Source: Methylobacter tundripaludum
GTDB taxonomy: Bacteria; Pseudomonadota; Gammaproteobacteria; Methylococcales; Methylomonadaceae
DNA length: 64,000 bases
Direction: 5' to 3'
Assembly: GCF_002934365.1 (NCBI RefSeq)
Contig: NZ_PTIY01000006.1
Location: 62,001 to 126,000, forward strand
The notes beneath the pieces were generated by a model. That model was not told the origin of the DNA. It did not search any database and was given only the letters and a program-made list of their open reading frames with translations. The position numbers and the translations under genes were made by a program. Shown here piece by piece: positions 1 to 64,000 of this stretch (within the stretch, counting starts at the first letter, position 1; each line of letters opens with the position of its first letter).

Positions 1-48
1 ATTTGCACCTTATACATGCCCCAAAAACGCCAAACCGGACCTATCGAA

Positions 49-2370
49 TTAAAACTCTTCCCATTCGCTATCGTCGTGTTTTGGCTCCCTATGAATAACG
101 GGCGCTACCGGCTTTGGCCCCGCCACGCGAGCAACCGGAGCTTTGGCTTTTAGCGGAGCGGAAACTTTCTTTGATGAGTTTACTTTAAAAAAATTGAGCA
201 ACTTGGTCATGTTGGTGGACTGCTCGCTCATTGAAATACTGCCCGCTGCCGCCTGTTCCGCCAAAGCCGCATTTTGCTGGGTAATATCGTCCATTTGAGA
301 AACCGCCTGGTTAACTTGTTCGATGCCTGCGGATTGCTCGGCGCTGGCGCTGGCGATGTGGGCGACAATGTCGCCGACTTTCGCAACGCTCTCGACAATT
401 TCATTCAGCGCGGCGCCGGTTTCATTAACGAATGCCGTTCCGGCGCGGACTTTCTGCACACTGCTCTGAATCAGTTCGTTACTTTGCTGGGCGGCATCCG
501 CGCTCCGCTGAGCCAAATTACGCACTTCCGTCGCCACAACCGAGAAGCCTCGCCCCTGCTCTCCCGCCCTGGCCGCTTCAACGGATGCGTTTAACGCCAA
601 CAGATTAGTTTGGAATGCAATTTCATCAATCACGCCGATAATCTCGGCAATCTTGTTGCTGCTGTCGTTGATTTCCTGCATGGCTGCGATAGCCGACTTA
701 ACCACATCACCGCCTTTTTGGGCCAATTGGCTGGCCGAATTAACAACCTCGGTCGCTTGAACCGTATTCTGCGCATTATTTTTCACGGTGCTGGCCAGCT
801 GTTCCATGCTGGCTGCGGTTTCTTCGAGGCTCGCCGCTTGCTGCTCGGCACGGCCGGAAAGATTGTTGTTGCCGCTGGCCATTTCCTGCGATGAGCTGTC
901 TATAAAATCGGCCGCATCCCGGATTTGAATAATAAAATCGCTCAATTTTGCCAGTGTGCCATTGATATTATTCTTGCATTCGGCATAGACGCCTTGGTAA
1001 TCATTAGTGATAGAACTGGTTAAATCGCCTTGAGACATGCTTTCCATAACTCTATTGATGTCATTAAAGGCGCACTCTATGACATCCGTCAGTTCATTGA
1101 TACCGGACGACAACATTTTGGCGAATCCTTGCTTGTCGCCCATGTTAATGCGGCTGCTCAAATCGCCTGCTTTAATATCCTGCACTAATTGTTCAATCTC
1201 CTGTTCAATTAAAATGTCCTGGGTTCTGTTCTTCCATTCCGCAACAAAACCGATGCGCTCGCCGTCATCATTAATAACCGGGCTGGCAACCACATTCATA
1301 TGCTGGCCGGCAATAACCAGTTCCGAACTGTACGGTTGCGTTAGGCTTGCCAATAAGCGTCGCTGGTGAGCAGGGTCCTTGTGAAAACTATCGATATTGG
1401 CGCCGATCAGTTTATCGACAGCGAAATTCGGCAACTGCTTGCGAATATCCTGTTCGACTTCCTTGAGTATCTTCTCAACGCTCTCGTTGGTATAAATGAT
1501 TTCCAGATTGTTATCGGCTACCATGACGCCGGACTGGACATTATCCAATGCCTGATTGATCCGCATGGCTTTTTCAGCAGCCTCTCTGGATTGCGCCAAA
1601 TCCAGACTCAGATTTACTTCCATTGAATACAGGCCGCGCTGAAAATCGCCGACCAGATCATTCCGGGTTAAATCCTGCACATTGCCGAATCTCTTCTCTG
1701 CCAGACGATAAAAAATACCGATGGCTTTATTTAATACCGTGGTAAAGCTTTTGATCACATTGAAACCAATTGCCGATGCAACCGCAACTGATGCCGCAAC
1801 ACCGGTCAACAGCAAATAGTCCTGCACTAAAAACAACTGATACATCAGGTAAAAAACAGGTATCAGAAGCACCGCCAACGCCACCGCCATTTTTTTCCAG
1901 GCGTCCATCTCCTTGATTGACTTGACCACGGCAGCTAAACCGGTAGGCCTTATTGTTGCTTTCCTTGCATTAACCAGCTGATATAACTGTTCTGCCTTTT
2001 CAATTTTCTCACGGCTTGGAGCGCGCCGGACGGAAAGGTATTCATGAACTTTCCCATTTTTAAATACTGGCATTGCATTCGCTTCCACCCAGTAATAGTC
2101 GCCCGATTTCGCCCTGTTTTTTACCAACCCTTGCCAGGGTCTAAGCGATTTTAAAGTCAGCCACAAATCTTCAAAAGCGGCCGCCGGCATATCGGGATGA
2201 CGAACAATATTATGACTTGCGCCTATGAGTTCATCGCGGGTAAAACCGCTGATATTGATGAACTCGTCATTGACGTAAGTAATAACGCCTTTCAAGTCGG
2301 TTCGAGTAATCAACAACCCACCTTTTTTCATCAGGATTTCCTGATTAGTTACAGGCATATTCATTTTCAT
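49..2370 (-). CDS. Aer-like methyl-accepting chemotaxis protein with N-terminal PAS
   Basis: A 773-residue chemoreceptor. Residues about 20-115 form a PAS domain of the Aer type, including an [10 protein letters not shown] stretch typical of Aer sensors that bind FAD and report redox or oxygen. Two adjacent hydrophobic segments lie at about 160-210. A second PAS-like stretch (about 275-380), HAMP-like repeats and a full signalling domain follow; the hairpin tip reads [20 protein letters not shown]. The protein ends in WEEF, a CheR/CheB-docking type tail. It has no periplasmic ligand domain, so it probably senses the internal energy state. The ATG is preceded by AAGGTGA at a good distance. The gene stands alone, transcribed away from the two-component pair. 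Confidence 0.95.
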
Positions 2371-3126
2371 TTGTGCTTCACCTTACGAACTAAAACATTC
2401 GTTATATTATTAATCGTTGGTTCGTACTTTCTAATTCAAGATTTGAAAGATACCCGCCGCACACCCTGCCTAACTCTTGGCGCTGATCACTTCGCACTCA
2501 TGCCGTCAGTAAACTACGGTTTTTTCTCTTTTCCAGGATTTCCTCGACGCGCCCAATACAGCCCCCAATAACTGCCGATTTGTAATACTCGGATAACTTT
2601 CCGGTGGAATCGTGACTTTATCTATAACCTTTTTTATTTCCGATTTGGAAGCATAAAAACATAATGCTTTATTAGTTATATTGTTTTAGTTAACGAATTA
2701 TTAAAACCCGGCTATCGGGAATACCCCCATCTCGGCGAACAACCGTCATTTATAATTGTACATAGCCATGTTGTTCTCAAGTGCTAAAACAGTTTTTAAT
2801 CAACAATCCTGTTGCCCACTCTTTACCCGTAAGAATCATTAGCCGAACGTAAACAGCGTATTGCTGCATGGATTTCGCTCCGCACGCTGACAACGAAAAA
2901 GTGAAATACGGACTGACTGAATTTTTCTGCCGAAGAAGTAGCATGGCCGCGCGCTTAATAAAACTTCAAGAGGACATTCGTGAAATAAGCGACCCATTTT
3001 GGCTGGCGATTATGAGCCAAATCAGGACGGTTAGAAATCAGCCAACCGCCCTCAAATACATAAGACTCACAAGAAGCATTGTGTAAGCATATTCCTACAC
3101 AACACAAATCAATCAGACAAATTTAA
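2371..3126. other. Intergenic region, no recognisable gene
   Basis: This 756-bp AT-rich stretch lies between the start of the chemoreceptor gene and the 3' end of the response regulator. It should hold the chemoreceptor promoter. A 72-codon open frame on the plus strand (2868-3086) has no recognisable domain and no clear ribosome binding site; I do not call it. No strong hairpin with a T-run was seen. Confidence 0.5.
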
Positions 3127-3759
3127 TCACTCAAGCAAATCGTTCTTGAATGCGTAATGAATAATTTCGGCGTTTTTAGACATGTTCATCTTTTTCATCA
3201 GGCGGGTCCGGTAGGTGCTGATGGTTTTCACACTGAGCGACATCTGCTGGGCAAGATCAGTAATGCTTTTACCCGCACAAATGCCGCAAAAAACCTGAAA
3301 CTCCCGGTCGGTCAGCGTAGCGTGCAGCGGTATTTCCTGGTTTGTATTCAATTCCGCAATCAGTTTTTCAGTCATCGTCGAGCTGATATATTTCCCTCCC
3401 TTGGCGACCTTGCGAATCGCCGCCACCAATTGCTCGGGAGCGCTCTCTTTGGTCAGATAGCCGTCCGCACCCGCACGCAGCATTCTGATCGCATACTGAT
3501 CTTCAGGATACATGCTCAGGATCAGGATAGGCAACTGAGGAGATTGATGCTTCGCCAGCTTAATCAACTCCATGACATTTTTACCCGGCATGGCGATGTC
3601 GAGCAGCATGACGCTCCATCCCTCGCACCGTATAAGTTTCAAGGCCTCATCGCCGGAACCGGCCTCGCCGAATATTTCCATATCGGGAATATCGGCGAGG
3701 ATTTGTTTCAGCCCTTGCCTGACAATGGCATGATCATCGGCAATCAATATTTTAATCAT
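3127..3759 (-). CDS. NarL/FixJ-family response regulator
   Basis: A 210-residue two-component regulator. Residues 1-120 are a receiver with the acidic pair (ADDH), a phospho-accepting Asp in LLDIAMP near residue 54, and the conserved Lys in YLTKES. Residues about 145-205 are a LuxR-type helix-turn-helix (LTDREFQVF...KTISTYRTRLMKKM). The start overlaps the 3' end of the sensor kinase gene by 8 bp, so the two are translationally coupled and are almost certainly a cognate pair. The ribosome binding site (GAAGGCGG) lies inside the kinase gene. Target genes are not visible. Confidence 0.95.
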   Translation of the reverse strand: MIKILIADDHAIVRQGLKQILADIPDMEIFGEAGSGDEALKLIRCEGWSVMLLDIAMPGKNVMELIKLAKHQSPQLPILILSMYPEDQYAIRMLRAGADGYLTKESAPEQLVAAIRKVAKGGKYISSTMTEKLIAELNTNQEIPLHATLTDREFQVFCGICAGKSITDLAQQMSLSVKTISTYRTRLMKKMNMSKNAEIIHYAFKNDLLE

Positions 3760-5971
3760 GGCCGCCTTCGGACGACTTTAGACGCATGTTTAACACGAGC
3801 GTGGTTCCCTTTCCCGGTTTACTGTCGATGGCGATTTCTCCGCCGCAATGGCGTGCGCGCTCATGCATGCCCAAAATACCGTATTTACCGGGTTTGTTCA
3901 TCTGCGCCTCCGTCATACCGCAGCCGTTATCCGTTATTTTCATCACCAGACTATTTGCGGCGGTTTCAACATCAAGCGTTACTTTGGTCGCTCTGGAATG
4001 TAAAGCAATATTGGTTAATGCTTCCTGCATAATCCGAAAAATCGCTATATCCGTACCGTCATCGATCACGATATTATTTTCCGGCATCGTCAGAACGCAT
4101 TGCATGCCGGTTTGCTGCCTGAATTCATCGAGTTTCCAGTCGATCGCGGCTAATAAACCCAGATGATCCAGAATGCTTGGCCGGAGGTCGGCAATAATAC
4201 GCCTGACCGACCCAATCGCATCGTCCAATTGCCGATTCATCACCGTGATTTTTTCATGACATGCAGACCGGCCTGCCGGTAATTGTTTACTCAACCAGCT
4301 TAAATCCATTTTCAGCGCCGCCAGAAGGCTGCCCAATTCGTCATGAATTTCCCGCGCGATTCGGGTTCTCTCATCTTCCCTGGCCGTTTCCAGGTGACCG
4401 GACAAATCCCGTAGCGCTTCCTCCGCCTGCTTCCGTTCGCTTATATCATGTACCGTGCCGATAAAAAAATGACGCTGCTCGACGTCGAAATCACTGACCT
4501 TCAGTTCCATCGAAAAAACAGAGCCGTCTTTTCTGACACCGCTCACCTCGCGTTTGAAACCGAGTATTTTTGCCTTGCCGCCGTTCAGATAGGTTTTTAA
4601 ATAAGTATCGTGCCGCCCCTGCTCAGGTTCAGACATCAACTTGTTAATATTATAACCGATCAATTCCTCGGCCGAATACCCGAAAAGCCTCTCGACAGAC
4701 GGATTGATTTTTTCAATGATTCCAGATTCGTTAATAATGATAATGCCGTCGAATACGTTGTTAAAAATAGAGCGCATCCTTGCTTCGTTTTTACTCAACA
4801 AGTCTTCCATTTCGATACGCCCCGTCACGTCATTCTGCACTCCGACATAGTGGGTAATCTTGCCTTGCTTGTCGCGTATCGGCGAAATATAGACTTCGTT
4901 CAAGAATAAGCTGCCGTCTTTGCGATAGTTGCGCACAACCGCATGCCCATCGCGATAGCTGTGCAAGGCCTCGCGTAGTTCTGTAACGTTCGCTTGGTCT
5001 CGATCGCTCTGTTGCAGAAAACGGCAGTTTTGGCCCAACACGTCCTGCCTGGAATAGCCGGTTGTGCGCAAGAAAGCTTCATTAGCATAAATAATGGGAA
5101 AATCTTTATCCGCCAGCCCGGTAATAATAATGCCGTTGTTGCAGGAATCGATCGCGTGCTGCATCAGATACAATTCTTCTTCATTTTTTCGGCGGGAAGT
5201 GACATCATGCAAAACGCCGTATAACTGTACGACACCGCCATCAATCGGGTCGCGAACCGGCAATGAATGATCGCTGAAATAGCGGGTGTCACTGTCGTTA
5301 ATGACCACCCGGTACTCGCTGATGTCTTCGCACCCCGCCAGTAGTTTTTCAAACCGGTCTTGAACGATTTTTATATCGTCCGGGTGAACCGGCAATACCC
5401 AATCGCAAGCCTGTTGTTTTGACTCGCCATCGAATCTTACACTGCCGATAAGCTTTTTTAACTGCTCCGTACTCCATTCCAATATTGGCTTGCCGTCCGG
5501 CGAAATAGTCATTGAATAAGCCAAGTCCGGCTCAAAACGGGAAATGAAAGGATCCCGTCTTTCATATCGCGGCGCCTTGCTTTCTGCATTTTTGCAAAAT
5601 TCCGTTTTTTTTGTTTCCAGCAGGCTGGATTCTACCGCATCGAGTAACCGGCGCCTGTTGCGCTTGACAATATAATCGGCCATGCCGCTTTTAATCGCGG
5701 CGACTGCGATGTCTTCGCCGCCGGAATCGGTCAACATGATGACCGGTAAACAGGCATGGCTCGATTTAATTGCCTTAAACAAGGTCAGTCCGTCTGTCCA
5801 ACCGAGCGTGTATTCTGTAATCGCCAGATCAAAACCGGTTTCGGCCATTTTTTCATCGAACACCTCACGGCTGCAAACCTCAACCATATCCGCATCGGCA
5901 AATTTACCGCGCAATGTTGCTATCGTTAACGAGCGCTCAACGGGGTCATCGTCAATAATCAGAAATCGCAT
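3752..5971 (-). CDS. Receiver-PAS-LOV-PAS histidine kinase (NarX type)
   Basis: A 739-residue soluble sensor kinase with no membrane segment. Order: receiver-like domain (1-125), PAS (about 150-265), PAS of LOV type (about 270-390), PAS (about 395-520), HisKA_3 with phospho-acceptor His543 in REIHDELG, and a HATPase (DNGCGM, GILGMHERA). The second PAS has the LOV signature GQNCRFLQ with Cys316, the NYRKDG and FLNE asparagines and the glutamine in VGVQNDVT, the residues that bind FMN and form the light-induced adduct in LOV proteins. I infer a blue-light or redox sensor. The receiver has Glu53 where the phosphorylated Asp belongs, so it cannot be phosphorylated normally. It overlaps the NarL-type partner by 8 bp. 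Confidence 0.93.
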   Translation of the reverse strand: MRFLIIDDDPVERSLTIATLRGKFADADMVEVCSREVFDEKMAETGFDLAITEYTLGWTDGLTLFKAIKSSHACLPVIMLTDSGGEDIAVAAIKSGMADYIVKRNRRRLLDAVESSLLETKKTEFCKNAESKAPRYERRDPFISRFEPDLAYSMTISPDGKPILEWSTEQLKKLIGSVRFDGESKQQACDWVLPVHPDDIKIVQDRFEKLLAGCEDISEYRVVINDSDTRYFSDHSLPVRDPIDGGVVQLYGVLHDVTSRRKNEEELYLMQHAIDSCNNGIIITGLADKDFPIIYANEAFLRTTGYSRQDVLGQNCRFLQQSDRDQANVTELREALHSYRDGHAVVRNYRKDGSLFLNEVYISPIRDKQGKITHYVGVQNDVTGRIEMEDLLSKNEARMRSIFNNVFDGIIIINESGIIEKINPSVERLFGYSAEELIGYNINKLMSEPEQGRHDTYLKTYLNGGKAKILGFKREVSGVRKDGSVFSMELKVSDFDVEQRHFFIGTVHDISERKQAEEALRDLSGHLETAREDERTRIAREIHDELGSLLAALKMDLSWLSKQLPAGRSACHEKITVMNRQLDDAIGSVRRIIADLRPSILDHLGLLAAIDWKLDEFRQQTGMQCVLTMPENNIVIDDGTDIAIFRIMQEALTNIALHSRATKVTLDVETAANSLVMKITDNGCGMTEAQMNKPGKYGILGMHERARHCGGEIAIDSKPGKGTTLVLNMRLKSSEGGHD

Positions 5972-6174
5972 GCTTTCTCTTATACATCATGTTGTGTTGC
6001 CCTATAAACCCACTGTAACTTGATATACGGCGGATGGAAACTCAAACCGCCTTGCCCTTCAAAAACGGCAAGGTGAAATCGGGCGCACCGCTCAGTCCGC
6101 CCCATACCCCGCCTTTCAGCCATCCCGCCCAAGTTGTTCGTTCGCTCTCCCTGTAAACGGCGGCGGCTTAGACC

Positions 6175-8538
6175 TTACATCACGTTCGGCAGGAATTTCC
6201 CGCTGGAAAGCACTTTCAGGCAGGCGTCCACAGCCGCACTGTCGAGCTTACCGCCCCGCATCGCAATAACTTGCCGTATCGCGTCGGCAATTTCCAACGA
6301 CTGCCGGTAAGGACGATCCGAGGACATCGATTCCACGATGTCGGCGATAGTAACGATGCGCGCCTCCAACAGAATTTCATCCCCTTTCAAGCCGCGCGGA
6401 TAGCCCGAACCGTCCAGGTATTCATGATGTTGGCGGATAATCTCGGCAATCGGCCAAGGAAAATCGATCTGGCTTAGAATCTTGTAGCCAACCTCTGGGT
6501 GTGTTTTGACCAAGCCGAACTCAGCAGCCGTCAGACGCCCCGGTTTAGCGAGGATATCGGCGGGAATGTGAATCTTGCCCAAGTCGTGAACGGTGGCCGC
6601 TAAATGCAGCCCGCGCAGACGGTGCTCCTCGAGCCCCATTTCCTTGCCGATGTCCATAGCCAAATCGGCAACGCGCTTTTGATGCCCGGCGGTATACGGG
6701 TCTCGCTGTTCCAGAGTGGAGGCTACGGCGAGCAATGTATCTTCCAGCGTTTTTTCCAGCTTGACGGCCTGATTAGCTATTTCCAGCAACGATCCTTCGT
6801 AGGCCGCGCGCGTCCTGCGCGACTGAATACCGAAACCGAGGTTGGAAACAAGCTCATCGAACAGACTGATTTCACTCTCGCCAAACGCTTCGGGATCTTT
6901 GGAATATACCGTTAGCACGCCGGCGATTCTGTCATCGACTTTGACCGGTAACGAAATCGAAGACCGGATGCCGAAATTCTCGGCTTTTTGCCGCCAAGGT
7001 GAAAAATCCGAACTTTCGAGGAGTTTGTTGCAGACCGTCGTCCGCCCAAAACGTATCGCCCTGCCGGCCGGCCCATTGCCGAACTTATCGTCGGCCCAAC
7101 TGACATTGAGCCCGTCTATATAGTCGCGCGCCGCGCCGGACCCGGCGATAATTTCGACGCTACGCGTTTCATTCCGCCTAGCCCAGCCGAACCAGGCCAG
7201 CACATACATATCCTGCTGGGTAATCGCATCGCAAACAGCTTGCAGCAAATCGGCTTCCGTTTCGGAAAAAACCAGCGCTCTACCGCTGCAACGCAGCGCT
7301 TCCAACGCCCAGCTGCGACGCTTGAGCTGCTCGTTGGTACGCTTTCTTTCCGTGACATCATGAAAAATCACCACCACGCCGTTCACGTTGCAATCGCTGT
7401 CCAGCAGCGGCGCCTTGGTGGTGTGAATCCAGTGCTGCTCACCATCTCTGATATAGGGCTCCTCAATTGAAATGGTGACCTGTTCCGACATCACTTTACG
7501 GTCGTCGGCCCGATAGCGCTCCGCGAACTCTCTCGGGAAGAAGTCGAAATCGGTCCTGCCCTCAATATCTTCCGGCCGGATGTTAAGATCGCGGGCATAG
7601 CTTTCGTTGCAGGACACATAGACGGAGGCGGTGTCCTTGACCATGATCTTATGCGGCAAATGGTTTACCACTGCGCGGAATCTGTCGTCATTGAGTTTCT
7701 GAGCCTGCTTAACGACCAGCTGCTGTAACATATCGATGTATTCACCCTCCAAATGACCGACAATGTCATGCTCATTGAGAATCCCAACCATACATCCGCT
7801 TTCGTCCACCACCACGAAGCGGCGGATGTTCAATGCCTGCATTGCCGCCACCGCATCGACCAACAGCATGTCCTGCGTCACGCTATGCACCGGCCCGCTC
7901 ATCACGTCGGCCAGCCGGGACTCCAGTTTTTGCAGGCGGAACAACCTGACCATGTCGCGCTCGGTGACGATACCGATAGGCTTTCGTTGTTCCAACACGA
8001 CGACACAACCGATATTAAGTCTCTGCATTTCGACTGAAGCCTCCATAGCCGAATTATCGCCTCGCATGCCAAGGTGTTCCTGAGTCATCACTCCGGCGAT
8101 ATTGAGTGCGCCAACGAAGCGTTCGATACTGTAATTTTTACGAAAGTCGGTTTCAGTGACAATGCCGGTTGGCTTACCCTCGGCATCGGTTACCAGCAGG
8201 TGGCGGACACCATGCAGCACCATCCGTTGATAAGCCGAGTGCAGCTCTTCGGCTTCCTTGATGCAAATGACGCCGCGCGTCATCACCGCATCAACGGTTT
8301 GACTGACCGGAATCTTCCGATTCAGCGCCCGGATCACATCGCGTTCGGTCAATATGCCTATGATTTTGCCTGCGTCCTCGATCAACAAGCAGCTGATGCG
8401 CAAGGTTTCCATACGCTCTGCGGCCAACGCCAGCGTCAATCCGGCCGATACCGTAACCGGGTTGCGCGTGGTAATGTCGCGAACGAATTTTTGCCCTCCC
8501 TGCATCGAAGGGATATTAGCCGGATTATGATTGTTCAT
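6175..8538 (-). CDS. CBS-PAS-GAF-HD-GYP c-di-GMP phosphodiesterase
   Basis: A 787-residue soluble protein. Residues 1-270 hold four CBS motifs (two Bateman pairs, repeated GI(V/L)TE(R/T)D), which usually bind adenine nucleotides. A PAS (about 285-400) and a GAF domain (about 415-580) follow, then HD-GYP (about 600-787) with HDLGK, HH and DGSGYPRGLKG. HD-GYP domains hydrolyse c-di-GMP to pGpG or GMP. The key metal-binding residues appear intact. CBS input suggests coupling to energy charge. The start overlaps the stop of the upstream HD-GYP gene in an ATGA junction, so the two form an operon. Confidence 0.93.
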   Translation of the reverse strand: MNNHNPANIPSMQGGQKFVRDITTRNPVTVSAGLTLALAAERMETLRISCLLIEDAGKIIGILTERDVIRALNRKIPVSQTVDAVMTRGVICIKEAEELHSAYQRMVLHGVRHLLVTDAEGKPTGIVTETDFRKNYSIERFVGALNIAGVMTQEHLGMRGDNSAMEASVEMQRLNIGCVVVLEQRKPIGIVTERDMVRLFRLQKLESRLADVMSGPVHSVTQDMLLVDAVAAMQALNIRRFVVVDESGCMVGILNEHDIVGHLEGEYIDMLQQLVVKQAQKLNDDRFRAVVNHLPHKIMVKDTASVYVSCNESYARDLNIRPEDIEGRTDFDFFPREFAERYRADDRKVMSEQVTISIEEPYIRDGEQHWIHTTKAPLLDSDCNVNGVVVIFHDVTERKRTNEQLKRRSWALEALRCSGRALVFSETEADLLQAVCDAITQQDMYVLAWFGWARRNETRSVEIIAGSGAARDYIDGLNVSWADDKFGNGPAGRAIRFGRTTVCNKLLESSDFSPWRQKAENFGIRSSISLPVKVDDRIAGVLTVYSKDPEAFGESEISLFDELVSNLGFGIQSRRTRAAYEGSLLEIANQAVKLEKTLEDTLLAVASTLEQRDPYTAGHQKRVADLAMDIGKEMGLEEHRLRGLHLAATVHDLGKIHIPADILAKPGRLTAAEFGLVKTHPEVGYKILSQIDFPWPIAEIIRQHHEYLDGSGYPRGLKGDEILLEARIVTIADIVESMSSDRPYRQSLEIADAIRQVIAMRGGKLDSAAVDACLKVLSSGKFLPNVM

Positions 8539-9752
8539 GTTTGCTTTCCCGGTTCAGGGAAGGTGTAACCTTTATCGCAAAACAGCCGGATACAGGCATT
8601 GATCACTTCAGGGTCGTAATGGCTGCCGCTGTAGATCTGCATTTGCCGCATCGCGTAGTCAATGTCATACGCCCGGCGGAAAGGCCGGTGCGACAGCATC
8701 GCCTCAAGCGCGTCACAGACGTGAATGATTTTCGCCTCGGGCAAAATCCGCTCATCGTTGAGCCCGCGCGGATAGCCTGAACCGTCTACATTTTCATGGT
8801 GTTGGTAAACGATTTCGGCAATCGGCCAGGGAAATTTGACGTCCCGCAGAATGTCGTAACCGGCCTCGCAATGCACCTTGATCAGCTCGAATTCTTCCGG
8901 CCCCAGCTTCCTGGGCCTAACCAATATTTCCGCCGGAACTTGGATTTGCCCGACATCATGCACCAGCGCCGCCAGATACAAGCCCTCCAGACGGTCCGGC
9001 TCAAATCCCAACTCTTTACCTACCGCCACCGCCAAATCGGCCACGCGTTTTTCATGGCCTGCGGTAGTCGGATCGCGATGCACCATAGCCGAAGAAAGAG
9101 CGCCGATGGATTGCTTGAGGATTTCATTCAATGTCTGGGTTTTCCGGCCGGATTCGGCTACCGCCTGCAAACGCTCATCCAGCAGCTTAAGCAAACCGCC
9201 GAACAGCATAGTGGATACAAACTGTACTAAGAACACTGTCATACCGATTTTATGGAATATCGACAGGCCGCCTGAAGGCCCTGGAATCAACAGTAGAGAC
9301 AAGGATTCCGAAATACCGACGGCAATCCCCGCCAGCAGAATAGTTCCAAGCCGGACATCATTGGAAGCATTTTTTGCTCGGGAAAGCGCCACAAGGATTG
9401 CCGAAAGCAGAAAGCAGCCCATGATCCCAAGCAAACCTGCAAGCGCCGCCGCTCCCCCGATACGCCACCGGTAAACGGCTTCAACCACTGCTGTCGCAAA
9501 TCCCACCCAATAGCCGCCGAAAATGTTTGCTATCGCAATGGCGGCGCCTCGAAGATCGACGATGACATCGTCTCCTATGTTCAGGTGAAATGTAAGCGCT
9601 ACTATACCAAACAGAACAAATACGATATTTCTGACCTGTTTTCTGCTTTTGTCGGGAAAACCGGGTGGAAGCAACAGTTCCAAGACGATAAAAAAACCCA
9701 AAAAAGCCAGCATGACGCCGGTGGACAATAAAATGTATTGCAATTCTGACAT
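8535..9752 (-). CDS. Membrane HD-GYP phosphodiesterase with LytS-like 5TM sensor
   Basis: A 405-residue protein. Residues 1-195 carry five to six hydrophobic helices with the pattern of the 5TMR-LYT sensor (RNIVFVLFGIVAL, the GDDVIVDLRGAAIAIANIFGG area). The C-terminal half is HD-GYP with HDVGQ, a conserved HH and DGSGYPRGL. The motif has Gln where most family members have Lys (HDVGQIQVP versus HDxGKIxIP), which may affect activity. It is the first gene of a two-gene operon with the CBS-PAS-GAF-HD-GYP gene (4-bp overlap). The ATG is supported by the motif-rich N-terminus; the ribosome binding site is weak. Confidence 0.9.
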   Translation of the reverse strand: MSELQYILLSTGVMLAFLGFFIVLELLLPPGFPDKSRKQVRNIVFVLFGIVALTFHLNIGDDVIVDLRGAAIAIANIFGGYWVGFATAVVEAVYRWRIGGAAALAGLLGIMGCFLLSAILVALSRAKNASNDVRLGTILLAGIAVGISESLSLLLIPGPSGGLSIFHKIGMTVFLVQFVSTMLFGGLLKLLDERLQAVAESGRKTQTLNEILKQSIGALSSAMVHRDPTTAGHEKRVADLAVAVGKELGFEPDRLEGLYLAALVHDVGQIQVPAEILVRPRKLGPEEFELIKVHCEAGYDILRDVKFPWPIAEIVYQHHENVDGSGYPRGLNDERILPEAKIIHVCDALEAMLSHRPFRRAYDIDYAMRQMQIYSGSHYDPEVINACIRLFCDKGYTFPEPGKQT

Positions 9753-9930
9753 GTGTTTTGTTGTCTTTTAGTTAATCGAGCCGCCCAATGGGCTGCGCAA
9801 CGTGTTTTTACCGCTCTCGGCATTTATTTTTACTCGCATAGCTTATCATTAATAAAACAAAACAATACTTTAAGCCTACTTACGGGATAAGGCCGATATT
9901 GTGCGATAGTTTGGCTGATACGGCATGGTT

Positions 9931-10021
9931 ATACCAATCCCAATAAGTTTTTATTTGCCCCCTCAACCTAACCTTCTCCCGCTGGAGAAGGGATAATATG
10001 CGAACTTATTGGGATTGGTAT
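9931..10021. repeat. 91-bp MITE-like inverted-repeat element
   Basis: Perfect 19-bp terminal inverted repeats: ATACCAATCCCAATAAGTT at 9931-9949 and its reverse complement at 10003-10021. Inside is a second palindrome (CCTTCTCC and GGAGAAGG). The right end overlaps the TAA stop of the EAL-HDOD gene by one base. It has the form of a non-autonomous mobile element and may also act as a transcription terminator. No coding capacity. Confidence 0.85.
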
Positions 10022-11220
10022 TACTTTATATTGCCCATGACGTTTTTCGCCCAGTTGATACTGTGAATATAAGTGTCGCCGATGATGGCTTGGTCGACAT
10101 CCTTAAATGCTATTGATGAAATATCCCAACGTTCGTAACTGATAACGCAATCAAGCGCTTCCCCGCCCAGTCCTTCTTTGTGCAATATGGCGGAGACAAT
10201 CTCATCGGCCAAAGGCAGTTGATTAAGCGCTTCATCCAAAGGCACATCCAGCAAGCTGTCCAGGTTGGATAAGATGCCGATCAGAAAAAAATCACCTGAT
10301 TTATTGCCCGTCAGGCCCGCCAGTTCCTCGCACATTTTGCCGCGTATCAAGGCGTTTTGCATAACCGCTTCCGGCTTGCTGGATAAGGATGCCAGCATCA
10401 ATATATTTATCCAGCGTCTCATTTCCTTGAGTCCCAGATAAGAAATGGCATGGCCGATGGATGAAATTTTATTGGGCAGGGCGAAAAACGCGGAATTGAT
10501 GTAATGCAGCAACTTATAGCTAAGCCCGACATCCAGGGAGATTATCTTGGTCATGTCTTCAAATTCGACATCCGGGTTGTTGGCTGTGTTTAACAATTGA
10601 ATGGCTGTCGCTTGATTAACGCTCATGCGCTTGCCGGAAACCGTATTGGGCTTGTTGAAAAAGAAGCCCTGGAAATAATCGCAGCCCAGTTCAACGAGGT
10701 ATCGGTACTCGGCGTATGTCTCTACTTTTTCCGCCAGCAATTGTACGTTGTAAGGTTTCAGCCGATTGATCAGCTCGCGCGTTTTTAACTCGCCCATTTC
10801 CAGAATATCCAGCTTGATAATGTCGGCAAATTCGACCAGCGGCGTCCACATCTCGGAGAAAACGAAGTCGTCCAGCGCAATGATATAGCCCAATTCCGAC
10901 AACTCTTTTAAGTTGGCGATAATTCTTGAATCGATTTCAACATTTTCCAGTACTTCAATGACTATTCTATCCTTAGGCAGGTGCAAAGGCGTTTTGTCCA
11001 GGATGTTCTGAGTCGTAAAGTTAATGAAGGCTTTATGAGGCCCCACTATGGTATTGAGGCCAAGCTCTAAAATCGTGTCGGTAATAACCTGCTGGGTCGC
11101 TTTGGCGGCGTCGTCCTTATAATTCAGGTTAAAGTCATTGCCTCTAAAAAGGAGCTCATAGGCGCAAACATTCAGCTTTTGATCGAAAATCTGTTGCCGC
11201 CCAATTATTATGTCTGCCAT
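10021..11220 (-). CDS. EAL-HDOD signalling protein (YuxH-like)
   Basis: A 399-residue protein. Residues about 1-200 form an EAL-like domain that is degenerate: the start motif reads YELLFRG rather than EAL, while an ALDDF stretch and a VETYAEY stretch remain. Residues about 200-395 are an HDOD domain (NPDVEFEDMTKIISLDVGLSYKLLHYINSA). This is the YuxH/CdgJ architecture; members usually do not hydrolyse c-di-GMP and act as protein-interaction regulators of motility. No close partner gene. The stop codon is touched by a 91-bp inverted-repeat element, which may have supplied the last base. Confidence 0.92.
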   Translation of the reverse strand: MADIIIGRQQIFDQKLNVCAYELLFRGNDFNLNYKDDAAKATQQVITDTILELGLNTIVGPHKAFINFTTQNILDKTPLHLPKDRIVIEVLENVEIDSRIIANLKELSELGYIIALDDFVFSEMWTPLVEFADIIKLDILEMGELKTRELINRLKPYNVQLLAEKVETYAEYRYLVELGCDYFQGFFFNKPNTVSGKRMSVNQATAIQLLNTANNPDVEFEDMTKIISLDVGLSYKLLHYINSAFFALPNKISSIGHAISYLGLKEMRRWINILMLASLSSKPEAVMQNALIRGKMCEELAGLTGNKSGDFFLIGILSNLDSLLDVPLDEALNQLPLADEIVSAILHKEGLGGEALDCVISYERWDISSIAFKDVDQAIIGDTYIHSINWAKNVMGNIK

Positions 11221-11470
11221 TTAAATTGTTTAAAGGATTAAATTAAAAAACAGGATGGAGCTTGCGCCCTATTCCAATAAGTTGTACCGGTTTCAATCGT
11301 CAAATCTACAGAACATCGCGAAATGCAAGGAAAGGCCTATTTTTTATAATGCGCTTTAGAGCGGAACAGGATCAGGTCGTTTTGCAACGCAATACCTGCT
11401 TTTTGTATACCGTTTCAATGGCCTCCAACCTCCGCCAAAGCTTCGTTATGACTTCTTGCCTTTTCACGCA

Positions 11471-11713
11471 TCAAAACTCCTCCCAACCGCCTCCATCCTC
11501 ATAGAAGCCTTCCCACTCATCATCATTCTCCTCGGTAACCGGCTTGGTCACTGTTGCTATCGGACGTTTCCAGACCGTATGAACGAACAAAAAAACTGTC
11601 TCTTTGGGTAATAAAAGACCACCCAGACATCGGCAATAATCCGGCGTATCGGGAAATGAAACTATTGTTACTTTGGGCAGGGAGGCTGCATAAAAAGCGT
11701 CGTTTAAAATCAT
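11471..11713 (-). CDS. Small protein with chemoreceptor-like C-terminal tail
   Basis: An 80-residue protein with no known domain. The first half is hydrophobic-rich without a clear membrane helix and contains a CRC pair. The tail reads KPVTEENDDEWEGF then GGGWEEF, which repeats the kind of acidic linker and WEEF/WETF ending found on both chemoreceptors in this window (ending DDSEWEEF and SDEWETF). AGAGGTGA sits at ideal distance before the ATG, so translation is likely. It begins 25 bp after the HD-GYP gene and is probably co-transcribed. It could be a receptor remnant or a small protein that recruits CheR/CheB. Function unknown. Confidence 0.6.
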   Translation of the reverse strand: MILNDAFYAASLPKVTIVSFPDTPDYCRCLGGLLLPKETVFLFVHTVWKRPIATVTKPVTEENDDEWEGFYEDGGGWEEF

Positions 11714-11738
11714 TGCATCACCTCTAATTTGAAATGGG

Positions 11739-12944
11739 TTACTGCTTGGGTTTTATCGCTTCGTCTTGACTCTGCCTCCGGTGCATCCCGATCAACTCAA
11801 GCATCGGGTCGTCTTTTGCCAGCGTCTTGATAATGCCTATTTTCTCGGTCGCGGGGTCCGCCAGATCAAGAAGGCGGGCTTCCGGCAGCAACTGTTTTTG
11901 GGTATCGGCGACAATGCGCAATACCGGGCGTAACGGCTCTTGCGGATGGGTATCGGCAACCACGCCAACCTCTCCGGTATTAAGTTCGACCACACAATCC
12001 AGCGGATAAATACCGATCATCCTGATGAATTTTTCCACCAAATGCGCATCAAATCCCGATTTCACCGATCGATACAGATGCCTCAATGCTTCGGTCGGCG
12101 ATAGCGTTTCTGCGTAAAGACGCTCCCGCGTTAACGCTTCATACACGGAAGCGAGCGTTACCATACGCGTTAGCAGGCTAATTTCTTTGTCTTGCAATTT
12201 TTTCGGGTAGCCATTGCCGTCCATTCGTTCATGATGGGAATGAACGATTTTTAGCACATCCACTGGGATGCCGGGCGTTTGGGTCAATACCGTCAAACCA
12301 TATTCGGTATGTTTTTCCATGATCTTGCGTTCGGCGGTTGTCAACGGCTGTTCTTTTAATAAAATTCTGTTTGGAATCATCACCATACCGATGTCATGCA
12401 ACAGCGCGCCAAAACCCAGCGTATACATTTTGTCTTTCGGAATACCTATATGCTTGCCGAAAGCCAACGCCAAGATACAAACATTGACCGATTTGCGCGC
12501 CAAGCCATCGTTTTTATCTTTAAGCCGCGTCAGACCGATCATAGCCTGGCTGTCTTTTACAATGTTGACGGTCAACTCTTCGACTATTCCCCTGATCTTG
12601 GGATTATCGATACTGCGCCCCAGCCTGACATCATTTAAAACTCCGGTTAATATTGTTTGGCTTTCATCGTAGACTTTTTTACACGAATTATTTTCAGGGC
12701 TTGTGTCAGATGGCTCGTCTTTGCGCGGCTCGATTATTGTCCTAGCTTCCGATCGGCTAATGACGTCAACACCTTTTTGGGTGTCGATATAAACCGACTC
12801 GCAATACTCCTGTAATATGTTTATTTCCTTGTCTAAGTTAATCAGGAATTTCCGGCGAAAAATGGGTATATCGACCCATTTCCGGTCTGTTCCGCAAATG
12901 AACATACCTTTTTGCAGTTGTTTTACATTAATTTTTTTAATCAT
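11739..12944 (-). CDS. DUF3391 and HD-GYP domain phosphodiesterase
   Basis: A 401-residue soluble protein. Residues 1-90 match the DUF3391 module (INVKQLQKGMFICG, VYIDTQKG) that precedes many HD-GYP domains. Residues about 130-310 are HD-GYP with HDIGM, HSHHERMDGNGYPKKL. The motif has Met where Lys usually follows HDIG, as in several family members. Residues 320-401 form a small beta-rich tail. It likely degrades c-di-GMP. The 80-residue gene follows closely on the same strand. The ATG start matches the conserved N-terminus. Confidence 0.92.
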   Translation of the reverse strand: MIKKINVKQLQKGMFICGTDRKWVDIPIFRRKFLINLDKEINILQEYCESVYIDTQKGVDVISRSEARTIIEPRKDEPSDTSPENNSCKKVYDESQTILTGVLNDVRLGRSIDNPKIRGIVEELTVNIVKDSQAMIGLTRLKDKNDGLARKSVNVCILALAFGKHIGIPKDKMYTLGFGALLHDIGMVMIPNRILLKEQPLTTAERKIMEKHTEYGLTVLTQTPGIPVDVLKIVHSHHERMDGNGYPKKLQDKEISLLTRMVTLASVYEALTRERLYAETLSPTEALRHLYRSVKSGFDAHLVEKFIRMIGIYPLDCVVELNTGEVGVVADTHPQEPLRPVLRIVADTQKQLLPEARLLDLADPATEKIGIIKTLAKDDPMLELIGMHRRQSQDEAIKPKQ

Positions 12945-13793
12945 TTTTATACAACATAAAATACTGTTTATCTATCTATGCGATACCCAATAGTTCCATC
13001 ACGCAATACTATATTTATATAGCGTTTTAAAACCCTGTCCTTTAACTCATTTCCTATTGCCGATAGTATTCCGTGTTATTTTTTTCGCCGCCTCAAATAA
13101 CCGGGCTCATGCCGCGCAAGCCCTATTTAATTCGCCGTCCGGTAAGGTGAGTCTAAAAAACGGGCGATCTGTGGCCGTCATGATGGCTTTCGGAAACGGC
13201 GAACGCCTTCGCGGCCGGATAGAAACAACACTTCTGTTGCGGAATCCGTGCTTGTGTTTTCTGATCGCGCCCGTATCCGGGCTCAAGGGTGTTGTACTGG
13301 GAGAAAAGCGGCTTTTGTTTGCCGCAAAAACGCGGGTGAAGGCCCGATTGCCTGACCGAAAACGGATAATTCCGGTATCGATTAGCGAGCGGTTCAACCT
13401 AATTGAATTGAATCTTAGCAGCGCGACGACTCAAGCGTCGGCGTTTATCTCTGCCAGTCGATAAAACAGGATCGTATCAAATATTTTTACGAATAAGCGC
13501 TTCCGTAAAAATATCCGCACAACTCATAGAGAGTAGAACAACACCCGAGATACCGTCCCATTGGTACTTTATTGCATCCTTGCGCCGTTGGTGTGACGTC
13601 GGCTCCGTTCTCAGCCTTACCGGCCTAAAAACTGGGGCAATTATATGAAATATTTTTAGAAAAGCAAGCCGATCTGCGGCGTTGCGCGACAAACAGCCGG
13701 CCGTTTCAGTGCCGCCGGGAATCATAGTAAGGTGCAAAGCGACTTTTATCGTCAACGCATTTGTCGCCTTACACACATTACAGCAAAGAGGGA
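12945..13793. other. Long intergenic region, no supported gene
   Basis: About 850 bp without a gene I can support. Open frames of 96-135 codons occur on both strands (13057-13464 plus, 13107-13397 minus, 13477-13776 minus) but show no domain, no signal peptide and no convincing ribosome binding site, and two overlap antisense. The upstream edge should hold the promoter of the DUF3391-HD-GYP gene. It may be decayed coding sequence. Confidence 0.4.
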
Positions 13794-14018
13794 TTATTTT
13801 GAGTCGACCTGCTTGCCGTCTTCGATCATCCGGTTTCCGCGCTCAATTTTGGCTTTGCCTTGCTCAACCATGATTGCGCCTTGTTCCAATTGCGTATTGC
13901 CTTCGCTAACCAGTTTTTTTCCGCGCTCAACCATTTGATCGCCGAGTGTTGGGGCGCTTGAGCATCCCGCCAGTAAGGCGATGGTTGTTGCTGTCAATAT
14001 GATGTTAAATTTTTTCAT
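13794..14018 (-). CDS. Small outer-membrane-type lipoprotein with repeats
   Basis: A 74-residue protein. A signal peptide with lipobox LLAGC predicts lipidation at Cys19. The mature part is built from about 10-residue repeats (MVERGKKLV, QLEQGAIMVEQGKAKIERGNRMIEDGK), which should form a continuous amphipathic helix, as in Lpp-like small lipoproteins. GGAAC precedes the ATG. It is a single gene. Similar short repeat lipoproteins occur in other gammaproteobacteria; the role is not known, perhaps envelope spacing. Confidence 0.8.
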   Translation of the reverse strand: MKKFNIILTATTIALLAGCSSAPTLGDQMVERGKKLVSEGNTQLEQGAIMVEQGKAKIERGNRMIEDGKQVDSK

Positions 14019-14138
14019 GGCTGTTCCATTTAGTTATATCAATTGACAGTTATTGTACAGTTAAAAATGTAATTGGTCGCAAAGACATTCAAATCACCGG
14101 ATATGAAACTTAATGATTTCAACAACACGGGAAAGGCC

Positions 14139-14323
14139 TTACGCCAGAGCCGGCTTTTCCGTTGTATTGCCTTGATGATCGGCTAAATCCGGCTTGGTTG
14201 CATGCTCCAGCAGCAATTTAAGAGGGCTTCCCTGCCGAACAACGACGCCATCATCAATGCGGTTTGGCCTGCCCGGTTTTGATGATTGACACCGCATGGG
14301 GCGTGTTCCAACAGCCAGTAACC
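14139..14323 (-). pseudogene. Ankyrin-repeat gene fragment
   Basis: Translating the minus strand gives LLEHAPCGVNHQNRAGQTALMMASLFGREALL, and one frame over LKLLLEHATKPDLADHQGNT before a TAA at 14139-14141. Joined, these are two consecutive ankyrin repeats broken by a single-base frameshift. No start or upstream part is present: 14324-14470 does not continue the homology. It is a remnant of an ankyrin-repeat protein. Confidence 0.7.
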
Positions 14324-14479
14324 AAAGCCCAATCCGCTGGGAGCGGATCGGGCCGCCAAAGGCGCACTAAGTGCGAGCGCCGGGAAGGCGCGACAAACGG
14401 GAGAAATACCATCCGTGCATAAACATTAGTGAGTGGTTACGGTTTTTTGAGAGGCGGATTATTGCAACCCCGGTAATCG

Positions 14480-15733
14480 TCAAAAACTGATATTCCCCTG
14501 CACCCAGATTTTCTGGGTATCGGTGCCGAATTGATCCGCATCGTAATAAGCGTATTTCGCCAGCACCGAATAATGCTTACCGAATTTCTTCAGCGCCTGG
14601 ACATCCCATTCCTTGCCGTAATGAAGCTGGCCGGTGTCATCGGAAAAATCATGATAAACCCCGGTTAATACGACGTTGCCGCGATCCAGCGTGGTCAATA
14701 CGGTGCCGAAGACATCGCGGATACCGTCAGCAGGCGTAGCCAGGAATAAGTCCGCCCAGCCCTGGAAGGCATGATTGGTGCCCAACGGCGTATCAAAGGT
14801 TTTATTGAGCCCCTTGCCGTCAAGCTGCTCCATCGCCCCCTGGAAGGTAAAGTTGTAGGCGGTAAAGCCGCTCATCAGGTTGATGCGGTCCGCTTCATAT
14901 TTGGTCGCGCCGTGTCCGTAATCAATCTGGCGGCCCCATTCGGCGGTATAAACCAGGCCGTAGTTGTCGCCGAGCTTATAAGCATCCCCAGGCTTTTGAA
15001 AATTGCTCATCCGCAAACCGTAAGTTTGGCTGGATTTTTCATAATTTTCCCGCTCGGTATAATCCAACAAGTAGGCGTAACCGACCAAGTTGCCGTAATC
15101 GCCGACTTTATAATTGACGTTCAGGATCGGCGCTTCGATGTTTTCGGTCGTGGACGTAAACGTTTGCACATTGCCGATATAACCGGCGTTAACGGTTAGG
15201 CCGAACAGCTGCTGGTTGTTGTGGGTAAGCAGTACCGAATCGAAGGTTGTTTCCATTTGCCGCCAGCCGACGTTGCCGATAAAACGGTCGTCATCCAACT
15301 TGATGCGTTGCCGTCCGCCCTTAATGACCGTGTCGGGGATGCCTGCATAGCTGAGCCATAGTTGATTCACTTCGCTTTGTTGAGGGTCTGCAACCGTCGA
15401 ATAAGCGGTATTGTTGTTGCGCGTACTGTTGAAATCCTCCTGCATCGCAAGGTTGCCTTCGTATTCTGCGTAGCCTTGCAGGCCGTGAAATACCGGCGAC
15501 AACAAACCCGCCCGCAAGCGGGCGGTGTTGGCGTTGGCGGTTCTTTGCGCGCCCCGGTCCTGATCGACGTTTTCGTAACGGTAGTTCAGGTCGACCTTGA
15601 CCGCGCCGTTTTTGCCGTAATGATAGAAGTTAAGCGCGTCTTCGACTTGCTGGGTAACGTCGGCCAAGGCCGAGCCACTGATCACGGAAAGCGCCAGCAA
15701 AGAAGCGGGGAGTTTGGTTTTTTTCTTCGGCAT
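14480..15733 (-). CDS. Outer-membrane porin, alginate-export/OprD-like barrel
   Basis: A 417-residue protein with a Sec signal peptide (LLALSVISGSALA) and alternating beta-barrel sequence to the end, finishing in an aromatic strand (IWVQGNISF). GGRQRIKLDDDRFIGNVGWRQ resembles the alginate-export porin family. A strong ribosome binding site (CAGGAGG) precedes the ATG. It lies downstream of nrtCD on the same strand with about 290 bp between them, so it may be separately expressed. The position suggests outer-membrane uptake of nitrate or another anion; this is inference. Confidence 0.85.
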   Translation of the reverse strand: MPKKKTKLPASLLALSVISGSALADVTQQVEDALNFYHYGKNGAVKVDLNYRYENVDQDRGAQRTANANTARLRAGLLSPVFHGLQGYAEYEGNLAMQEDFNSTRNNNTAYSTVADPQQSEVNQLWLSYAGIPDTVIKGGRQRIKLDDDRFIGNVGWRQMETTFDSVLLTHNNQQLFGLTVNAGYIGNVQTFTSTTENIEAPILNVNYKVGDYGNLVGYAYLLDYTERENYEKSSQTYGLRMSNFQKPGDAYKLGDNYGLVYTAEWGRQIDYGHGATKYEADRINLMSGFTAYNFTFQGAMEQLDGKGLNKTFDTPLGTNHAFQGWADLFLATPADGIRDVFGTVLTTLDRGNVVLTGVYHDFSDDTGQLHYGKEWDVQALKKFGKHYSVLAKYAYYDADQFGTDTQKIWVQGNISF

Positions 15734-15788
15734 AAAGCCTCCTGATGGATTGATTTAAAATGATAACTCAGCGTAATGGATTGATTCA

Positions 15789-16020
15789 CCGCGAAGGCAC
15801 GAAGAAATAACATGTGAGATTTCATGTTGAGCTTGATTCCCAAGCTTCATAGACCGTGAAAGTATTAAGAACGTGGAGTACAAGCCTAGGTTTGTACTCC
15901 AGTACTCAATTGAAAATCGATAAGTTAAAAACAATAAAACCGGTTTTTACAATACTTTCACTGTCCCTTCAGCTTGGTAAGCCGCAAACTTCGTGCTCTT
16001 CGTGTCCTCTGTGGTAAATA
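15789..16020. repeat. Long nested inverted repeat between nrtCD and porin
   Basis: The arms pair in nested order: a CACCGCGAAGGCACGAAG-type left end with a CTTCGTG...CTCTGTGGT right end; CCAAGCTT with AGCTTGG; GTGAAAGTATT with AATACTTTCAC; and a central hairpin GGAGTACAA / TTTGTACTCC. The outer ends belong to the CACGAAG palindrome family seen elsewhere in the window. It could act as a terminator or mRNA-stabilising structure within the operon. Confidence 0.65.
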
Positions 16021-16026
16021 ATTTTT

Positions 16027-17766
16027 CTAATGCGTATGGTCGCACTCGGTCAGGAAGCTCAAGATGCTCTCCCGGTATTTGTAGTAATCGGGATGTTCCA
16101 GCAGGGCTTTGCGGCTACGCGGCCTGGGTAAATCGATGTCCTGGATTTTGCCGATTTTGGCGTGCGGGCCGTTGGTCATCATCACCACCCGGTCCGCCAG
16201 CAGGATGGCTTCATCGACATCATGGGTGACTACAATCGCGGTGACGTGGGTTCTTTCCCAGACTTCCATCAACACTTCCTGCAATTCCCAGCGGGTCAAA
16301 GAATCCAGCATGCCGAACGGCTCGTCCAATAGCAGCAATTTGGGCGACAAAGCAAAGGCGCGAGCGATACCGACCCGCTGCCGCATGCCGTTGGACATGT
16401 CTGCGGCTTTCTTGTACAGGGCGTCGCCCAAACCGACGCGGGTCAGATAGTATTCGGCGATGTCGTCGCGTTCCGACTTGGCGGCATGGGGGTAGACCTT
16501 ATCAACGCCCAACATCACGTTTTCAAACGCGGTCAGCCACGGAAACAGGCTGGGCGCCTGAAACACCACGCCGCGATCGGGTCCCGCGCCGTCGATTTCC
16601 TTGTTGTCCAGGATGATGACGCCTTCGGATATGCTGTTCAGCCCGGCTGTCATCGATAACACGGTGGACTTGCCGCAGCCGGAATGGCCGATGATCGAGA
16701 TGAATTCGCCTTTTTTCATTTTCAGGTCGAAGCCCTCCACGACTTTGACCGAGCCGTTGCCGTCGGGTGTCGGGTAAATTTTGGACAGCTGCGAAAACTC
16801 CAGGTAACGCGGGCGGACAATATCGTCATGCCCGGATGCCAAGACCGGGGAGACGCGATCCCATTCGGTGTTGGTGTTGGGTTTGATTTTGGGCAGGACG
16901 ATTTTATCAACGGCGGAGCCCAGGTTTTTTTCCATGCCGATGTCCATCAAATAACGGGTGATTTCGGCGCGTAAGCGTTTAAATTCGGCGTTATGGTTTA
17001 ACGCGGTTCGGTCTCGGGGACGCTCGATATTGACAGGAAAATCCGGGCCGAAGGTTGCATCGGGCCCGGGATTAAGCGGGATAACCCGGTCCGCCATGTA
17101 GATGGCTTCATCGACGTCGTTGGTGATCAGGATCACGGTTTTCTTCTCCTGCGCCCAGATTTGCAAAATCTCATCCTGCAAGTTGCCGCGCGTCAACGCA
17201 TCCAGCGCGCTGAGCGGTTCGTCGAGCAGCAAGATGTCGGGGCCGGCGGCCAAGGCGCGGGCGACATTGACCCGTTGCCGCATGCCGCCGGACAGTTCGG
17301 CGGGTTTTTTATCCATCGCCGCGCCGAGATTAACCATCCTGACGTATTTTTCGGTATGCGCCCGGCGTTGCTCGGCAGGCCAGTGCTTGAAAATCTGATC
17401 GACCGCCAGCGCGACGTTTTCAAACACCGTCAGCCACGGCATCAGCGAATAGTTCTGGAACACCACGCCGCGATCCGGCCCCGGCGCGGTGATCGGCGCT
17501 CCCTGTTTCAGCACCTCGCCGCTGTCGGCCTGGATCAAGCCGGCAATGGTTGAAATCAGCGTGGTTTTGCCGCTGCCGGAAAAGCCGACAATGGCAACGA
17601 ATTCGCCTTCTTTAATACTCAGGTTGATGTTGTTGAGGATCGATGTCGCGCCGTAGCTTTTGCAGACAGACTTTAATTCCAGCAAAGGCAGTTGGGCGTC
17701 ATTCGATGGCGCAAGCGGCTTGTTCTGCATACGCTTATTTACAATGTTAAGATTTACGACGGACAT
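16027..17766 (-). CDS. Nitrate ABC transporter, fused double ATPase
   Basis: A 579-residue protein made of two ABC ATPase domains. The N-half has Walker [10 protein letters not shown], signature LSGGMRQR and Walker B ILLLDEP. The C-half has GHSGCGKST, signature MSNGMRQR and LLLLDEP. Both match the NrtC/NrtD ATPases of nitrate, nitrite or cyanate importers. In cyanobacteria these are separate proteins and NrtC carries an NrtA-like sensor; here that sensor is absent and the ATPases are fused. A linker of about 60 residues joins the halves. It lies 14 bp after nrtB. CAGGAGC precedes the ATG. Confidence 0.92.
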
Positions 17767-17780
17767 CTTCGGCTCCTGAT

Positions 17781-18797
17781 TTAAAGTGCTCTACCGAAAG
17801 AGAATAGGTTTTGTAAGGACTGCATGATGCGGTCCAACGCAAAGCCGATCAGCCCAATAGTAAAGACCGCGACCATGATCCGGCCCAACGAATTGGAACT
17901 GCCGTTCTGGAATTCATCCCAAACGAATTTGCCCAGCCCCGGATTTTGCGCGAGCATTTCCGCAGCGATCAGCACCATCCAACCCACGCCCAGCGACAGA
18001 CGCATGCCGGTGAAGATATAGGGCAACGCGGACGGCAATACGATTTTCTTGATTTGGGTGCTCCAGCCAAGGCGCAGCACCTTGCCGACATTGATCAGGT
18101 CCTTGTCTATCGATGACACGCCGACCGCGGTATTGATCAGCGTCGGCCACAGCGAGCACAGCGTGACGGTAATCGCGGAAGTCAGGAACGATTTTTCAAA
18201 CCAGGAATCACTGGTAGTAACGTACACGGCGCTGACCACCAGCGTGACGATCGGCAGCCAAGCCAACGGCGATACCGGCTTGAAAATCTGCACCAGCGGG
18301 TTGATCGCGGTGTTGAATACCGGACTCATGCCGCAGAGCAGGCCCAGCGGCACGGCGATCAATGTCGCAATCACAAAGCCTGCAAACACCGTGTAAAGGC
18401 TGGTGAAAATCTTGTCCAGATAAGTGGCCTGGCCGTTATAGGGGCGGACTTTGATTTCGGCAGCAGGATCTTCGGCGTGTTTTTGCTCGTTGCGGGCTTG
18501 CTGGCGTTGGTAATACTCGGCTTCTTTGGCCCGTTCGGCGAAATGGTCGTCCAGCAATCCGGCGGCTTCATGCCACACCGCGACCGGGCCTGGAATCGCG
18601 CCCAGGCTGGTGTTGACCTTCGATGCGGAAAAGCTCCACAGTCCCAGAAAGACCATAAAAGCGAGCATCGGTACGCCCATGACCAGCCACAGTTGGCGGA
18701 TTTGCAGCGAGGGATTTTCTCCGGCGGCTATTTTCGCCAGCGGAACAAACCAAGTGAGGCCGGTTATGTTTAAAAATTTTATCAGTTGCTTATACAT
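17781..18797 (-). CDS. nrtB: Nitrate ABC transporter permease
   Basis: A 338-residue integral membrane protein of the NrtB/SsuC/TauC family with about six to seven hydrophobic segments. The cytoplasmic EAA-type loop ([34 protein letters not shown]) couples to the ATPase. The first 110 residues include a soluble charged stretch (residues about 85-120) typical of the nitrate subgroup. It lies between nrtA (200 bp upstream, with a REP-like repeat in the gap) and the double ATPase (14 bp downstream). AAGG precedes the ATG. Confidence 0.93.
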
Positions 18798-18903
18798 GGT
18801 CGGTACCTTTAAAAGCAGGTGGAAGGCAAAAAGTTAAAGGTAAAAAAAACGCGTCCTTGCGCCAATTCAACGTCCGGTGTTTCGGTCGGCACTTGCACTT
18901 TTT

Positions 18904-18982
18904 TCGGGCCGGTTTCCAAGCTCTAGCTTGGGAACCGGCGAGCCGCGACGCCGGAGCGTTCTACTGCATTCCTACGCCGGAG
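18904..18982. repeat. REP-like palindromes between nrtA and nrtB
   Basis: GGTTTCCAAGCT and AGCTTGGGAACC form a near-perfect hairpin separated by two bases. It is followed by a pair of GCCGGAGCGT units around TTCTACTGCATTCCTA. The CCAAGCT-AGCTTGG core also occurs around the broken transposase gene at 36265-37130. It lies in an operon gap and may set mRNA stability between nrtA and nrtB. Confidence 0.7.
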
Positions 18983-18997
18983 CGTGGGAACATACTT

Positions 18998-20398
18998 TTA
19001 CTCAACAACCTTGCCTCCGGTCACTTTTTGCTTGCCCTTAAGACCGATAGCAAACTTGCTCAGATAATCATTGGGCTTGGTGGCGTCGAAACTGATGCCG
19101 TCAATAAAGTCAGCACTGGGCGGTTTGATGCCGGTTTCGTTGTCGGCCGGAAAATCGCCTGCTTTCGCCTTGCCTTCGGCGACCAGCGCCTTGGCCGCAG
19201 CCATGTAAATATCGGGGCGATACACTTTCTTGGCGGTTTCCAAATACCAGTCGTCGGGCTTGTATTCGTTGACTTGCCCCCAGCGGCGCATTTGGCTCAA
19301 ATACCATATTGCATCGCTGTAATACGGATAAGTTGCGTTGTGACGGAAGAACACGTTGAAATCGGGCAGGTCGCGTTTGTCGCCTTTTTCATATTCGAAG
19401 GTGCCGGTCATGCTGTTGGCGAGAACTTCGTAATCCGCACCGACATATTGTTTCTGCGACAGCATTTCCACGGCTTCGGGACGGTTTTTGTTGTTTTCCG
19501 CATCCAACCACATGGCGGCGCGGATCAGTGCTTTGACCACTGCTTTGTGGGTGTTCGGGTTTTTGTCGGCCCATTCTTTACTCACGCCGAAGACTTTCTC
19601 CGGGTTGTTCTTCCAGATTTCATAATCGCTGACCACCGGTACGCCGATGCCTTTGAACACCGCCTGTTGGTTCCACGGCTCGCCGACGCAGTACCCGACA
19701 ATCGTGCCTGAATCCATCGTTGCGGGCATTTGCGGGGGCGGTGTTACCGACAGCAGCGCTTCGGCGTCAATCTGACCCGATGTATCCTGAGGCGGCGCAT
19801 AAAATCCAGGTTTGATGCCGCCGGCCGCCAGCCAGTAACGCAATTCGTAGTTATGGGTGGATACCGGGAACACCATGCCCATATTGAAGGGTTTGCCTTC
19901 GCTTTTAAATTTCTCGACAACCGGTTTTAACGCATCGGCTTTGATCGGATGCACGAGTTTGCCGTCTTTGACCGGAATCTGCGGCTTCATTTGTTTCCAA
20001 ATGTCATTCGATACGGTGATGGCATTGCCGTTTAAATCCATGCTGAATGCTGTAATGATGTCCGCTTTAGTGCCAAAACCGATGGTTGAACCAATGGGTT
20101 GCCCTGCCAGCATGTGCGCGCCGTCCAGTTCGCCGCTGACGACGCGGTCCAGCAAGACCTTCCAGTTGGCTTGCGCTTCCAGTTGCACCGAAAGGCCTTC
20201 ATCCTCGAAATAGCCTTTTTCCAGCGCAACCGCCAACGGCGCCATATCGGTCAGTTTGATAAAGCCGAGTTTTAGGCTGTCTTTTTCCAGCTTTTCAGCA
20301 GCACCGGCACAGTTTGCAAAGGACAAGGTTGATATTGCGGTCACGGCAATGAGCGCCATAACCCGTTTTTTGATAGTAAGTCGTCCGGTTTGTTTCAT
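18998..20398 (-). CDS. nrtA: Nitrate ABC transporter substrate-binding protein
   Basis: A 466-residue periplasmic protein with an N-terminal signal peptide ending near [10 protein letters not shown]. The family core shows as [28 protein letters not shown], then [23 protein letters not shown] and a long C-terminal lobe ([13 protein letters not shown]). These mark the NrtA/CmpA group that binds nitrate, nitrite or bicarbonate; nitrate is favoured by the nirBD neighbourhood and NtrC control. It is the first gene of nrtA-nrtB-nrtCD. GAGG precedes the ATG. Transcription should start near 20546 from a sigma-54 promoter and pass an ANTAR-type leader with a terminator. Confidence 0.93.
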
Positions 20399-20430
20399 AT
20401 TGACCTCAGCAGGTTTGAAAAAATCAGCAA

Positions 20431-20485
20431 AAAAAAGGCGTCACCCGGCTAAATACAGGGTGTATTCATCCGGGTAGACGCCTTT
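20431..20485 (-). terminator. Leader terminator upstream of nrtA
   Basis: Read on the minus strand: AAAGGCGTCTACCCGG pairs with CCGGGTGACGCCTTT, with a further inner stem (AATACA / TGTATT), then a run of eight T. It lies between the two ANTAR-type hairpins and the nrtA start, where an attenuator regulated by antitermination must sit. Confidence 0.93.
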
Positions 20486-20493
20486 GTCTGTTT

Positions 20494-20541
20494 GGGTTCG
20501 CCGTTGAACCCCTCTATTTTTTAGCGCCCCATCGTTGGAGC
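20494..20541 (-). promoter_or_regulatory. ANTAR-type double-hairpin leader RNA of nrtA
   Basis: On the minus strand the first hairpin is GCTCC-AACGAT-GGGGC (one G-U pair) and the second GGGTTC-AACGGC-GAACCC, 14 nt apart. Both loops are six nucleotides with A at position 1 and G at position 4, the known requirement for ANTAR regulators such as NasR. The first hairpin begins about five nucleotides after the predicted sigma-54 start; a terminator follows. A NasT-type ANTAR protein is encoded at 30097-30669. Confidence 0.9.
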
Positions 20542-20555
20542 CTCTGTATTGATTA

Positions 20556-20572
20556 AAGCAATCGTTATGCCA
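20556..20572 (-). promoter_or_regulatory. Sigma-54 promoter of nrtA
   Basis: Minus-strand TGGCATAACGATTGCTT has GG and GC exactly 12 bp apart, as in the consensus TGGCACN5TTGC. The predicted start is near 20546, immediately before the ANTAR hairpins. Confidence 0.88.
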
Positions 20573-20668
20573 AAGTTGTCAAATCGCTATTTCATAGGTT
20601 TAAGCCAGGAATACAGGCGGTCATGGCTGTTATTGGCGTGGCAAGGTGAGGCGGGTTGATGTCGGTAA

Positions 20669-20716
20669 TGCATCAATTCTGTGCATCCGATTGTCTGTTT
20701 GCACCAACGGTGAAAA
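20669..20716 (-). promoter_or_regulatory. Tandem NtrC-type sites upstream of nrtA
   Basis: Minus strand: the distal site ends in GTTGGTGCA (20700-20716), and the proximal site is TGCACAGAATTGATGCA (20669-20685). They resemble the NtrC consensus TGCAC-N7-GTGCA. The gap is 14 nt (31 bp centre to centre, three helical turns), and the sites lie 124-171 bp upstream of the predicted start, typical of NtrC enhancers. Confidence 0.8.
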
Positions 20717-20873
20717 TTTATGGCTAATAAGCTTCCCTCTTCTTCTAACTCCAATAGAACAGGGATAGGTTAGGAACCGATATTACGCACGGGTAGTTTT
20801 TATCCTGTTTGGCGCGCTGCCTGGATGGGGTGCGTAAAATGCATTTAATTCGCGGCGTAGCGCGACACTGCCA

Positions 20874-21022
20874 TTAAGGAACGTGCATGAAATAACTTGA
20901 GCAAGTTTTATTTTTCATTTTTTAACCATGAAGGACATGAAGCGGCATGAAAGGTTTAAGTCTTCATGTCCTTCATGCTCTTCATGGTAATTGCCTAAAT
21001 TAATTTATGCACGATCCTTAGT
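20874..21022. repeat. MITE-like element, copy 1
   Basis: A stretch of about 146 bp bounded by inverted ends (AGGAACGTGCAT... and ...ATGCACGATCCT) with an inner imperfect palindrome ACCATGAAGGACATGAAG / CTTCATGTCCTTCATG. A nearly identical copy lies at 28678-28822 in the same orientation, differing only by single-base gaps. No coding capacity. Both copies sit upstream of an NtrC/sigma-54 promoter. Confidence 0.88.
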
Positions 21023-21351
21023 TAGAAAGGCTGGGACTGCACGGTGCAGGAGGTAGAGCACCAACAGTAGGCGCTTTAGGCGACGCAGGAGCAGTTGCCG
21101 AGAGGGGCGGGGTGAGAAGAATAAAAATAAGGAAAAAAGCCTTATTTGATCCCCTCATCCTAACCTGATCATGCCGGACTATCCTGTCCGGCACCCTGCG
21201 GGCGAGTGCAAATCCGCTCCCGGCGAATTTGTCCCTGAGGGAGAAGGATCTGTCCATCCTTAACTTAATGGCGGTGACGTAGCGCGTGGGAACGAGAAAA
21301 AATGAAGAAAACCGGCCGCTGGCAGGCGGCCCAATCCCGTAGGCAGTTACA
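21023..21351. repeat. Intergenic dispersed-repeat cluster
   Basis: About 330 bp after the chemoreceptor stop. It contains a GCAGGAGGTAGAGCA and GCAGGAGCAGTTGCCGAGAG unit, and a CCCCTCATCCTAACCT...GGGAGAAGG unit interrupted by a GATCATGCCGGAC stretch. Versions recur at 9955-9990, 49340-49380, 54225-54330 and 59050-59120. No gene is seen; an overlapping minus-strand open frame has no support. Confidence 0.6.
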
Positions 21352-23610
21352 TTAAAACGTTTCCCACTCGTCACTATCGGCAAGTTGTAACTGTAATTTT
21401 TGAAGGACAGGCGGATTCTTAACGATACTTGTTCTGGCCGGTGCCGTTTTCTTTGGCGCAGGCGCGGCATGGAAAGAACTGCTGGCATTACGGGAACTGT
21501 CGGCGATTTTAAAACCGCTCACTATGAGCGCCAGGTTTTGCGCCTGTTCTTCCAGCGACTCCGCTGAAGCGGCGGCTTGTTCCACCAGGGCGGCGTTCTG
21601 TTGGGTGACGTCGTCCATTTGAGTAATGGCCTGGTTGACCTGCTTAATGCCGGAACTTTGCTCGGCTGAAGCTGCGGTGATTTCGGCCATCATGACGGTC
21701 ACTTCGCGGATGGAATCGACGATTTCTTCCATGGTGCGGCCGGCTTGAGTGACCAGTTTACTGCCGTCGGCGACTTTATCCACTGAATCGCCAATCAAAC
21801 GTTTTATTTCTCCGGCAGCCGTCGCGGCGCGTTGCGCCAGATTGCGCACCTCCACCGCCACCACTGCAAACCCCCGGCCTTGTTCGCCGGCGCGGGCGGC
21901 CTCTACCGCGGCGTTGAGGGCAAGTATGTTGGTCTGGAAAGCGATGTCGTCGATCACCGAAATAATATCCCCAATTTTACGTGACGATTGGTCGATGCCG
22001 TTCATTGTGGCGACGACTTGCCCGACTACTTCGACGCCTTTGCCCGCAATGCCGGATGCGTCAACGGCAAGCTGGTTGGCATGTTCGGCGTTTGCAGCAT
22101 TATGCTGTACCGCGGAGGTTAGCTGTTCCATACTGGCGGCGGTTTGCTCCAGACTGGCGGCTTGCTCCTCGGTGCGATGGGACAAATCATTGTTACCGGA
22201 GGCTATTTCTTTAGCTGCGGTGTTAATGCTGTCGGTGGAGTCCTGGATATCTCTGACCATGTTTGTGAGGCTTTCTACAAGCGTATTCATACCCGTGATC
22301 GCTTCGCCAAAAGTGCCCGGGTAGTTTTTGTCTATAGTTCGGGTCAAATCGCCTTGAGCCAGTGCGCCGGCGATACGCAATATATCGTTGAAGCCGACAT
22401 CGCAAGTTTCCATCAGGTTATTGAGATTGGTCAAAATCCCTTTGAACATGAACTCAAATTTATCCGCATCGCTACGCTTTGAGAAATCGCCCTTAGCGCC
22501 GGTTTCTGCGAGCATTTTGATTTCGTTGTTAACACCGAGGAAGGTTTTTTTGGCATTGTCCATAATTTCGGTAATGACAATTGTCTCGCCCGGCAAGACA
22601 TCCATATCCATAGAAAAGTCGCCTTTGGCATACTGATTGACAATATTGATCAGTCGTCTGTTTATAGCGATGCGCGATTGAATCAGTTCATTAACTTCAT
22701 GCGCCATCTTGCTATAGGTGCCGGAGAACTTTGAAGCGTCGAGCTGCTCTTTGACCCAGCCTTCCGCATGTTTTTTAGCCATGTTGTCCAGATCGGCAAC
22801 GAAGACGTTAATGGAATCCTGCATGGTTTTCATAGAACGTAACAGCTCCCCGATCTCATCTTTTTGATGAATGTCAATACTGGAGTTCAAGTCACCTTTT
22901 GCGATGGCTCCCGCTACCTGTTGGATCGTTTTGAGCGAGCGTAAAATGCCGCGGCTGGTCAGTACGGTTAATACGACACCCAGCGCGACGCTGATCACGA
23001 AAATGCCGATCAAGACGATCCTGTACCCGGATGTGGTATTCCGGGCCTGCGCCTCGTCTTCTGTGTTGCGCGTTGCTGCAAGTCTTGCCACCTGATCGAT
23101 GACAGTACGGTGTTGTTCATAAGCGCGGCGCATTTTTAGGAGACTGGTCCGTGCGCTGTCGCGGTCGCCCGTCTGGATGCTTGGCAGAAACTGTTGGTCG
23201 GCTTCATTGTAAAAGGCTTGTGCCGGCAGGTAAGCGCGTTCAAGGAAAGGAACCTGTAGTTCCTGTTCCAAAGGCTGGCTTAACCAATAATTGCGACGGG
23301 ATTCGTATTCCGCTTTTAGCGTTTGAAAACGGGTGACTAAAGCGCCGATTTCATCGGGGGTGGAGGCTTGGGTCAGTTGCAGCGCGACCAGATAGGATTC
23401 GATGATGTATTCAGGGGGCGGTGCAATATCGGCAATAATATCTTTACCCTGAACGAGATGTTGATAACTTGGGCTGTCGATATTAACGGTATTCATGGCC
23501 TTGAATGTCGCTAAACCAAACAACGAAAAACCGATGACCAAGGTGCTCAAGATTATCGTAAAACGCATCTTAATAGTTAACTGCCTAGAATTTTTCATCT
23601 TGGTTAGCAT
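21352..23610 (-). CDS. Methyl-accepting chemotaxis protein with periplasmic helical sensor
   Basis: A 752-residue chemoreceptor. TM1 is at about 14-34 and TM2 at about 198-218, enclosing a roughly 160-residue helical periplasmic domain with [15 protein letters not shown], a motif shared with other four-helix-type receptors. HAMP and HAMP-like repeats (about 220-450) lead to a signalling domain with tip [20 protein letters not shown]. The tail is DEWETF, matching the CheR/CheB-docking pentapeptide. GAGAGGAAA precedes the ATG. It is a single gene upstream of an EAL gene on the same strand; ligand unknown. Confidence 0.95.
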
Positions 23611-23741
23611 GATGCAATTTCCTCTCTGTTTGTATGATATGGATTGTTAAAACGCTTCGACCGCCCCCCTGTTTTTCGGCTCATTGTAAATGTTTGGGCG
23701 GATATGTGTTGAATGCCCGAAAGCGACGGCTGTTCAAAGGG

Positions 23742-24917
23742 CTATGCATAGCCTTCGGCAGCAATATCGATTAACAGGATGCGCTCATCGTCCAGTCTGA
23801 GCGTTAAGGTTTGGCAAAGTACATCGGTATTGAAGTCCTTATAGCGTTCGGACGTTATCAGGCGATAGCTGTCTTTTATCGATTCAAGCGCCAGCAATTG
23901 ATAAAAATACGGCCGCCATGCCCAGTTAAAACCGATGCGTGTAGGGTCCTCGAACCATTCGCCATCGGCAAAATTAAAGTTCGCTGAAATTTGTTCGCCG
24001 TCGTTATTGCACAAATAAAGCCGCAACAGGCCTTTTTCTTCAAACGGGTATGCCGAGATCGAGTTGAGATTGAAGCCTGTTTTCAATGCTTTCTTAAGGT
24101 GGTTGCACAAGCTTTTAATTTTGGAGATATATTGTATTTTGTGTTGTTCTTTAGTCAGCGTGTTGTTCAGGAATGATTTTCTTAATGCTTTAATTTGCTT
24201 TTGGTAATGCGTCGGATTTTTGAATTCAGCCTCGGCCGATGAAAACAAAGCCCCCTGCATGTATTGCGCTCCGCAGTTTAAACCGAAAAAGAACTCGTCC
24301 TGGGTTTCGACGCCTACGCAGACGATGCGGCAACCGGTGCGTTTCGCCAAACGGGTTAACAGATGGACTATATCGCTGGCAATGCCGCCTTGAGTCGCCT
24401 GTTTAAATAGCTGTACATCCAATTTGATCAGGTCGGGTTGAGCGGACATCACTTGTTCCAGCTGAGAAAAACCAGCGCCAAAATCATCGATGGCGACTTT
24501 TAACCCCAGTTTTCGATACACACCGATAATTTCAACGAGTCTGTTCAAATCGCCTTTTGCTTCGGTGATTTCGATAATAATGCGGCTTCTGTCTACACCC
24601 AATTCATCGAGCATCAGCAGGGTCGGCAATGAATTAAGGTCTGCGACCTTGCCGATCCAGTCGGCTGAAATATTGATGGTTAAGTAGGCGTTGCAATTTG
24701 ACCGGCTGAATTTTTGCAGCGCTTGACGGCGAACGCAACGGTCCCATGAAATCAGCCGCTCATCGGCCGTATCCGGGCCGGAGAATAACTCGCCTGCGGA
24801 ACTAAGCCGGCCAACGGCGTCCGCTTGCCAAGTCAAAACCTCATAACCGACGATGGCGCCGCTTGCAATACCGACAATAGGCTGAAAATAAGGAAACAGT
24901 CTTTTTTCTTGATTCAT
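23742..24917 (-). CDS. EAL-domain protein with YkuI_C-like tail, probably inactive
   Basis: A 391-residue soluble protein, paralogous along its whole length to the 390-residue protein at 27029-28201. EAL domain (1-240): EVL in place of EAL (tolerated in active RocR), NISADW, IIEITE, IAIDDFGAGFS, IKLD and YMQGALFS. At residue 201 it has VGVE where the paralogue has EGVE; that glutamate is the likely general base, so hydrolysis may be lost. Residues 245-391 resemble the PAS-like EAL-associated domain of YkuI (FADGEWFEDPTRIGFNWAWRPYFYQLL). Its leader has NtrC sites, a sigma-54 promoter, ANTAR hairpins and a terminator. No clear ribosome binding site precedes the ATG. Confidence 0.92.
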   Translation of the reverse strand: MNQEKRLFPYFQPIVGIASGAIVGYEVLTWQADAVGRLSSAGELFSGPDTADERLISWDRCVRRQALQKFSRSNCNAYLTINISADWIGKVADLNSLPTLLMLDELGVDRSRIIIEITEAKGDLNRLVEIIGVYRKLGLKVAIDDFGAGFSQLEQVMSAQPDLIKLDVQLFKQATQGGIASDIVHLLTRLAKRTGCRIVCVGVETQDEFFFGLNCGAQYMQGALFSSAEAEFKNPTHYQKQIKALRKSFLNNTLTKEQHKIQYISKIKSLCNHLKKALKTGFNLNSISAYPFEEKGLLRLYLCNNDGEQISANFNFADGEWFEDPTRIGFNWAWRPYFYQLLALESIKDSYRLITSERYKDFNTDVLCQTLTLRLDDERILLIDIAAEGYA

Positions 24918-25060
24918 ATCGAAAGGATTGATTTAAGGAGTTCGGGCTTAGGAATAACGTTTTTTGCGGCTTTATCGATTGCGCTTTTCCGTTATTCAAG
25001 TTTGGATTAATTTACGCTCAACTTTTGCCGCTCCTTAATAGTGCAAAAAATAGGGCGAAA

Positions 25061-25109
25061 AAAGCGCCTCCAGTTGGAATGCGCGATGCATGCAGTCCGG
25101 TGACGCTTT
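25061..25109 (-). terminator. Leader terminator upstream of first EAL gene
   Basis: Minus strand: AAAGCGTC pairs over eight positions with GGCGCTTT, followed by a T-run, with a loop of about 33 nt that can fold locally. It sits just after the second ANTAR-type hairpin, in the same place as the strong nrtA terminator, but is weaker because the loop is long. Confidence 0.72.
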
Positions 25110-25116
25110 GCCGGTC

Positions 25117-25162
25117 GGGTTCGCCGTTGAATCCCTATTTTTAGTGCTCCGCCGTTGGAGCA
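25117..25162 (-). promoter_or_regulatory. ANTAR-type double-hairpin leader RNA of first EAL gene
   Basis: Minus strand: TGCTCC-AACGGC-GGAGCA (perfect 6-bp stem), then GGGATTC-AACGGC-GAACCC (one bulged A). Both six-base loops have A1 and G4. The element begins about three nucleotides after the predicted transcript start and is followed by a terminator. Confidence 0.9.
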
Positions 25163-25175
25163 TCGGCTTGTTTAA

Positions 25176-25191
25176 CGCAATCGTTGTGCCA
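25176..25191 (-). promoter_or_regulatory. Sigma-54 promoter of first EAL gene
   Basis: Minus-strand TGGCACAACGATTGCG fits the consensus TGGCACN5TTGC exactly, with GG and GC 12 bp apart. The predicted start is near 25165. Confidence 0.92.
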
Positions 25192-25288
25192 AAGTTGCCG
25201 TATCAGTTCTTTGTTGGGCTTGTTTAATAAATACAGCTGCTTATCCGGTGTATTCCGTGAGATCGGAATGGTTTTTTTATGAACCCAA

Positions 25289-25336
25289 TGCCCCGAATAT
25301 GTGCAATTTTTCCATGTGTTGCACCAATTGAATACT
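25289..25336 (-). promoter_or_regulatory. Tandem NtrC-type sites upstream of first EAL gene
   Basis: Minus strand: distal site ending in AATTGGTGCA (25320-25336) and proximal site TGCACATATTCGGGGCA (25289-25305), with a 14-nt gap. The position is 124-171 bp upstream of the predicted start, the same as at nrtA. Confidence 0.8.
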
Positions 25337-25474
25337 CTTGATCTGCGAATGACGGCTTTGGAGCCGCAGCCTAGGTCGGCCAAGCTGTCGGCATAGAACC
25401 TGCTAACGTCAGGGTAGTTATTGTCAATCCGCAGGCATTTTACCGATGCCTAAAACACGCTCTCGCAATGTAAT

Positions 25475-26392
25475 ATGAAAACATTTATTAAGGTGACGGA
25501 GATATGGGTTCCCGCAAAAGACCGCGCCCGGCTGGAATTCAGCGCGGGATTGTACGGCCCCTTGAATGAGTTTCGGGTCGCCAGCGAAAAGGAATCTTTC
25601 GCTTACGACGAGGGTTTGCCCGGCAAGGCGTGGGCCGCTGGCCATCCCGTGGTATTAATGGAGTTCGATCATTCTTATTTCAAGCGGACCACATCGGCTA
25701 AAAAAGCCGGTTTAACCTGCGGTATCGCGATACCCGTGTTTTCAGGCGAATTCATCATGGCCGTGGTGGTTTTTTTATGCGGCGACGATCAACATCATGC
25801 CGGAGCTATCGAAGTCTGGAGTAACGGTTCGGGCGAAAACACGGAGCTGGCCGTGGTCGACGGCTATTACGGTACGCTGGACGATTTTGAGGACATATCC
25901 AGGAAAATGAGCTTCGGCAAGGGCGTCGGTTTGCCTGGGCAGGTATGGGCGGCAGGCATGCCGGTGCTTATAGAAGACCTGGGGCTATCCCCGGCTTTTA
26001 TCAGAAGCGCGGCGGCCGGAAAAGCCGGTATAACGACGGTGCTGGGCATTCCGGTTTCGGTTGTTGGCGATCAGGTTTACATCATGACTTTTCTGTCGGC
26101 TAAGGCTACGCCGATTGCCCAGCGGATCCAGATATGGGCGCCGGACCCATGCGGCCGGCGCTTGGTGTGCCAGTCAGGCTACAGCAAACAAAATGATGAG
26201 CTGGCAGAAATGTTTGAAACCGTCCCGGTCCGTAAAGGCGAAGGCGTATTGGGCAGGGTATGGTTGACCGGCGTGCCGGTTATCAGGAATAACTCGAAAA
26301 TGGCGGTTGCGGAAGGCCGCTTGAATTCGATGCTTGCAATGCCGGTCATCGATGGCGGGCATTTGAAAGCGGTGGTTACGTTTCTGTTTTAA
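25475..26392 (+). CDS. Tandem GAF-like domain protein
   Basis: A 305-residue soluble protein of repeated GAF-like units. Three versions of the same core appear: GLPGKAWAAGHPVVL (about 49-63), GLPGQVWAAGMPVLI (about 150) and GVLGRVWLTGVPVI (about 252), each followed by a GIPV/MPV strand. No output domain (kinase, EAL, GGDEF or HTH) is present. It diverges from the first EAL gene, with that gene's NtrC sites in the shared upstream region. The ligand is unknown; it may act as a stand-alone sensor partner. The ATG is used; no strong ribosome binding site is visible. Confidence 0.85.
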   Translation: MKTFIKVTEIWVPAKDRARLEFSAGLYGPLNEFRVASEKESFAYDEGLPGKAWAAGHPVVLMEFDHSYFKRTTSAKKAGLTCGIAIPVFSGEFIMAVVVFLCGDDQHHAGAIEVWSNGSGENTELAVVDGYYGTLDDFEDISRKMSFGKGVGLPGQVWAAGMPVLIEDLGLSPAFIRSAAAGKAGITTVLGIPVSVVGDQVYIMTFLSAKATPIAQRIQIWAPDPCGRRLVCQSGYSKQNDELAEMFETVPVRKGEGVLGRVWLTGVPVIRNNSKMAVAEGRLNSMLAMPVIDGGHLKAVVTFLF

Positions 26393-26523
26393 CCTGAAAA
26401 TCAGTTGGAACGCGTGAAATCCGTTCGTGCCGAGCCCTTCGGCTACGCCCAGGAGAGCCTTGTGAAGCATCGGCGGATTTCACGCCCCACCCGTTTGCAA
26501 TGCTCAACTGATTTTTCTAGGTT
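26391..26523. repeat. 133-bp palindromic element between convergent genes
   Basis: Ends AACCTGAAAATCAGTTG and CAACTGATTTTTCTAGGTT are inverted; an inner pair GTGAAATCCG / CGGATTTCAC is also inverted. The middle holds a CCGAGCCCTTCGGCTACGCC unit related to the CTGAGCG-CCGAAGGG repeat found in nirD and the nuclease gene. The left end overlaps the GAF gene stop. It probably also terminates both convergent genes. Confidence 0.8.
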
Positions 26524-26533
26524 TAATCGATCA

Positions 26534-26926
26534 TTACATCTCTTCCATGTCTTCCAGTTCGATATTGAGCGCTTTGGTTGAAAGCAGTAACTCGCTGACC
26601 GACGCCAGCAGCGATAAGACGATAAAGGCCATGCTGAATCCGAACGTAATGTTGCCGGAATACTGTAAGCCGTAAAAAATAAGGCCCATGGCGATTATGC
26701 AACAGATAATGCCGATGACTGCGAACAATTGCATAGCCACAATAAAGCGGATGCGCAGCCTCAAGCTGTCAATCTGTTTGACCGCCACCGGGCTTTGGGT
26801 TTTGTTGAACAGGTTATGCTGTTCCCTGATCCGGCTGGCGATCGCCAGAAAACGGTTGGAGTAGGCCAAAAACAAAACCGAAATGGCTGGAAACAGCAGG
26901 GCGGGGGTCGTGATGGTGATGTCCAT
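26534..26926 (-). CDS. DUF2721 family membrane protein
   Basis: A 130-residue protein with three hydrophobic segments (about 5-25, 60-85 and 92-115) and a conserved N-terminal ALLFPAISVLFLAYSNRFL and RIREQ stretch that place it in DUF2721. Family function is unknown. It is convergent to the GAF gene and lies about 100 bp upstream of nothing on its own strand except the second EAL gene start side; it could share regulation with that gene because it is downstream of it only if read-through occurs in the other order, which the positions do not allow. ATG start. Confidence 0.8.
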   Translation of the reverse strand: MDITITTPALLFPAISVLFLAYSNRFLAIASRIREQHNLFNKTQSPVAVKQIDSLRLRIRFIVAMQLFAVIGIICCIIAMGLIFYGLQYSGNITFGFSMAFIVLSLLASVSELLLSTKALNIELEDMEEM

Positions 26927-27028
26927 GGTTTTATCCAGTCAGCTTTAAGTTCTTGCGGTCGCCAGGCTTTTTCAACAGGCGCGGGTGCGCGGAAGCGAAT
27001 ATTACCTTATTTCAGCCGGCAGCTGAAT

Positions 27029-28201
27029 TCATAACCACTCGGCGGCAATATCGATCAATAAAATACGCTCCTCGTCGAGCCTGAGCGACAGGGTTTTGCA
27101 AAGCATGTCGGTATTAAAATCCCGGTAGCGCTCCGAGGTGACAATGCGGTAGCTGTCTTTTGCCGATTCCAGCGCCAGCAATTGGTAAAAGTAAGGCCGC
27201 CAGGCCCAGTTAAAACCCAGCTGCGTGGTGTCCTCAAACCATTTGCCGTCGGCAAAATTAAAGTTGGATGAAATTTGGTCGCCGTCGTTATTGCATAAAT
27301 AAAACCGCAGCACGCCGCTTTGTTCAAACGGATGCGCCGATAATTTATTGAGATTGAAATCGCTTTCGAGGGCTATTTTCAGCAGATCGATCAAGCCCTT
27401 GATGTTGGAGATAAACTGTATTTTGTGTTCTTCTTTGGCTAAGGTTTTTTTCAGGAAAGTCTTTCTCAATGAGCTGATTTGCTGTTGATAATGCTTGGGC
27501 TCTTTAAACTCCGGCATGGCCGGCGAAAACAGATAGCCTTGCATATATTGGGCGCCGCAGCTCAAGCCGAAATGGAAGTCTTCATCGGTTTCAACGCCTT
27601 CGCAAACGATGCGGCAGCCGGTGCGTTTCGCCAGACGGGACAGTAGATGCACGATGTCGCTGGCGATGCCGCCCCGGGTCGCATTCTGGAATAACTGCAT
27701 ATCCAGTTTGATGATGTCGGGTTGTATGGCCATGACTCTTTCCAGCTGGGAAAAGCCCGCACCAAAATCGTCGATGGCTATTTTTAGTCCGTGCCCGCGA
27801 TACACGGCGGCAATTTCAACAAGTTTGTCCAAATCGCCTTTTGATTCGGTTATTTCAATAATGATGCGGCTTCTGTCGATATTAAACTCATTCAGCATCA
27901 TGATGGTGGGTAACGCATTCAGGTCGGAAACCTTGTCGATCCATGCAGCTGAAATATTGATGGTTAAATAACCGTTGTAATTCGATTGACTGAATCGCTC
28001 CAGCGCCTGTCGCCGCACCATGCGATCCCATGCGATCAGTTGATCGGCCGGAATATCCGGCGAAGAGAATAATTCGCCCGCCGAAATAACCCGGCCGGCC
28101 GCATCGTGTTGCCGGGCTAATGCCTCATAGCCGATGATAGTGCCGCTGGCGGCGCCGATAATCGGCTGAAAATAAGGAAAGAGTTTTTTTTCTTGATGCA
28201 T
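27029..28201 (-). CDS. EAL-domain c-di-GMP phosphodiesterase with YkuI_C-like tail
   Basis: A 390-residue soluble protein, full-length paralogue of the protein at 23742-24917. The EAL domain keeps all expected motifs: YEALARQ, NISAAW, IIEITE, IAIDDFGAGFS, IKLD, CEGVE (Glu201) and YMQGYLFS, so it should hydrolyse c-di-GMP. The C-terminal PAS-like domain matches YkuI_C (FADGKWFEDTTQLGFNWAWRPYFYQLL). The promoter has NtrC sites, sigma-54 and ANTAR hairpins, but the leader ends only about 20 nt after the second hairpin, with no terminator. It may read through into the DUF2721 gene about 100 bp downstream on the same strand. No clear ribosome binding site. Confidence 0.93.
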   Translation of the reverse strand: MHQEKKLFPYFQPIIGAASGTIIGYEALARQHDAAGRVISAGELFSSPDIPADQLIAWDRMVRRQALERFSQSNYNGYLTINISAAWIDKVSDLNALPTIMMLNEFNIDRSRIIIEITESKGDLDKLVEIAAVYRGHGLKIAIDDFGAGFSQLERVMAIQPDIIKLDMQLFQNATRGGIASDIVHLLSRLAKRTGCRIVCEGVETDEDFHFGLSCGAQYMQGYLFSPAMPEFKEPKHYQQQISSLRKTFLKKTLAKEEHKIQFISNIKGLIDLLKIALESDFNLNKLSAHPFEQSGVLRFYLCNNDGDQISSNFNFADGKWFEDTTQLGFNWAWRPYFYQLLALESAKDSYRIVTSERYRDFNTDMLCKTLSLRLDEERILLIDIAAEWL

Positions 28202-28221
28202 ATCGAGATGATTGATTTAAG

Positions 28222-28264
28222 GAGTTCGCCGTTGAACCCGTATTTTTGCGCTCCGCCGTTGGAG
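28222..28264 (-). promoter_or_regulatory. ANTAR-type hairpins of second EAL gene, terminator missing
   Basis: Minus strand: CTCC-AACGGC-GGAG (4 bp) then GGGTTC-AACGGC-GAACTC (one G-U pair). Both loops have A1 and G4. The 3' arm merges directly into the sequence GAACTCCTTAAATCAATC that precedes both EAL starts. Compared with the first EAL gene, about 177 bp including the terminator are absent. Confidence 0.85.
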
Positions 28265-28279
28265 TTCTATGTTGTTTTT

Positions 28280-28295
28280 AGCAATCGATATGCCA
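28280..28295 (-). promoter_or_regulatory. Sigma-54 promoter of second EAL gene
   Basis: Minus-strand TGGCATATCGATTGCT has the GG/GC pair at 12-bp spacing. The predicted start is near 28269, just before the hairpins, as in the other two copies. Confidence 0.88.
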
Positions 28296-28392
28296 AAAAC
28301 GGAAGACGGTTGCAGTATCGGTTTTGTTGACCCAGATTAAACGGTTATAGCTGTTCTCCAGGCACGGCTCGGCTTTCGTGGCGGGGGTAAAG

Positions 28393-28440
28393 TGCTCCAA
28401 TTACGTGCAATCTTGCCGAATGCTGCACCAATTTGATCCT
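28393..28440 (-). promoter_or_regulatory. Tandem NtrC-type sites upstream of second EAL gene
   Basis: Minus strand: distal site ending in AAATTGGTGCA (28424-28440), proximal site TGCACGTAATTGGAGCA (28393-28409), gap 14 nt. They lie 124-171 bp upstream of the predicted start, the same geometry as the other two copies. Confidence 0.8.
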
Positions 28441-28677
28441 TTTGAGGCGGCCACCGTATCCTCCCCGGCGGAGTCCTGTCATGCTCAAGGGAATACCCGC
28501 CAAATAGAGGTCGAGCATGCATGCGTTGATTGTGTTTGATTTGTTTACTATTTATTTCGCCGACGTTGCATTACTCGGCCGGTACGGAGTGTCGCCATGT
28601 GGTATATTCAATAATAATTCCGCTAGAATGGCCGGAAACGCCTCGTTGGCGCTGAGCTTTTACCTGGAGATTTTCAC

Positions 28678-28822
28678 TTTAGGAACGTGCATGAAATAAC
28701 TGAGCAAGTTTTATTTTTCATTTTTAACCATGAAGGACATGAAGCGGCATGAAAGGTTTAAGTCTTCATGTCCTTCATGCTCTTCATGGTAATTGCCTAA
28801 ATTAATTTATGCACGATCCTTA
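28678..28822. repeat. MITE-like element, copy 2
   Basis: Nearly identical to 20874-21022 and in the same orientation: AGGAACGTGCAT at the left, ATGCACGATCCTTA at the right, and an inner ACCATGAAGGACATGAAG palindrome. Together the two copies bracket the chemoreceptor-EAL-GAF-EAL block. Confidence 0.88.
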
Positions 28823-29066
28823 GGTAAGACCTCGCTGTTATAGTCGCAGAGTCTTTATGTCGGCTTGGACAAGTAGCGTTGATGCGGTTGGGTAATCGCG
28901 ATAAGACGGAAACGTGTGATGGAATGTGGACGGCTTTGCTGGCAGAATAACCGCACAGGGACGCCAAAAGCAGAAGCCGCAGGCGAAGGATTTGATCGAG
29001 TAAATAAGGAAAGGCCAATAGTTTTTCAGCCTTGAACCCGTAAACAACAAACTATCAATTGACATT

Positions 29067-29978
29067 ATGACTACAAAATTTACTCCCCTAAAAGACCACG
29101 ATACGCCTATCAAGGTGTTGTTTACCGGTTATTTGTGTACGGTTGGCATAGGTTATCTTTTCGCGTTAATCCAGATATTGTTTACTCACGGCATGGCCGA
29201 CGGCAAGTTCGGCCTCTCTGTCGACGATATTGTTTACAGTTATTACGGTAACCGCTCAGGCACTGTTTTGGAGCAGAAACTGAACGGCTCGATGAAGGAT
29301 AACGCGCCGGAACTGGAGCGTTTTAAGATCATGGAATGGGTTAGGGAAGGCGCCGATAGCGATGATTACAAGTCGGAGGGCATCGATAAAATAATCGAGA
29401 GCCGTTGTGTGATGTGCCATAACAAGGAGGCGTCCGGCATACCGGATTTTACCGAATTTGAGAGCTTAAAAGCCTTAACTACAGAGGATACCGGCGCCAC
29501 ATTCGCGTCATTAACACGGGTTTCGCATGTGCATATGTTCGGTATCAGCTTTATCTTTATGTTCGTCGGGCTTATTTTCAGTTTTGCCGAGACCACCACA
29601 ACGCAATATAAGTGTATTGCGATCGGCATGCCTTATGTGTTTCTTGTCGCCGATATATTGTCATGGTGGCTGACCAAGATTCACCCGATGTTTGCCTGGC
29701 TGGTGATTTTCGCCGGTATGGGCATGGGCGTTTCATTCATATTCATGTGGGTGACCGCTATCCTGGAAATGTGGCTGTTTAAACCGGTGTTTATTAATGG
29801 TTGGGGCTCACGCTATTTAGAGTTGCGCGACAGCACCGACGCGTCGCTTGCGGACAGGCTATGGTCTTACGCCAAGGCGCTTGGCAGGCAGATTAAACCG
29901 GCGGCGGCTTTCGTGGTCGATCTATGGCTGACGCGCGGCTGGCCTGTTGTTAAAGGCTGGTTTAAAAAAATATCATAA
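29067..29978 (+). CDS. Membrane protein with c-type haem motif
   Basis: A 303-residue protein. TM1 is at about 17-40; residues about 45-150 form a periplasmic loop with one CVMCH haem motif (Cys114, Cys117, His118); four more hydrophobic helices follow (about 160-180, 188-205, 210-240), rich in His, Trp and Met (HVHMFG, ILSWWLTKIHPMFAWL). The C-terminus (about 250-303) is cytoplasmic and basic. It looks like a membrane-bound monohaem cytochrome that could pass electrons between quinone and periplasm. I do not recognise the family by name. The gene stands alone, after a MITE-like repeat. Confidence 0.8.
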   Translation: MTTKFTPLKDHDTPIKVLFTGYLCTVGIGYLFALIQILFTHGMADGKFGLSVDDIVYSYYGNRSGTVLEQKLNGSMKDNAPELERFKIMEWVREGADSDDYKSEGIDKIIESRCVMCHNKEASGIPDFTEFESLKALTTEDTGATFASLTRVSHVHMFGISFIFMFVGLIFSFAETTTTQYKCIAIGMPYVFLVADILSWWLTKIHPMFAWLVIFAGMGMGVSFIFMWVTAILEMWLFKPVFINGWGSRYLELRDSTDASLADRLWSYAKALGRQIKPAAAFVVDLWLTRGWPVVKGWFKKIS

Positions 29979-30045
29979 TTACTCGGCAGTTGGACAAATA
30001 GAGCATAGATGGTGAAGGGTAAAAAGCGAAAGGTGCAATAATTTT

Positions 30046-30088
30046 TTTGCCTTTTGCCTTTTGCCTTTTGCCTTTTGCCTTTTGCCTT
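30046..30088. repeat. 7-bp tandem repeat (TTTTGCC)n
   Basis: About six consecutive TTTTGCC units between the haem protein gene and the ANTAR gene (convergent). The same unit occurs at 50401-50472. It is likely a slippage-prone microsatellite. Confidence 0.9.
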
Positions 30089-30096
30089 AAAAGATT

Positions 30097-30669
30097 TTAT
30101 TTAAGCAGTTCAGCCATGGCGATAACGTTTTTCGCCATTTCCCCAATCGCGATATTGCGGTCCATCGCCAGTTTCCTCAAGGTGTGATAAGCATCGTCTT
30201 CGGTAAATCCACGGGTTTTGATCAAAATGCCTTTGGCCCGATCCACCAGCTTTCTTTCTTCAAGCCTGGATTTTGTTTTTTCAAGTTCATTTTTAAGCCG
30301 TTGTTGCTCATTGAATCTTGCGATGGCGATATTGATAATGCTGTCGATGCGGTTGGGTTCGCCGCTGTTGACCACATAAGCGCTGACACCGGACTTAATA
30401 ATTTGATTGATGGTGTCGGCGGTATCATCAGAAGCAAAAATTATAATCGGAAGCGACTGTTTTTGACTAAGACAATGAATATCCTGGAAATATTTTTTGG
30501 GGCTGTCAATATTGAAAATAACAATGTCGGTGCTGTTCTCCACTAGAGACTGAATGTCTGTTTTAGATGTTGCTGTGTTTGCGACCAAATAGCCCTTGGC
30601 AACCAGTATTTTTTCCAATAACTGATCGGCAGTTTCATCTTCAATAAGTAATACATTCAAAGCGTTCAT
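30097..30669 (-). CDS. nasT: NasT-type ANTAR antitermination regulator
   Basis: About 190 residues from the ATG at 30669; an upstream in-frame ATG at 30705 would add 12 residues, but family members begin at the VLLIEDE strand. Residues 1-120 fold as a receiver with the acidic pair, but Asn53 (FNIDSP) replaces the phospho-accepting Asp, so phosphorylation is unlikely. A coiled coil (about 120-140) leads to an ANTAR domain (LVDRAKGILIKTRGFTEDDAYHTLRKLAMD). ANTAR proteins bind paired hexaloop hairpins in leader RNA and prevent termination. Such leaders precede nrtA and two EAL genes here. In Azotobacter the nitrate sensor NasS controls NasT; no nasS is in the window. It diverges from nirB. Confidence 0.9.
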   Translation of the reverse strand: MNALNVLLIEDETADQLLEKILVAKGYLVANTATSKTDIQSLVENSTDIVIFNIDSPKKYFQDIHCLSQKQSLPIIIFASDDTADTINQIIKSGVSAYVVNSGEPNRIDSIINIAIARFNEQQRLKNELEKTKSRLEERKLVDRAKGILIKTRGFTEDDAYHTLRKLAMDRNIAIGEMAKNVIAMAELLK

Positions 30670-30956
30670 TCTCGAATAATTAGCACAAACCAGGCCATTC
30701 ACCATCGGAACCTGTGGAAACAGTTTGTGCTGGGGTTCGGGGCGAACGGGAGTAATGTGTTCGGCGCTTGCTGGCCGGCGGCGTTCCGAATCGCGTTATC
30801 ACGAGTGTTTGCGAAACGCCGTCATCCCGGCATCAACAGGCCTCGCAGTTGTGGTTTGACGAGCCCCGAGCGTGGCAACGATGAGTTAAGTTATTGCCGA
30901 TCGTATCCTAAGCGGACAGATGAAGTCAGACTGTTTCAACAATGTGCAGGATTATT

Positions 30957-31056
30957 CGGATTGTATTGGTGCAATGCCGAATGAACATTCAGTTGGCGTT
31001 GCACACATAAGGAGCATTATTCATCTATGCGCACCATCTTGGCTCGCACGGGTGCA
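30957..31056 (+). promoter_or_regulatory. Cluster of NtrC-type sites upstream of nirB
   Basis: Sites resembling TGCAC-N7-GTGCA: TATTGGTGCA half-site (ends 30973), TGCACACATAAGGAGCA (31000-31016), CGCACCATCTTGG (31030 onward) and a GGGTGCA half-site (ends 31056). They lie about 80-180 bp upstream of the predicted nirB start. The spacing differs from the three nrtA/EAL cassettes. Confidence 0.72.
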
Positions 31057-31110
31057 TGGTTTTCAGTTTAATGATTGAACAAGCCGTTAAAATCACTGGT
31101 TTGTTAAGGA

Positions 31111-31126
31111 TGGCACAGGCATTGCT
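31111..31126 (+). promoter_or_regulatory. Sigma-54 promoter of nirB
   Basis: TGGCACAGGCATTGCT matches TGGCACN5TTGC exactly, with GG and GC 12 bp apart. The predicted start is near 31137, about 30 nt before the nirB ATG, leaving no room for ANTAR hairpins. Confidence 0.88.
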
Positions 31127-31166
31127 CTACAACCCGAAACAACAAACATCGTTACCGAGGTTGTAT

Positions 31167-33704
31167 ATGAGCGTAAAACAAACACTGGTCGTTATCGGCA
31201 ATGGCATGGTCGGGCAGCATTTTTTAGCCGGCCTGGCCGAAAGCACCATTAAAGAGCAGTATCAAATCATCACTTTTTGCGAGGAACCCAGAGCGGCCTA
31301 TGATCGGGTGCATCTATCTTCATTTTTCACCGGCACAACGGCAGAGGAACTGTCGCTAGTCGAAGACGGCTTTTTCGATCGGCACGGCATTATCCTTCAT
31401 CTGGGCGACAAGGCCGCAAGCATCGACAGGACCGCTAAAACCGTCACCTCGGCAAAAGGCCTGACGATAGCTTACGACAAGCTGGTATTGGCGACAGGCT
31501 CCTACCCGTTCGTACCGCCCGTTCCTGGGCATGACCGCGCGCAATGCCTGGTTTACCGTACCATTGAGGATCTTGAAGCCATTGCCGCCGCAGCCAAAAC
31601 CGGCACGGTCGGCACCGTCGTCGGCGGCGGCTTATTGGGTTTAGAAGCGGCCAAAGCGTTAATGGATTTAGGCCTGGAAACCCATGTGGTCGAATTCGCC
31701 CCGCGCTTGATGGCGGTGCAACTCGATGACGCGGGCGGCGCAATGCTGCGGCGCAAAATCGAGAATCTGGGCGTCATCGTGCATACCGGCAAAAACACCA
31801 GCGTCATTACCGACGGCGAACGGTGCGTCAACAAAATGTGTTTTGCCGACGGCGAAGAGCTGGAAACCGACATCGTGCTGTTTTCGGCGGGTATCCGTCC
31901 GCGTGACGAACTCGCCAGGGCTTCAGGCCTTGAAGTCGGCCAGCGCGGCGGCATCGTGATCGACAACCAATGCCGCACGTCCGATCCCAGCATTTATGCG
32001 ATCGGCGAGTGCGCGTTGTGGAACGGCATGATTTACGGCTTGGTCGCGCCGGGTTATACGATGGCGCGCACCGTAGTGGCCGATTTGGCGGGCGACTCGC
32101 TAAGTTTTACCGGCGCGGACATGAGCACCAAGCTGAAACTGATGGGCGTCGATGTCGCCAGCATCGGCGACGCTCACGCCAAAACCCAGGGCGCGATGGT
32201 TTACACTTACCAAAACGGTGCAAGCGAAGTTTATAAACGCCTGGTGGTCAGCCAGGATAAAAAGCAATTGCTCGGCGCGGTGCTGGTCGGCGATGCGTCG
32301 GGTTACGGCACCTTATTGCAGTATTGCCTGAACGGTATCGAACTGCCGGAGAATCCCGATGCGCTGATATTACCGCACCGCTCCGACGAGTCGGTCGGTT
32401 TGGGCCCGGATGCCCTGCCCGCTTCGGCGCAAATTTGTTCCTGTTACGACGTGACCAAGGGCGCGATTTGCTCGGCGATTGAAGGCGGCTGCATGACGAT
32501 GGGCGCGCTAAAAGCCGAAACCAAAGCCGCGACCGGTTGCGGCGGTTGTTCCGCGTTGCTTAAGTCGGTATTGGATTCGGAACTGTCGAAACAGGGTTTT
32601 GAAGTCAATACCGATATTTGCGAGCATTTCGCCTACACCCGGCAGGATCTACATAACCTGATCCGGGTCGAACAGATCAAAACCTTTGCCGACTTGCTGC
32701 ACAAACACGGCAAAGGCCAAGGCTGCGAAATCTGCAAACCGACCGTCGGCAACATCCTTGCTTCGCAATGGAATGAGCATATCCTGGAAAAGCCGCATCT
32801 GGGACTGCAAGACACCAACGACACCTTTTTAGCCAATATGCAAAAAGACGGCACGTATTCGGTCGTGCCGCGCATCACCGGCGGCGAAATCAGCCCGGAC
32901 ATGCTGATTGCGTTGGGACAGGTCGGCAAAAAATACAAACTCTACACCAAAATCACCGGCGGCCAGCGCGTGGATTTATTCGGCGCTCGGGTCGATCAAT
33001 TGCCGCATATCTGGAAAGAGTTGATAGACGCCGGTTTCGAATCCGGCCACGCTTACGGAAAATCCTTGCGCACCGTTAAATCCTGCGTCGGCAGCACCTG
33101 GTGCCGTTACGGCGTCGATGACAGCGTGGGGCTCGCGATAGAATTGGAAAACCGCTACAAGGGCTTGCGCTCCCCGCATAAGATCAAATTCGCGGTGTCC
33201 GGCTGCACCCGCGAATGCGCCGAGGCGCAGGGCAAGGATGTCGGCGTTATCGCGACCGAAAACGGCTGGAACCTCTACGTCTGCGGCAACGGCGGCATGA
33301 AACCGCGCCACGCGGATTTATTCGCGACCGGCTTGGACAAGCCTACCCTGATCAAATACATCGACCGTTTCTTGAGTTTTTACGTGCGCACCGCCGACCG
33401 TCTGCAACGCACCTCGGTATGGATGGAAAACATGGAAGGCGGGTTGGATTACCTGAAATCGGTAGTGATTGAAGACAAGCTGGGGCTGTGCGATCAGCTG
33501 GAGCAGCAAATGCAGTATGTGATCGATACCTATCAATGCGAATGGAAATCCGCGATTGCTGACGAAGCCAAGCTCAAGCGTTTCCGGCATTTCATCAACA
33601 GCGACCGGCCCGATGACAATGTGGTCTTTGTCGAGGAACGCGGCCAGATTCGTCCCGCCAGCGACAACGAGCGGAAACATTTTAAACTGATGGAGATGGC
33701 GTAA
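31167..33704 (+). CDS. nirB: Nitrite reductase (NADH) large subunit
   Basis: A large subunit of about 845 residues reducing nitrite to ammonium in the cytoplasm. Domain order: FAD/NAD(P)-binding (VVIGNGMVGQHF near the N-terminus, second Rossmann GTVVGGGLLGLEAAKA), BFD-type [2Fe-2S] (CSCYD...GCGGC), then the sulfite/nitrite reductase module with the sirohaem-[4Fe-4S] cysteines CVGSTWC and CTREC. I chose the ATG at 31167: GAGG lies six bases upstream, it starts at the conserved MSVKQTLVVIGNG, and the sigma-54 promoter at 31111-31126 lies just before it; the open frame extends 37 codons further upstream. NtrC control indicates an assimilatory role. The stop overlaps the nirD start by one base. 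Confidence 0.96.
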   Translation: MSVKQTLVVIGNGMVGQHFLAGLAESTIKEQYQIITFCEEPRAAYDRVHLSSFFTGTTAEELSLVEDGFFDRHGIILHLGDKAASIDRTAKTVTSAKGLTIAYDKLVLATGSYPFVPPVPGHDRAQCLVYRTIEDLEAIAAAAKTGTVGTVVGGGLLGLEAAKALMDLGLETHVVEFAPRLMAVQLDDAGGAMLRRKIENLGVIVHTGKNTSVITDGERCVNKMCFADGEELETDIVLFSAGIRPRDELARASGLEVGQRGGIVIDNQCRTSDPSIYAIGECALWNGMIYGLVAPGYTMARTVVADLAGDSLSFTGADMSTKLKLMGVDVASIGDAHAKTQGAMVYTYQNGASEVYKRLVVSQDKKQLLGAVLVGDASGYGTLLQYCLNGIELPENPDALILPHRSDESVGLGPDALPASAQICSCYDVTKGAICSAIEGGCMTMGALKAETKAATGCGGCSALLKSVLDSELSKQGFEVNTDICEHFAYTRQDLHNLIRVEQIKTFADLLHKHGKGQGCEICKPTVGNILASQWNEHILEKPHLGLQDTNDTFLANMQKDGTYSVVPRITGGEISPDMLIALGQVGKKYKLYTKITGGQRVDLFGARVDQLPHIWKELIDAGFESGHAYGKSLRTVKSCVGSTWCRYGVDDSVGLAIELENRYKGLRSPHKIKFAVSGCTRECAEAQGKDVGVIATENGWNLYVCGNGGMKPRHADLFATGLDKPTLIKYIDRFLSFYVRTADRLQRTSVWMENMEGGLDYLKSVVIEDKLGLCDQLEQQMQYVIDTYQCEWKSAIADEAKLKRFRHFINSDRPDDNVVFVEERGQIRPASDNERKHFKLMEMA

Positions 33705-34084
33705 TGGCTAAGTGGATAGATGTTTGCAATGTTGACGACTTGCAGCCCGACTCCGGCGTTTGCGCATTGCTGGATGGGGAGCAGGTGGCGATTTTTTGGA
33801 TGCCTGTCCTGAGCGAAGCCGAAGGGGCGGACGCAAAGGTTTATGCGGTCGGCAATTACGACCCGTTCGGCAACGCCAATGTCCTGTCGCGCGGCTTAAT
33901 CGGCGACATCGGCGGGCAGCCGGTGGTCGCTTCGCCGCTATACAAACAACATTACAACCTGGAAACCGGCGTTTGCCTGGAAGATGAATCCGTGAAAATC
34001 CCCGTTTATGCGATCCGCATCGAAAACGGCAGCGTTCAAGTCGACCTTTCCTCATTGCCGCTTCACGGAGAGCCAGCGTTATGA
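33704..34084 (+). CDS. nirD: Nitrite reductase (NADH) small subunit
   Basis: A 126-residue Rieske-like small subunit (YAVGNYDPFGNANVLSRGLIGD, ASPLYKQHYNLETGVCLEDE). NirD lacks the cluster-binding residues of true Rieske proteins, as expected. Compared with typical members of about 105-110 residues it has an insertion near residues 32-42, MPVLSEAEGAD. The DNA there (CTGTCCTGAGCGAAGCCGAAGG) is a dispersed repeat also found in frame in the nuclease gene at 49600. It overlaps nirB by one base and the PhzF-type gene by four (ATGA). Confidence 0.93.
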   Translation: MAKWIDVCNVDDLQPDSGVCALLDGEQVAIFWMPVLSEAEGADAKVYAVGNYDPFGNANVLSRGLIGDIGGQPVVASPLYKQHYNLETGVCLEDESVKIPVYAIRIENGSVQVDLSSLPLHGEPAL

Positions 34085-34998
34085 AATACAACTATTACAT
34101 CGCCGATGTATTCACCAAACAGATTTTCAGCGGCGCGCAAATAGCCGTCTTCCCGAATGCCGAAGGTTTAAGCCAACAGCAAATGCAATTGGTCGCCAGG
34201 GAATTGAACCTGTCGGAAACAGTGTTTGTATTTCATCCCGATAAACAAACCACCAGCCGCGTAATGCGGATTTTTTCGCCATTAAGCGAAATCGATTTTG
34301 CCGGACATCCGATAATCGCCACCGCTTTCGTATTGGCTCATTGCGGCGATATTCAACTGACCGATGCGATTACGCCGATGGTTTTCGAGCAAAACACCGG
34401 CCCGGTCAATATCAATATTACCGCTGAAAACGGCCAGCCCAGTTTTGTGCAGTTCACCCGCAAGGTGACGTCCATCATCGACCGCTTTACGCCCAGCGAT
34501 GAGGAATTGGCGAGTTTTCTGGGCATACAGCAGTCGGAACTCGACCATAAAAAATATGCCACACGTTTAGTGTCTTGCGGCGTTCCGTATCTGATCGTCC
34601 CGGTTTGGCGTTACGAAAGCGTAAGAGCCGCAAAATTCAATTACGCGGCCTGGAGCCAATCGACCGCCCCGCAAACCGCCGCCCAGGAAATCCTGCTTTT
34701 TTCCCCGAAAACGCCGTATGCGGATGCGGATTTTAACGCCCGCCTGCTCGGCCCTCGTATCGGCATGCATGAGGACCCACCTGTCGGCAGCGCGATGCCT
34801 GCGTTTGCTTCGTATTTGTGCTCGTTTGAATTCATGCAGAAAGGCACCTACACCTTTGCCGTGGATCGCGGCGATGACCGCAACCGGCGCAGCGTACTGA
34901 ATCTGGAAATGGATAATAAAGGTAGCGACACGCTGACTATACGGGTCGGCGGCGCGGCGGTGATGGTGGCTGAGGGGGTTATGAATATACCCGATTAA
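34081..34998 (+). CDS. PhzF-family isomerase-like protein
   Basis: A 305-residue protein of the phenazine-biosynthesis PhzF/diaminopimelate-epimerase fold. The N-terminus YYIADVFTKQIFSGAQIAVFPNAEGL keeps the F-x-G-N/Q-x-x-V region, although Gln stands where Asn is common. SEIDFAGHPIIATAFVL carries the (D/E)xxFAGHP motif, and DPPVGSAMPAFASYL the second active-site loop. The substrate is unknown. It overlaps nirD in an ATGA junction, so it is the third gene of the nirBD operon, an uncommon arrangement. Confidence 0.92.
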   Translation: MKYNYYIADVFTKQIFSGAQIAVFPNAEGLSQQQMQLVARELNLSETVFVFHPDKQTTSRVMRIFSPLSEIDFAGHPIIATAFVLAHCGDIQLTDAITPMVFEQNTGPVNINITAENGQPSFVQFTRKVTSIIDRFTPSDEELASFLGIQQSELDHKKYATRLVSCGVPYLIVPVWRYESVRAAKFNYAAWSQSTAPQTAAQEILLFSPKTPYADADFNARLLGPRIGMHEDPPVGSAMPAFASYLCSFEFMQKGTYTFAVDRGDDRNRRSVLNLEMDNKGSDTLTIRVGGAAVMVAEGVMNIPD

Positions 34999-35188
34999 AC
35001 ACGAATAGACGTTATGAAGGTGTATTTTTGGTTTGCTTAAAAAGTTGCTATCGATAATTGAATGTCTATAGTATCTTGCCTAACGGATTGCGGGAGTTGC
35101 GTTTACACCTGCGATTGAAAATTAGTATATACCTACTTAGCTGCTCGCTTGACGTTATACCTATTCAAAAAAATGGAATTCTAACTCG

Positions 35189-36040
35189 ATGGAATTTTTT
35201 AAGAAGTTATTCTTTTTGGGCAAAAAGTCTTTGCCATACGCACTTTTCATGGCTTTTGCCATTTTATGTTGGAGATGGTTTGAGTTTTCTAATGCTCAAC
35301 ATCACAATTTAGCTGAACCAATCGTAAATGGCGTAATAGGCGGTATTGTCACCTCCCTTCTGATATTGCTATTTTCAATTATTTGGAAATCAAATATAAC
35401 CCCTTGGGTCGAGAATCTTTTGTATAAAGATACTAAAGTCGAGGGGGTATGGGATGGCCTCTTGATTCCCTATATCGGTATCGATGAAATTGATAAGCGT
35501 CGTCTTAAAATAGCTATGGGAGTTATCGAGCACCGAAGAAGAAAGCGTAAAGATGGCAATGGAGAAAGTCCAAATAATACCTCAAGCTCTACTGAGATTT
35601 CCGCAACTTCGATAGGGAAAAATGGCGAAGAAGAAGATGTAGAGGCTGAACTCATTCTAAAAAATAAGGGGAAAATCTCTCTGGAAGAAGATGAGCTTAT
35701 AGATAGAAAATTCTTTATAAAAATTTCATCAGGCGCTGCTCCAATTGAAGTACGAGCAGAGATAAAAAGAGTTGGGCACTCTATCGCTGCCCAATTAGTG
35801 GAAATTGGGGGGGCCAGCCAAATTCATACTTATACAGTCAAAGGTTCGTTTAAAAATCTAATTTTAACTGGAGAGTATGAGAACGATGATTGTTCAAATA
35901 TTGATAGAGGAAGTTTAAGTCTAATGCTTAGAGAAAATGGGAATACGCTTGAAGGCTTCTTTTCTTCATATTCCGACCATGATCATCAAATGGCCCCTTT
36001 TAAATGCGTGTTAAAGCGCCACTCAAAATCAACGCTGTAA
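35189..36040 (+). CDS. Hypothetical membrane-anchored protein
   Basis: A 283-residue protein I do not recognise. Two hydrophobic segments (about 10-28 and 48-68) are followed by a soluble part with a Lys/Arg-rich stretch, an acidic region (ELILKNKGKISLEEDELID) and a C-terminal beta-rich domain (GSLSLMLRENGNTLEGFFSSYSDHDHQMAPFKC). Base composition is AT-richer than the surroundings and the codon use looks foreign. It lies between nirBD-phzF and a repeat/transposase patch, which suggests acquisition. The two-helix-plus-soluble form resembles some defence-associated proteins, but there is no direct evidence. Confidence 0.7.
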   Translation: MEFFKKLFFLGKKSLPYALFMAFAILCWRWFEFSNAQHHNLAEPIVNGVIGGIVTSLLILLFSIIWKSNITPWVENLLYKDTKVEGVWDGLLIPYIGIDEIDKRRLKIAMGVIEHRRRKRKDGNGESPNNTSSSTEISATSIGKNGEEEDVEAELILKNKGKISLEEDELIDRKFFIKISSGAAPIEVRAEIKRVGHSIAAQLVEIGGASQIHTYTVKGSFKNLILTGEYENDDCSNIDRGSLSLMLRENGNTLEGFFSSYSDHDHQMAPFKCVLKRHSKSTL

Positions 36041-36051
36041 CGGGAAAGGTC

Positions 36052-36131
36052 CGTAGGCTGGGTAGAGCATCGCGAAACCCAGCTTTCGATGTCGGCCAAT
36101 GCTGGGTTTCATTGCATTCAACCCAGCCTAC
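36052..36131. repeat. GTAGGCTGGGT palindromic repeat
   Basis: GTAGGCTGGGTAGAGC and ACCCAGCCTAC are inverted ends; inner GAAACCCAGC and GCTGGGTTTC are also inverted. It has the form of a common bacterial intergenic palindrome of about 80 bp, located just after the hypothetical membrane gene. Confidence 0.8.
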
Positions 36132-36264
36132 TATCACTATTCCCAGGATTGCTCGACAATAGCTGGAGGTGCGGCCCACAATCCGGCGGATAAATTCCGC
36201 GTTTTACACAACGATGGAAAGACGAATACGGCCAATCCGCAACTTTTGTTACATAACCGTGTTT

Positions 36265-36677
36265 GCGCTGGTTCCCAAGCTCCAGTTTGGGAACCCAGTC
36301 CGGGAAGCTCCAGCTTCCCGTCCACGATCACCATACAAAGGGGGCCGCCATGCCCAGAAGCCGCTATCGTGTCCAATGCAACCCCTGTCGCACTTCCTAA
36401 CCGCAACAGTAAACCACTGGCTGCCGTTGTTTACCCGCCCGGAAACCGTCAATATCGTGCTGGACTCTTTTGCGCTGGTTCCCAAGCTCCAGCTTGGGAA
36501 CCCAGTCCGGGAAGCTCCAGCTTCCCGTCCACGATCACCATACAAAGGGTGCCGCCATGCCCAGAAGCCGCTATCGTGTCCAATGCAACCCCTGTCCGCA
36601 ACTTCCTAACCGCAACGGTAAACCACTGGCTGCCGTTGTTTACCCGCCCGGAAACCGTCAATATCGTGCTGGACTCT
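36265..36677. repeat. 207-bp tandem duplication with REP palindromes
   Basis: Two adjacent copies (36265-36471 and 36472-36677) are nearly identical. Each begins GCGCTGGTTCCCAAGCTCCAG, contains two REP-type palindromes (CCCAAGCTCCAGCTTGGG, GGGAAGCTCCAGCTTCCC) and the first about 35 codons of a REP-associated transposase gene. Differences include C/T changes and small indels. It duplicates the 5' end of the broken gene that follows. Confidence 0.88.
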
Positions 36678-37185
36678 GGCTTCCAGCTATACGATTACGT
36701 CATCCTTGAGAACCACGAACCACCTGCATCTTATCGCCGCTTCGGAAGATTTAAGCCATGATATACAGCGATTCAAATCTTACACGGCGAAGCAAATCAT
36801 TGCGCATCTGGAACAATGTCATTCGGCTAAGCTGTTGGAGTTGCTGGCGTTTTTTAAACGTGCCCATAAACAAGACACTACCTATCAGGTTTGGGAAGCA
36901 GGCAGTCATCCGCAAATCATTGAATCCGAGGTGGTTATGCGCCAGAAGCCGGATTACATCCACCAAAATCCGGTGAAACGCGACTATGTCGATCAACCGG
37001 AACATTGGCGTTATTCCAGTGCGCGTAATTATGCCGGACAGGCGGGGTTGATTGAGGTGATACGGGCGTGGTGCGTGACTCGGGAAGCTGGAGCTTCCAA
37101 AACGGCATTCCCAAGCTGGAGCTTGGGAACGAGCGCATTGCTGGTTTTCTACGCGGGACGACGTTCACGACTTGGTTTAAATTAA
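36557..37185 (+). pseudogene. Broken REP-associated tyrosine transposase (RAYT)
   Basis: The start MPRSRYRV and pieces NHWLPLFTRPETVNIVLDS, LYDYVILENH and LHLIAASEDLSHDIQRFKSYTAKQIIAHLEQ, then QNPVKRDYVDQPEHWRYSSARNYAG, spell a RAYT (Y1 transposase related to IS200) in three frames. One frameshift is visible as a 7-bp duplication, GAACCACGAACCAC, right after VILENH. REP-type palindromes flank both ends (36272-36524 and 37080-37130), as expected for RAYT/REP pairs. An intact open frame covers 36706-37185, but it lacks the N-terminal part and its last 40 residues come from the REP. Confidence 0.85.
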
Positions 37186-37264
37186 TCTGCATTGACAGCC
37201 GCTAACTATTTGGGCTACTTTGGCTTATCAGAATTCAAACGTCCAATAGGATGGGATAAAAACC

Positions 37265-37503
37265 ATGTCCACGATTACTTTTGACACACACAAATTTATA
37301 CGCAAATTGCGAGATGCAGGTTTTGAATAACAACAGGCCGAGGGCGGTAGCGGATGCTTTTCAGGAAGCCCAGTCGGAATCGCTCCCTGTTACTCGCGAC
37401 TACCTTGATTCAAGATTATTTGAACTTGAAAATGGTTAAGTGGAGCATTGGCTTAGCTCTGGGACAGATGGCTGTAATAACTGCACTGGTTAAGTTGTTA
37501 TGA
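37265..37503 (+). pseudogene. Broken DUF1640-like coiled-coil membrane protein
   Basis: ATG at 37265 gives MSTITFDTHKFIRKLRDAGFE, then TAA where the family has a Glu codon (GAA). After a frameshift come AVADAFQEAQSE and RDYLDSRLFELENG, another stop, and finally KWSIGLALGQMAVITALVKLL ending in TGA. These are the N-terminus, part of the coiled coil and the C-terminal membrane anchor of small DUF1640/CCDC90-like proteins. The coiled coil is shortened. Confidence 0.78.
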
Positions 37504-37742
37504 ATGTTTTGCGCTTGCTTTCGATGGTGTCATCAAATCGCCACCGTCATTAAGCCCTTGGTTTTTGTCGGCAAGCTTTGCATTGAATAGTGAGATCAAA
37601 AAGAATATTTATAGCCATTGCAGTAAGCCCTTGCAGTGAATACAACATACCGTGTTTGCAGTCACTTTAAATAATGCGGTTACTGACAGCGTTACTGCTA
37701 AAAGTGCTGATTGTTGTATGTTACTGCATTTCACTGGACAAT
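37504..37742. other. Spacer with imperfect inverted repeats beside tRNA-Cys
   Basis: No gene. GCAGTGAATACAACATAC (near 37636) and GTATGTTACTGCATTTCACTG (near 37715) form imperfect inverted repeats around about 60 bp. The location next to tRNA genes and pseudogenes suggests an old mobile-element edge, but no integrase is present. Confidence 0.4.
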
Positions 37743-37776
37743 AAAAAACCCGCTAAGCCTTATGGCTTGCAGGTTT
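37743..37776 (-). terminator. Terminator after tRNA-Cys
   Basis: Minus strand: AAACCTGCAAGCC-ATAA-GGCTTAGCGGGTTTTTT. It is very similar to the terminator after tmRNA (58414-58447). Confidence 0.88.
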
Positions 37777-37809
37777 ATGAGCTTCTTTGAATCTGTATGA
37801 ACTTTTTAA

Positions 37810-37883
37810 TGGAGGCTGCGGGCGGAATCGAACCGCCGTAGATGGCTTTGCAGGCCACTGCATAACCATTTTGCTACGCAGCC
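37810..37883 (-). tRNA. tRNA-Cys (GCA)
   Basis: Minus strand begins GGCTGCGTAGC, has anticodon GCA in CTGCAAA, T-loop GGTTCGATTCC and ends GCAGCC-T-CCA, with U73 as expected for tRNA-Cys and an encoded CCA. A cloverleaf forms. The cysS gene end lies at 63900-64000. Confidence 0.96.
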
Positions 37884-37896
37884 GTAAAAGTTAAAT

Positions 37897-37926
37897 AAAA
37901 AAGCCGCGATAGTTCGCGGCTTTTTT
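37897..37926 (-). terminator. Hairpin terminator between tRNA-Gly and tRNA-Cys
   Basis: AAAAAAGCCGCGA and TCGCGGCTTTTTT around TAGT: symmetric, so it can work on both strands. It lies between two tRNA genes of the same strand, so tRNA-Cys may need its own promoter or processing rescue. Confidence 0.8.
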
Positions 37927-37935
37927 GAAATTAAT

Positions 37936-38010
37936 TGGAGCGGGAAACGAGATTCGAACTCGCGACCCCAACCTTGGCAAGGTTGTGCTCTACCACTGAG
38001 CTATTCCCGC
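37936..38010 (-). tRNA. tRNA-Gly (GCC)
   Basis: Minus strand begins GCGGGAATAGCTCAGT, has anticodon GCC in TTGCCAA, T-loop GTTCGAATC and ends TCCCGC-T-CCA with an encoded CCA. A normal cloverleaf. Confidence 0.96.
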
Positions 38011-38059
38011 GCTTCAATTTATTTGGCCATTATAGGCTTTTTTTAAGCCTTGTCAACTT

Positions 38060-38551
38060 TTATTGAACATCAATTGACAAAACCCAGCCTGAACTACCTT
38101 TACATTCGCCATCTTCAACCTGAACTTTAGCAAATGCATTTTTCTTCCCTGCAAAGTCCTGGAATTCCATAACAGTTACGGCAGTTCCCTGTGCTATACG
38201 TCTGCAAGACTCAACTTTATCTTTGCCTTTAGCGTCATCTTCACTGTCATCAAATGCCGCTATAGCTCCAGGTACTGCGACCAATTGAATAGGAGATTCA
38301 ACTTCATAAGTATTCGGGTTTTTCAAAACATAGCGCTGCCCGACCGCAAGATTCTTGGCCGTTGGTACCGGCATAACCTTTGAATCACCACCGCTCATCA
38401 TAATGATGATCAACAATAAAACTACGCCACCGACAGCGCCAAAAAAGACTTTCGGATTCTTTTCCTTTAAATCCATCATTACTGAAAACAGTTTACCGGC
38501 CGTTTCTTTTGCTGCATCTGCAGTCTTGTTAGCGTTTTCTTCATTACTCAT
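38060..38551 (-). CDS. Single-pass membrane protein, possible SH3-like domain
   Basis: A 163-residue protein. The N-terminal 34 residues are cytoplasmic and charged (MSNEENANKTADAAKETAGK), one membrane helix lies at about 35-53 (VFFGAVGGVVLLLIIIMM), and the rest is outside. The outer part (about 65-163) has two Cys (VESCRRIAQG, GECKGSSGWVLS) and a pattern resembling bacterial SH3 domains, ending in GWVLSIDVQ. GAGGA precedes the ATG. It is a single gene upstream of the tRNAs. Function unknown. Confidence 0.75.
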   Translation of the reverse strand: MSNEENANKTADAAKETAGKLFSVMMDLKEKNPKVFFGAVGGVVLLLIIIMMSGGDSKVMPVPTAKNLAVGQRYVLKNPNTYEVESPIQLVAVPGAIAAFDDSEDDAKGKDKVESCRRIAQGTAVTVMEFQDFAGKKNAFAKVQVEDGECKGSSGWVLSIDVQ

Positions 38552-38795
38552 TTCTTATCCTCACAATTGTAATTTTTTATTATTTTCAAGTTACTTGCTC
38601 AAGGCATGTTACCTGATCGCCCCGATAACTCATATAGGCAAACAACGAGTCAGTACCTTCAATTTTATTCAAAAATCCATTCTAAAAAGCCGACAATTCT
38701 CTATCAACAATCGGCTTGACGCACCAACTTACCACGATAAAAAAACTTTTCAAGTGCTATATGTATATAGCCCTATATTTCAATGATATGCATAG

Positions 38796-40382
38796 TCAAA
38801 TGAAATCGTAGCCTTTTTTAGGCTGTGTAGATACCGGCTCGCTCCTTTCCGCTACCCTTCTACATTCAAACTGCCAGTAGCCCAATCCGACATTCTTCCT
38901 GTCGCTCAAAGCAGCTGGAAAGTCCCCGTTATGCATAAATAGCCTAATAACATCGTTATCTTTCAGCATAAAACTATCGGTAATGATGTAGTTTTTCTCA
39001 TCTTCCAACTCTTGCTTGCTGTAAAACAGGCCTTTTTGCGGCATATTTTTTCCCGTATCATCCAATTGAACATAGGTGACGGCAATGGATTGATGGGCCA
39101 ACAATTGCATGCCGAAGTTTATTCTGCCGTTTTGCTTATCGACAACGATCTTGTTGACAATGCCTAATGAGCGCTTATGTTCGGGGCTGTCTATTTTTCT
39201 AAAACTGACCAGGCTCCCCACCGACAAAACGCCCGTTTGTTTAAATACGCCGGACAATAATCGGTCAGACGCCGATTGAACGAGAAACTCCAGATCTTTT
39301 TCGCCTGTGGACTCCAACGCACTTTGCAACTCATGGGTTGACTCCAAGCCTATGGCGATATAACGATCCGACCTGTCGCTAAAAAAGGGCACGCCTTGCA
39401 AATCAATTCCCAGCCATCTTTGTTCGAGATAATCGAGCAATTCCGCCGAGGGTTTTCCGGTGTCATTTTTCAACCCATGCATCGAGCTAAACCTGGCATC
39501 CGCCGCATTAATCAATTTTTCTTTCTGCTTGAGGGCCTTGAACAATTTGGAAAAATCCAGATACAGCGCGGCCGAATCGTTTTTGGTGCTCGCTTCAAAC
39601 TGGTAATGCGGCGCTTTATCCTCGTCGGTTAAGACCACACACTGTATTTGCTGCCCGTTCACCGGTTCTTTTTTTAAACTGACCAAAGAACCTATCGTTT
39701 CTATAAAGCTATAAACCAGCAAAAGTTCCTTCTGCATTAATCCGGTCGGATCAGCGAGACTGAGCAACAGGATCTGTAGATAACACTGCTCGGGGCTACT
39801 GGCTTTGCTGGACTGGCTGGCGTCATTGCCAACCTTGGCCGAGCTGTTTTTTATGGTCACGCTCAGGTTGTAAAGCGAATGCAAGTCTATCCATACCCAA
39901 TCAGGTATCGGCATACCCATAATGAAATGGCTGACAATAATACTGCCCAGCCCTCTAATGCAGCGCTGCACCGCTAATGCCGCATTTTTCCCTTGAAACC
40001 AGCCGACATTGCGCCTGGTCAGTTCCTTAAGCGCTATCCAATAGCCGATAGTGAATTCCTTTTCAATTGAAACCAATACATTCAAAATTTTCTTGTCATT
40101 ATCTTCTTTGGGAAATCCCGCTTTAATCAACCTGGAGCGAAGATAATCTTCAATGACGTGAACGCTGGGGCTTAAACGCTCCAGCGCATCCAGTCTTAAC
40201 GAGACGGTCATTTGAATGGCATTGAAATCGACAAGAAAATCGTGAAGCAAGCGCGTAGCCAAGCCGGGATTAGCCGTAGGCAATTCGTCAATCCAATGTT
40301 GCAGCGCCTTGGCTTCAAATTCCTTTAAGCGGTGGGAATTATTCTGTTGCGTTGGAATAACAAGAAAAAAAGAGTTCTTCAC
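38796..40382 (-). CDS. Large cytoplasmic protein of unknown function
   Basis: A 528-residue soluble protein, mostly helical, with no motif I can name with confidence. The C-terminal 150 residues (VGSLVSFRKIDSPEHKRSLGIVNKIVVDKQNGRINFGMQLLA) look beta-rich and resemble a PilZ-like domain region: an RK pair and an FGMQLL strand, though the full RxxxR and (D/N)xSxxG motifs are not seen. Similar multi-domain proteins with C-terminal PilZ exist in other proteobacteria; a c-di-GMP effector is therefore possible in this setting but unproven. The start appears to be GTG at 40382. Confidence 0.72.
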   Translation of the reverse strand: MKNSFFLVIPTQQNNSHRLKEFEAKALQHWIDELPTANPGLATRLLHDFLVDFNAIQMTVSLRLDALERLSPSVHVIEDYLRSRLIKAGFPKEDNDKKILNVLVSIEKEFTIGYWIALKELTRRNVGWFQGKNAALAVQRCIRGLGSIIVSHFIMGMPIPDWVWIDLHSLYNLSVTIKNSSAKVGNDASQSSKASSPEQCYLQILLLSLADPTGLMQKELLLVYSFIETIGSLVSLKKEPVNGQQIQCVVLTDEDKAPHYQFEASTKNDSAALYLDFSKLFKALKQKEKLINAADARFSSMHGLKNDTGKPSAELLDYLEQRWLGIDLQGVPFFSDRSDRYIAIGLESTHELQSALESTGEKDLEFLVQSASDRLLSGVFKQTGVLSVGSLVSFRKIDSPEHKRSLGIVNKIVVDKQNGRINFGMQLLAHQSIAVTYVQLDDTGKNMPQKGLFYSKQELEDEKNYIITDSFMLKDNDVIRLFMHNGDFPAALSDRKNVGLGYWQFECRRVAERSEPVSTQPKKGYDFI

Positions 40383-40419
40383 ATGTTCACCGAAGTTATT
40401 TTAATGCTGTCCAGCGGCA

Positions 40420-41223
40420 TCACGCCCCGCCTTTTCTCGTCATCATCCCTTTTGACGGGTTATAGCCAACAATCGCCGCCGCCATGAATACGATAAAAGC
40501 AACCAAGGTATAAATAAACGCGTGACTGTTAAACTGGCCGTACAGCGCGAAGCGGATCAATTCGACAGCTTGGGAAAACGGGTTGTATTGCGCCAGATTA
40601 TGCAGCAGCGCGCTGGACTCTTTGATTTTCCATAAAGGATATAATGCGGTTGACATAAAAAACATCGGAAAAATAACAAAGTTCATCACCCCGGCAAAAT
40701 TTTCCAGTTGTTTTATAAAAGACGACAACAACAAGCCCAGAGCGCCGAGCATTAATCCCGACAGCAACAGTGCCGGCAATATCCACAAATAGCCCTGCCA
40801 CGGCGCCTGAATGTCATAAAACCACGCAATCGCTAAAAACACGTAGACTTGCAAAACGGATACGCCGGTCCCGGCCAGCAACTTGCTGAGCAATAAAAAC
40901 CAGCGCGGCAACGGGCAAACCATCAAGATCCGCATACTGCCCATTTCCCGGTCGTAAACCATCGACAACGAGCTCTGCATGCCGTTAAACAGCTGGATCA
41001 TGCCGATCAGGCCGGGGGTGATATAAACCTCGTAAAGAATATAGGTCTCGTAAGGCGGGGTGATCGCAAGCCCTAGTGCGGCCCTGAATCCGGCCGCAAA
41101 CACAAACAACCAGACCAAAGGCCTGACCAGGGCGGAAATAAATCGCTCGCGCTGGGTCACAAAACGCCATAATTCACGCCAGATAATGCCCCACATGGCG
41201 CGCCAGTAATGTAGTAACTTCAC
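40420..41223 (-). CDS. PQQ-associated ABC transporter permease (ABC-2 type)
   Basis: A 267-residue membrane protein with about six helices of the ABC-2 family (FISALVRPLVWLFVFAAGFR, MGSMRILMVCPLPRW). It is the last gene of a four-gene set (binding protein, beta-propeller, ATPase, permease) that accompanies PQQ-dependent alcohol dehydrogenases. It starts with GTG at 41223, overlapping the ATPase stop. Substrate unknown; because ABC-2 permeases mostly export, the system may export or protect rather than import. Confidence 0.9.
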   Translation of the reverse strand: MKLLHYWRAMWGIIWRELWRFVTQRERFISALVRPLVWLFVFAAGFRAALGLAITPPYETYILYEVYITPGLIGMIQLFNGMQSSLSMVYDREMGSMRILMVCPLPRWFLLLSKLLAGTGVSVLQVYVFLAIAWFYDIQAPWQGYLWILPALLLSGLMLGALGLLLSSFIKQLENFAGVMNFVIFPMFFMSTALYPLWKIKESSALLHNLAQYNPFSQAVELIRFALYGQFNSHAFIYTLVAFIVFMAAAIVGYNPSKGMMTRKGGA

Positions 41224-41960
41224 ACCTGCTCTCCCTGGGTCAAGCTATAAAAAGCATCTTTAATCGTTAGGGTGTTGGTTATTTTAAGCACGTCGTCAAC
41301 CGTTCCATTGGCTTTAACCTGCCCTTTATGCAATACGATTAAATGATCGTCAGGATAAATTTCGTCAATCAAATGGCTCGCCCATAAAACCGCCAAATTT
41401 TCTTCGGCGGCTAATTGATGCACATATTCGACGATAGCCAGCCGGCTGGGCACATCCAAACCGACGGTGGGTTCATCCAGCAGCAGCACCGACGGCTTGT
41501 GCAACAAGGCGCGGGCAATCTCCACGCGCCGCCTGTGCCCGCCATTGAGCTGGCGCGCCCTCTCAAAGCGCCGGTCGTACATATTCAAGCGCTCCAGCTC
41601 CTGCTGAATCCTTTGCTCGGCCTGTTTCCGCCCCATGCCGTGCAACGAGGTGTGATAGCGCAGGTTTTGCATGACCGACAAATCCATATCCAGGGTAGTC
41701 TGCTGAAACACCACGCCCAGCTTTGCCAACGCGGGCAGCGTTTGCCGCTTAATATCGAAACCGCACAACTCGATGCGCCCGTCTCGGGTGTCGTACAACC
41801 GGGTAATCAGGGAAAATAACGTGCTCTTCCCTGCCCCGTTAGGCCCCAACAAAACCGTGCATTCGCCCGGCTGGATCTTGAAATTGACTTGGGACAGTGC
41901 TTTTTTGTCGCCGTAAGAAAAACTTAAATCTTCGACGGACAGCGCTATGGATGAGTTCAT
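41220..41960 (-). CDS. PQQ-associated ABC transporter ATPase
   Basis: About 246 residues from the ATG at 41960, which forms an ATGA overlap with the stop of the beta-propeller gene; an upstream start at 41981 would intrude into that gene. Walker A GPNGAGKST, signature LNGGHRRRVEIARAL (LSGGQ variant), Walker B VLLLDEP and a switch His (ASH) are present. It resembles drug- or NatA-type ATPases. It pairs with the ABC-2 permease downstream (overlap of 4 bp). Confidence 0.93.
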   Translation of the reverse strand: MNSSIALSVEDLSFSYGDKKALSQVNFKIQPGECTVLLGPNGAGKSTLFSLITRLYDTRDGRIELCGFDIKRQTLPALAKLGVVFQQTTLDMDLSVMQNLRYHTSLHGMGRKQAEQRIQQELERLNMYDRRFERARQLNGGHRRRVEIARALLHKPSVLLLDEPTVGLDVPSRLAIVEYVHQLAAEENLAVLWASHLIDEIYPDDHLIVLHKGQVKANGTVDDVLKITNTLTIKDAFYSLTQGEQV

Positions 41961-42934
41961 GGCTTGACTGCGACTCCCCACGGGTAAGTACCCACGCCAA
42001 TCGATTTGGTCACCGTCTGAGCCTCGAGATCGATCAGCGAAATATCGTTGCTGGCGCCGTTAGTGGTATAAAGCCGTTTTTGATCCGGCGAGAACGCCAG
42101 ATTCCAGACCCGCTGCCCAACCAGCAGGTATTTTTCCACTTCAAAGGTCTGCGCGTTAATCACCGCCACACGATTTGCGGGTCCCAACGCCACATAACCG
42201 CGTTTTCTGTCCTTATCGATCACCACGCCTACCGGCTGGATTTTATCGGGCGTCACGCCTTGCACATCAAACTTGATGCTTTTGACGATCTGTTTGGTTT
42301 TAACGTCCAGAATCATCAAGGTTCCGGCCATTTCCGAAGTGACCCACAACTGCTGGCTGTCGGCAGTAAAACTCAGTGCGCGGGGGCGCGGATCAACCAG
42401 CGTGTTCTCGACGATCGCATTGGTTTTGGTATCGATCCAATGCACCATATTGGTTGTTTCGGAAGCGCTGGCTACCCAAAGATTATCGGGGCTCACAGTG
42501 ATGCCCTCCGGCTCCACGCCGACCTTAATCTGTTTGACGGCTTTTTTATGTTTAATGTCGATCACCGTTACCTGGCTGTCATCTTCATTGGACACATACA
42601 GCCGGTCGCCCGCCGGGTTTAACGCGAAAGTCTCGGGGTCTTCGCCGGACGGCAACTTTCCGGTTTCCTTCAGCGTCTCGGTATCGATGATTTTGATGGT
42701 GTTGTCATCGCTGGTCGCCACATACAAAAACTTATTATCCGGGCTGATCGCTATGCCTCTGGGGCGCTGGCCGATTTCTACCGTTTTGACTAATTTACCG
42801 GCGACAGGATCGACTACCGCCAGCGCATTATCTTTTTCCAGCGTAACGAACACCGTTTCAGCCTGCGCCGTTCCGGTCAGCGCAACGGTCAAAAACAGCC
42901 CTAAAACATTTTTCTTCATCATCATTTGCTCCAT
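41957..42934 (-). CDS. PQQ-associated periplasmic beta-propeller (YVTN repeats)
   Basis: A 325-residue protein with a signal peptide (LGLFLTVALTGTAQA) and seven YVTN-type blades (repeats such as RGIAISPDNKFLYVATSDDNTIKIIDTET). It belongs to the beta-propeller that always travels with the PQQ-dependent alcohol ABC system. It probably acts in the periplasm together with the substrate-binding protein. The start overlaps the stop of the binding-protein gene by 13 bp and its own stop overlaps the ATPase start. Confidence 0.93.
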   Translation of the reverse strand: MEQMMMKKNVLGLFLTVALTGTAQAETVFVTLEKDNALAVVDPVAGKLVKTVEIGQRPRGIAISPDNKFLYVATSDDNTIKIIDTETLKETGKLPSGEDPETFALNPAGDRLYVSNEDDSQVTVIDIKHKKAVKQIKVGVEPEGITVSPDNLWVASASETTNMVHWIDTKTNAIVENTLVDPRPRALSFTADSQQLWVTSEMAGTLMILDVKTKQIVKSIKFDVQGVTPDKIQPVGVVIDKDRKRGYVALGPANRVAVINAQTFEVEKYLLVGQRVWNLAFSPDQKRLYTTNGASNDISLIDLEAQTVTKSIGVGTYPWGVAVKP

Positions 42935-44118
42935 TTACAGGTTGACTCAGGTTGATCATAACCCAGGGTATCGAGTTCGGTTTTTGGGTGCAAAAAACCA
43001 TCAATCGGCGCGACCGCAACCAGCGATCTCGGCGCCGCCAGCAAAACAGGCTGCCGCAACTGCCCGTCCCAGGACCGGAACGACAAAGGATTGCCCTTAT
43101 AACCCTGCAACGCAAACGCATCGCTGAATATATAATCCTTCAGCAGTTTTATGTCGTTGGACTTGGTGCGGGTGGCCGCTTCGCCGATGGCCCTGACCGC
43201 CAGATAAGCGCCATAATCCTGCTCCTCCATCCAGCGTCCTGCCTGGTCTTTAAAGCGGTTTTGAATCTGCACCGCGCCCCATTGTTCGTGGGTTCGATGC
43301 CATGCCGTTGCAACCAGTCCCTGCGTACCGATCACCGGTCTTGCACTCCAGGTTCTGTATTCAAGGTATTCGCCGAATTGGCCTTGCTCGTCGGCAACGA
43401 CCAGCACATCGTAATCGTCCACCTGGGTAAACACCGCCACATCGGATTGCGCCGTGCGCCGCGCATCGTAAGTGTGCTCCCAGGCTTTTTCCTCGACTAT
43501 TTTCATGCCGAAGCGTTTAGCCGCCCGCCTGATCGCATCGGCAAATAAACGGTCTTCATCGGTAGCGCCTACGACCAGAAACCACTTGTTCCAGCGTTTT
43601 TTCATCATGTATTGCGCCAGCGCATCGGCCCGCATCGCCCGGCTGGGTAAAAGATGCAAAACGTTATTGCGGCATTGCTCATTGCGTAGCGCATCATCGA
43701 TCGTCGCCGCGTCGAATAACAACTTTTGTTTTGCGGCGGGTAAATCGGCGATTTTATTGGTAAGTTCGGCAGGCAAGTTAACAACGACATAGGGATATTG
43801 ATCGTCAATCTCCTTATTAAAAGCATCGACAACATTACCATCCAACGGCACGATGAATTTTTTCAGCACAAACTGCTGCCCGGTAAACTGCCCGGTCGTA
43901 TTATTGTCGGCAACCGCCAGTTCCGACCCCAGCACGCCCTTGTTCGGGATAAAAGCATCGAGGTTGGACAGCGGCGGAGGAACTTTCCGCTCTTGCGTCA
44001 AATAAGCAATATTGATCGTCTGCTTGGCTTCTGCATAAACAAGACCAGAGCTAAATAGATGAATAATAAATAAAAATTTAACAGTTACCTGGAAAAACAA
44101 GTTAATTGGTCGCATCAT
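42922..44118 (-). CDS. PQQ-associated ABC substrate-binding protein
   Basis: A 398-residue periplasmic protein of the Leu/Ile/Val-binding fold (LNLP start: INIAYLTQERKVPPP; GSELAVADNNTTGQFTGQQFVL). A signal peptide ends near LVYAEAKQ. Members of this group are found only next to PQQ-dependent dehydrogenase genes. It is the first gene of the operon. A paired binding protein and ABC-2 permease is unusual, since ABC-2 systems normally lack binding proteins. The promoter lies in 44119-44437. Confidence 0.92.
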   Translation of the reverse strand: MMRPINLFFQVTVKFLFIIHLFSSGLVYAEAKQTINIAYLTQERKVPPPLSNLDAFIPNKGVLGSELAVADNNTTGQFTGQQFVLKKFIVPLDGNVVDAFNKEIDDQYPYVVVNLPAELTNKIADLPAAKQKLLFDAATIDDALRNEQCRNNVLHLLPSRAMRADALAQYMMKKRWNKWFLVVGATDEDRLFADAIRRAAKRFGMKIVEEKAWEHTYDARRTAQSDVAVFTQVDDYDVLVVADEQGQFGEYLEYRTWSARPVIGTQGLVATAWHRTHEQWGAVQIQNRFKDQAGRWMEEQDYGAYLAVRAIGEAATRTKSNDIKLLKDYIFSDAFALQGYKGNPLSFRSWDGQLRQPVLLAAPRSLVAVAPIDGFLHPKTELDTLGYDQPESTCKWSK

Positions 44119-44342
44119 TTTCTAACGGAAATAAAACATACAGGCGCTAATTTTAACGTATTCATTAACTTTGTTTCGTTTTTCGATGGAGTTCACTAAA
44201 ACCGGCAAAATAATTTGCGCCCAGGTTACCGTATTTAACTGAAAAATCATCTCGTTATGCTTAGACAAGATGCATTCCGTTGACTTGTTCAATACCCGTT
44301 ACAAATAGGACATTGACTTCGATCGACAAAGAGTTCAGCATC

Positions 44343-44374
44343 AACAAATAACCCTGACTCCAGAGTTATTTGTT
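44343..44374. promoter_or_regulatory. Perfect 10-bp inverted repeat in divergent promoter region
   Basis: AACAAATAAC at 44343-44352 and GTTATTTGTT at 44365-44374, with a 12-bp gap. It lies about 65 bp before the 44438 gene and about 225 bp before the PQQ-ABC operon. There is no T-run, so an operator is more likely than a terminator. The rest of 44119-44437 shows no gene. Confidence 0.55.
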
Positions 44375-44437
44375 AGAATGAAGATAAAACCAACGCCGTT
44401 TTTTACGGCCCTATTACTCTGTTAAGAGGACATAAAA

Positions 44438-44788
44438 ATGGACGCCAGTAAAATACAACCGCGACAAGAGACGCTCGTTAGCCCGGCAACTGCCCAGCGG
44501 ACGAAAAATGTGGACAATAACGAGCCCGCTATCGAAACCCGGCCGGACAACGGTCAGGACGACAGCCTGAAAGTCCCCAAAGAAACAATCAATCTTTCCG
44601 ACACATCGTTAAAACTATCGTCGTCTTCGCCGGTAAAAAGCAGCGACCAATCCGCGCCGATAGAAAACCAAGATCAAGCTCAACAAGCGCTCAGCCGGCT
44701 TCTCGCCGACATGCAAAGCAATCCGTCTCAGGCACATGGCGCTCACAGCAACGTTTTCTCCGGCGCTGTACAATCATTGCTAGGTTAA
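44438..44788 (+). CDS. Small disordered protein of unknown function
   Basis: A 116-residue protein, rich in Ser, Gln, Asp, Asn and Lys, with no hydrophobic segment and probably unfolded over most of its length. The C-terminal 35 residues (QDQAQQALSRLLADMQSNPSQAHGAHSNVFSGAVQSLLG) could form a helix. AGAGGA lies at a good distance before the ATG. It lies 18 bp before the MOSC gene, so they may be co-transcribed. Not recognised. Confidence 0.7.
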   Translation: MDASKIQPRQETLVSPATAQRTKNVDNNEPAIETRPDNGQDDSLKVPKETINLSDTSLKLSSSSPVKSSDQSAPIENQDQAQQALSRLLADMQSNPSQAHGAHSNVFSGAVQSLLG

Positions 44789-44806
44789 TATTACAGCTTA
44801 TCGCCA

Positions 44807-45631
44807 ATGACGCACTTTGTATTAAGCGGAATATTCGTTTATCCGGTCAAGTCATTAGCGGGCATCAGCGCAAACAGCTGGCCTGTCACTGAAAAAGGCT
44901 TTCAGCACGACAGAAAATGGATGATTATCGACAATAACCGGCAATTCCTCAGCCAGCGGAAGTTGCCGAGAATGGCTTTAATTAAAACCGCACTGACCGA
45001 TCAAAACCTGATCCTGTCCGCACCGGGCATGGAAAACCTGTCGCTTCCCCTAAACCCCGCCGATGGACACATCATTAACAGCACCATCTGGCATGACCAG
45101 TGCGACGCCCGTAGCGTTTCAACAGAAGCTGACCAATGGCTTGGCGACTTTTTAAAACGGGACTGCCGACTGGTCTACCAGCCCGACGAGGTCGTTCGGC
45201 CGGTCGATCCCGATTACGCCAATCCTGCGGACAAGGTGGCGTTTGCCGACGCATTTCCTTTCCTGATTGTTTCCGAAAACTCGCTGGCTGCGTTAAACGA
45301 TGACATGCAACTGAATTTACCGATGACCCGTTTCAGGCCCAATCTGGTTGTTTCCGGCTGCCCCGCCTACGGGGAAGACAGCTGGCGCGAGATCAGCATC
45401 GGCGCTATAGACTTCAGGCTACCCAAGCCCTGCTCCCGGTGCTCCATTCCGGCAATAGATCCTGAAACCGCGCAAATCGGTAAGGAACCGCTAATCACGC
45501 TGAACCGCACCCGGAAATGGCAAAATAATATTTATTTTGGGCAAAATGCGCTGCACAACCAATGCGGCCGCTTGACCGTCGGTGATACGGTACAGATCAA
45601 ATCCACCGGCGCAAAGCAACCGCCGATCTAG
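44807..45631 (+). CDS. MOSC-domain protein (YcbX-like)
   Basis: A 274-residue protein. Residues 1-110 are the MOSC N-terminal beta barrel (LSGIFVYPVKSLAGISANSWPVTEKGFQHDRKWMIID). Residues 125-270 are the MOSC domain with the conserved Cys in PKPCSRCSIPAID, the ligand to molybdenum cofactor sulfur. YcbX-type proteins transfer or use Mo cofactor, for example reducing N-hydroxylated bases. Length and motifs are complete. It follows the small disordered gene by 18 bp. Confidence 0.92.
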   Translation: MTHFVLSGIFVYPVKSLAGISANSWPVTEKGFQHDRKWMIIDNNRQFLSQRKLPRMALIKTALTDQNLILSAPGMENLSLPLNPADGHIINSTIWHDQCDARSVSTEADQWLGDFLKRDCRLVYQPDEVVRPVDPDYANPADKVAFADAFPFLIVSENSLAALNDDMQLNLPMTRFRPNLVVSGCPAYGEDSWREISIGAIDFRLPKPCSRCSIPAIDPETAQIGKEPLITLNRTRKWQNNIYFGQNALHNQCGRLTVGDTVQIKSTGAKQPPI

Positions 45632-45685
45632 CTTGTTTAGGCGACTCATCAATCGCCTGTCATTTAATAAATTTCCCGAACATCC

Positions 45686-47497
45686 ATGCATAAAGCCCTT
45701 TTGCTGATCGTCATCCCGCTGCTGTCTTACGGCTTTTGGCTAAGCGCGGAATTTAAAGGCATTGCGGCCGGCGTCTCGATTTTCCTGTTCGGCATGTTGT
45801 CGCTGGAGCAAGGATTTAAAGCCTTTACCGGCGGTGTGCTGGAGCGGATTCTGCAAAAAACCACCGATACCTCCTGGAAAAGCTTCGGCTTCGGCTTCCT
45901 GTCCGCCACCTTGATGCAGTCCAGCGGCCTGGTCTCGGTCATCACCGTTTCATTCCTAAGCGCTGGCTTGCTCGATTTAGTCGCCGGCATCGGCATTATT
46001 TTCGGCTCCAATTTAGGCACAACGACCGGCGCATGGCTGATCGCAGGGCTGGGACTGAAGGTCAACATTGCGACCTACGCCATGCCGCTGCTGGTTTTCG
46101 GCGTGTTATGCGTTTTCCAGAGCGGCAAACAGTTAAAAGGCGTCGGCTATATCCTGACCGGCCTGGGCTTTTTGCTGCTCGGCATCCATTACATGAAAGA
46201 AAGTTTCGAACACGTTGAAAGCACCATAAACCTGTCCGAATTCGCAATGCCCGGCGTCAAAGGGCTATTGACCTACACCGCCGTAGGAATCATCGCGACC
46301 ATTATCATGCAGTCCAGCCACGCCACGATGCTGCTAACGATTACCGCTGTTTCGGTGCATCAAATCACCTATAACAATGCACTGGCGCTGGTCATCGGCG
46401 CCAATATCGGCACCACCGTCACCGCGATCATTGCTGCTTTCGGCGCCAATATTCAGGGCAAACGCCTGGCGGGCGCGCATCTGTTAATTAACCTGTGCAC
46501 CGGAATCTTTGTGCTGCTGTTTATCAAGCAATTCGGCATCGCGGTTGACATCATCAGCGCAAGCTTGGGTATTGCCGCATCGGACAACGCGATGAAACTG
46601 GCAACCTTTCACAGCCTGTTTAATCTTGCGGGCATCATGATCTTTTTCCCGTTCATTAATCAACAAGTTGCATTACTGGAAAAGCTGCTCATAGAAAAGC
46701 GTCCCGTTATTTTCCAACCGAAATATTTGGACATATCCGCCATGGATTTCCCCGAAACAGTCGTCGAATCGGTCCGGCTCGAAAGCATCCATTTATATGA
46801 GAACGCCATTCATATTATTTTGCGCACCTTTGGCCTGCGTAAACACGATCTGCAAAAAAATGACGACGCACTCAAGCAACTCATCGGACAGGATAACAAC
46901 TCCGTCGAATACAATATCGATGCCGGCTATGAAAAGCGGATAAAAGGCCTCTACAGCGCCATTATCGCGTTCATCAGCCAAGCCGGATTCACTTGGGCAA
47001 TGAGCCAGTCTTCCAAGCTCTCCTGGCTGCGCGAGGCCAACAAGCATCTTGTCGAAGCCATTAAAGACACCAAGCACTTGCAAAAAAACTGGATCCGTTT
47101 CAGGGTGTCAAGAAATCAAGCCGCAACCGACGAATACAACAAAATCGCCTACCAGATAGTCTTGCATATCCGGCAGATTGAAGATTTCAGGCATGACATT
47201 GAGGACAACGAATTGCCGCTGTTATCGTTGGACGCATTAAAAGCAAGTATTAGGAATGACGACATGCAAATGAATCGCGCCATTGAAACGCTGATCAGGG
47301 AACGAAAAATAACCCCTGAAACCGGCTCTTCCCTGATTAATGACAGCTCGTACATGCGCAGCATTAAAAAGAATTTGTTAAAAGCCGCCGAAACACTGTT
47401 CCTGCACAGCGATACCGGCGCCGCCAAAGCCGAGCAGCAATTAACCCTGAATGAAACTGAAATTAACGATGTTGTTCACACCGTGGATACCCAATAG
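45686..47497 (+). CDS. Na/Pi cotransporter family protein with PhoU-like tail
   Basis: A 603-residue membrane protein. Residues 1-340 hold two inverted-repeat transport halves with the signature QSSG (MQSSGLVSV) and QSSH (MQSSHATML), each followed by a glycine-rich GSNLGTTTGA or GANIGTTVTA stretch. Residues 370-590 form a helical PhoU-like regulatory domain. The family imports phosphate with sodium. It is likely co-transcribed with the short coiled-coil gene 37 bp downstream. Confidence 0.93.
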   Translation: MHKALLLIVIPLLSYGFWLSAEFKGIAAGVSIFLFGMLSLEQGFKAFTGGVLERILQKTTDTSWKSFGFGFLSATLMQSSGLVSVITVSFLSAGLLDLVAGIGIIFGSNLGTTTGAWLIAGLGLKVNIATYAMPLLVFGVLCVFQSGKQLKGVGYILTGLGFLLLGIHYMKESFEHVESTINLSEFAMPGVKGLLTYTAVGIIATIIMQSSHATMLLTITAVSVHQITYNNALALVIGANIGTTVTAIIAAFGANIQGKRLAGAHLLINLCTGIFVLLFIKQFGIAVDIISASLGIAASDNAMKLATFHSLFNLAGIMIFFPFINQQVALLEKLLIEKRPVIFQPKYLDISAMDFPETVVESVRLESIHLYENAIHIILRTFGLRKHDLQKNDDALKQLIGQDNNSVEYNIDAGYEKRIKGLYSAIIAFISQAGFTWAMSQSSKLSWLREANKHLVEAIKDTKHLQKNWIRFRVSRNQAATDEYNKIAYQIVLHIRQIEDFRHDIEDNELPLLSLDALKASIRNDDMQMNRAIETLIRERKITPETGSSLINDSSYMRSIKKNLLKAAETLFLHSDTGAAKAEQQLTLNETEINDVVHTVDTQ

Positions 47498-47534
47498 CAC
47501 CATCCCTGCACTCACCTAATCGGTAATTAAAGCG

Positions 47535-47792
47535 ATGAAAATAGAAAAGTTGCTCCATAAATTACAGGCCTTTTTCGATACCGACAAACATAAAAAAAGG
47601 CAGCACATCGAGGAACTGAAAAAAATCCTGTTAAAACTGAAGAAAAAAGAGCGAAAAATCACCCGCTCTATGCAACAGGCTGACGAGGATTGCTTAAGGA
47701 AGCATTATCAAACCGAATTGGAAATTATCCGGGTGCAAAGGAAAAAGGGCATTGAAACTTTACAACAGCTTAAAGAACACAAAAAAACGTAG
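47535..47792 (+). CDS. Small charged coiled-coil protein
   Basis: An 85-residue protein, very rich in Lys and Glu (EELKKILLKLKKKERKITRSM), predicted as one long helix or coiled coil. It follows the Na/Pi cotransporter by 37 bp on the same strand. Short Lys-rich proteins accompany this transporter in related genomes to my recollection, but I cannot confirm a family. Cytoplasmic. Function unknown. Confidence 0.7.
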   Translation: MKIEKLLHKLQAFFDTDKHKKRQHIEELKKILLKLKKKERKITRSMQQADEDCLRKHYQTELEIIRVQRKKGIETLQQLKEHKKT

Positions 47793-47881
47793 ACACACCC
47801 TCCTGAATACACTCAACACTCACGTTATCTTTGTTGAGCAACAAAATGCTCAGGAAGATTTAAGTAACACAGTATTGTTTA

Positions 47882-47925
47882 TCCTAAAAACCGCATCTAA
47901 ACGGACGGGTCTGCGATTTTTAGGT
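47882..47925. terminator. Bidirectional terminator between convergent genes
   Basis: CCTAAAAA-C-CGCA and TGCG-A-TTTTTAGG pair around about 18 bases. The A-run and T-run on both sides serve the coiled-coil gene and rimO. Confidence 0.75.
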
Positions 47926-47942
47926 TTATGCGTTAGCGGACC

Positions 47943-49253
47943 TTAAACCAAGTGTCCCCACAAATCATATTCATCCGCTTCTTCCAGCTCGACATCGACA
48001 AAATCGCCGACTTTAAGATGCGTCGCGCCATCAATAAACACCTGACCGTCTATTTCCGGCGCATCGGCTTTGCTTCTAGCCACGGCGCCCTCTTCGACGA
48101 CCTCATCGACCAGCACCGTTTCGATTCGACCGACCCGTTGCTGCAATCGCGCCGCGCTGATTTCGGCCTGATGCGCCATAAACCGCGCCAGACGCTCCTG
48201 CTTGACTTCTTCGGGGACCTGGTCGGGCAGCTCATTGGCGACCGCGCCTTTGACCGGCGAATAGGCAAAGCAGCCAACCCTGTCCATTTGCGCCTCGCTC
48301 AGAAAATCCAGCAGCTGCTCGAATTCCTGCTCTGTTTCGCCGGGAAAGCCGACGATAAACGTGCTGCGCAAGGTAATATCGGGGCAAATTTTCCGCCATG
48401 CCTTGATACGCTCCAGATTATTCTCGCCGGCAGCCGGACGTTTCATCAGCTTAAGAATGCGGCTGTTGACATGCTGGAACGGTATGTCCAGATAAGGCAG
48501 GATTTTGCCCTCGGCCATCAACGGGATCACTTCGTCCACATGCGGATAAGGATAAACGTAATGCATCCTGACCCAAATGCCCAGGTCGCCCAACGCCTCG
48601 GCTAACTCATAAAAACGGGTTCTGACCGAACGGCCTTTCCAGTCGTAGCTTTGATATTTCAAGTCCAGGCCGTAGGCGCTGGTATCCTGCGAAACCACCA
48701 GCAATTCCTTAACCCCGGCATTGGCCAAACGTTCCGCTTCCCGCATCACATCATCGACCGGCCTGCTAACCAAATCGCCGCGCATCGAAGGGATGATGCA
48801 GAAAGTACAGCGATGGTTGCAGCCTTCGGAAATCTTCAAATAGGCGTAATGCCTTGGCGTCAGTTTGATGCCTTGCGGCGGCACCAGGCTGATAAACGGA
48901 TCGTGCGGAGGCGGCAAATGCTCATGCACGGCAGAGACAACTTCTTCGAGGGCATGCGCGCCGGTCACTTTTAGGACTTGCGGGTGACGCTCCCGGATTT
49001 CCGCTTCCCTGGATCCCAAGCAACCGGTCACGATGACCTTGCCGTTCTGGGCCAGCGCCTCGCCGATGCTGTCCAGCGATTCTTCGACCGCCGCGTCAAT
49101 AAAGCCGCAGGTATTCACCACGACCAGATCGGCGTCTTGGTAAGTCGGCGAAATCGTGTAACCCTCTGAACGCAGCTTGGTTAAGATCCGTTCGCTATCG
49201 ACCAGGGCTTTGGGGCAGCCCAAACTAATAAAACCAATGTGTGGGGCAGTCAT
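47943..49253 (-). CDS. rimO: Ribosomal protein S12 methylthiotransferase RimO
   Basis: A 436-residue radical-SAM enzyme that adds a methylthio group to the conserved Asp of ribosomal protein S12. The N-terminal UPF0004 domain starts [19 protein letters not shown], with Cys at the first cluster site and CGFI and GCLG for the others. The radical SAM motif is CNHRCTFC ([18 protein letters not shown]). A C-terminal TRAM domain (about 370-436) binds RNA/protein. All six cluster cysteines are present. The length is typical; the gene stands alone. Confidence 0.97.
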
Positions 49254-49322
49254 TTAAATCTCAGATAATGTTAAAGCGCGTTAGTTTATAGGAGTGGCTG
49301 CGCAAATAAAAATTAAAAAGCA

Positions 49323-49412
49323 ATCACCACGAAGACGCGGACGACTGCATGAATGCAGGAGCAATTGTCGAGGGCACGAAGTTTTGTTTCTTCATGCCCT
49401 TCGTGGTGAACT
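49323..49412. repeat. CACGAAG palindromic repeat with inserted GCAGGAG unit
   Basis: CACCACGAAGACGCGG and GCCCTTCGTGGTG form inverted ends. Between them lies TGAATGCAGGAGCAATTGTCGAG, a dispersed unit. It lies between rimO and the nuclease gene. The same type of palindrome occurs at 15789-16020 and 63772-63836. Confidence 0.8.
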
Positions 49413-49439
49413 AAATATTTCTGCCTACCTGCTAAGTAG

Positions 49440-50276
49440 TTAGGGATTTTCCTTAACCGCACTCGGATGACGGATCAACATCGACCAATGCCCCTTGTTT
49501 TTGTTCAGCCAGCCGCGCACTTCGATGGTTTTGCCCAAATAGCCGTTAACATCGGGGAATAAATCCAACCATTTGCTTTCGATGCGCGCCTCAAAGGTAT
49601 CCCCTTCGGCTGCGCTCAGGACAGGGGAGAATTCCAGGTAAACCGACTTCCGGGTCTTGCGGATATTAGCCACCTTGCCGACCAGACGCGTCCAGCCCGG
49701 ATGCCCGGCTTCGGTAAGGCTGCCGACCGGTGTTGCGGCATATTCCGGCCGCCCCCAAACACCGATTTTGGCTTGCTCCGCCTTATCTTGAGCCTTAACC
49801 AACTCGTTAACGTAACGCAGCTCGGGCGGATAGATGCTGACCGCCGCCAAGCCCGCTTCAACGAGTTGCAGATTAATATGTTCTTTGTTTTCGGTGAACA
49901 AATGCGCCAATGTTCTGCCGTACTTATCGGTTTTTTCGACGCCGATTTCAAGGCGTACCCTGGTGTTTTTCAGCTTGTCGCTCAGCCAGTGCTTGGCTTC
50001 GTCGCCGCCCGCATCGGCAGGCTTATCCCGGTGCTGAACCTCCGGCGTATTGATGCCCAATAAGCGGATTTTACGGCTATCCTCCAACACCACCGTGTCG
50101 CCGTCGTAAACCGTCTTGACCTTGTAAAAATCATAGCCCGGTTTTATATCGACTGTTTTTGCATCGGCAACCGGCCGGTCGGAAAAATGCGTGCTACCGT
50201 TCGCGTCCCTCCATTCGTAGATTTCGGCGTTAGCCCAGCCGGGCAGGCATAATAATAAAACCAGTAAAATTCTCAT
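49440..50276 (-). CDS. Secreted DUF4124-thermonuclease (SNase-like) protein
   Basis: A 278-residue protein. The signal peptide (ILLVLLLCLPGWANA) is followed by DUF4124 (EIYEWRDANGSTHFSDRPV, residues 17-45), then a staphylococcal-nuclease domain with VYDGDTVVL, RLLGINTPE, active-site Arg in RVRLE and ENKEHINLQLVEAGLA. It should cut nucleic acids outside the cell. Near residue 222 SPVLSAAEGD is an in-frame copy of the CTGAGCG-CCGAAGGG repeat. Upstream is a 7-bp tandem repeat region that may affect expression. Confidence 0.92.
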   Translation of the reverse strand: MRILLVLLLCLPGWANAEIYEWRDANGSTHFSDRPVADAKTVDIKPGYDFYKVKTVYDGDTVVLEDSRKIRLLGINTPEVQHRDKPADAGGDEAKHWLSDKLKNTRVRLEIGVEKTDKYGRTLAHLFTENKEHINLQLVEAGLAAVSIYPPELRYVNELVKAQDKAEQAKIGVWGRPEYAATPVGSLTEAGHPGWTRLVGKVANIRKTRKSVYLEFSPVLSAAEGDTFEARIESKWLDLFPDVNGYLGKTIEVRGWLNKNKGHWSMLIRHPSAVKENP

Positions 50277-50400
50277 GAGTCTGTCTGTGTAAATGAGTAA
50301 ATGAGTAAATAGAACACGGATGGCACGGATTTAACTGATAAACACGGAAAAAACCGAGCCTCTCTATAAAAATCACGGCAAAAGAAGAAAGGCGTTTTTT

Positions 50401-50472
50401 CGCCCTTCGCCCTTCGCCCTTCGCCCTTCGCCCTTCGCCCTTCGCCTTTTGCCTTTTGCCTTTTGCCTTTTT
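50401..50472. repeat. 7-bp tandem repeats upstream of nuclease gene
   Basis: About six CGCCCTT units followed by about four GCCTTTT units. It lies 125 bp upstream of the nuclease start, within 50277-50518 which otherwise has no gene. It is a variant of the repeat at 30046-30088. Confidence 0.92.
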
Positions 50473-50518
50473 TATCCGTTTAAATCCGCCCAATCCGAGT
50501 TCCATTGTTAAATGAACA

Positions 50519-51790
50519 TCACTGCGGAGTATTCAACTCAGCATCAAATTTTTGCATATCCAATTCGTTTTCCCATTTCGCGGCAACCACGGTGGCGACG
50601 CCGTTGCCGATAAGATTGGTCAAGGCGCGGGCTTCGGACATGAAGCGGTCTATCCCCAAAATCAGCGCAAGTCCCGCAACAGGAATAGTCGGAATAACCG
50701 AGAGCGTTGCCGCCAGGGTGATGAAGCCGCTGCCGGTCACGCCTGCCGCGCCTTTCGAGGTCAGCAGCAACACGCCGAGCAAGGTCAGCTCCTGCGTCAT
50801 GGTCAATGGGGTGTTAGTGGCCTGGGCGACAAAAACAGCGGCCATCGCCAGATAAATCGAGGTGCCGTCGAGGTTGAACGAGTAACCGGTCGGAATGACC
50901 AGGCCGACTACGGACTTGGAACATCCCAACCTTTCCAGTTTGGCCATGATGCGCGGCAACACCGATTCCGACGACGACGTGCCTAACACAATCAACAGCT
51001 CGTCCTTGATATAAGCGATGAATTTGATGATGCTGAAACCTGCGAATCGTGCGATCGACCCGAGTACGATAAAGATAAACAACAGACAGGTCAGATAAAA
51101 ACTGCCCATTAAACTCGCCAGCGGCACCAGAGACGCCACACCGTACTTGCCGATGGTAAACGCCATCGCGCCGAAAGCGCCGATCGGGGCCAGCTTCATA
51201 ATGGTTTCGACAATGCCGAACAAGGCCTGTGAAACCTTGTTGATGAACGCCACCACTTCCGCCCCCGTCTCCTTCATCGCGGCCAGAGAAAAGCCGAACA
51301 GCAGTGAAAACAGCAAAACCTGCAATATGTCGCCTTTGGCAAACGCATCGATTACGCTGGCAGGAATAATGTTGAGCAGGAAATCGACCGTATTCTGCGT
51401 TTTCGCGGCGGCGGTATAAGCGGTGAGGCCAGTGGCATCCAGCGCGCTTGCATCGACATTCATGCCCGCGCCGGGTTTAATGGCATGCACGACAACCAGT
51501 CCGATGAGCAACGCCAGCGTACTGACGACTTCAAAATACAGCAGCGCCTTAATGCCGACGCGGCCTACCTTATCCAAGACCTGCATACCGGCAATGCCGG
51601 TTACCACGGTGCAGAAAATAATCGGCGCGATGATCATCTTAATCAGCTTGATGAAGCCGTCGCCGAGAGGCTTCATCGCAACACCGGTTTCAGGGTAGAA
51701 ATGACCAAGCAGAATGCCGATAAAAATAGCGGTCAGGACTTGAAAATACAGATGCTGATAAAGCTTTTTAGGTGCATAAGCAATTTGCAC
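50519..51790 (-). CDS. dctA: C4-dicarboxylate transport protein DctA
   Basis: About 423 residues from the GTG at 51790. GGAAGG lies six bases upstream and the protein then begins [18 protein letters not shown], as in other DctA (usual length about 428). The open frame continues upstream for 83 codons, but that part has no homology. Membrane segments run throughout; [11 protein letters not shown] and NLDGTSIYL are the substrate and sodium site motifs of the DAACS family. It imports succinate, fumarate and malate with protons or sodium. Confidence 0.95.
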
Positions 51791-52158
51791 GGATAACCTT
51801 CCGATGGGTAAAAATACAGTTTCAAATAAAGAAAGGCTGATTGTATTCGATATTGCATCTGTAAATGAAACGGCGCCTTTATTTAGCATCGACAGGCAGC
51901 CTTGATAGCCGACGGTAGGCAATAGAGCTATCAAAACCCACTGATAAACCATCAAAAACCGACTTGATTTTTTGCCATAACACCCCCATTCTCGATATAC
52001 CCGACTCTCCGGCGCGAGAGTGTTTCTGTCAAATTGCAAATTAGCTCTCTTTTAGAGGATAATATACGGCTACGCATAAGCTTTACTATGCTTTTGATTG
52101 CCCCCGTAACACGCCATACGCTCGATATAGAGCCGCTGTGCAAGCTTTGGAATACGCT
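51791..52158. other. Divergent promoter region dctA / leuC
   Basis: 368 bp between the dctA start and the leuC start. No recognised gene, no leucine-rich leader peptide and no clear sigma-54 site. The 5' extension of the dctA open frame is treated as non-coding. Confidence 0.6.
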
Positions 52159-53556
52159 ATGAAAAAGACCATGTACGAAAAAATCTGGGACAGCCACCTT
52201 GTCGTTGACGAGGCCGGGCAAGCTCCTTTGCTTTATGTTGACCGGCATTTGATGCATGAAGTCACCAGTCCACAGGCCTTTGAAGGCCTGCGTTTGTCAG
52301 GTCGCAAGGTGCGCAATCCGCACAGCATTCTGGCTACGATGGATCACTGCGTACCGACCAAAAATCGCGACCTGCCGATTGCCGACCCGATTGCTAAAAA
52401 GCAGATCGAAACCATGGCCGAAAACTGCCTCGAAAACGGCCTGAACCTGTACGACATGAAAAACCCGAACAACGGCGTAATTCATGTCGTGGTGCCTGAG
52501 CACGGTTTCGTCCACCCCGGCATGGTCGTGGTCTGCGGCGACAGCCATACCGCAACGCATGGCGCGTTCGGCGCACTGGCTTTCGGCATCGGCACGTCCG
52601 AGGTTGAGCATGTAATGGCGACTCAAACCCTGCCGCAGAAAAAATCCAAAACCATGCAGGTCGTGGTCAACGGCGCGTTATCCAAATACGCGTCTGCGAA
52701 AGACATTGCGCTGGCGATTACCGGCAAAATAGGCACGGCAGGCGGCACCGGTTATGTCATCGAATATACCGGCTCGGCGATCAGGGAACTGTCGATGGAA
52801 GGCCGGATGACGCTGTGCAACATGGCGATTGAAGCCGGAGCCAGAGCAGGATTGGTCGCACCGGACGAAAAAACTTACGAATATCTTAAAGGCCGCGAGT
52901 TTGCGCCATCCGGTCAATACTGGGATCAGGCGCTGGCTTACTGGAAGAGCCTGCCCAGCGATGAAGGCGCGGTATTCGATGCTGTCGTCACGCTGGATGC
53001 AGCCGATATTGCCCCTCAAGTATCATGGGGAACGTCGCCTGAACAAGTGGCCGGCGTCGATAGCGTTGTGCCTGCCCCCGAAAGCTTTGCCGACGAAACA
53101 AAACGCAAAGCCTGCGAGGGCGCGCTGGCCTATATGGGCTTAAAACCGAACACCAAAATAACCGACATTGCGATAGATTATGTTTTTATCGGCTCCTGCA
53201 CCAACGGCCGTATCGAAGATTTTCGGATCGCCGCCGAAGTGGCAAAAGGCACCAAAGTAGCGGGCGGCGTCACCGCGATTGCAGTCCCCGGTTCCTATCA
53301 CGTCAAGCAACAGGCCGAAGCCGAAGGCTTGGATAAAATCTTTATCGATGCCGGTTGGCAATGGCGCGAGCCCGGATGCTCGATGTGCCTGGCGATGAAT
53401 GGCGATGAATTGACTCCAGGCCAACGTTGCGCTTCGACTTCAAACCGGAATTTTGAAGGCCGCCAAGGTAAAGGCGGACGCACGCACTTGGTTTCGCCTG
53501 CAATGGCGGCGGCCGCAGCGGCGGCAGGCCATTTTGTCGATATTCGCAAACTATAA
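52159..53556 (+). CDS. leuC: 3-isopropylmalate dehydratase large subunit
   Basis: About 465 residues, the usual length (E. coli 466). I chose the ATG at 52159 because the family starts [13 protein letters not shown]; an in-frame start seven codons upstream is unlikely. The three cluster cysteines appear as GSCTNGR and [10 protein letters not shown]. With LeuD it isomerises isopropylmalate in leucine synthesis, and also citramalate in the citramalate route to isoleucine. The next gene leuD starts 14 bp later and a citramalate-synthase-like gene follows, which supports dual use. Confidence 0.97.
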
Positions 53557-53570
53557 GATCGGAAAGAATT

Positions 53571-54182
53571 ATGGAACCGTACAAAAAACATGAAAGCATC
53601 GCGGCATTGATGAACCGCAGCAACGTCGATACCGACCAGATTATCCCCAAGCAGTTCCTGAAAAAAGTGGAACGCAGCGGTTTTGGTCAGCATCTTTTTC
53701 ACGACTGGCGTTTTAACGACGACGGCAGCGACAACCCGCAATTCGAGCTGAACAAGCCTGCATTCAAGGGCGCTAAAATCCTGGTCGTCGGCGACAACTT
53801 CGGCTGCGGCTCGTCACGCGAACACGCGCCTTGGGCAATTGCCGATTATGGTTTTAACACCATCATTTCCACCAGCTATGCCGATATTTTCTACAACAAC
53901 TGTTTCAAAAACGGCATTCTGGCGATCAAAGTCGATAAAGCTCAGCTGGATAAATTGATGGCCGAAATTGCGGCCAACGAAGGCGTGCGTTTTGTCGTCG
54001 ACCTTGAAAATCAACAGGTCACCACACCTGGCGGCAATAGCTTCAGCTTTGAGATCGACCCGTTCCGCAAAGGCAACCTGTTGAGCGGACTGGATGACAT
54101 CGGCTTGACCTTAAAGCATGTTGATAAGATCACGCAGTATGAACAGCAGCATAAGCAAAACTTTCCTTGGCTTTGGGTTTAA
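53571..54182 (+). CDS. leuD: 3-isopropylmalate dehydratase small subunit
   Basis: A 203-residue small subunit with NVDTDQIIPKQFLK and FGCGSSREHAPWAI, the swivel-domain motifs. Length matches the family (about 200). GGAAAG precedes the ATG; it lies 14 bp after leuC. It forms the heterodimer with LeuC. Confidence 0.97.
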   Translation: MEPYKKHESIAALMNRSNVDTDQIIPKQFLKKVERSGFGQHLFHDWRFNDDGSDNPQFELNKPAFKGAKILVVGDNFGCGSSREHAPWAIADYGFNTIISTSYADIFYNNCFKNGILAIKVDKAQLDKLMAEIAANEGVRFVVDLENQQVTTPGGNSFSFEIDPFRKGNLLSGLDDIGLTLKHVDKITQYEQQHKQNFPWLWV

Positions 54183-54224
54183 GCAGCGCAAAGCCCTCTC
54201 CAGCGGGATACCTACAAGGATGTA

Positions 54225-54330
54225 GGTAGTAGAGCAATGCAGGAGCAATTGCCGAGAGGGTTGGGTGAGGGGAACCAAAATAAGCTTTTTATCCCCTCAT
54301 CCCAACCTTCTCCCTGAAGGAGAGAGCGTA
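54225..54330. repeat. Dispersed repeat cluster between leuD and citramalate synthase gene
   Basis: Contains GTAGTAGAGCAATGCAGGAG, CAATTGCCGAGAGGG and CCCCTCATCCCAACCTTCTC with a hairpin TTCTCCCTGAAGGAGA. Related copies are at 9955-9990, 21023-21260, 49340-49380 and 59050-59120. Confidence 0.75.
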
Positions 54331-54443
54331 TCTTCTAAAATCAGCAGCATTGGGCATGGAAGCCGGAGCAAACCGGCCCATGCAGTTGTAACCCAACAGA
54401 AACTTTAATCAATCCGCTTACATTGAGAGCACAGGCGACAACC

Positions 54444-55988
54444 ATGTCCACCGATTCAAGACATATCCAGCTGATGGACACCACCTTGCGTGATGGCGAG
54501 CAAACTCAAGGCGTTTCCTTTACGCCGGTGGAAAAAGTCAGTATTGCCAAAGCCCTGTTGCAATCTCTGCGGGTTGACCGGATTGAAGTCGCCTCCGCCC
54601 GCGTCTCCCAGGGTGAAAAAGAAGCGGTCACCAGCATTAACGAGTGGGCGAAACAGGAAGGCTTTGCCGGACGCGTTGAAGTCCTGGGTTTTGTCGATCA
54701 CACGCGCAGCGTCGACTGGATACTGGAAACCGGCGGCGACGTGATCAACCTGCTGATCAAAGGCAGCGAAAAGCATTGCCGCGTACAATTGGGCAAAACG
54801 CTCGCCGAACATACCGCAGATGTCTTGCAAACCGTCAACTACGCGCTGGAAAAGGGCCTGAAAGTCAACGTCTATCTTGAAGACTGGTCTAACGGCTATC
54901 GAGACGACCGGGATTATGTTTACGGTTTGATGGACAACCTGCAAAACGCGGGCATCAATCATTTCATGCTGCCCGATACCCTCGGCGTGTTGTCGCCTGC
55001 CGAAGTGTTCTCAAGCTTCAGCGACATGTGCAGCCGCTACCCGAAGCTGCAATTCGATTTTCATCCGCACAACGATTACGGCCTGGCGACCGCCAACGTG
55101 ATGGAAGCGGTTCGCGCCGGCGTCAACGCGATACACTGCACCGTTAACTGCCTCGGCGAGCGCGCGGGCAATGCCTCAATGGCCGAAGTGGCCGTGGTGT
55201 TGCGCGATAAAATGAACATGCAGCTGTCGATCGATGAAAGCCATATCGTCCGCATCAGCTCTATGGTCGAAAACTTTTCCGGCAAACGCATCGCCGCCAA
55301 TGCGCCGATCGTCGGGGCCGATGTTTTCACCCAAACCGCAGGCATCCATGCCGACGGCGATCAAAAAGGCGGACTGTACAAAACCAAATTGGGCCCGGAA
55401 CGTTTCTCCCGCACCCGTAGCTACGCCTTGGGCAAGATGAGCGGCAAAGCGTCGCTGAAAAAGAATCTGGAAATGCTGGAACTCGACCTGTCGGAAGAGA
55501 ACCAGAAAAAAGTGCTGGCCCGGATCGTCAGCCTCGGCGATTCAAAAGAGACCATCACCACCGACGACCTGCCCTTTATCATTGCCGACGTGTTGGAGAG
55601 CAAGAGTTACCAGCATATCAAACTGCTGAACTGCTCGATCACCAGCGGTTTGGATTTGGAATCGACTGCCAGCCTGCGAGTCAAAGTGATGGGCGCGACG
55701 CACATTGCATCCGGTTCCGGCAACGGCGGCTTTGACGCATTCGTCGACGCCATCAACAAAGTCATGCAGCAACACAACTACACCCTGCCCGCACTGGCCG
55801 ACTTTGAAATACGGATACCCAGAGGCGGACATACCAGCGCCTTAACCGAGTGCGTCATCACCTGGAATTGCGGCGACGAACTGCGCAAAACCCGCGCCGT
55901 GCATTCCAACCAGGTTTTTGCTGCGGTATTGGCCGCGCTTAAAATCATCAACATGCAGCTGCACGAACTGGGTTTTAGTCAGACCTGA
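54444..55988 (+). CDS. cimA: Probable (R)-citramalate synthase / isopropylmalate synthase family
   Basis: About 514 residues from the ATG at 54444; an in-frame TTG seven codons upstream is less likely. DRE-TIM metallolyase: TTLRDGEQTQGVSF at the start, VDRIEVASARVSQGE, NLLIKGS, VYLEDWSNGYR, HPHNDYGLA and a C-terminal LeuA-type regulatory domain. These stretches match my recollection of Leptospira CimA, which joins pyruvate and acetyl-CoA to citramalate for isoleucine, more closely than enterobacterial LeuA. LeuCD just upstream would carry out the next step. LeuA activity cannot be excluded without modelling the pocket. Confidence 0.8.
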   Translation: MSTDSRHIQLMDTTLRDGEQTQGVSFTPVEKVSIAKALLQSLRVDRIEVASARVSQGEKEAVTSINEWAKQEGFAGRVEVLGFVDHTRSVDWILETGGDVINLLIKGSEKHCRVQLGKTLAEHTADVLQTVNYALEKGLKVNVYLEDWSNGYRDDRDYVYGLMDNLQNAGINHFMLPDTLGVLSPAEVFSSFSDMCSRYPKLQFDFHPHNDYGLATANVMEAVRAGVNAIHCTVNCLGERAGNASMAEVAVVLRDKMNMQLSIDESHIVRISSMVENFSGKRIAANAPIVGADVFTQTAGIHADGDQKGGLYKTKLGPERFSRTRSYALGKMSGKASLKKNLEMLELDLSEENQKKVLARIVSLGDSKETITTDDLPFIIADVLESKSYQHIKLLNCSITSGLDLESTASLRVKVMGATHIASGSGNGGFDAFVDAINKVMQQHNYTLPALADFEIRIPRGGHTSALTECVITWNCGDELRKTRAVHSNQVFAAVLAALKIINMQLHELGFSQT

Positions 55989-56039
55989 AAATCATTGTCT
56001 CGCGATGCATGCAGAGCAATACAGAAGCCTAAGCACGCT

Positions 56040-56234
56040 ATGAATGATATTAACCCGTATAAAAACGACGTTATTTGCCACTGTAGCGGAACCACTAAAC
56101 AGCAAATTAAGGAACTTGTTAATAAGGGAGTCGACGATCTGGACAGAATATCCAGAATGACCGGTGCATGCTCAGGCTGCGGCGCTTGCGATGCTTCAAT
56201 ATTGGAATTGCTGGCCGGGAATAGAACCGATTGA
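56040..56234 (+). CDS. BFD-type [2Fe-2S] ferredoxin-like protein
   Basis: A 64-residue protein from the ATG at 56040 (MNDINPY). The cysteines follow the bacterioferritin-associated ferredoxin pattern: CHC near the start and CSGCGAC near the end (C-X-C...C-X2-C). This binds a [2Fe-2S] cluster; the role is probably electron transfer or iron release from bacterioferritin. It lies 52 bp after the citramalate synthase gene. The open frame extends upstream, but family start and length favour 56040. Confidence 0.85.
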   Translation: MNDINPYKNDVICHCSGTTKQQIKELVNKGVDDLDRISRMTGACSGCGACDASILELLAGNRTD

Positions 56235-56370
56235 GGTGCTTGCCACCCTTTCATTCATCGTTCCCTCCTGTGTGGGAACGCAGTTAGTAACGCGCCAGCG
56301 TCACGGTTAGCAATCGCCGGAGCATTGCCGAATGAGTTGCGTCGGAACGACGCCAAACCCAGGTGCTTGA

Positions 56371-56649
56371 TCAGGCGGCATGCTCCTTAAGCCACTCCTT
56401 CAGCGCTTCATTCATCCGCGATTGCCAGCCGCGACCTGTAGCTCGAAATGCGTCCAGCACATCGCGGTCAAAACGCACCGTAGTAGATACCTTGGTGGGC
56501 GACTGTTGCTTACCACGTCTTTTTAAGCCTCGTAGCGTGGCTTGTAACGATTCAGGCAAGGCGGAAAACGGCACGGCGTTTTTAAAATCTTCTTCGGTAA
56601 GCTCACGTACTTCGCCGTCCGCGTCAGTTAAGGGTAATTGGTTTGTCAT
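56371..56649 (-). CDS. brnA: BrnA-type antitoxin
   Basis: A 92-residue antitoxin. The C-terminal half is a ribbon-helix-helix DNA-binding region (KVSTTVRFDRDVLDAFRATGRGWQSRMNEALKEWL), diagnostic of BrnA. It binds and neutralises BrnT and represses its own operon. It overlaps brnT by 26 bp, as is usual (toxin first, antitoxin second). Confidence 0.93.
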   Translation of the reverse strand: MTNQLPLTDADGEVRELTEEDFKNAVPFSALPESLQATLRGLKRRGKQQSPTKVSTTVRFDRDVLDAFRATGRGWQSRMNEALKEWLKEHAA

Positions 56650-56902
56650 ATTTACGCGCCTCTCTACTGTTGGCCTTGCGAAAGCTCACGACGCGGATGC
56701 CGTCAGGAATTTGCACAAAACAAAGAAAATGTAATCGTCCATCCAGATAACCGATAGCGATTTGGCGCTGTTCGCCATAATCCTGCCGCTCGTCAATCAG
56801 GAAGGTTGCCGACAAAAAATCAAACTCCGCCGCGCGTTCAAAGCTCAAACTGCGTTCCATGATGTTCTTAGCGTTTTTGGCCGGGTCAAAGTCGATTCGC
56901 AT
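56624..56902 (-). CDS. brnT: BrnT-type ribonuclease toxin
   Basis: A 92-residue toxin of the BrnT family (RelE-like fold): FDPAKNAKNIMERSLSFERAAEFDF, QRQIAIGYLDGRLHFLCF, and RVVSFRKANSREARKY at the C-terminus with the catalytic Arg/Tyr region. It is the first gene of the brnTA operon. A TACAAT -10-like box lies about 20 bp before the ATG, the expected place for BrnTA autorepression. Confidence 0.93.
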   Translation of the reverse strand: MRIDFDPAKNAKNIMERSLSFERAAEFDFLSATFLIDERQDYGEQRQIAIGYLDGRLHFLCFVQIPDGIRVVSFRKANSREARKYDKPITLN

Positions 56903-57198
56903 TATTTTATTGTAGTAACAAAAAAATATTTAAGCCAGTATATTGTCAGCAATGGGCTGAAATGTTTGAGGACGATCCGCGCCACCGATAATCAAAGCCC
57001 TGTAGAGACAATTCTACGTCCTGACATTTATGCTGTGCACCTCTTTACCTACCTTCATTGATACAGCGTTCTGATTATGGATTCCAAATTAGCGGAGATA
57101 GTAAAACCAGGGGGAGACACGTGGGTTAACGCCGCATAAGGTTTAATAGTCGGGTCGGGCAACGAAACGCAGTTTCTCGAACTTCTTGGCTACGATCC

Positions 57199-58134
57199 TT
57201 AGCGCGTTATGAATTCGCTATTTCCAAAAGCATTTTTTTCATAAGCATTCTTTGTTTCATTCAGAATAGGGTGTCCTCCGTTATTCACTTCAAAAGGCAT
57301 ATGCTCTAAAAACGCATATCTTTCGATTAAAAGCTTATATTTCCAATATGTATCATTGGCATCCGTACAATAACAATTGATCGCCAACAATTGAGTAATG
57401 TCATAACCAAGGAATGAGCGAACAATATTACTGTACATTTTTTCATTGGCCAGCACGTCTGAAGACTGGATTTTATCTGCTTCGAGTGCTGCACCAATTG
57501 TGCTGCCTGGAGCGTTTATAGCTATGAATTTTAACAGTTGATATAGAACCCTGAAGTAGTGCCCGCAAACGTTATTTTTCTTTTCAAGAGCTACCTTTGC
57601 TGATGCTAAGTTCGTAAAATCTGATTCCAAAAATATAGAACGATAGATAAGTTTAACGTGACTGTATCTGGTGACATCTGGACTTGTGCTAATGGCCTCC
57701 AGCGCTTTATTATGCTGATCAAGCAGCGAGAAAAAAGTACTTTCGAACTGTTGCCTTGCTAAAGTTTCTGATTGTTTATCAAGAATTTTCTTTGTGTCTT
57801 CCTGAGCAGATGCACTACGGCTAAGTTCCTTTCGGGTTAAATCAAGCTCATTCCTTGTTAGTTCAAGCTCTTTGGTCTGGATGCCTATAGTCCACAACAA
57901 GGCAATCAAGCTTAAAAAACTCAAGATTGGATTCAGTGTCCCGCCGATATAATCACCAAATTGGCCCGCATCTGCTTTACCACTAAATGGTGAATCATTA
58001 AAGTGAGAAAAATAGTTCCAAAAGACTATCGCTACGACTAAGGAAGCAATAACAACCACTATCCATAAAAGTATATTGGTTGACTTTTTGGGTACCGCGG
58101 ATTCAGTTTTCTTGTCAGGTTCTTTATTACTCAT
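57199..58134 (-). CDS. Putative phage abortive-infection membrane protein (PutAbiC-like)
   Basis: About 311 residues from the ATG at 58134, which has GGAG ten bases upstream; an ATG seven codons earlier is possible. Two hydrophobic helices (about 20-42 and 68-90) bracket a short loop (GDYIGGTLNPILSFLSLIALLW), then a coiled coil (ELTRNELDLTRKEL) and a FESTFFSLLDQHN stretch typical of the putative phage abortive-infection family. It is AT-richer than its neighbours and lies between BrnTA and tmRNA, an integration hotspot. Function is predicted only. Confidence 0.78.
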   Translation of the reverse strand: MSNKEPDKKTESAVPKKSTNILLWIVVVIASLVVAIVFWNYFSHFNDSPFSGKADAGQFGDYIGGTLNPILSFLSLIALLWTIGIQTKELELTRNELDLTRKELSRSASAQEDTKKILDKQSETLARQQFESTFFSLLDQHNKALEAISTSPDVTRYSHVKLIYRSIFLESDFTNLASAKVALEKKNNVCGHYFRVLYQLLKFIAINAPGSTIGAALEADKIQSSDVLANEKMYSNIVRSFLGYDITQLLAINCYCTDANDTYWKYKLLIERYAFLEHMPFEVNNGGHPILNETKNAYEKNAFGNSEFITR

Positions 58135-58413
58135 ATTGACGTAACTCCAATTCATTTAATTTTTCTTATTATTTCAACGTAGTGCGCAGGTGGATTCGCC
58201 GTTAGGCAATTCACCGCAACTGCGACGGACTGTAATTGACGTTGTGTGTTGATTGGCGGATTGTAAAGCGCTGTCCTGCTGAAAAATCAGAAAAAACAGC
58301 TTCTTCGGCACTATCAACATCAAATTTCAGGTTAATGTAACAAATCAGATTGTGAGCATATCCCTACAAATCACAGATTATTTCGGCATTTTTGTTGTAT
58401 TTCGCTGAGCAAT

Positions 58414-58447
58414 AAAAAACCCGCTAAGCCTCTCGGCTTGCGGGTTT
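58414..58447 (-). terminator. Terminator after tmRNA
   Basis: Minus strand: AAACCCGCAAGCC-GAGA-GGCTTAGCGGGTTTTTT. Near-copy of the terminator after tRNA-Cys. Confidence 0.93.
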
Positions 58448-58468
58448 CTATATATCGGTTTAATAATT

Positions 58469-58861
58469 TGGTGGAGGCGGCGGGAATTGAACCCGCGTCC
58501 GCAAGTACTCCGCCACAAGGTCTACATGCTTATCCCGCACTTTTGATTTAGCTAGTGACTACCCGTCGGGCCAAGAAAATCACCAGCGATTCCGTAAGGT
58601 TTTAGCGCCGCCACACCGGACAGATTTTGGCGCGATCTTATGTAGATGACCTCTGAGCGCCTTTCATACCTAAAAGGTACTAAAAACTCCACCCGCATAA
58701 GCACAGATGGTCAGAGGAATGGTGCTGGTTTTAAGCAGCTAAAGCCATTGAGTAGTTTTCGTCATTTGCGAATACTTTAGTTTCAGTAGATTTTACGAGG
58801 TGTACTGTCCTCGGCATGCGCTTAAGGTTTCGCTACCCACGTCGAAGCCATGTCGCCCCCC
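58469..58861 (-). ncRNA. ssrA: tmRNA (SsrA)
   Basis: About 393 nt. The 5' end GGGGGCGACATGGCTTCGACG and 3' end TTCAATTCCCGCCGCCTCCACCA pair as the tRNA-Ala-like domain with G-U pair and encoded CCA. The tag reading frame is GCA AAT GAC GAA AAC TAC TCA ATG GCT TTA GCT GCT TAA, giving ANDENYSMALAA. It rescues stalled ribosomes. No second copy of the 3' end is seen near 56235-58200, so an integrated island boundary cannot be shown. Confidence 0.97.
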
Positions 58862-58939
58862 GTGATGTGTATAATATACGAATTGTATAAAAATTGTACA
58901 ATTATTTTTTTAGCCCGGTATTTATAAGGGTTCCAGGGG

Positions 58940-59120
58940 GCTTTACCGTTCATCCTCCGCCAGGGCTCTCCTGAGCGCAGCTGAAGGGCTCAGGACGGCA
59001 AAGCCTTGACTGTCGTTTCTGTACGTCAAAATCCTTATTTTTTAATTTTCCTCGGCAATCGCTCCTGCATTGCTCTACCTCCTGCATCCATGCAGTCGTC
59101 TCCTAGCCCTCTCCAACAGG
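58940..59120. repeat. Dispersed palindromic units between tmRNA and GTPase gene
   Basis: 58960-58998 holds CTCTCCTGAGCGCAGCTGAAGG and inverted GGGCTCAGGA, a copy of the unit found in nirD. 59050-59120 holds the CTCCTGCATTGCTCTACCTCCTGCA unit in reverse orientation. GGCTTTACCGT / GACGGCAAAGCC are also inverted. No gene. Confidence 0.7.
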
Positions 59121-59143
59121 AGAGAGGGAATAAAAGCATCGTG

Positions 59144-60760
59144 TTAATCAATCAGCATCCTAGCCAAGGGACTGTTGCTGTCTATTGGTAGCTGCCGGTC
59201 AGCGGCTCCGCACTGCTCGATAATCCCGTCAAGCCGGCTGATCTGCTCGACATGCTGAGCACAGATGTTTTCTATCACCAGCAGCACACCGCCATCGATC
59301 ATGGTAAGCGCATTGTTTAACCCTTTGTTTAGTCCCCTTAAGGCGCTTTTTTCCAGCGACGGCTTTAATTTTTTCAGGATGAAAAAAGGTGTCAGCCAAG
59401 TAATGGCGATTAACAAGCCGCTATGTATCGCAAAGTCCACGCCCAAATAAGCTACATCGGTCATGTTGCTGGTGTAATAGCCGATAAAAACCTGATAGCC
59501 GACCCAACAGATGGCGGCAAGCGGCAGGACGATTTCACATAGGCGCATGAACTTTAAAAAGCCGCGATGCAAGGCATTGCCGGGATTCGCCAAGGCCTGC
59601 CTGGCGGCCAGTTCGCTTTGAGCCTGGACGATTTTGGGCACTTTTTCCCGTAATGCGGACAGCTGTTTTTTAAGCGGACTCACCGGTACGCCCAACTGGT
59701 CCGCATTGATCACGAATTCATCCAGCGCGTCGTCGAAACGGGCTTCGGCCCACTCGTCCCATAAGTTGAGTTTAGCACCAGTCGCTACATATTTAGCAGC
59801 CGACGGATTGCCTAATAAATCAGCAGCATGGTCGGCATAGTGCCGCGCTAATTGCTGGATAGGCCATGCAAAACCCTGTTGCAATACTTGGGCTGAGCGT
59901 CGCCATTGATCCTGCCACAGCGTCGGTAATTGTTGAAACGCCGATGTGGACCCCAGTAGCCGCCCGGTGTTTTCCAGGTTTTTCTTTAACTCGTCTTTCC
60001 TGGCCTGCGAACTTCGTTGCTCCAGTTGCGCAACGACATGCTCGGTCGCCAACGAGCTGATGGTCGATTCCAACGCGCCGAACTCGTCGACTTGCAGGCC
60101 TTCGGCGCAGGCGGTCTTGAAGATGATCGGCTCGGCAAAACCCGCTTTATGCAGTTGCCGCTTGAAATCTTCATACTGTTCTGTCAGGCCTCTGTCCCAC
60201 TGATTCAGCACAAACAGCCAGGCATGCCTGCCGCCCTCTGCAAGCAGCAAGCGCCAGGCTTTTTCGTCGCGATAGCGTTCGGGGCTGACCACGTAGATCA
60301 GCACGTCGATATGCGGCAGCCATTCCAGCACTTGGTGTTTGTTGCTTTGCTCGGTGCTGTCGAAGTCGGGCATGTCGATCCAGATCACATGTTTCCTGGC
60401 CTCATTGTCATGCTCGGCGGTTTTGATTTGGGCCAGCGGCAGTTGCTCGGGCAAATGCTTGATCGCAACGCTATGGTGATGATAAAGAGTGACTTCCCGC
60501 GAAGTGGGCCGCTCGACTCCGGCTCTGGCGATGGCTTTGCCTGCCAGGCGATTCAGCAATGAACTCTTGCCGACGCCGGTGCCGCCCATGAAAGCGACTA
60601 TCAGCGGCCTGGAACCGTCATGATCAAACAATGTATCGGGCGTTCTCGCATCGGCATCACTTAACTGCCGGGCAGTGTCGGCATTGATCCAGCCTGCCGC
60701 CGACGCCTGTTCGGCCCAGCGTTTTGTCGTTTGTACCAAACTAGAGTAATCGTAAGCCAT
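59144..60760 (-). CDS. Membrane-associated GTPase, second of a pair
   Basis: A 538-residue protein. GTPase domain (about 45-240): P-loop GGTGVGKSS, Thr in RPTSREVT (switch I), IDMPDFDST (G3) and NQWD (G4, NKxD variant). Two membrane helices at about 410-470 (IVLPLAAICWVGYQVFIGYY, LLIAITWLTPFFIL) suggest a role at the inner membrane, in the manner of dynamin-like proteins. It overlaps the upstream GTPase by 20 bp, so the two form an operon and may form a heteromeric complex. Not a known named family to me. Confidence 0.88.
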   Translation of the reverse strand: MAYDYSSLVQTTKRWAEQASAAGWINADTARQLSDADARTPDTLFDHDGSRPLIVAFMGGTGVGKSSLLNRLAGKAIARAGVERPTSREVTLYHHHSVAIKHLPEQLPLAQIKTAEHDNEARKHVIWIDMPDFDSTEQSNKHQVLEWLPHIDVLIYVVSPERYRDEKAWRLLLAEGGRHAWLFVLNQWDRGLTEQYEDFKRQLHKAGFAEPIIFKTACAEGLQVDEFGALESTISSLATEHVVAQLEQRSSQARKDELKKNLENTGRLLGSTSAFQQLPTLWQDQWRRSAQVLQQGFAWPIQQLARHYADHAADLLGNPSAAKYVATGAKLNLWDEWAEARFDDALDEFVINADQLGVPVSPLKKQLSALREKVPKIVQAQSELAARQALANPGNALHRGFLKFMRLCEIVLPLAAICWVGYQVFIGYYTSNMTDVAYLGVDFAIHSGLLIAITWLTPFFILKKLKPSLEKSALRGLNKGLNNALTMIDGGVLLVIENICAQHVEQISRLDGIIEQCGAADRQLPIDSNSPLARMLID

Positions 60761-62471
60761 GTCGCTTTTCTGTCAGTTGTAGCTCTGCCGCATGCAGCTG
60801 GTCAGGGGAGATATTAAAATGAGTATTCATCGATAAGTGCTCGGGCAGCTGCAACAGTTTAAGGCGCAGGCTCCCGACAAATAACGCCTGTTTGACGGTA
60901 TCGAATTGGTTCTGCTTTAATTCGGCTTCCACTTTGTGCATATAGCTGCCGACCGCACTTTCAGCCAGCAGCGAGGTCACTGTCAGCATCGCCGGGGCGA
61001 CAACCAGGTCATGCAGGCCGATGCCGCCCATTTGCAAGGTCAGCGCAATAACGGCGGCATCGGCGGTGGCACGGGTTGCGCGTAAACTATTGAGCACCAC
61101 CGGCTGTTCTTGCAGCTTGTAATACAAACGATGCGCGGCGCTTTCCACATCCTGCTGGAAAGACAGGTGATAATCTTTAGCCGCCAGCCCGAAATCCTGT
61201 AACACGTCCTGCCGCCGGCTGCGCAGCACACTGTTGATCTGCCGCCACCACTGGCTTTGTTCGGTCTTGTCGATCAGCTTGTCGGACAATTGAATCAGCG
61301 TATGTTCGGCTATTTGATTTAACAAAGCTATTTCGTAGCTGCTGTCTGAAATATGCAGACTCTTACGGCCTAACTTCATGAACTGCCTGACCGGCCAGGT
61401 CAAGACCTTGCGGGTGCCGGCCAAAACGCGTTCTAATCCGGGTATTTCCATTAAGTGCAGCAGTTCGGTCATCGCAAGCTGAAAGGTTTCATAATGATGC
61501 GGATGATTCAGGTAATCGCGCTGGTAACTTTCCATCGCCTGTCCTATCATCAGGTCGACTAATTCTGCCCAATCGTTTAATACCCGATGTTCGGCAAACA
61601 CAGGTTCCAGCCAAGTTTGCCAGTGCCTTCTCAATAACGCCTGCTCAAAACGCGCGTGCTTGTCGCGCCTTACTTTATTCGCCAGTTGGTTAAGCAACTG
61701 ACGCCTGGACTCGGGCCATACCGGCAGCCCGCCCGGCTTTTGGTAGTACAGCGGAACGACCTCGGGAAATTCATCGGTTCTGGCATGCCGCCATTTTTCC
61801 TTTAAGGACTCGATAATGACCGATTCCGACCCTTCAACCAGCTTGTTCAGGCAAATGATCGTCGGCTGATGCAGTTCTTCAACAGCGGCCATGATGTCCC
61901 AGACCGACTGATCGGCGTATTTTTCCTTGCTGACCACCAGGATCACCATATCCGCCAGCGCAATCGCCCTGATAACGCCTTCCCGGTAGGTAGCCGAGTC
62001 TATCGAGTCGAAATCGGGCGTATCCCATAAAACGCCATGCGGCAAGAGTCCTGAATCAGTGGTGTTTTCGCTTAGCGAATAGCAATCGTGCCGGTCTTTG
62101 CTGAGCTGGGTTTGCGGCAACTGCTGGAAGCGGCCGAAATAACGTTGCAGGCCGTTGCAGTCTTCAATACTGACGCCGTTGCAAAAACCCTGAGGATGAA
62201 TAGTGTAACCCGCCAACGGACTGACGCCGGCGGCGCTGCTGTTTAACAGCACGTTGGCCAGCGAACTTTTTCCGGCCTGCGTGGGTCCCACCACGGCCAT
62301 TTGCAACAACGGCTGCTGCGACGCAGCAATCAGCTGGCCCTTACGGATAAAGGCTTCAGCCAGAATAAGCTGATCGATCCGTTGTTGATAGCTTGTTTTG
62401 ACAGAGTCGGCGCCCAGTTGAGCCGAAACCGCCTGGTAACGTTGTTTTAATAATTGGATAAATTCCAGCAT
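60741..62471 (-). CDS. Dynamin-like GTPase, first of a pair
   Basis: A 576-residue protein. GTPase domain (about 55-240): P-loop GPTQAGKSS, WDTPDFDSI (G3), and CLNKLV in the G4 position. The remainder is helical with a membrane-active patch near 470-510 (ALTLQMGGIGLHDLVVAPAMLTV). The architecture resembles bacterial YfjP/YcjX-like or dynamin-like GTPases that occur in pairs with membrane roles. It overlaps its partner by 20 bp, with the start of the partner inside this gene. Function unknown. Confidence 0.87.
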   Translation of the reverse strand: MLEFIQLLKQRYQAVSAQLGADSVKTSYQQRIDQLILAEAFIRKGQLIAASQQPLLQMAVVGPTQAGKSSLANVLLNSSAAGVSPLAGYTIHPQGFCNGVSIEDCNGLQRYFGRFQQLPQTQLSKDRHDCYSLSENTTDSGLLPHGVLWDTPDFDSIDSATYREGVIRAIALADMVILVVSKEKYADQSVWDIMAAVEELHQPTIICLNKLVEGSESVIIESLKEKWRHARTDEFPEVVPLYYQKPGGLPVWPESRRQLLNQLANKVRRDKHARFEQALLRRHWQTWLEPVFAEHRVLNDWAELVDLMIGQAMESYQRDYLNHPHHYETFQLAMTELLHLMEIPGLERVLAGTRKVLTWPVRQFMKLGRKSLHISDSSYEIALLNQIAEHTLIQLSDKLIDKTEQSQWWRQINSVLRSRRQDVLQDFGLAAKDYHLSFQQDVESAAHRLYYKLQEQPVVLNSLRATRATADAAVIALTLQMGGIGLHDLVVAPAMLTVTSLLAESAVGSYMHKVEAELKQNQFDTVKQALFVGSLRLKLLQLPEHLSMNTHFNISPDQLHAAELQLTEKRHGLRLL

Positions 62472-62600
62472 GAAAAGCCAGCTCAGGATTATAATGACCT
62501 GCTATTTTACTTCGTTTGACAAACCAGCGTTATATAATAAACATCGCAAACCATGTAAATAGCATGACATGCGTCCCTACTTAAACTTGAGGTTATCTTT

Positions 62601-63026
62601 ATGAAGAAATTACCTATTCTTCTGCTCATTCTCTGCTGCACTTCTTTAATCGCATGTAGCAAGGGCTCACAAATTAATGGCCATACTACCCGCACCGCTT
62701 TTAAATCAGTAAAGGCGCTAAAAAACCGCTTATCGCCCGATGCTCGCATTGAGTTTGAAGTGTCTTTCTGGATGCTTCGCGATTCCATTAAAAGTGAAAA
62801 AGAATTTCTTAATACTGTTGACGGTAAAAAACCTGAAGAGATCATTGCAATGGGCAAAGAACTTTATCAGCAACGGAAAAACAGCGGTTTTGCAGGCTAC
62901 GAGAAATACACAAGCTGGGATGATATGATCGCCAAATTCGGCAAGGAAAGAATTGACCAGGATAACCGTAAAGGCCCAAAAGAAGACCCTAAAGACAAAG
63001 CCAACGACGTTTTGTACAAGCTCTAA
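62601..63026 (+). CDS. Lipoprotein of unknown function
   Basis: A 141-residue protein. A signal peptide with lipobox LIAC predicts lipidation at Cys19. The mature domain (about 30-110) is helical with SFWMLRDSIKSEKEFL and GYEKYTSWDDMIAKF, a pattern of a small DUF lipoprotein family (DUF6694-like; I am not certain). The tail is charged (NRKGPKEDPKDK). ATG with an upstream GAGG. It diverges from the GTPase pair. Confidence 0.78.
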   Translation: MKKLPILLLILCCTSLIACSKGSQINGHTTRTAFKSVKALKNRLSPDARIEFEVSFWMLRDSIKSEKEFLNTVDGKKPEEIIAMGKELYQQRKNSGFAGYEKYTSWDDMIAKFGKERIDQDNRKGPKEDPKDKANDVLYKL

Positions 63027-63029
63027 GCC

Positions 63030-63689
63030 TTACCGGCCAGGCAAGGCTTTTTGTTCGGTTAATACTGCAACAAATTGACTTGCCTCAGTGATGGTCTGCT
63101 CCATTGCACGGATCAGCTGGGAAATATCGATGCCTATCTCAATAAATTCATGTCTTAATGCCGCGATAGCCTGGGCATTAAGGTTGTGCTTCAAATACAA
63201 CACCTGATCCTTGAATGCCGCCAGCACCGGCTGAATTTTTGCTTCCGCCTTTTGCATGGACTTGATAAGCCGGGCGTAATTTTGTCTGGCTAACTTTAAT
63301 TGCTGCTTGCTGTGTGAGCGCAAGTTACGGTTCGTGTATTCATTCAGTTCGCTTTCCCATTCTTTAAACAGCGCCTCGCTGACCTGTTCGATCGCCCTGA
63401 TTCTGTTGCTGACCGCTTCGGATTTGGCACAGCAAAACTGATACTGTCTGTTCAGCAGGTTATATTTATGGTCCAGCGCCGTCTCATTAACGCAAACCAG
63501 GGTCTTAAACCGCTCCAGCGCATCTTCAAACTCATTTTTGGTTTCCCGCAAACCCACGCAGGCCTGCTCGACATGAGCAACCACTATATCGCGCTTATGT
63601 TCGCCAATCGATTCCCTGGCGCTGTAATAGACGTTGCGGATTTTTTTTGAGAGGAAGCCTCTGATTAAATTTAACAATATTTTTACCAA
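63030..63689 (-). CDS. Coiled-coil protein of unknown function
   Basis: A 219-residue protein of long helices (residues about 40-215), no membrane segment and no recognised domain; contains QFCCAKSEAVSNRIRAIEQV. The start is uncertain: a TTG at 63689 with no clear ribosome binding site is the first in-frame option. The 3' end is 3 bp from the lipoprotein stop, so they are tightly convergent. Confidence 0.65.
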   Translation of the reverse strand: MVKILLNLIRGFLSKKIRNVYYSARESIGEHKRDIVVAHVEQACVGLRETKNEFEDALERFKTLVCVNETALDHKYNLLNRQYQFCCAKSEAVSNRIRAIEQVSEALFKEWESELNEYTNRNLRSHSKQQLKLARQNYARLIKSMQKAEAKIQPVLAAFKDQVLYLKHNLNAQAIAALRHEFIEIGIDISQLIRAMEQTITEASQFVAVLTEQKALPGR

Positions 63690-63771
63690 ATCGTTGGATG
63701 CCGGGGTATTTTGATCGGCTATTAAAACCTTGATGTATTTACTTGAGTTTTATCACTTGAAATCTTTTTAT

Positions 63772-63836
63772 TCACCACGAAGACACGAAGGACGCGAAGT
63801 TTATTTCTTCGTGTCCTTCGTGTCTTCGTGGTGATA
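63772..63836. repeat. CACCACGAAG palindrome
   Basis: CACCACGAAGACACGAAGGA and CCTTCGTGTCTTCGTGGTG form a nearly perfect 26-bp inverted repeat around about 20 bp. It belongs to the same family as 49323-49412 and the ends of 15789-16020. It lies between cysS and the coiled-coil gene and may terminate transcription. Confidence 0.85.
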
Positions 63837-63899
63837 TTTTTTACAACTTAACATTGCACTTTTTCCACGACTCCCGTGGGAATACCGTTACTCGACTAA

Positions 63900-64000
63900 C
63901 TATTCGCGCCGCCAGCTGGTGGTGCCGTCGGGCGAATCTTCCAGAATCACGCCCTGCTCTTTCAGGTCGTTACGGATTTTATCGGCCAAAGCCCAGTCTT
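63900..64000 (-). CDS. cysS: Cysteinyl-tRNA synthetase, C-terminal fragment
   Basis: Only the last 32 codons are inside the window: [25 protein letters not shown] and TTSWRRE before TAG. This matches the C-terminal anticodon-binding end of CysRS, where family members read DxIRxxLxxxGVxLEDxPxGTxWR. The gene continues beyond 64000. tRNA-Cys is at 37810-37883. Confidence 0.92.

Follow-up and report, generated by a model that had tools for sequence, protein, structure and literature searches.

A NasT-type antitermination leader predicted on EAL-domain and chemoreceptor genes in the nitrate-assimilation island of Methylobacter

The window analyzed here, a stretch of 64,000 nucleotides from Methylobacter tundripaludum, carries the following genes on its minus strand: nrtA (18998–20398), coding for the binding protein of a nitrate ABC transporter (PF13379); two genes coding for proteins that combine an EAL with a YkuI_C domain, EAL1 (23742–24917) and EAL2 (27029–28201); a gene for a methyl-accepting chemotaxis protein (MCP; 21352–23610), which lies 131 bp downstream of EAL1; and a gene for a NasT-like protein with receiver and ANTAR domains (30097–30705), the sole ANTAR protein of the whole genome. 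EAL1 and the MCP gene are possibly co-transcribed; in other genomes, the MCP homologues have a leader of their own.

As the preliminary description of this DNA had reported, nrtA, EAL1 and EAL2 are each preceded, with matching spacing, by a cassette consisting of an NtrC-type pair of half-sites 14 nucleotides apart, a sigma-54 promoter and a pair of hexaloop hairpins; all three cassettes lie on the minus strand. The promoter elements are named after the NtrC/sigma-54 consensus, and the combination of a −24/−12 element with paired upstream sites identifies them, at the level of sequence, as promoters of that type. The paired sites (pattern GGTGCA-N14-TGCAC) are found at 20681–20705 (nrtA), 25301–25325 (EAL1) and 28405–28429 (EAL2), and the window holds no further exact match; with one mismatch allowed there are six matches versus 1.1 expected, the additional three being the opposite strand of the same sites. 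The sigma-54 elements (TGGCA-N6-TTGC) are TGGCATAACGATTGC at 20558–20572 for nrtA, with the transcript start expected at about 20546, TGGCACAACGATTGC at 25177–25191 for EAL1 and TGGCATATCGATTGC at 28281–28295 for EAL2, placing the promoter 108, 109 and 109 bp from the respective enhancer. A further match at nirB (31111–31125) brings the number in the window to four versus 1.3 expected, a count of at least four being reached in 6 of 100 shuffles. We also considered an nrtA-type leader at this nirB, but our leader model R1 shows none there. When the sigma-54 site is required to be followed by two hairpins with hexaloops having A at position 1 and G at position 4, a criterion chosen once the sites were already known, three instances are recovered in the window, against a mean of 0.015 and a maximum of 1 in 200 dinucleotide shuffles. 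The count of paired sites and the shuffles of this combined pattern, together with the scores of the model R2 given below, led us to reject a chance resemblance of the three cassettes.

The nrtA leader (20494–20541) comprises hairpins P1 (20526–20541) and P2 (20494–20511) with the loops AACGAT and AACGGC, followed by an intrinsic terminator at about 20428–20485 (AAAGGCGUC...GACGCCUUUUUUUU). In the EAL1 leader (25117–25162), P1 (25145–25162) and P2 (25117–25134) both present the loop AACGGC, with the A and G at positions 1 and 4, and one A-C mismatch in the P2 stem; they are followed by a terminator with an 8-bp basal stem and U6 at about 25058–25109. Terminators behind both hairpin pairs had been noted before and are confirmed here; a simple promoter/terminator scan, which permits loops of at most 8 nt, shows neither of them. 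The EAL2 leader (28222–28264) likewise has two AACGGC loops in P1 (28251–28264) and P2 (28222–28239), but the 20 nt that separate P2 from the ATG at 28201 contain no terminator. Its folding energy is no better than that of shuffles (z −0.72); P2 is missing from the minimum-energy fold of the EAL1 leader, and both hairpins are missing from that of the EAL leader of M. tundripaludum SV96. Neither in window positions 14000–36000 nor in three leader loci of relatives did any Rfam family reach its gathering score, and a separate E-value search gave the same result. The nrtA leader scores 25.4 bits with narK (RF03032; gathering score 43.2) and 29.9 bits with P11 (RF00625; E 0.0041; gathering score 70). 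Hence, we built models of our own, R1 and R2, from leader sequences.

For R2, we used nrtA leaders only, 16 in total and all taken from other genomes, with the window sequence excluded. On the window, it recovers the nrtA leader with 128.3 bits, the EAL1 leader with 71.8 bits (E 1.6e-18) and the EAL2 leader with 36.3 bits (E 2.6e-8), the next-best matches being the reverse complement of nrtA (30.1 bits) and one of 18.1 bits. These scores support genuine homology between the leaders of EAL1 and nrtA. The similarity of the two sequences is strong in the leader (z 11.4), present between enhancer and promoter (z 4.8) and absent directly upstream of the enhancer (z 0.4). Across the 33 cassettes examined, the sigma-54 element is present in all, and the enhancer pattern in 26, at −152 to −157 in 21 cases; in the six MCP cassettes, the enhancer pattern is missing from three and lies far off (−197) in a fourth. 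In 11 EAL and MCP leaders, 94.9% of the helix cells are paired, versus 44–52% when slid. Two of five measures were not above chance in pair shuffles: there are two both-side pair changes, a number reached by 231 of 500 shuffles, and further pair types were matched by 439 of 500. The A1/G4 signature is intact in both loops of 15 of 17 nrtA leaders, four of six EAL leaders and two of five MCP leaders; because it is kept only in part of them, some EAL and MCP leaders appear to be decaying or to be recognized otherwise. We considered a common origin for the EAL and MCP cassettes as a whole and did not adopt it, as the tree does not settle the point (AU test for a single clade, p 0.25).

The two EAL proteins of the window differ in their active sites. 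Among the catalytic residues of EAL phosphodiesterases are the Arg in the ExLxR motif and the first Glu in EGVET. In EAL1 (EVLTW, CVGVET) these are replaced by W and V, respectively, leaving a degenerate catalytic signature, and its terminal branch is the longest in the EAL tree. Because both residues are gone, EAL1, the EAL gene of the window that has the complete leader, probably does not code for an active phosphodiesterase, which counts against it as the target for c-di-GMP turnover that had been proposed. By contrast with this loss, EAL2 has ExLxR, N, E, DD, K, EGVET and Q all in place, shares these motifs with 25 relatives (one of them with EGVES) and is predicted by this signature to be a phosphodiesterase. 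A re-reading of the motifs across 20 EAL loci, excluding L003 and L014, found them intact in the leader-bearing EAL proteins of four other genomes (G022, G010, G014 and G005).

A search of the whole genome with R1 retrieves four leaders, all with the double enhancer. The fourth cassette, C5, lies on another contig, scores 101.7 bits despite being outside the R1 training set, and precedes an EAL remnant beside a gene coding for a NIT-GGDEF-EAL protein. Genome-wide, there are also 4 flagellin and 42 GGDEF matches. Among 23 Methylobacter genomes, full leaders are found on EAL genes in five and on chemoreceptor genes in five; neither these chemoreceptor leaders nor C5 figured in the preliminary description. 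At 48 loci, R2 scores of at least 70 bits were obtained before EAL genes in G022 (M. tundripaludum SV96), G010, G014 and G005, and before MCP genes in G022, G010, G014, G004 and G008; R1, run over the 23 whole genomes, returns the same genomes. The EAL orthologue occurs in 18 Methylobacter genomes, with a full leader in only five of them and only the sigma-54 element left in several, and EAL and nrtA occur together in nine of the 20 stretches compared. Outside the genus, 94 of the 99 leaders in the family precede nrtA or nirB, nirB accounting for 14. The sole EAL case there (G152) combines a sigma-54 element and a terminator with a single clear hexaloop hairpin; a canonical second hairpin was not seen by eye. 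In an order-wide search (E 1e-8), leaders matched in 89 of 301 genomes, all of the same family among the matches listed.

Taken together, these observations suggest, with a probability of roughly 70%, that a NasT-dependent antitermination leader has been co-opted by a module of c-di-GMP and chemotaxis genes within the nitrate-assimilation island of Methylobacter. In its complete form, the cassette before a YkuI-type EAL gene has every element of the nrtA unit: the paired NtrC-type sites, the sigma-54 promoter, the two-hairpin leader of NasT type and the intrinsic terminator. Before an MCP gene, the last three of these are present, and some cases have the paired sites as well. Under nitrogen limitation, active NtrC would fire the sigma-54 promoter; by default, transcription would halt at the leader terminator, and NasT, activated by nitrate or a nitrate-derived signal, would bind both hairpins and allow read-through, so that chemoreception and the breakdown of c-di-GMP would come on along with nitrate uptake. 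In the window, the complete form would operate at nrtA and EAL1 (possibly as an EAL1-MCP operon). In this scheme, we infer the binding of NtrC and NasT, the nitrate signal and the effect on c-di-GMP. Nitrate as input is put forward with particular reserve because a whole-genome search with PF13379 (E 0.001) gave no NasS, its only match being NrtA, and because an Asn aligns with the receiver phospho-site of the NasT-like protein in place of Asp. The preliminary proposal that nitrate and nitrogen status control c-di-GMP turnover by antitermination is therefore retained in part: comparison establishes the homology of the cassettes, including that of the EAL1 leader, their recurrence in relatives and the single ANTAR protein, whereas antitermination cannot be the mechanism at EAL2, since it has no terminator.

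EAL2, which keeps enhancer, promoter and hairpins, would be expected to respond to NtrC alone, or to NasT via translation or RNA stability. The latter option, in which the ANTAR protein bound beside the start codon acts without a terminator, we regard as conceivable if rather doubtful. P2 lies close to the ATG, A1 and G4 are present, judged by eye, in all eight loops of the terminator-less leaders (EAL2, L022, L030 and L079, the P2 of L079 having one extra base), and Ramesh et al. 2012 (PMC3369931) propose such a mechanism where an ANTAR RNA lies at the start of an MCP gene; however, no Shine-Dalgarno sequence was seen by eye near the ATG, the folding energy is ordinary, and the loops come from just four related sequences. 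A different interpretation would see the EAL and MCP cassettes as relics: the nrtA unit was duplicated in the island, the EAL leaders are decaying, NasT control is lost and the NtrC/sigma-54 promoter alone matters. The missing EAL2 terminator, the catalytically degenerate, long-branched EAL1, the EAL remnant behind C5, the altered loops of L022, L030 and L079, the loss of the loop signature in two of six EAL leaders and the genomes retaining the sigma-54 element alone all fit this account. We nevertheless consider it unlikely, given that leaders of at least 70 bits still stand on EAL genes in five genomes and on MCP genes in five, that their helices remain paired, and that leader-bearing EAL proteins in four relatives have intact motifs. 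Finally, the nrtA leader is similar to P11 of Pseudomonas, which Rfam classes as a gene and describes as an sRNA. This raises the prospect that the leader is a small RNA of nitrogen stress, either independent or released by processing, that acts in trans rather than as a cis antiterminator. This is very improbable: the P11 score is under the gathering score, the SV96 nrtA leader better matches narK, a cis-regulatory family, and the leaders of the family almost always precede nrtA or nirB.

ANTAR leaders are tied to nitrogen metabolism genes. Their recruitment, along with a sigma-54 promoter, to c-di-GMP-type and chemoreceptor genes of methane oxidizers, including M. tundripaludum SV96, suggests one shared control for nitrate supply and swimming behavior in Methylobacter, and would directly wire the nitrogen source to the swim-or-settle decision of these methane consumers. 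The copies in varied states (full, with the terminator lost, or with the gene lost) illustrate how control by an RNA leader can be gained by new genes and lost again. Among the papers listed from the open full-text literature, no title or abstract shows an ANTAR leader on an EAL gene.

The Methylobacter leaders resemble the NasT/NasR leaders of Klebsiella nasF and Pseudomonas nirBD (NalA) in having two small hairpins with A1/G4 loops (PMC3369931), a terminator and an ANTAR protein; a sigma-54 promoter is also reported for nalA (PMC12830290). They differ in that their predicted targets extend to EAL and chemoreceptor genes and in the absence of a PF13379 NasS. The nrtA leaders have the loop CAACGRYG in common with Rfam narK and P11, as well as the block GACAAAGRCGUC, but all stay below gathering, and the MCP, EAL and C5 leaders tested (L115, L118 and L126) have no match at E 0.5. 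As in the ANTAR regulons described by Ramesh et al. 2012 (PMC3369931), several ANTAR RNAs with one theme occur in a genome, one of those known RNAs lying at an MCP start; in Methylobacter, by contrast, the leaders on MCP genes follow a sigma-54 promoter and include a terminator. The main text of that survey contains neither the word EAL nor the word GGDEF. Nitrogen signals are already linked to the expression of c-di-GMP phosphodiesterase-type genes, in that nitrate lowers c-di-GMP in a Burkholderia (PMC5524735) and an EAL gene is listed as NtrC-dependent (PMC5491218), but in the passages that describe these findings, no leader RNA or ANTAR protein appears on such a gene. In P. putida, c-di-GMP is reported to inhibit NasT (Nie et al. 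2024, as summarized in the review PMC12830290). Hence, by analogy, a double-negative feedback loop may be entertained as a tentative, on balance doubtful extension: NasT would induce a c-di-GMP phosphodiesterase, the lowered c-di-GMP would make NasT more active, and nitrate uptake, low c-di-GMP and chemoreceptors would lock in as a self-reinforcing switch, with c-di-GMP, no NasS having been found, as what could be the main NasT input in this genome. Both systems connect NasT with c-di-GMP, but in P. putida c-di-GMP acts on NasT, whereas in Methylobacter NasT is predicted to act on a c-di-GMP gene.

The three minus-strand genes nrtA, EAL1 and EAL2, the latter two both coding for proteins with EAL and YkuI_C domains, share one homologous cassette. 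In each, a GGTGCA-N14-TGCAC double half-site, which we take to be of the NtrC type, lies 108 or 109 bp ahead of a TGGCA-N6-TTGC sigma-54 element, and two hexaloop hairpins, P1 and P2, come next, within ~5-50 nt of the predicted transcription start, presumed to fall ~12 nt past the GC of that element. Exact matches to the double site occur in the window at these three places only, and a sigma-54 element followed by two hairpins with A1 and G4 in their loops was found three times, against a mean of 0.015 and a maximum of 1 in 200 shuffles (the criterion being fixed after the sites had been seen). Chance resemblance, which we considered and rejected, is countered by model scores and by regional similarity. 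A model, R2, was built from A2, an alignment of nrtA leaders from 16 other Methylobacter loci, with no window, EAL or chemoreceptor (MCP) sequence in training. With filters disabled, its scores across the entire window were 128.3 bits for nrtA, 71.8 for EAL1 and 36.3 for EAL2; after these came the nrtA leader read in reverse complement (30.1) and another match at 18.1 bits. Between nrtA and EAL1, 88/125 leader positions agree (z 11.4), as do 79/126 in the enhancer-to-promoter stretch (z 4.8). For the 60 bases preceding the enhancer, agreement does not exceed that of shuffles (z 0.4); across 21 compared pairs the upstream z ranges from -1.6 to 3.0, the last from two nrtA orthologues. The three copies recognized in the preliminary description are thus confirmed by matching spacing, shuffles and R2, and the set extends further than it had seen.

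A second model, R1, made from 25 leaders and, like R2, giving only rough E-values, identified four leaders across the genome (4.18 Mb): nrtA, EAL1, EAL2 and C5:282452-282580 on another contig, which scored 101.7 bits and was absent from every training set. Beyond these and the nrtA reverse complement there was no match at E 0.1 among the 150 of 1114 first-look candidates that were scored. The double enhancer is present at all four (a pattern search returning 13 rows, or 10 distinct genome places). The C5 cassette leads into an EAL/YkuI_C remnant (read by eye), directly behind which lies a gene for a 1204-residue NIT-HAMP-PAS-GGDEF-EAL protein (L126:6162-9776), a fusion of a nitrate/nitrite-sensing-type domain to c-di-GMP domains.

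The consensus fold obtained with RNAalifold for 25 leaders comprises P1, P2 and a two-part terminator, with 27 pairs, 6 of which have both partners changed in one or more sequences. Across the 11 leaders of EAL and MCP genes, pairing holds in 94.9% of cells, versus 44-52% with the partner slid; paired cells, double-change cells (6) and covariation score were above all 500 shuffles, and pairs with double changes (2) and further pair types were not. A1 and G4 are kept in both loops of 15/17 nrtA, 4/6 EAL and 2/5 MCP leaders. Folding surpassed that of shuffles, with z values of -6.6 for nrtA, -2.7 for EAL1, -3.6 for the C5 leader, and -3.1 and -4.0 for the EAL and MCP leaders of M. tundripaludum SV96; in the minimum-energy fold, however, P2 is missing from EAL1, and SV96 EAL forms neither of the small hairpins. 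The EAL2 leader folds no better than shuffles (z -0.7).

The R2 alignment covers the two hairpins of EAL2 and then skips the terminator. The EAL2 sequence past P2 (GAACTCCTTAAATC) is identical to a stretch shortly ahead of the EAL1 start codon, and hence a deletion likely joined P2 to the usual end of the untranslated region. Three relatives (L022, L030, L079) are likewise terminator-less and cluster with EAL2 (99/99) in the tree of cassettes; all 8 loops of these four leaders have A1 and G4 by eye, with one extra base in P2 of L079. The proposal that NasT-type antitermination acts on the EAL genes therefore divides: the predicted full leader strongly suggests it for EAL1, and likewise for EAL and MCP genes of relatives, and the missing terminator in the predicted structure excludes it for EAL2. 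For EAL2, control by NtrC and sigma-54 is expected instead, and NasT, if it acts at all, would do so at some other level.

The catalytic motifs are intact in EAL2 and 25 relatives (one with EGVES), and EAL1 is the sole changed copy, with R to W in ExLxR and E to V in EGVET, presumably substrate-binding and catalytic positions; it also has the longest end branch of the EAL tree (0.27). Thus, the bearer of the complete leader in this genome is probably not an active phosphodiesterase. The motifs are kept by the EAL proteins with full leaders in the four other such genomes (SV96, G010, G014 and G005). In several relatives (L023, L024, L027, L032, L035) the EAL ORF is extended upstream by a second, partial in-frame EAL N-terminus, likely a trace of an old tandem duplication.

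An EAL orthologue occurs in 18/23 Methylobacter genomes (20 genes). Within the window and 48 loci scored with R2 (genome-wide counts in the genus come from R1), leaders of at least 70 bits precede EAL in the present genome, SV96, G010, G014 and G005, and MCP in SV96, G010, G014, G004 and G008 (the last identified from the downstream ORF); weaker ones precede EAL of G019 (40.3) and MCP of G001 (40.4). At E 1e-6, 101/201 genomes of the family carry a leader. The 99 matches that fall outside the genus, in 85 genomes, were all fetched: 80 precede nrtA, 14 nirB, 1 EAL (G152) and 4 a region without a match to the window proteins used, namely an alginate-export porin, a contig end and, twice, a membrane protein resembling a nitrate transporter by eye. 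The porin case (L143, G163:C89), from another genus, is a NasT-type leader of 112.5 bits ahead of an alginate-export-type outer-membrane porin. A sigma-54 element stands at 78/80 of the outside-genus nrtA leaders vs 1/14 nirB leaders. Given these targets, what we see by sequence comparison is the ordinary nitrate-assimilation leader of the family, its use on EAL and MCP genes being almost exclusive to Methylobacter among the genomes sampled. In a sister lineage (L036, L037, L038) the sequence ahead of EAL holds a sigma-54-like element and a strong hairpin that resembles a terminator, and inspection by eye showed no hexaloop pair there, so these genes may use a different attenuator.

EAL, MCP, GAF, DUF2721, NasT, NirBD and NrtABC genes recur together, EAL and nrtA both lying in 9/20 fetched stretches, with several others cut by contig ends. 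NasT is the only ANTAR protein of the genome; its ANTAR part is almost invariant in the eight sequences compared, and all 8 have Asn where the usual phospho-Asp aligns, a position we take to be the phospho-site. A PF13379 search of the genome found no NasS, the sole such protein being NrtA; matches to flagellin number four in the genome, and those to GGDEF 42. All 33 cassettes contain the sigma-54 element, and 26/33 the enhancer pattern, at -152 to -157 in 21 of those 26; of the six MCP cassettes, three gave no enhancer pattern and a fourth has it at -197. The longest nirB ORF begins at 31056, upstream of a sigma-54 element at 31111-31125 (window 31056-31180), and translation probably begins at the ATG within MSVKQTLVVIGNG, a short way past this promoter. 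A long, imperfect and CATGAAG-rich inverted repeat occurs twice, at 20918-20993 beside nrtA and at 28727-28790 beyond EAL2; both copies surfaced as chance Rfam hits and look like a dispersed palindromic element. A 303-residue gene product with a CxxCH haem-type motif (29067-29978) recurs in many fetched stretches, and matches no Pfam or NCBIfam family at E 0.001.

In the open-licence literature linking ANTAR or NasT to c-di-GMP, EAL or diguanylate terms, no title or abstract among the papers listed points to an ANTAR leader on an EAL gene. The main text of the ANTAR RNA survey, in which the words EAL and GGDEF are absent, lists mostly nitrogen genes and one such RNA at an MCP start (Ramesh et al. 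2012, PMC3369931); EAL, GGDEF and chemotaxis are likewise absent as words from the main text on the Bradyrhizobium NasT regulon (PMC6759348). In an ntrC mutant, an EAL gene and nasT are reported among the lowered genes (PMC5491218), and in a Burkholderia, c-di-GMP is reported to fall and a phosphodiesterase transcript to rise in response to nitrate (PMC5524735). The boldest reading, a feedback loop through c-di-GMP, appears rather unlikely to us. In Pseudomonas putida, according to a review, binding of c-di-GMP makes NasT attach less firmly to the nirBD leader (PMC12830290, citing Nie et al. 2024).
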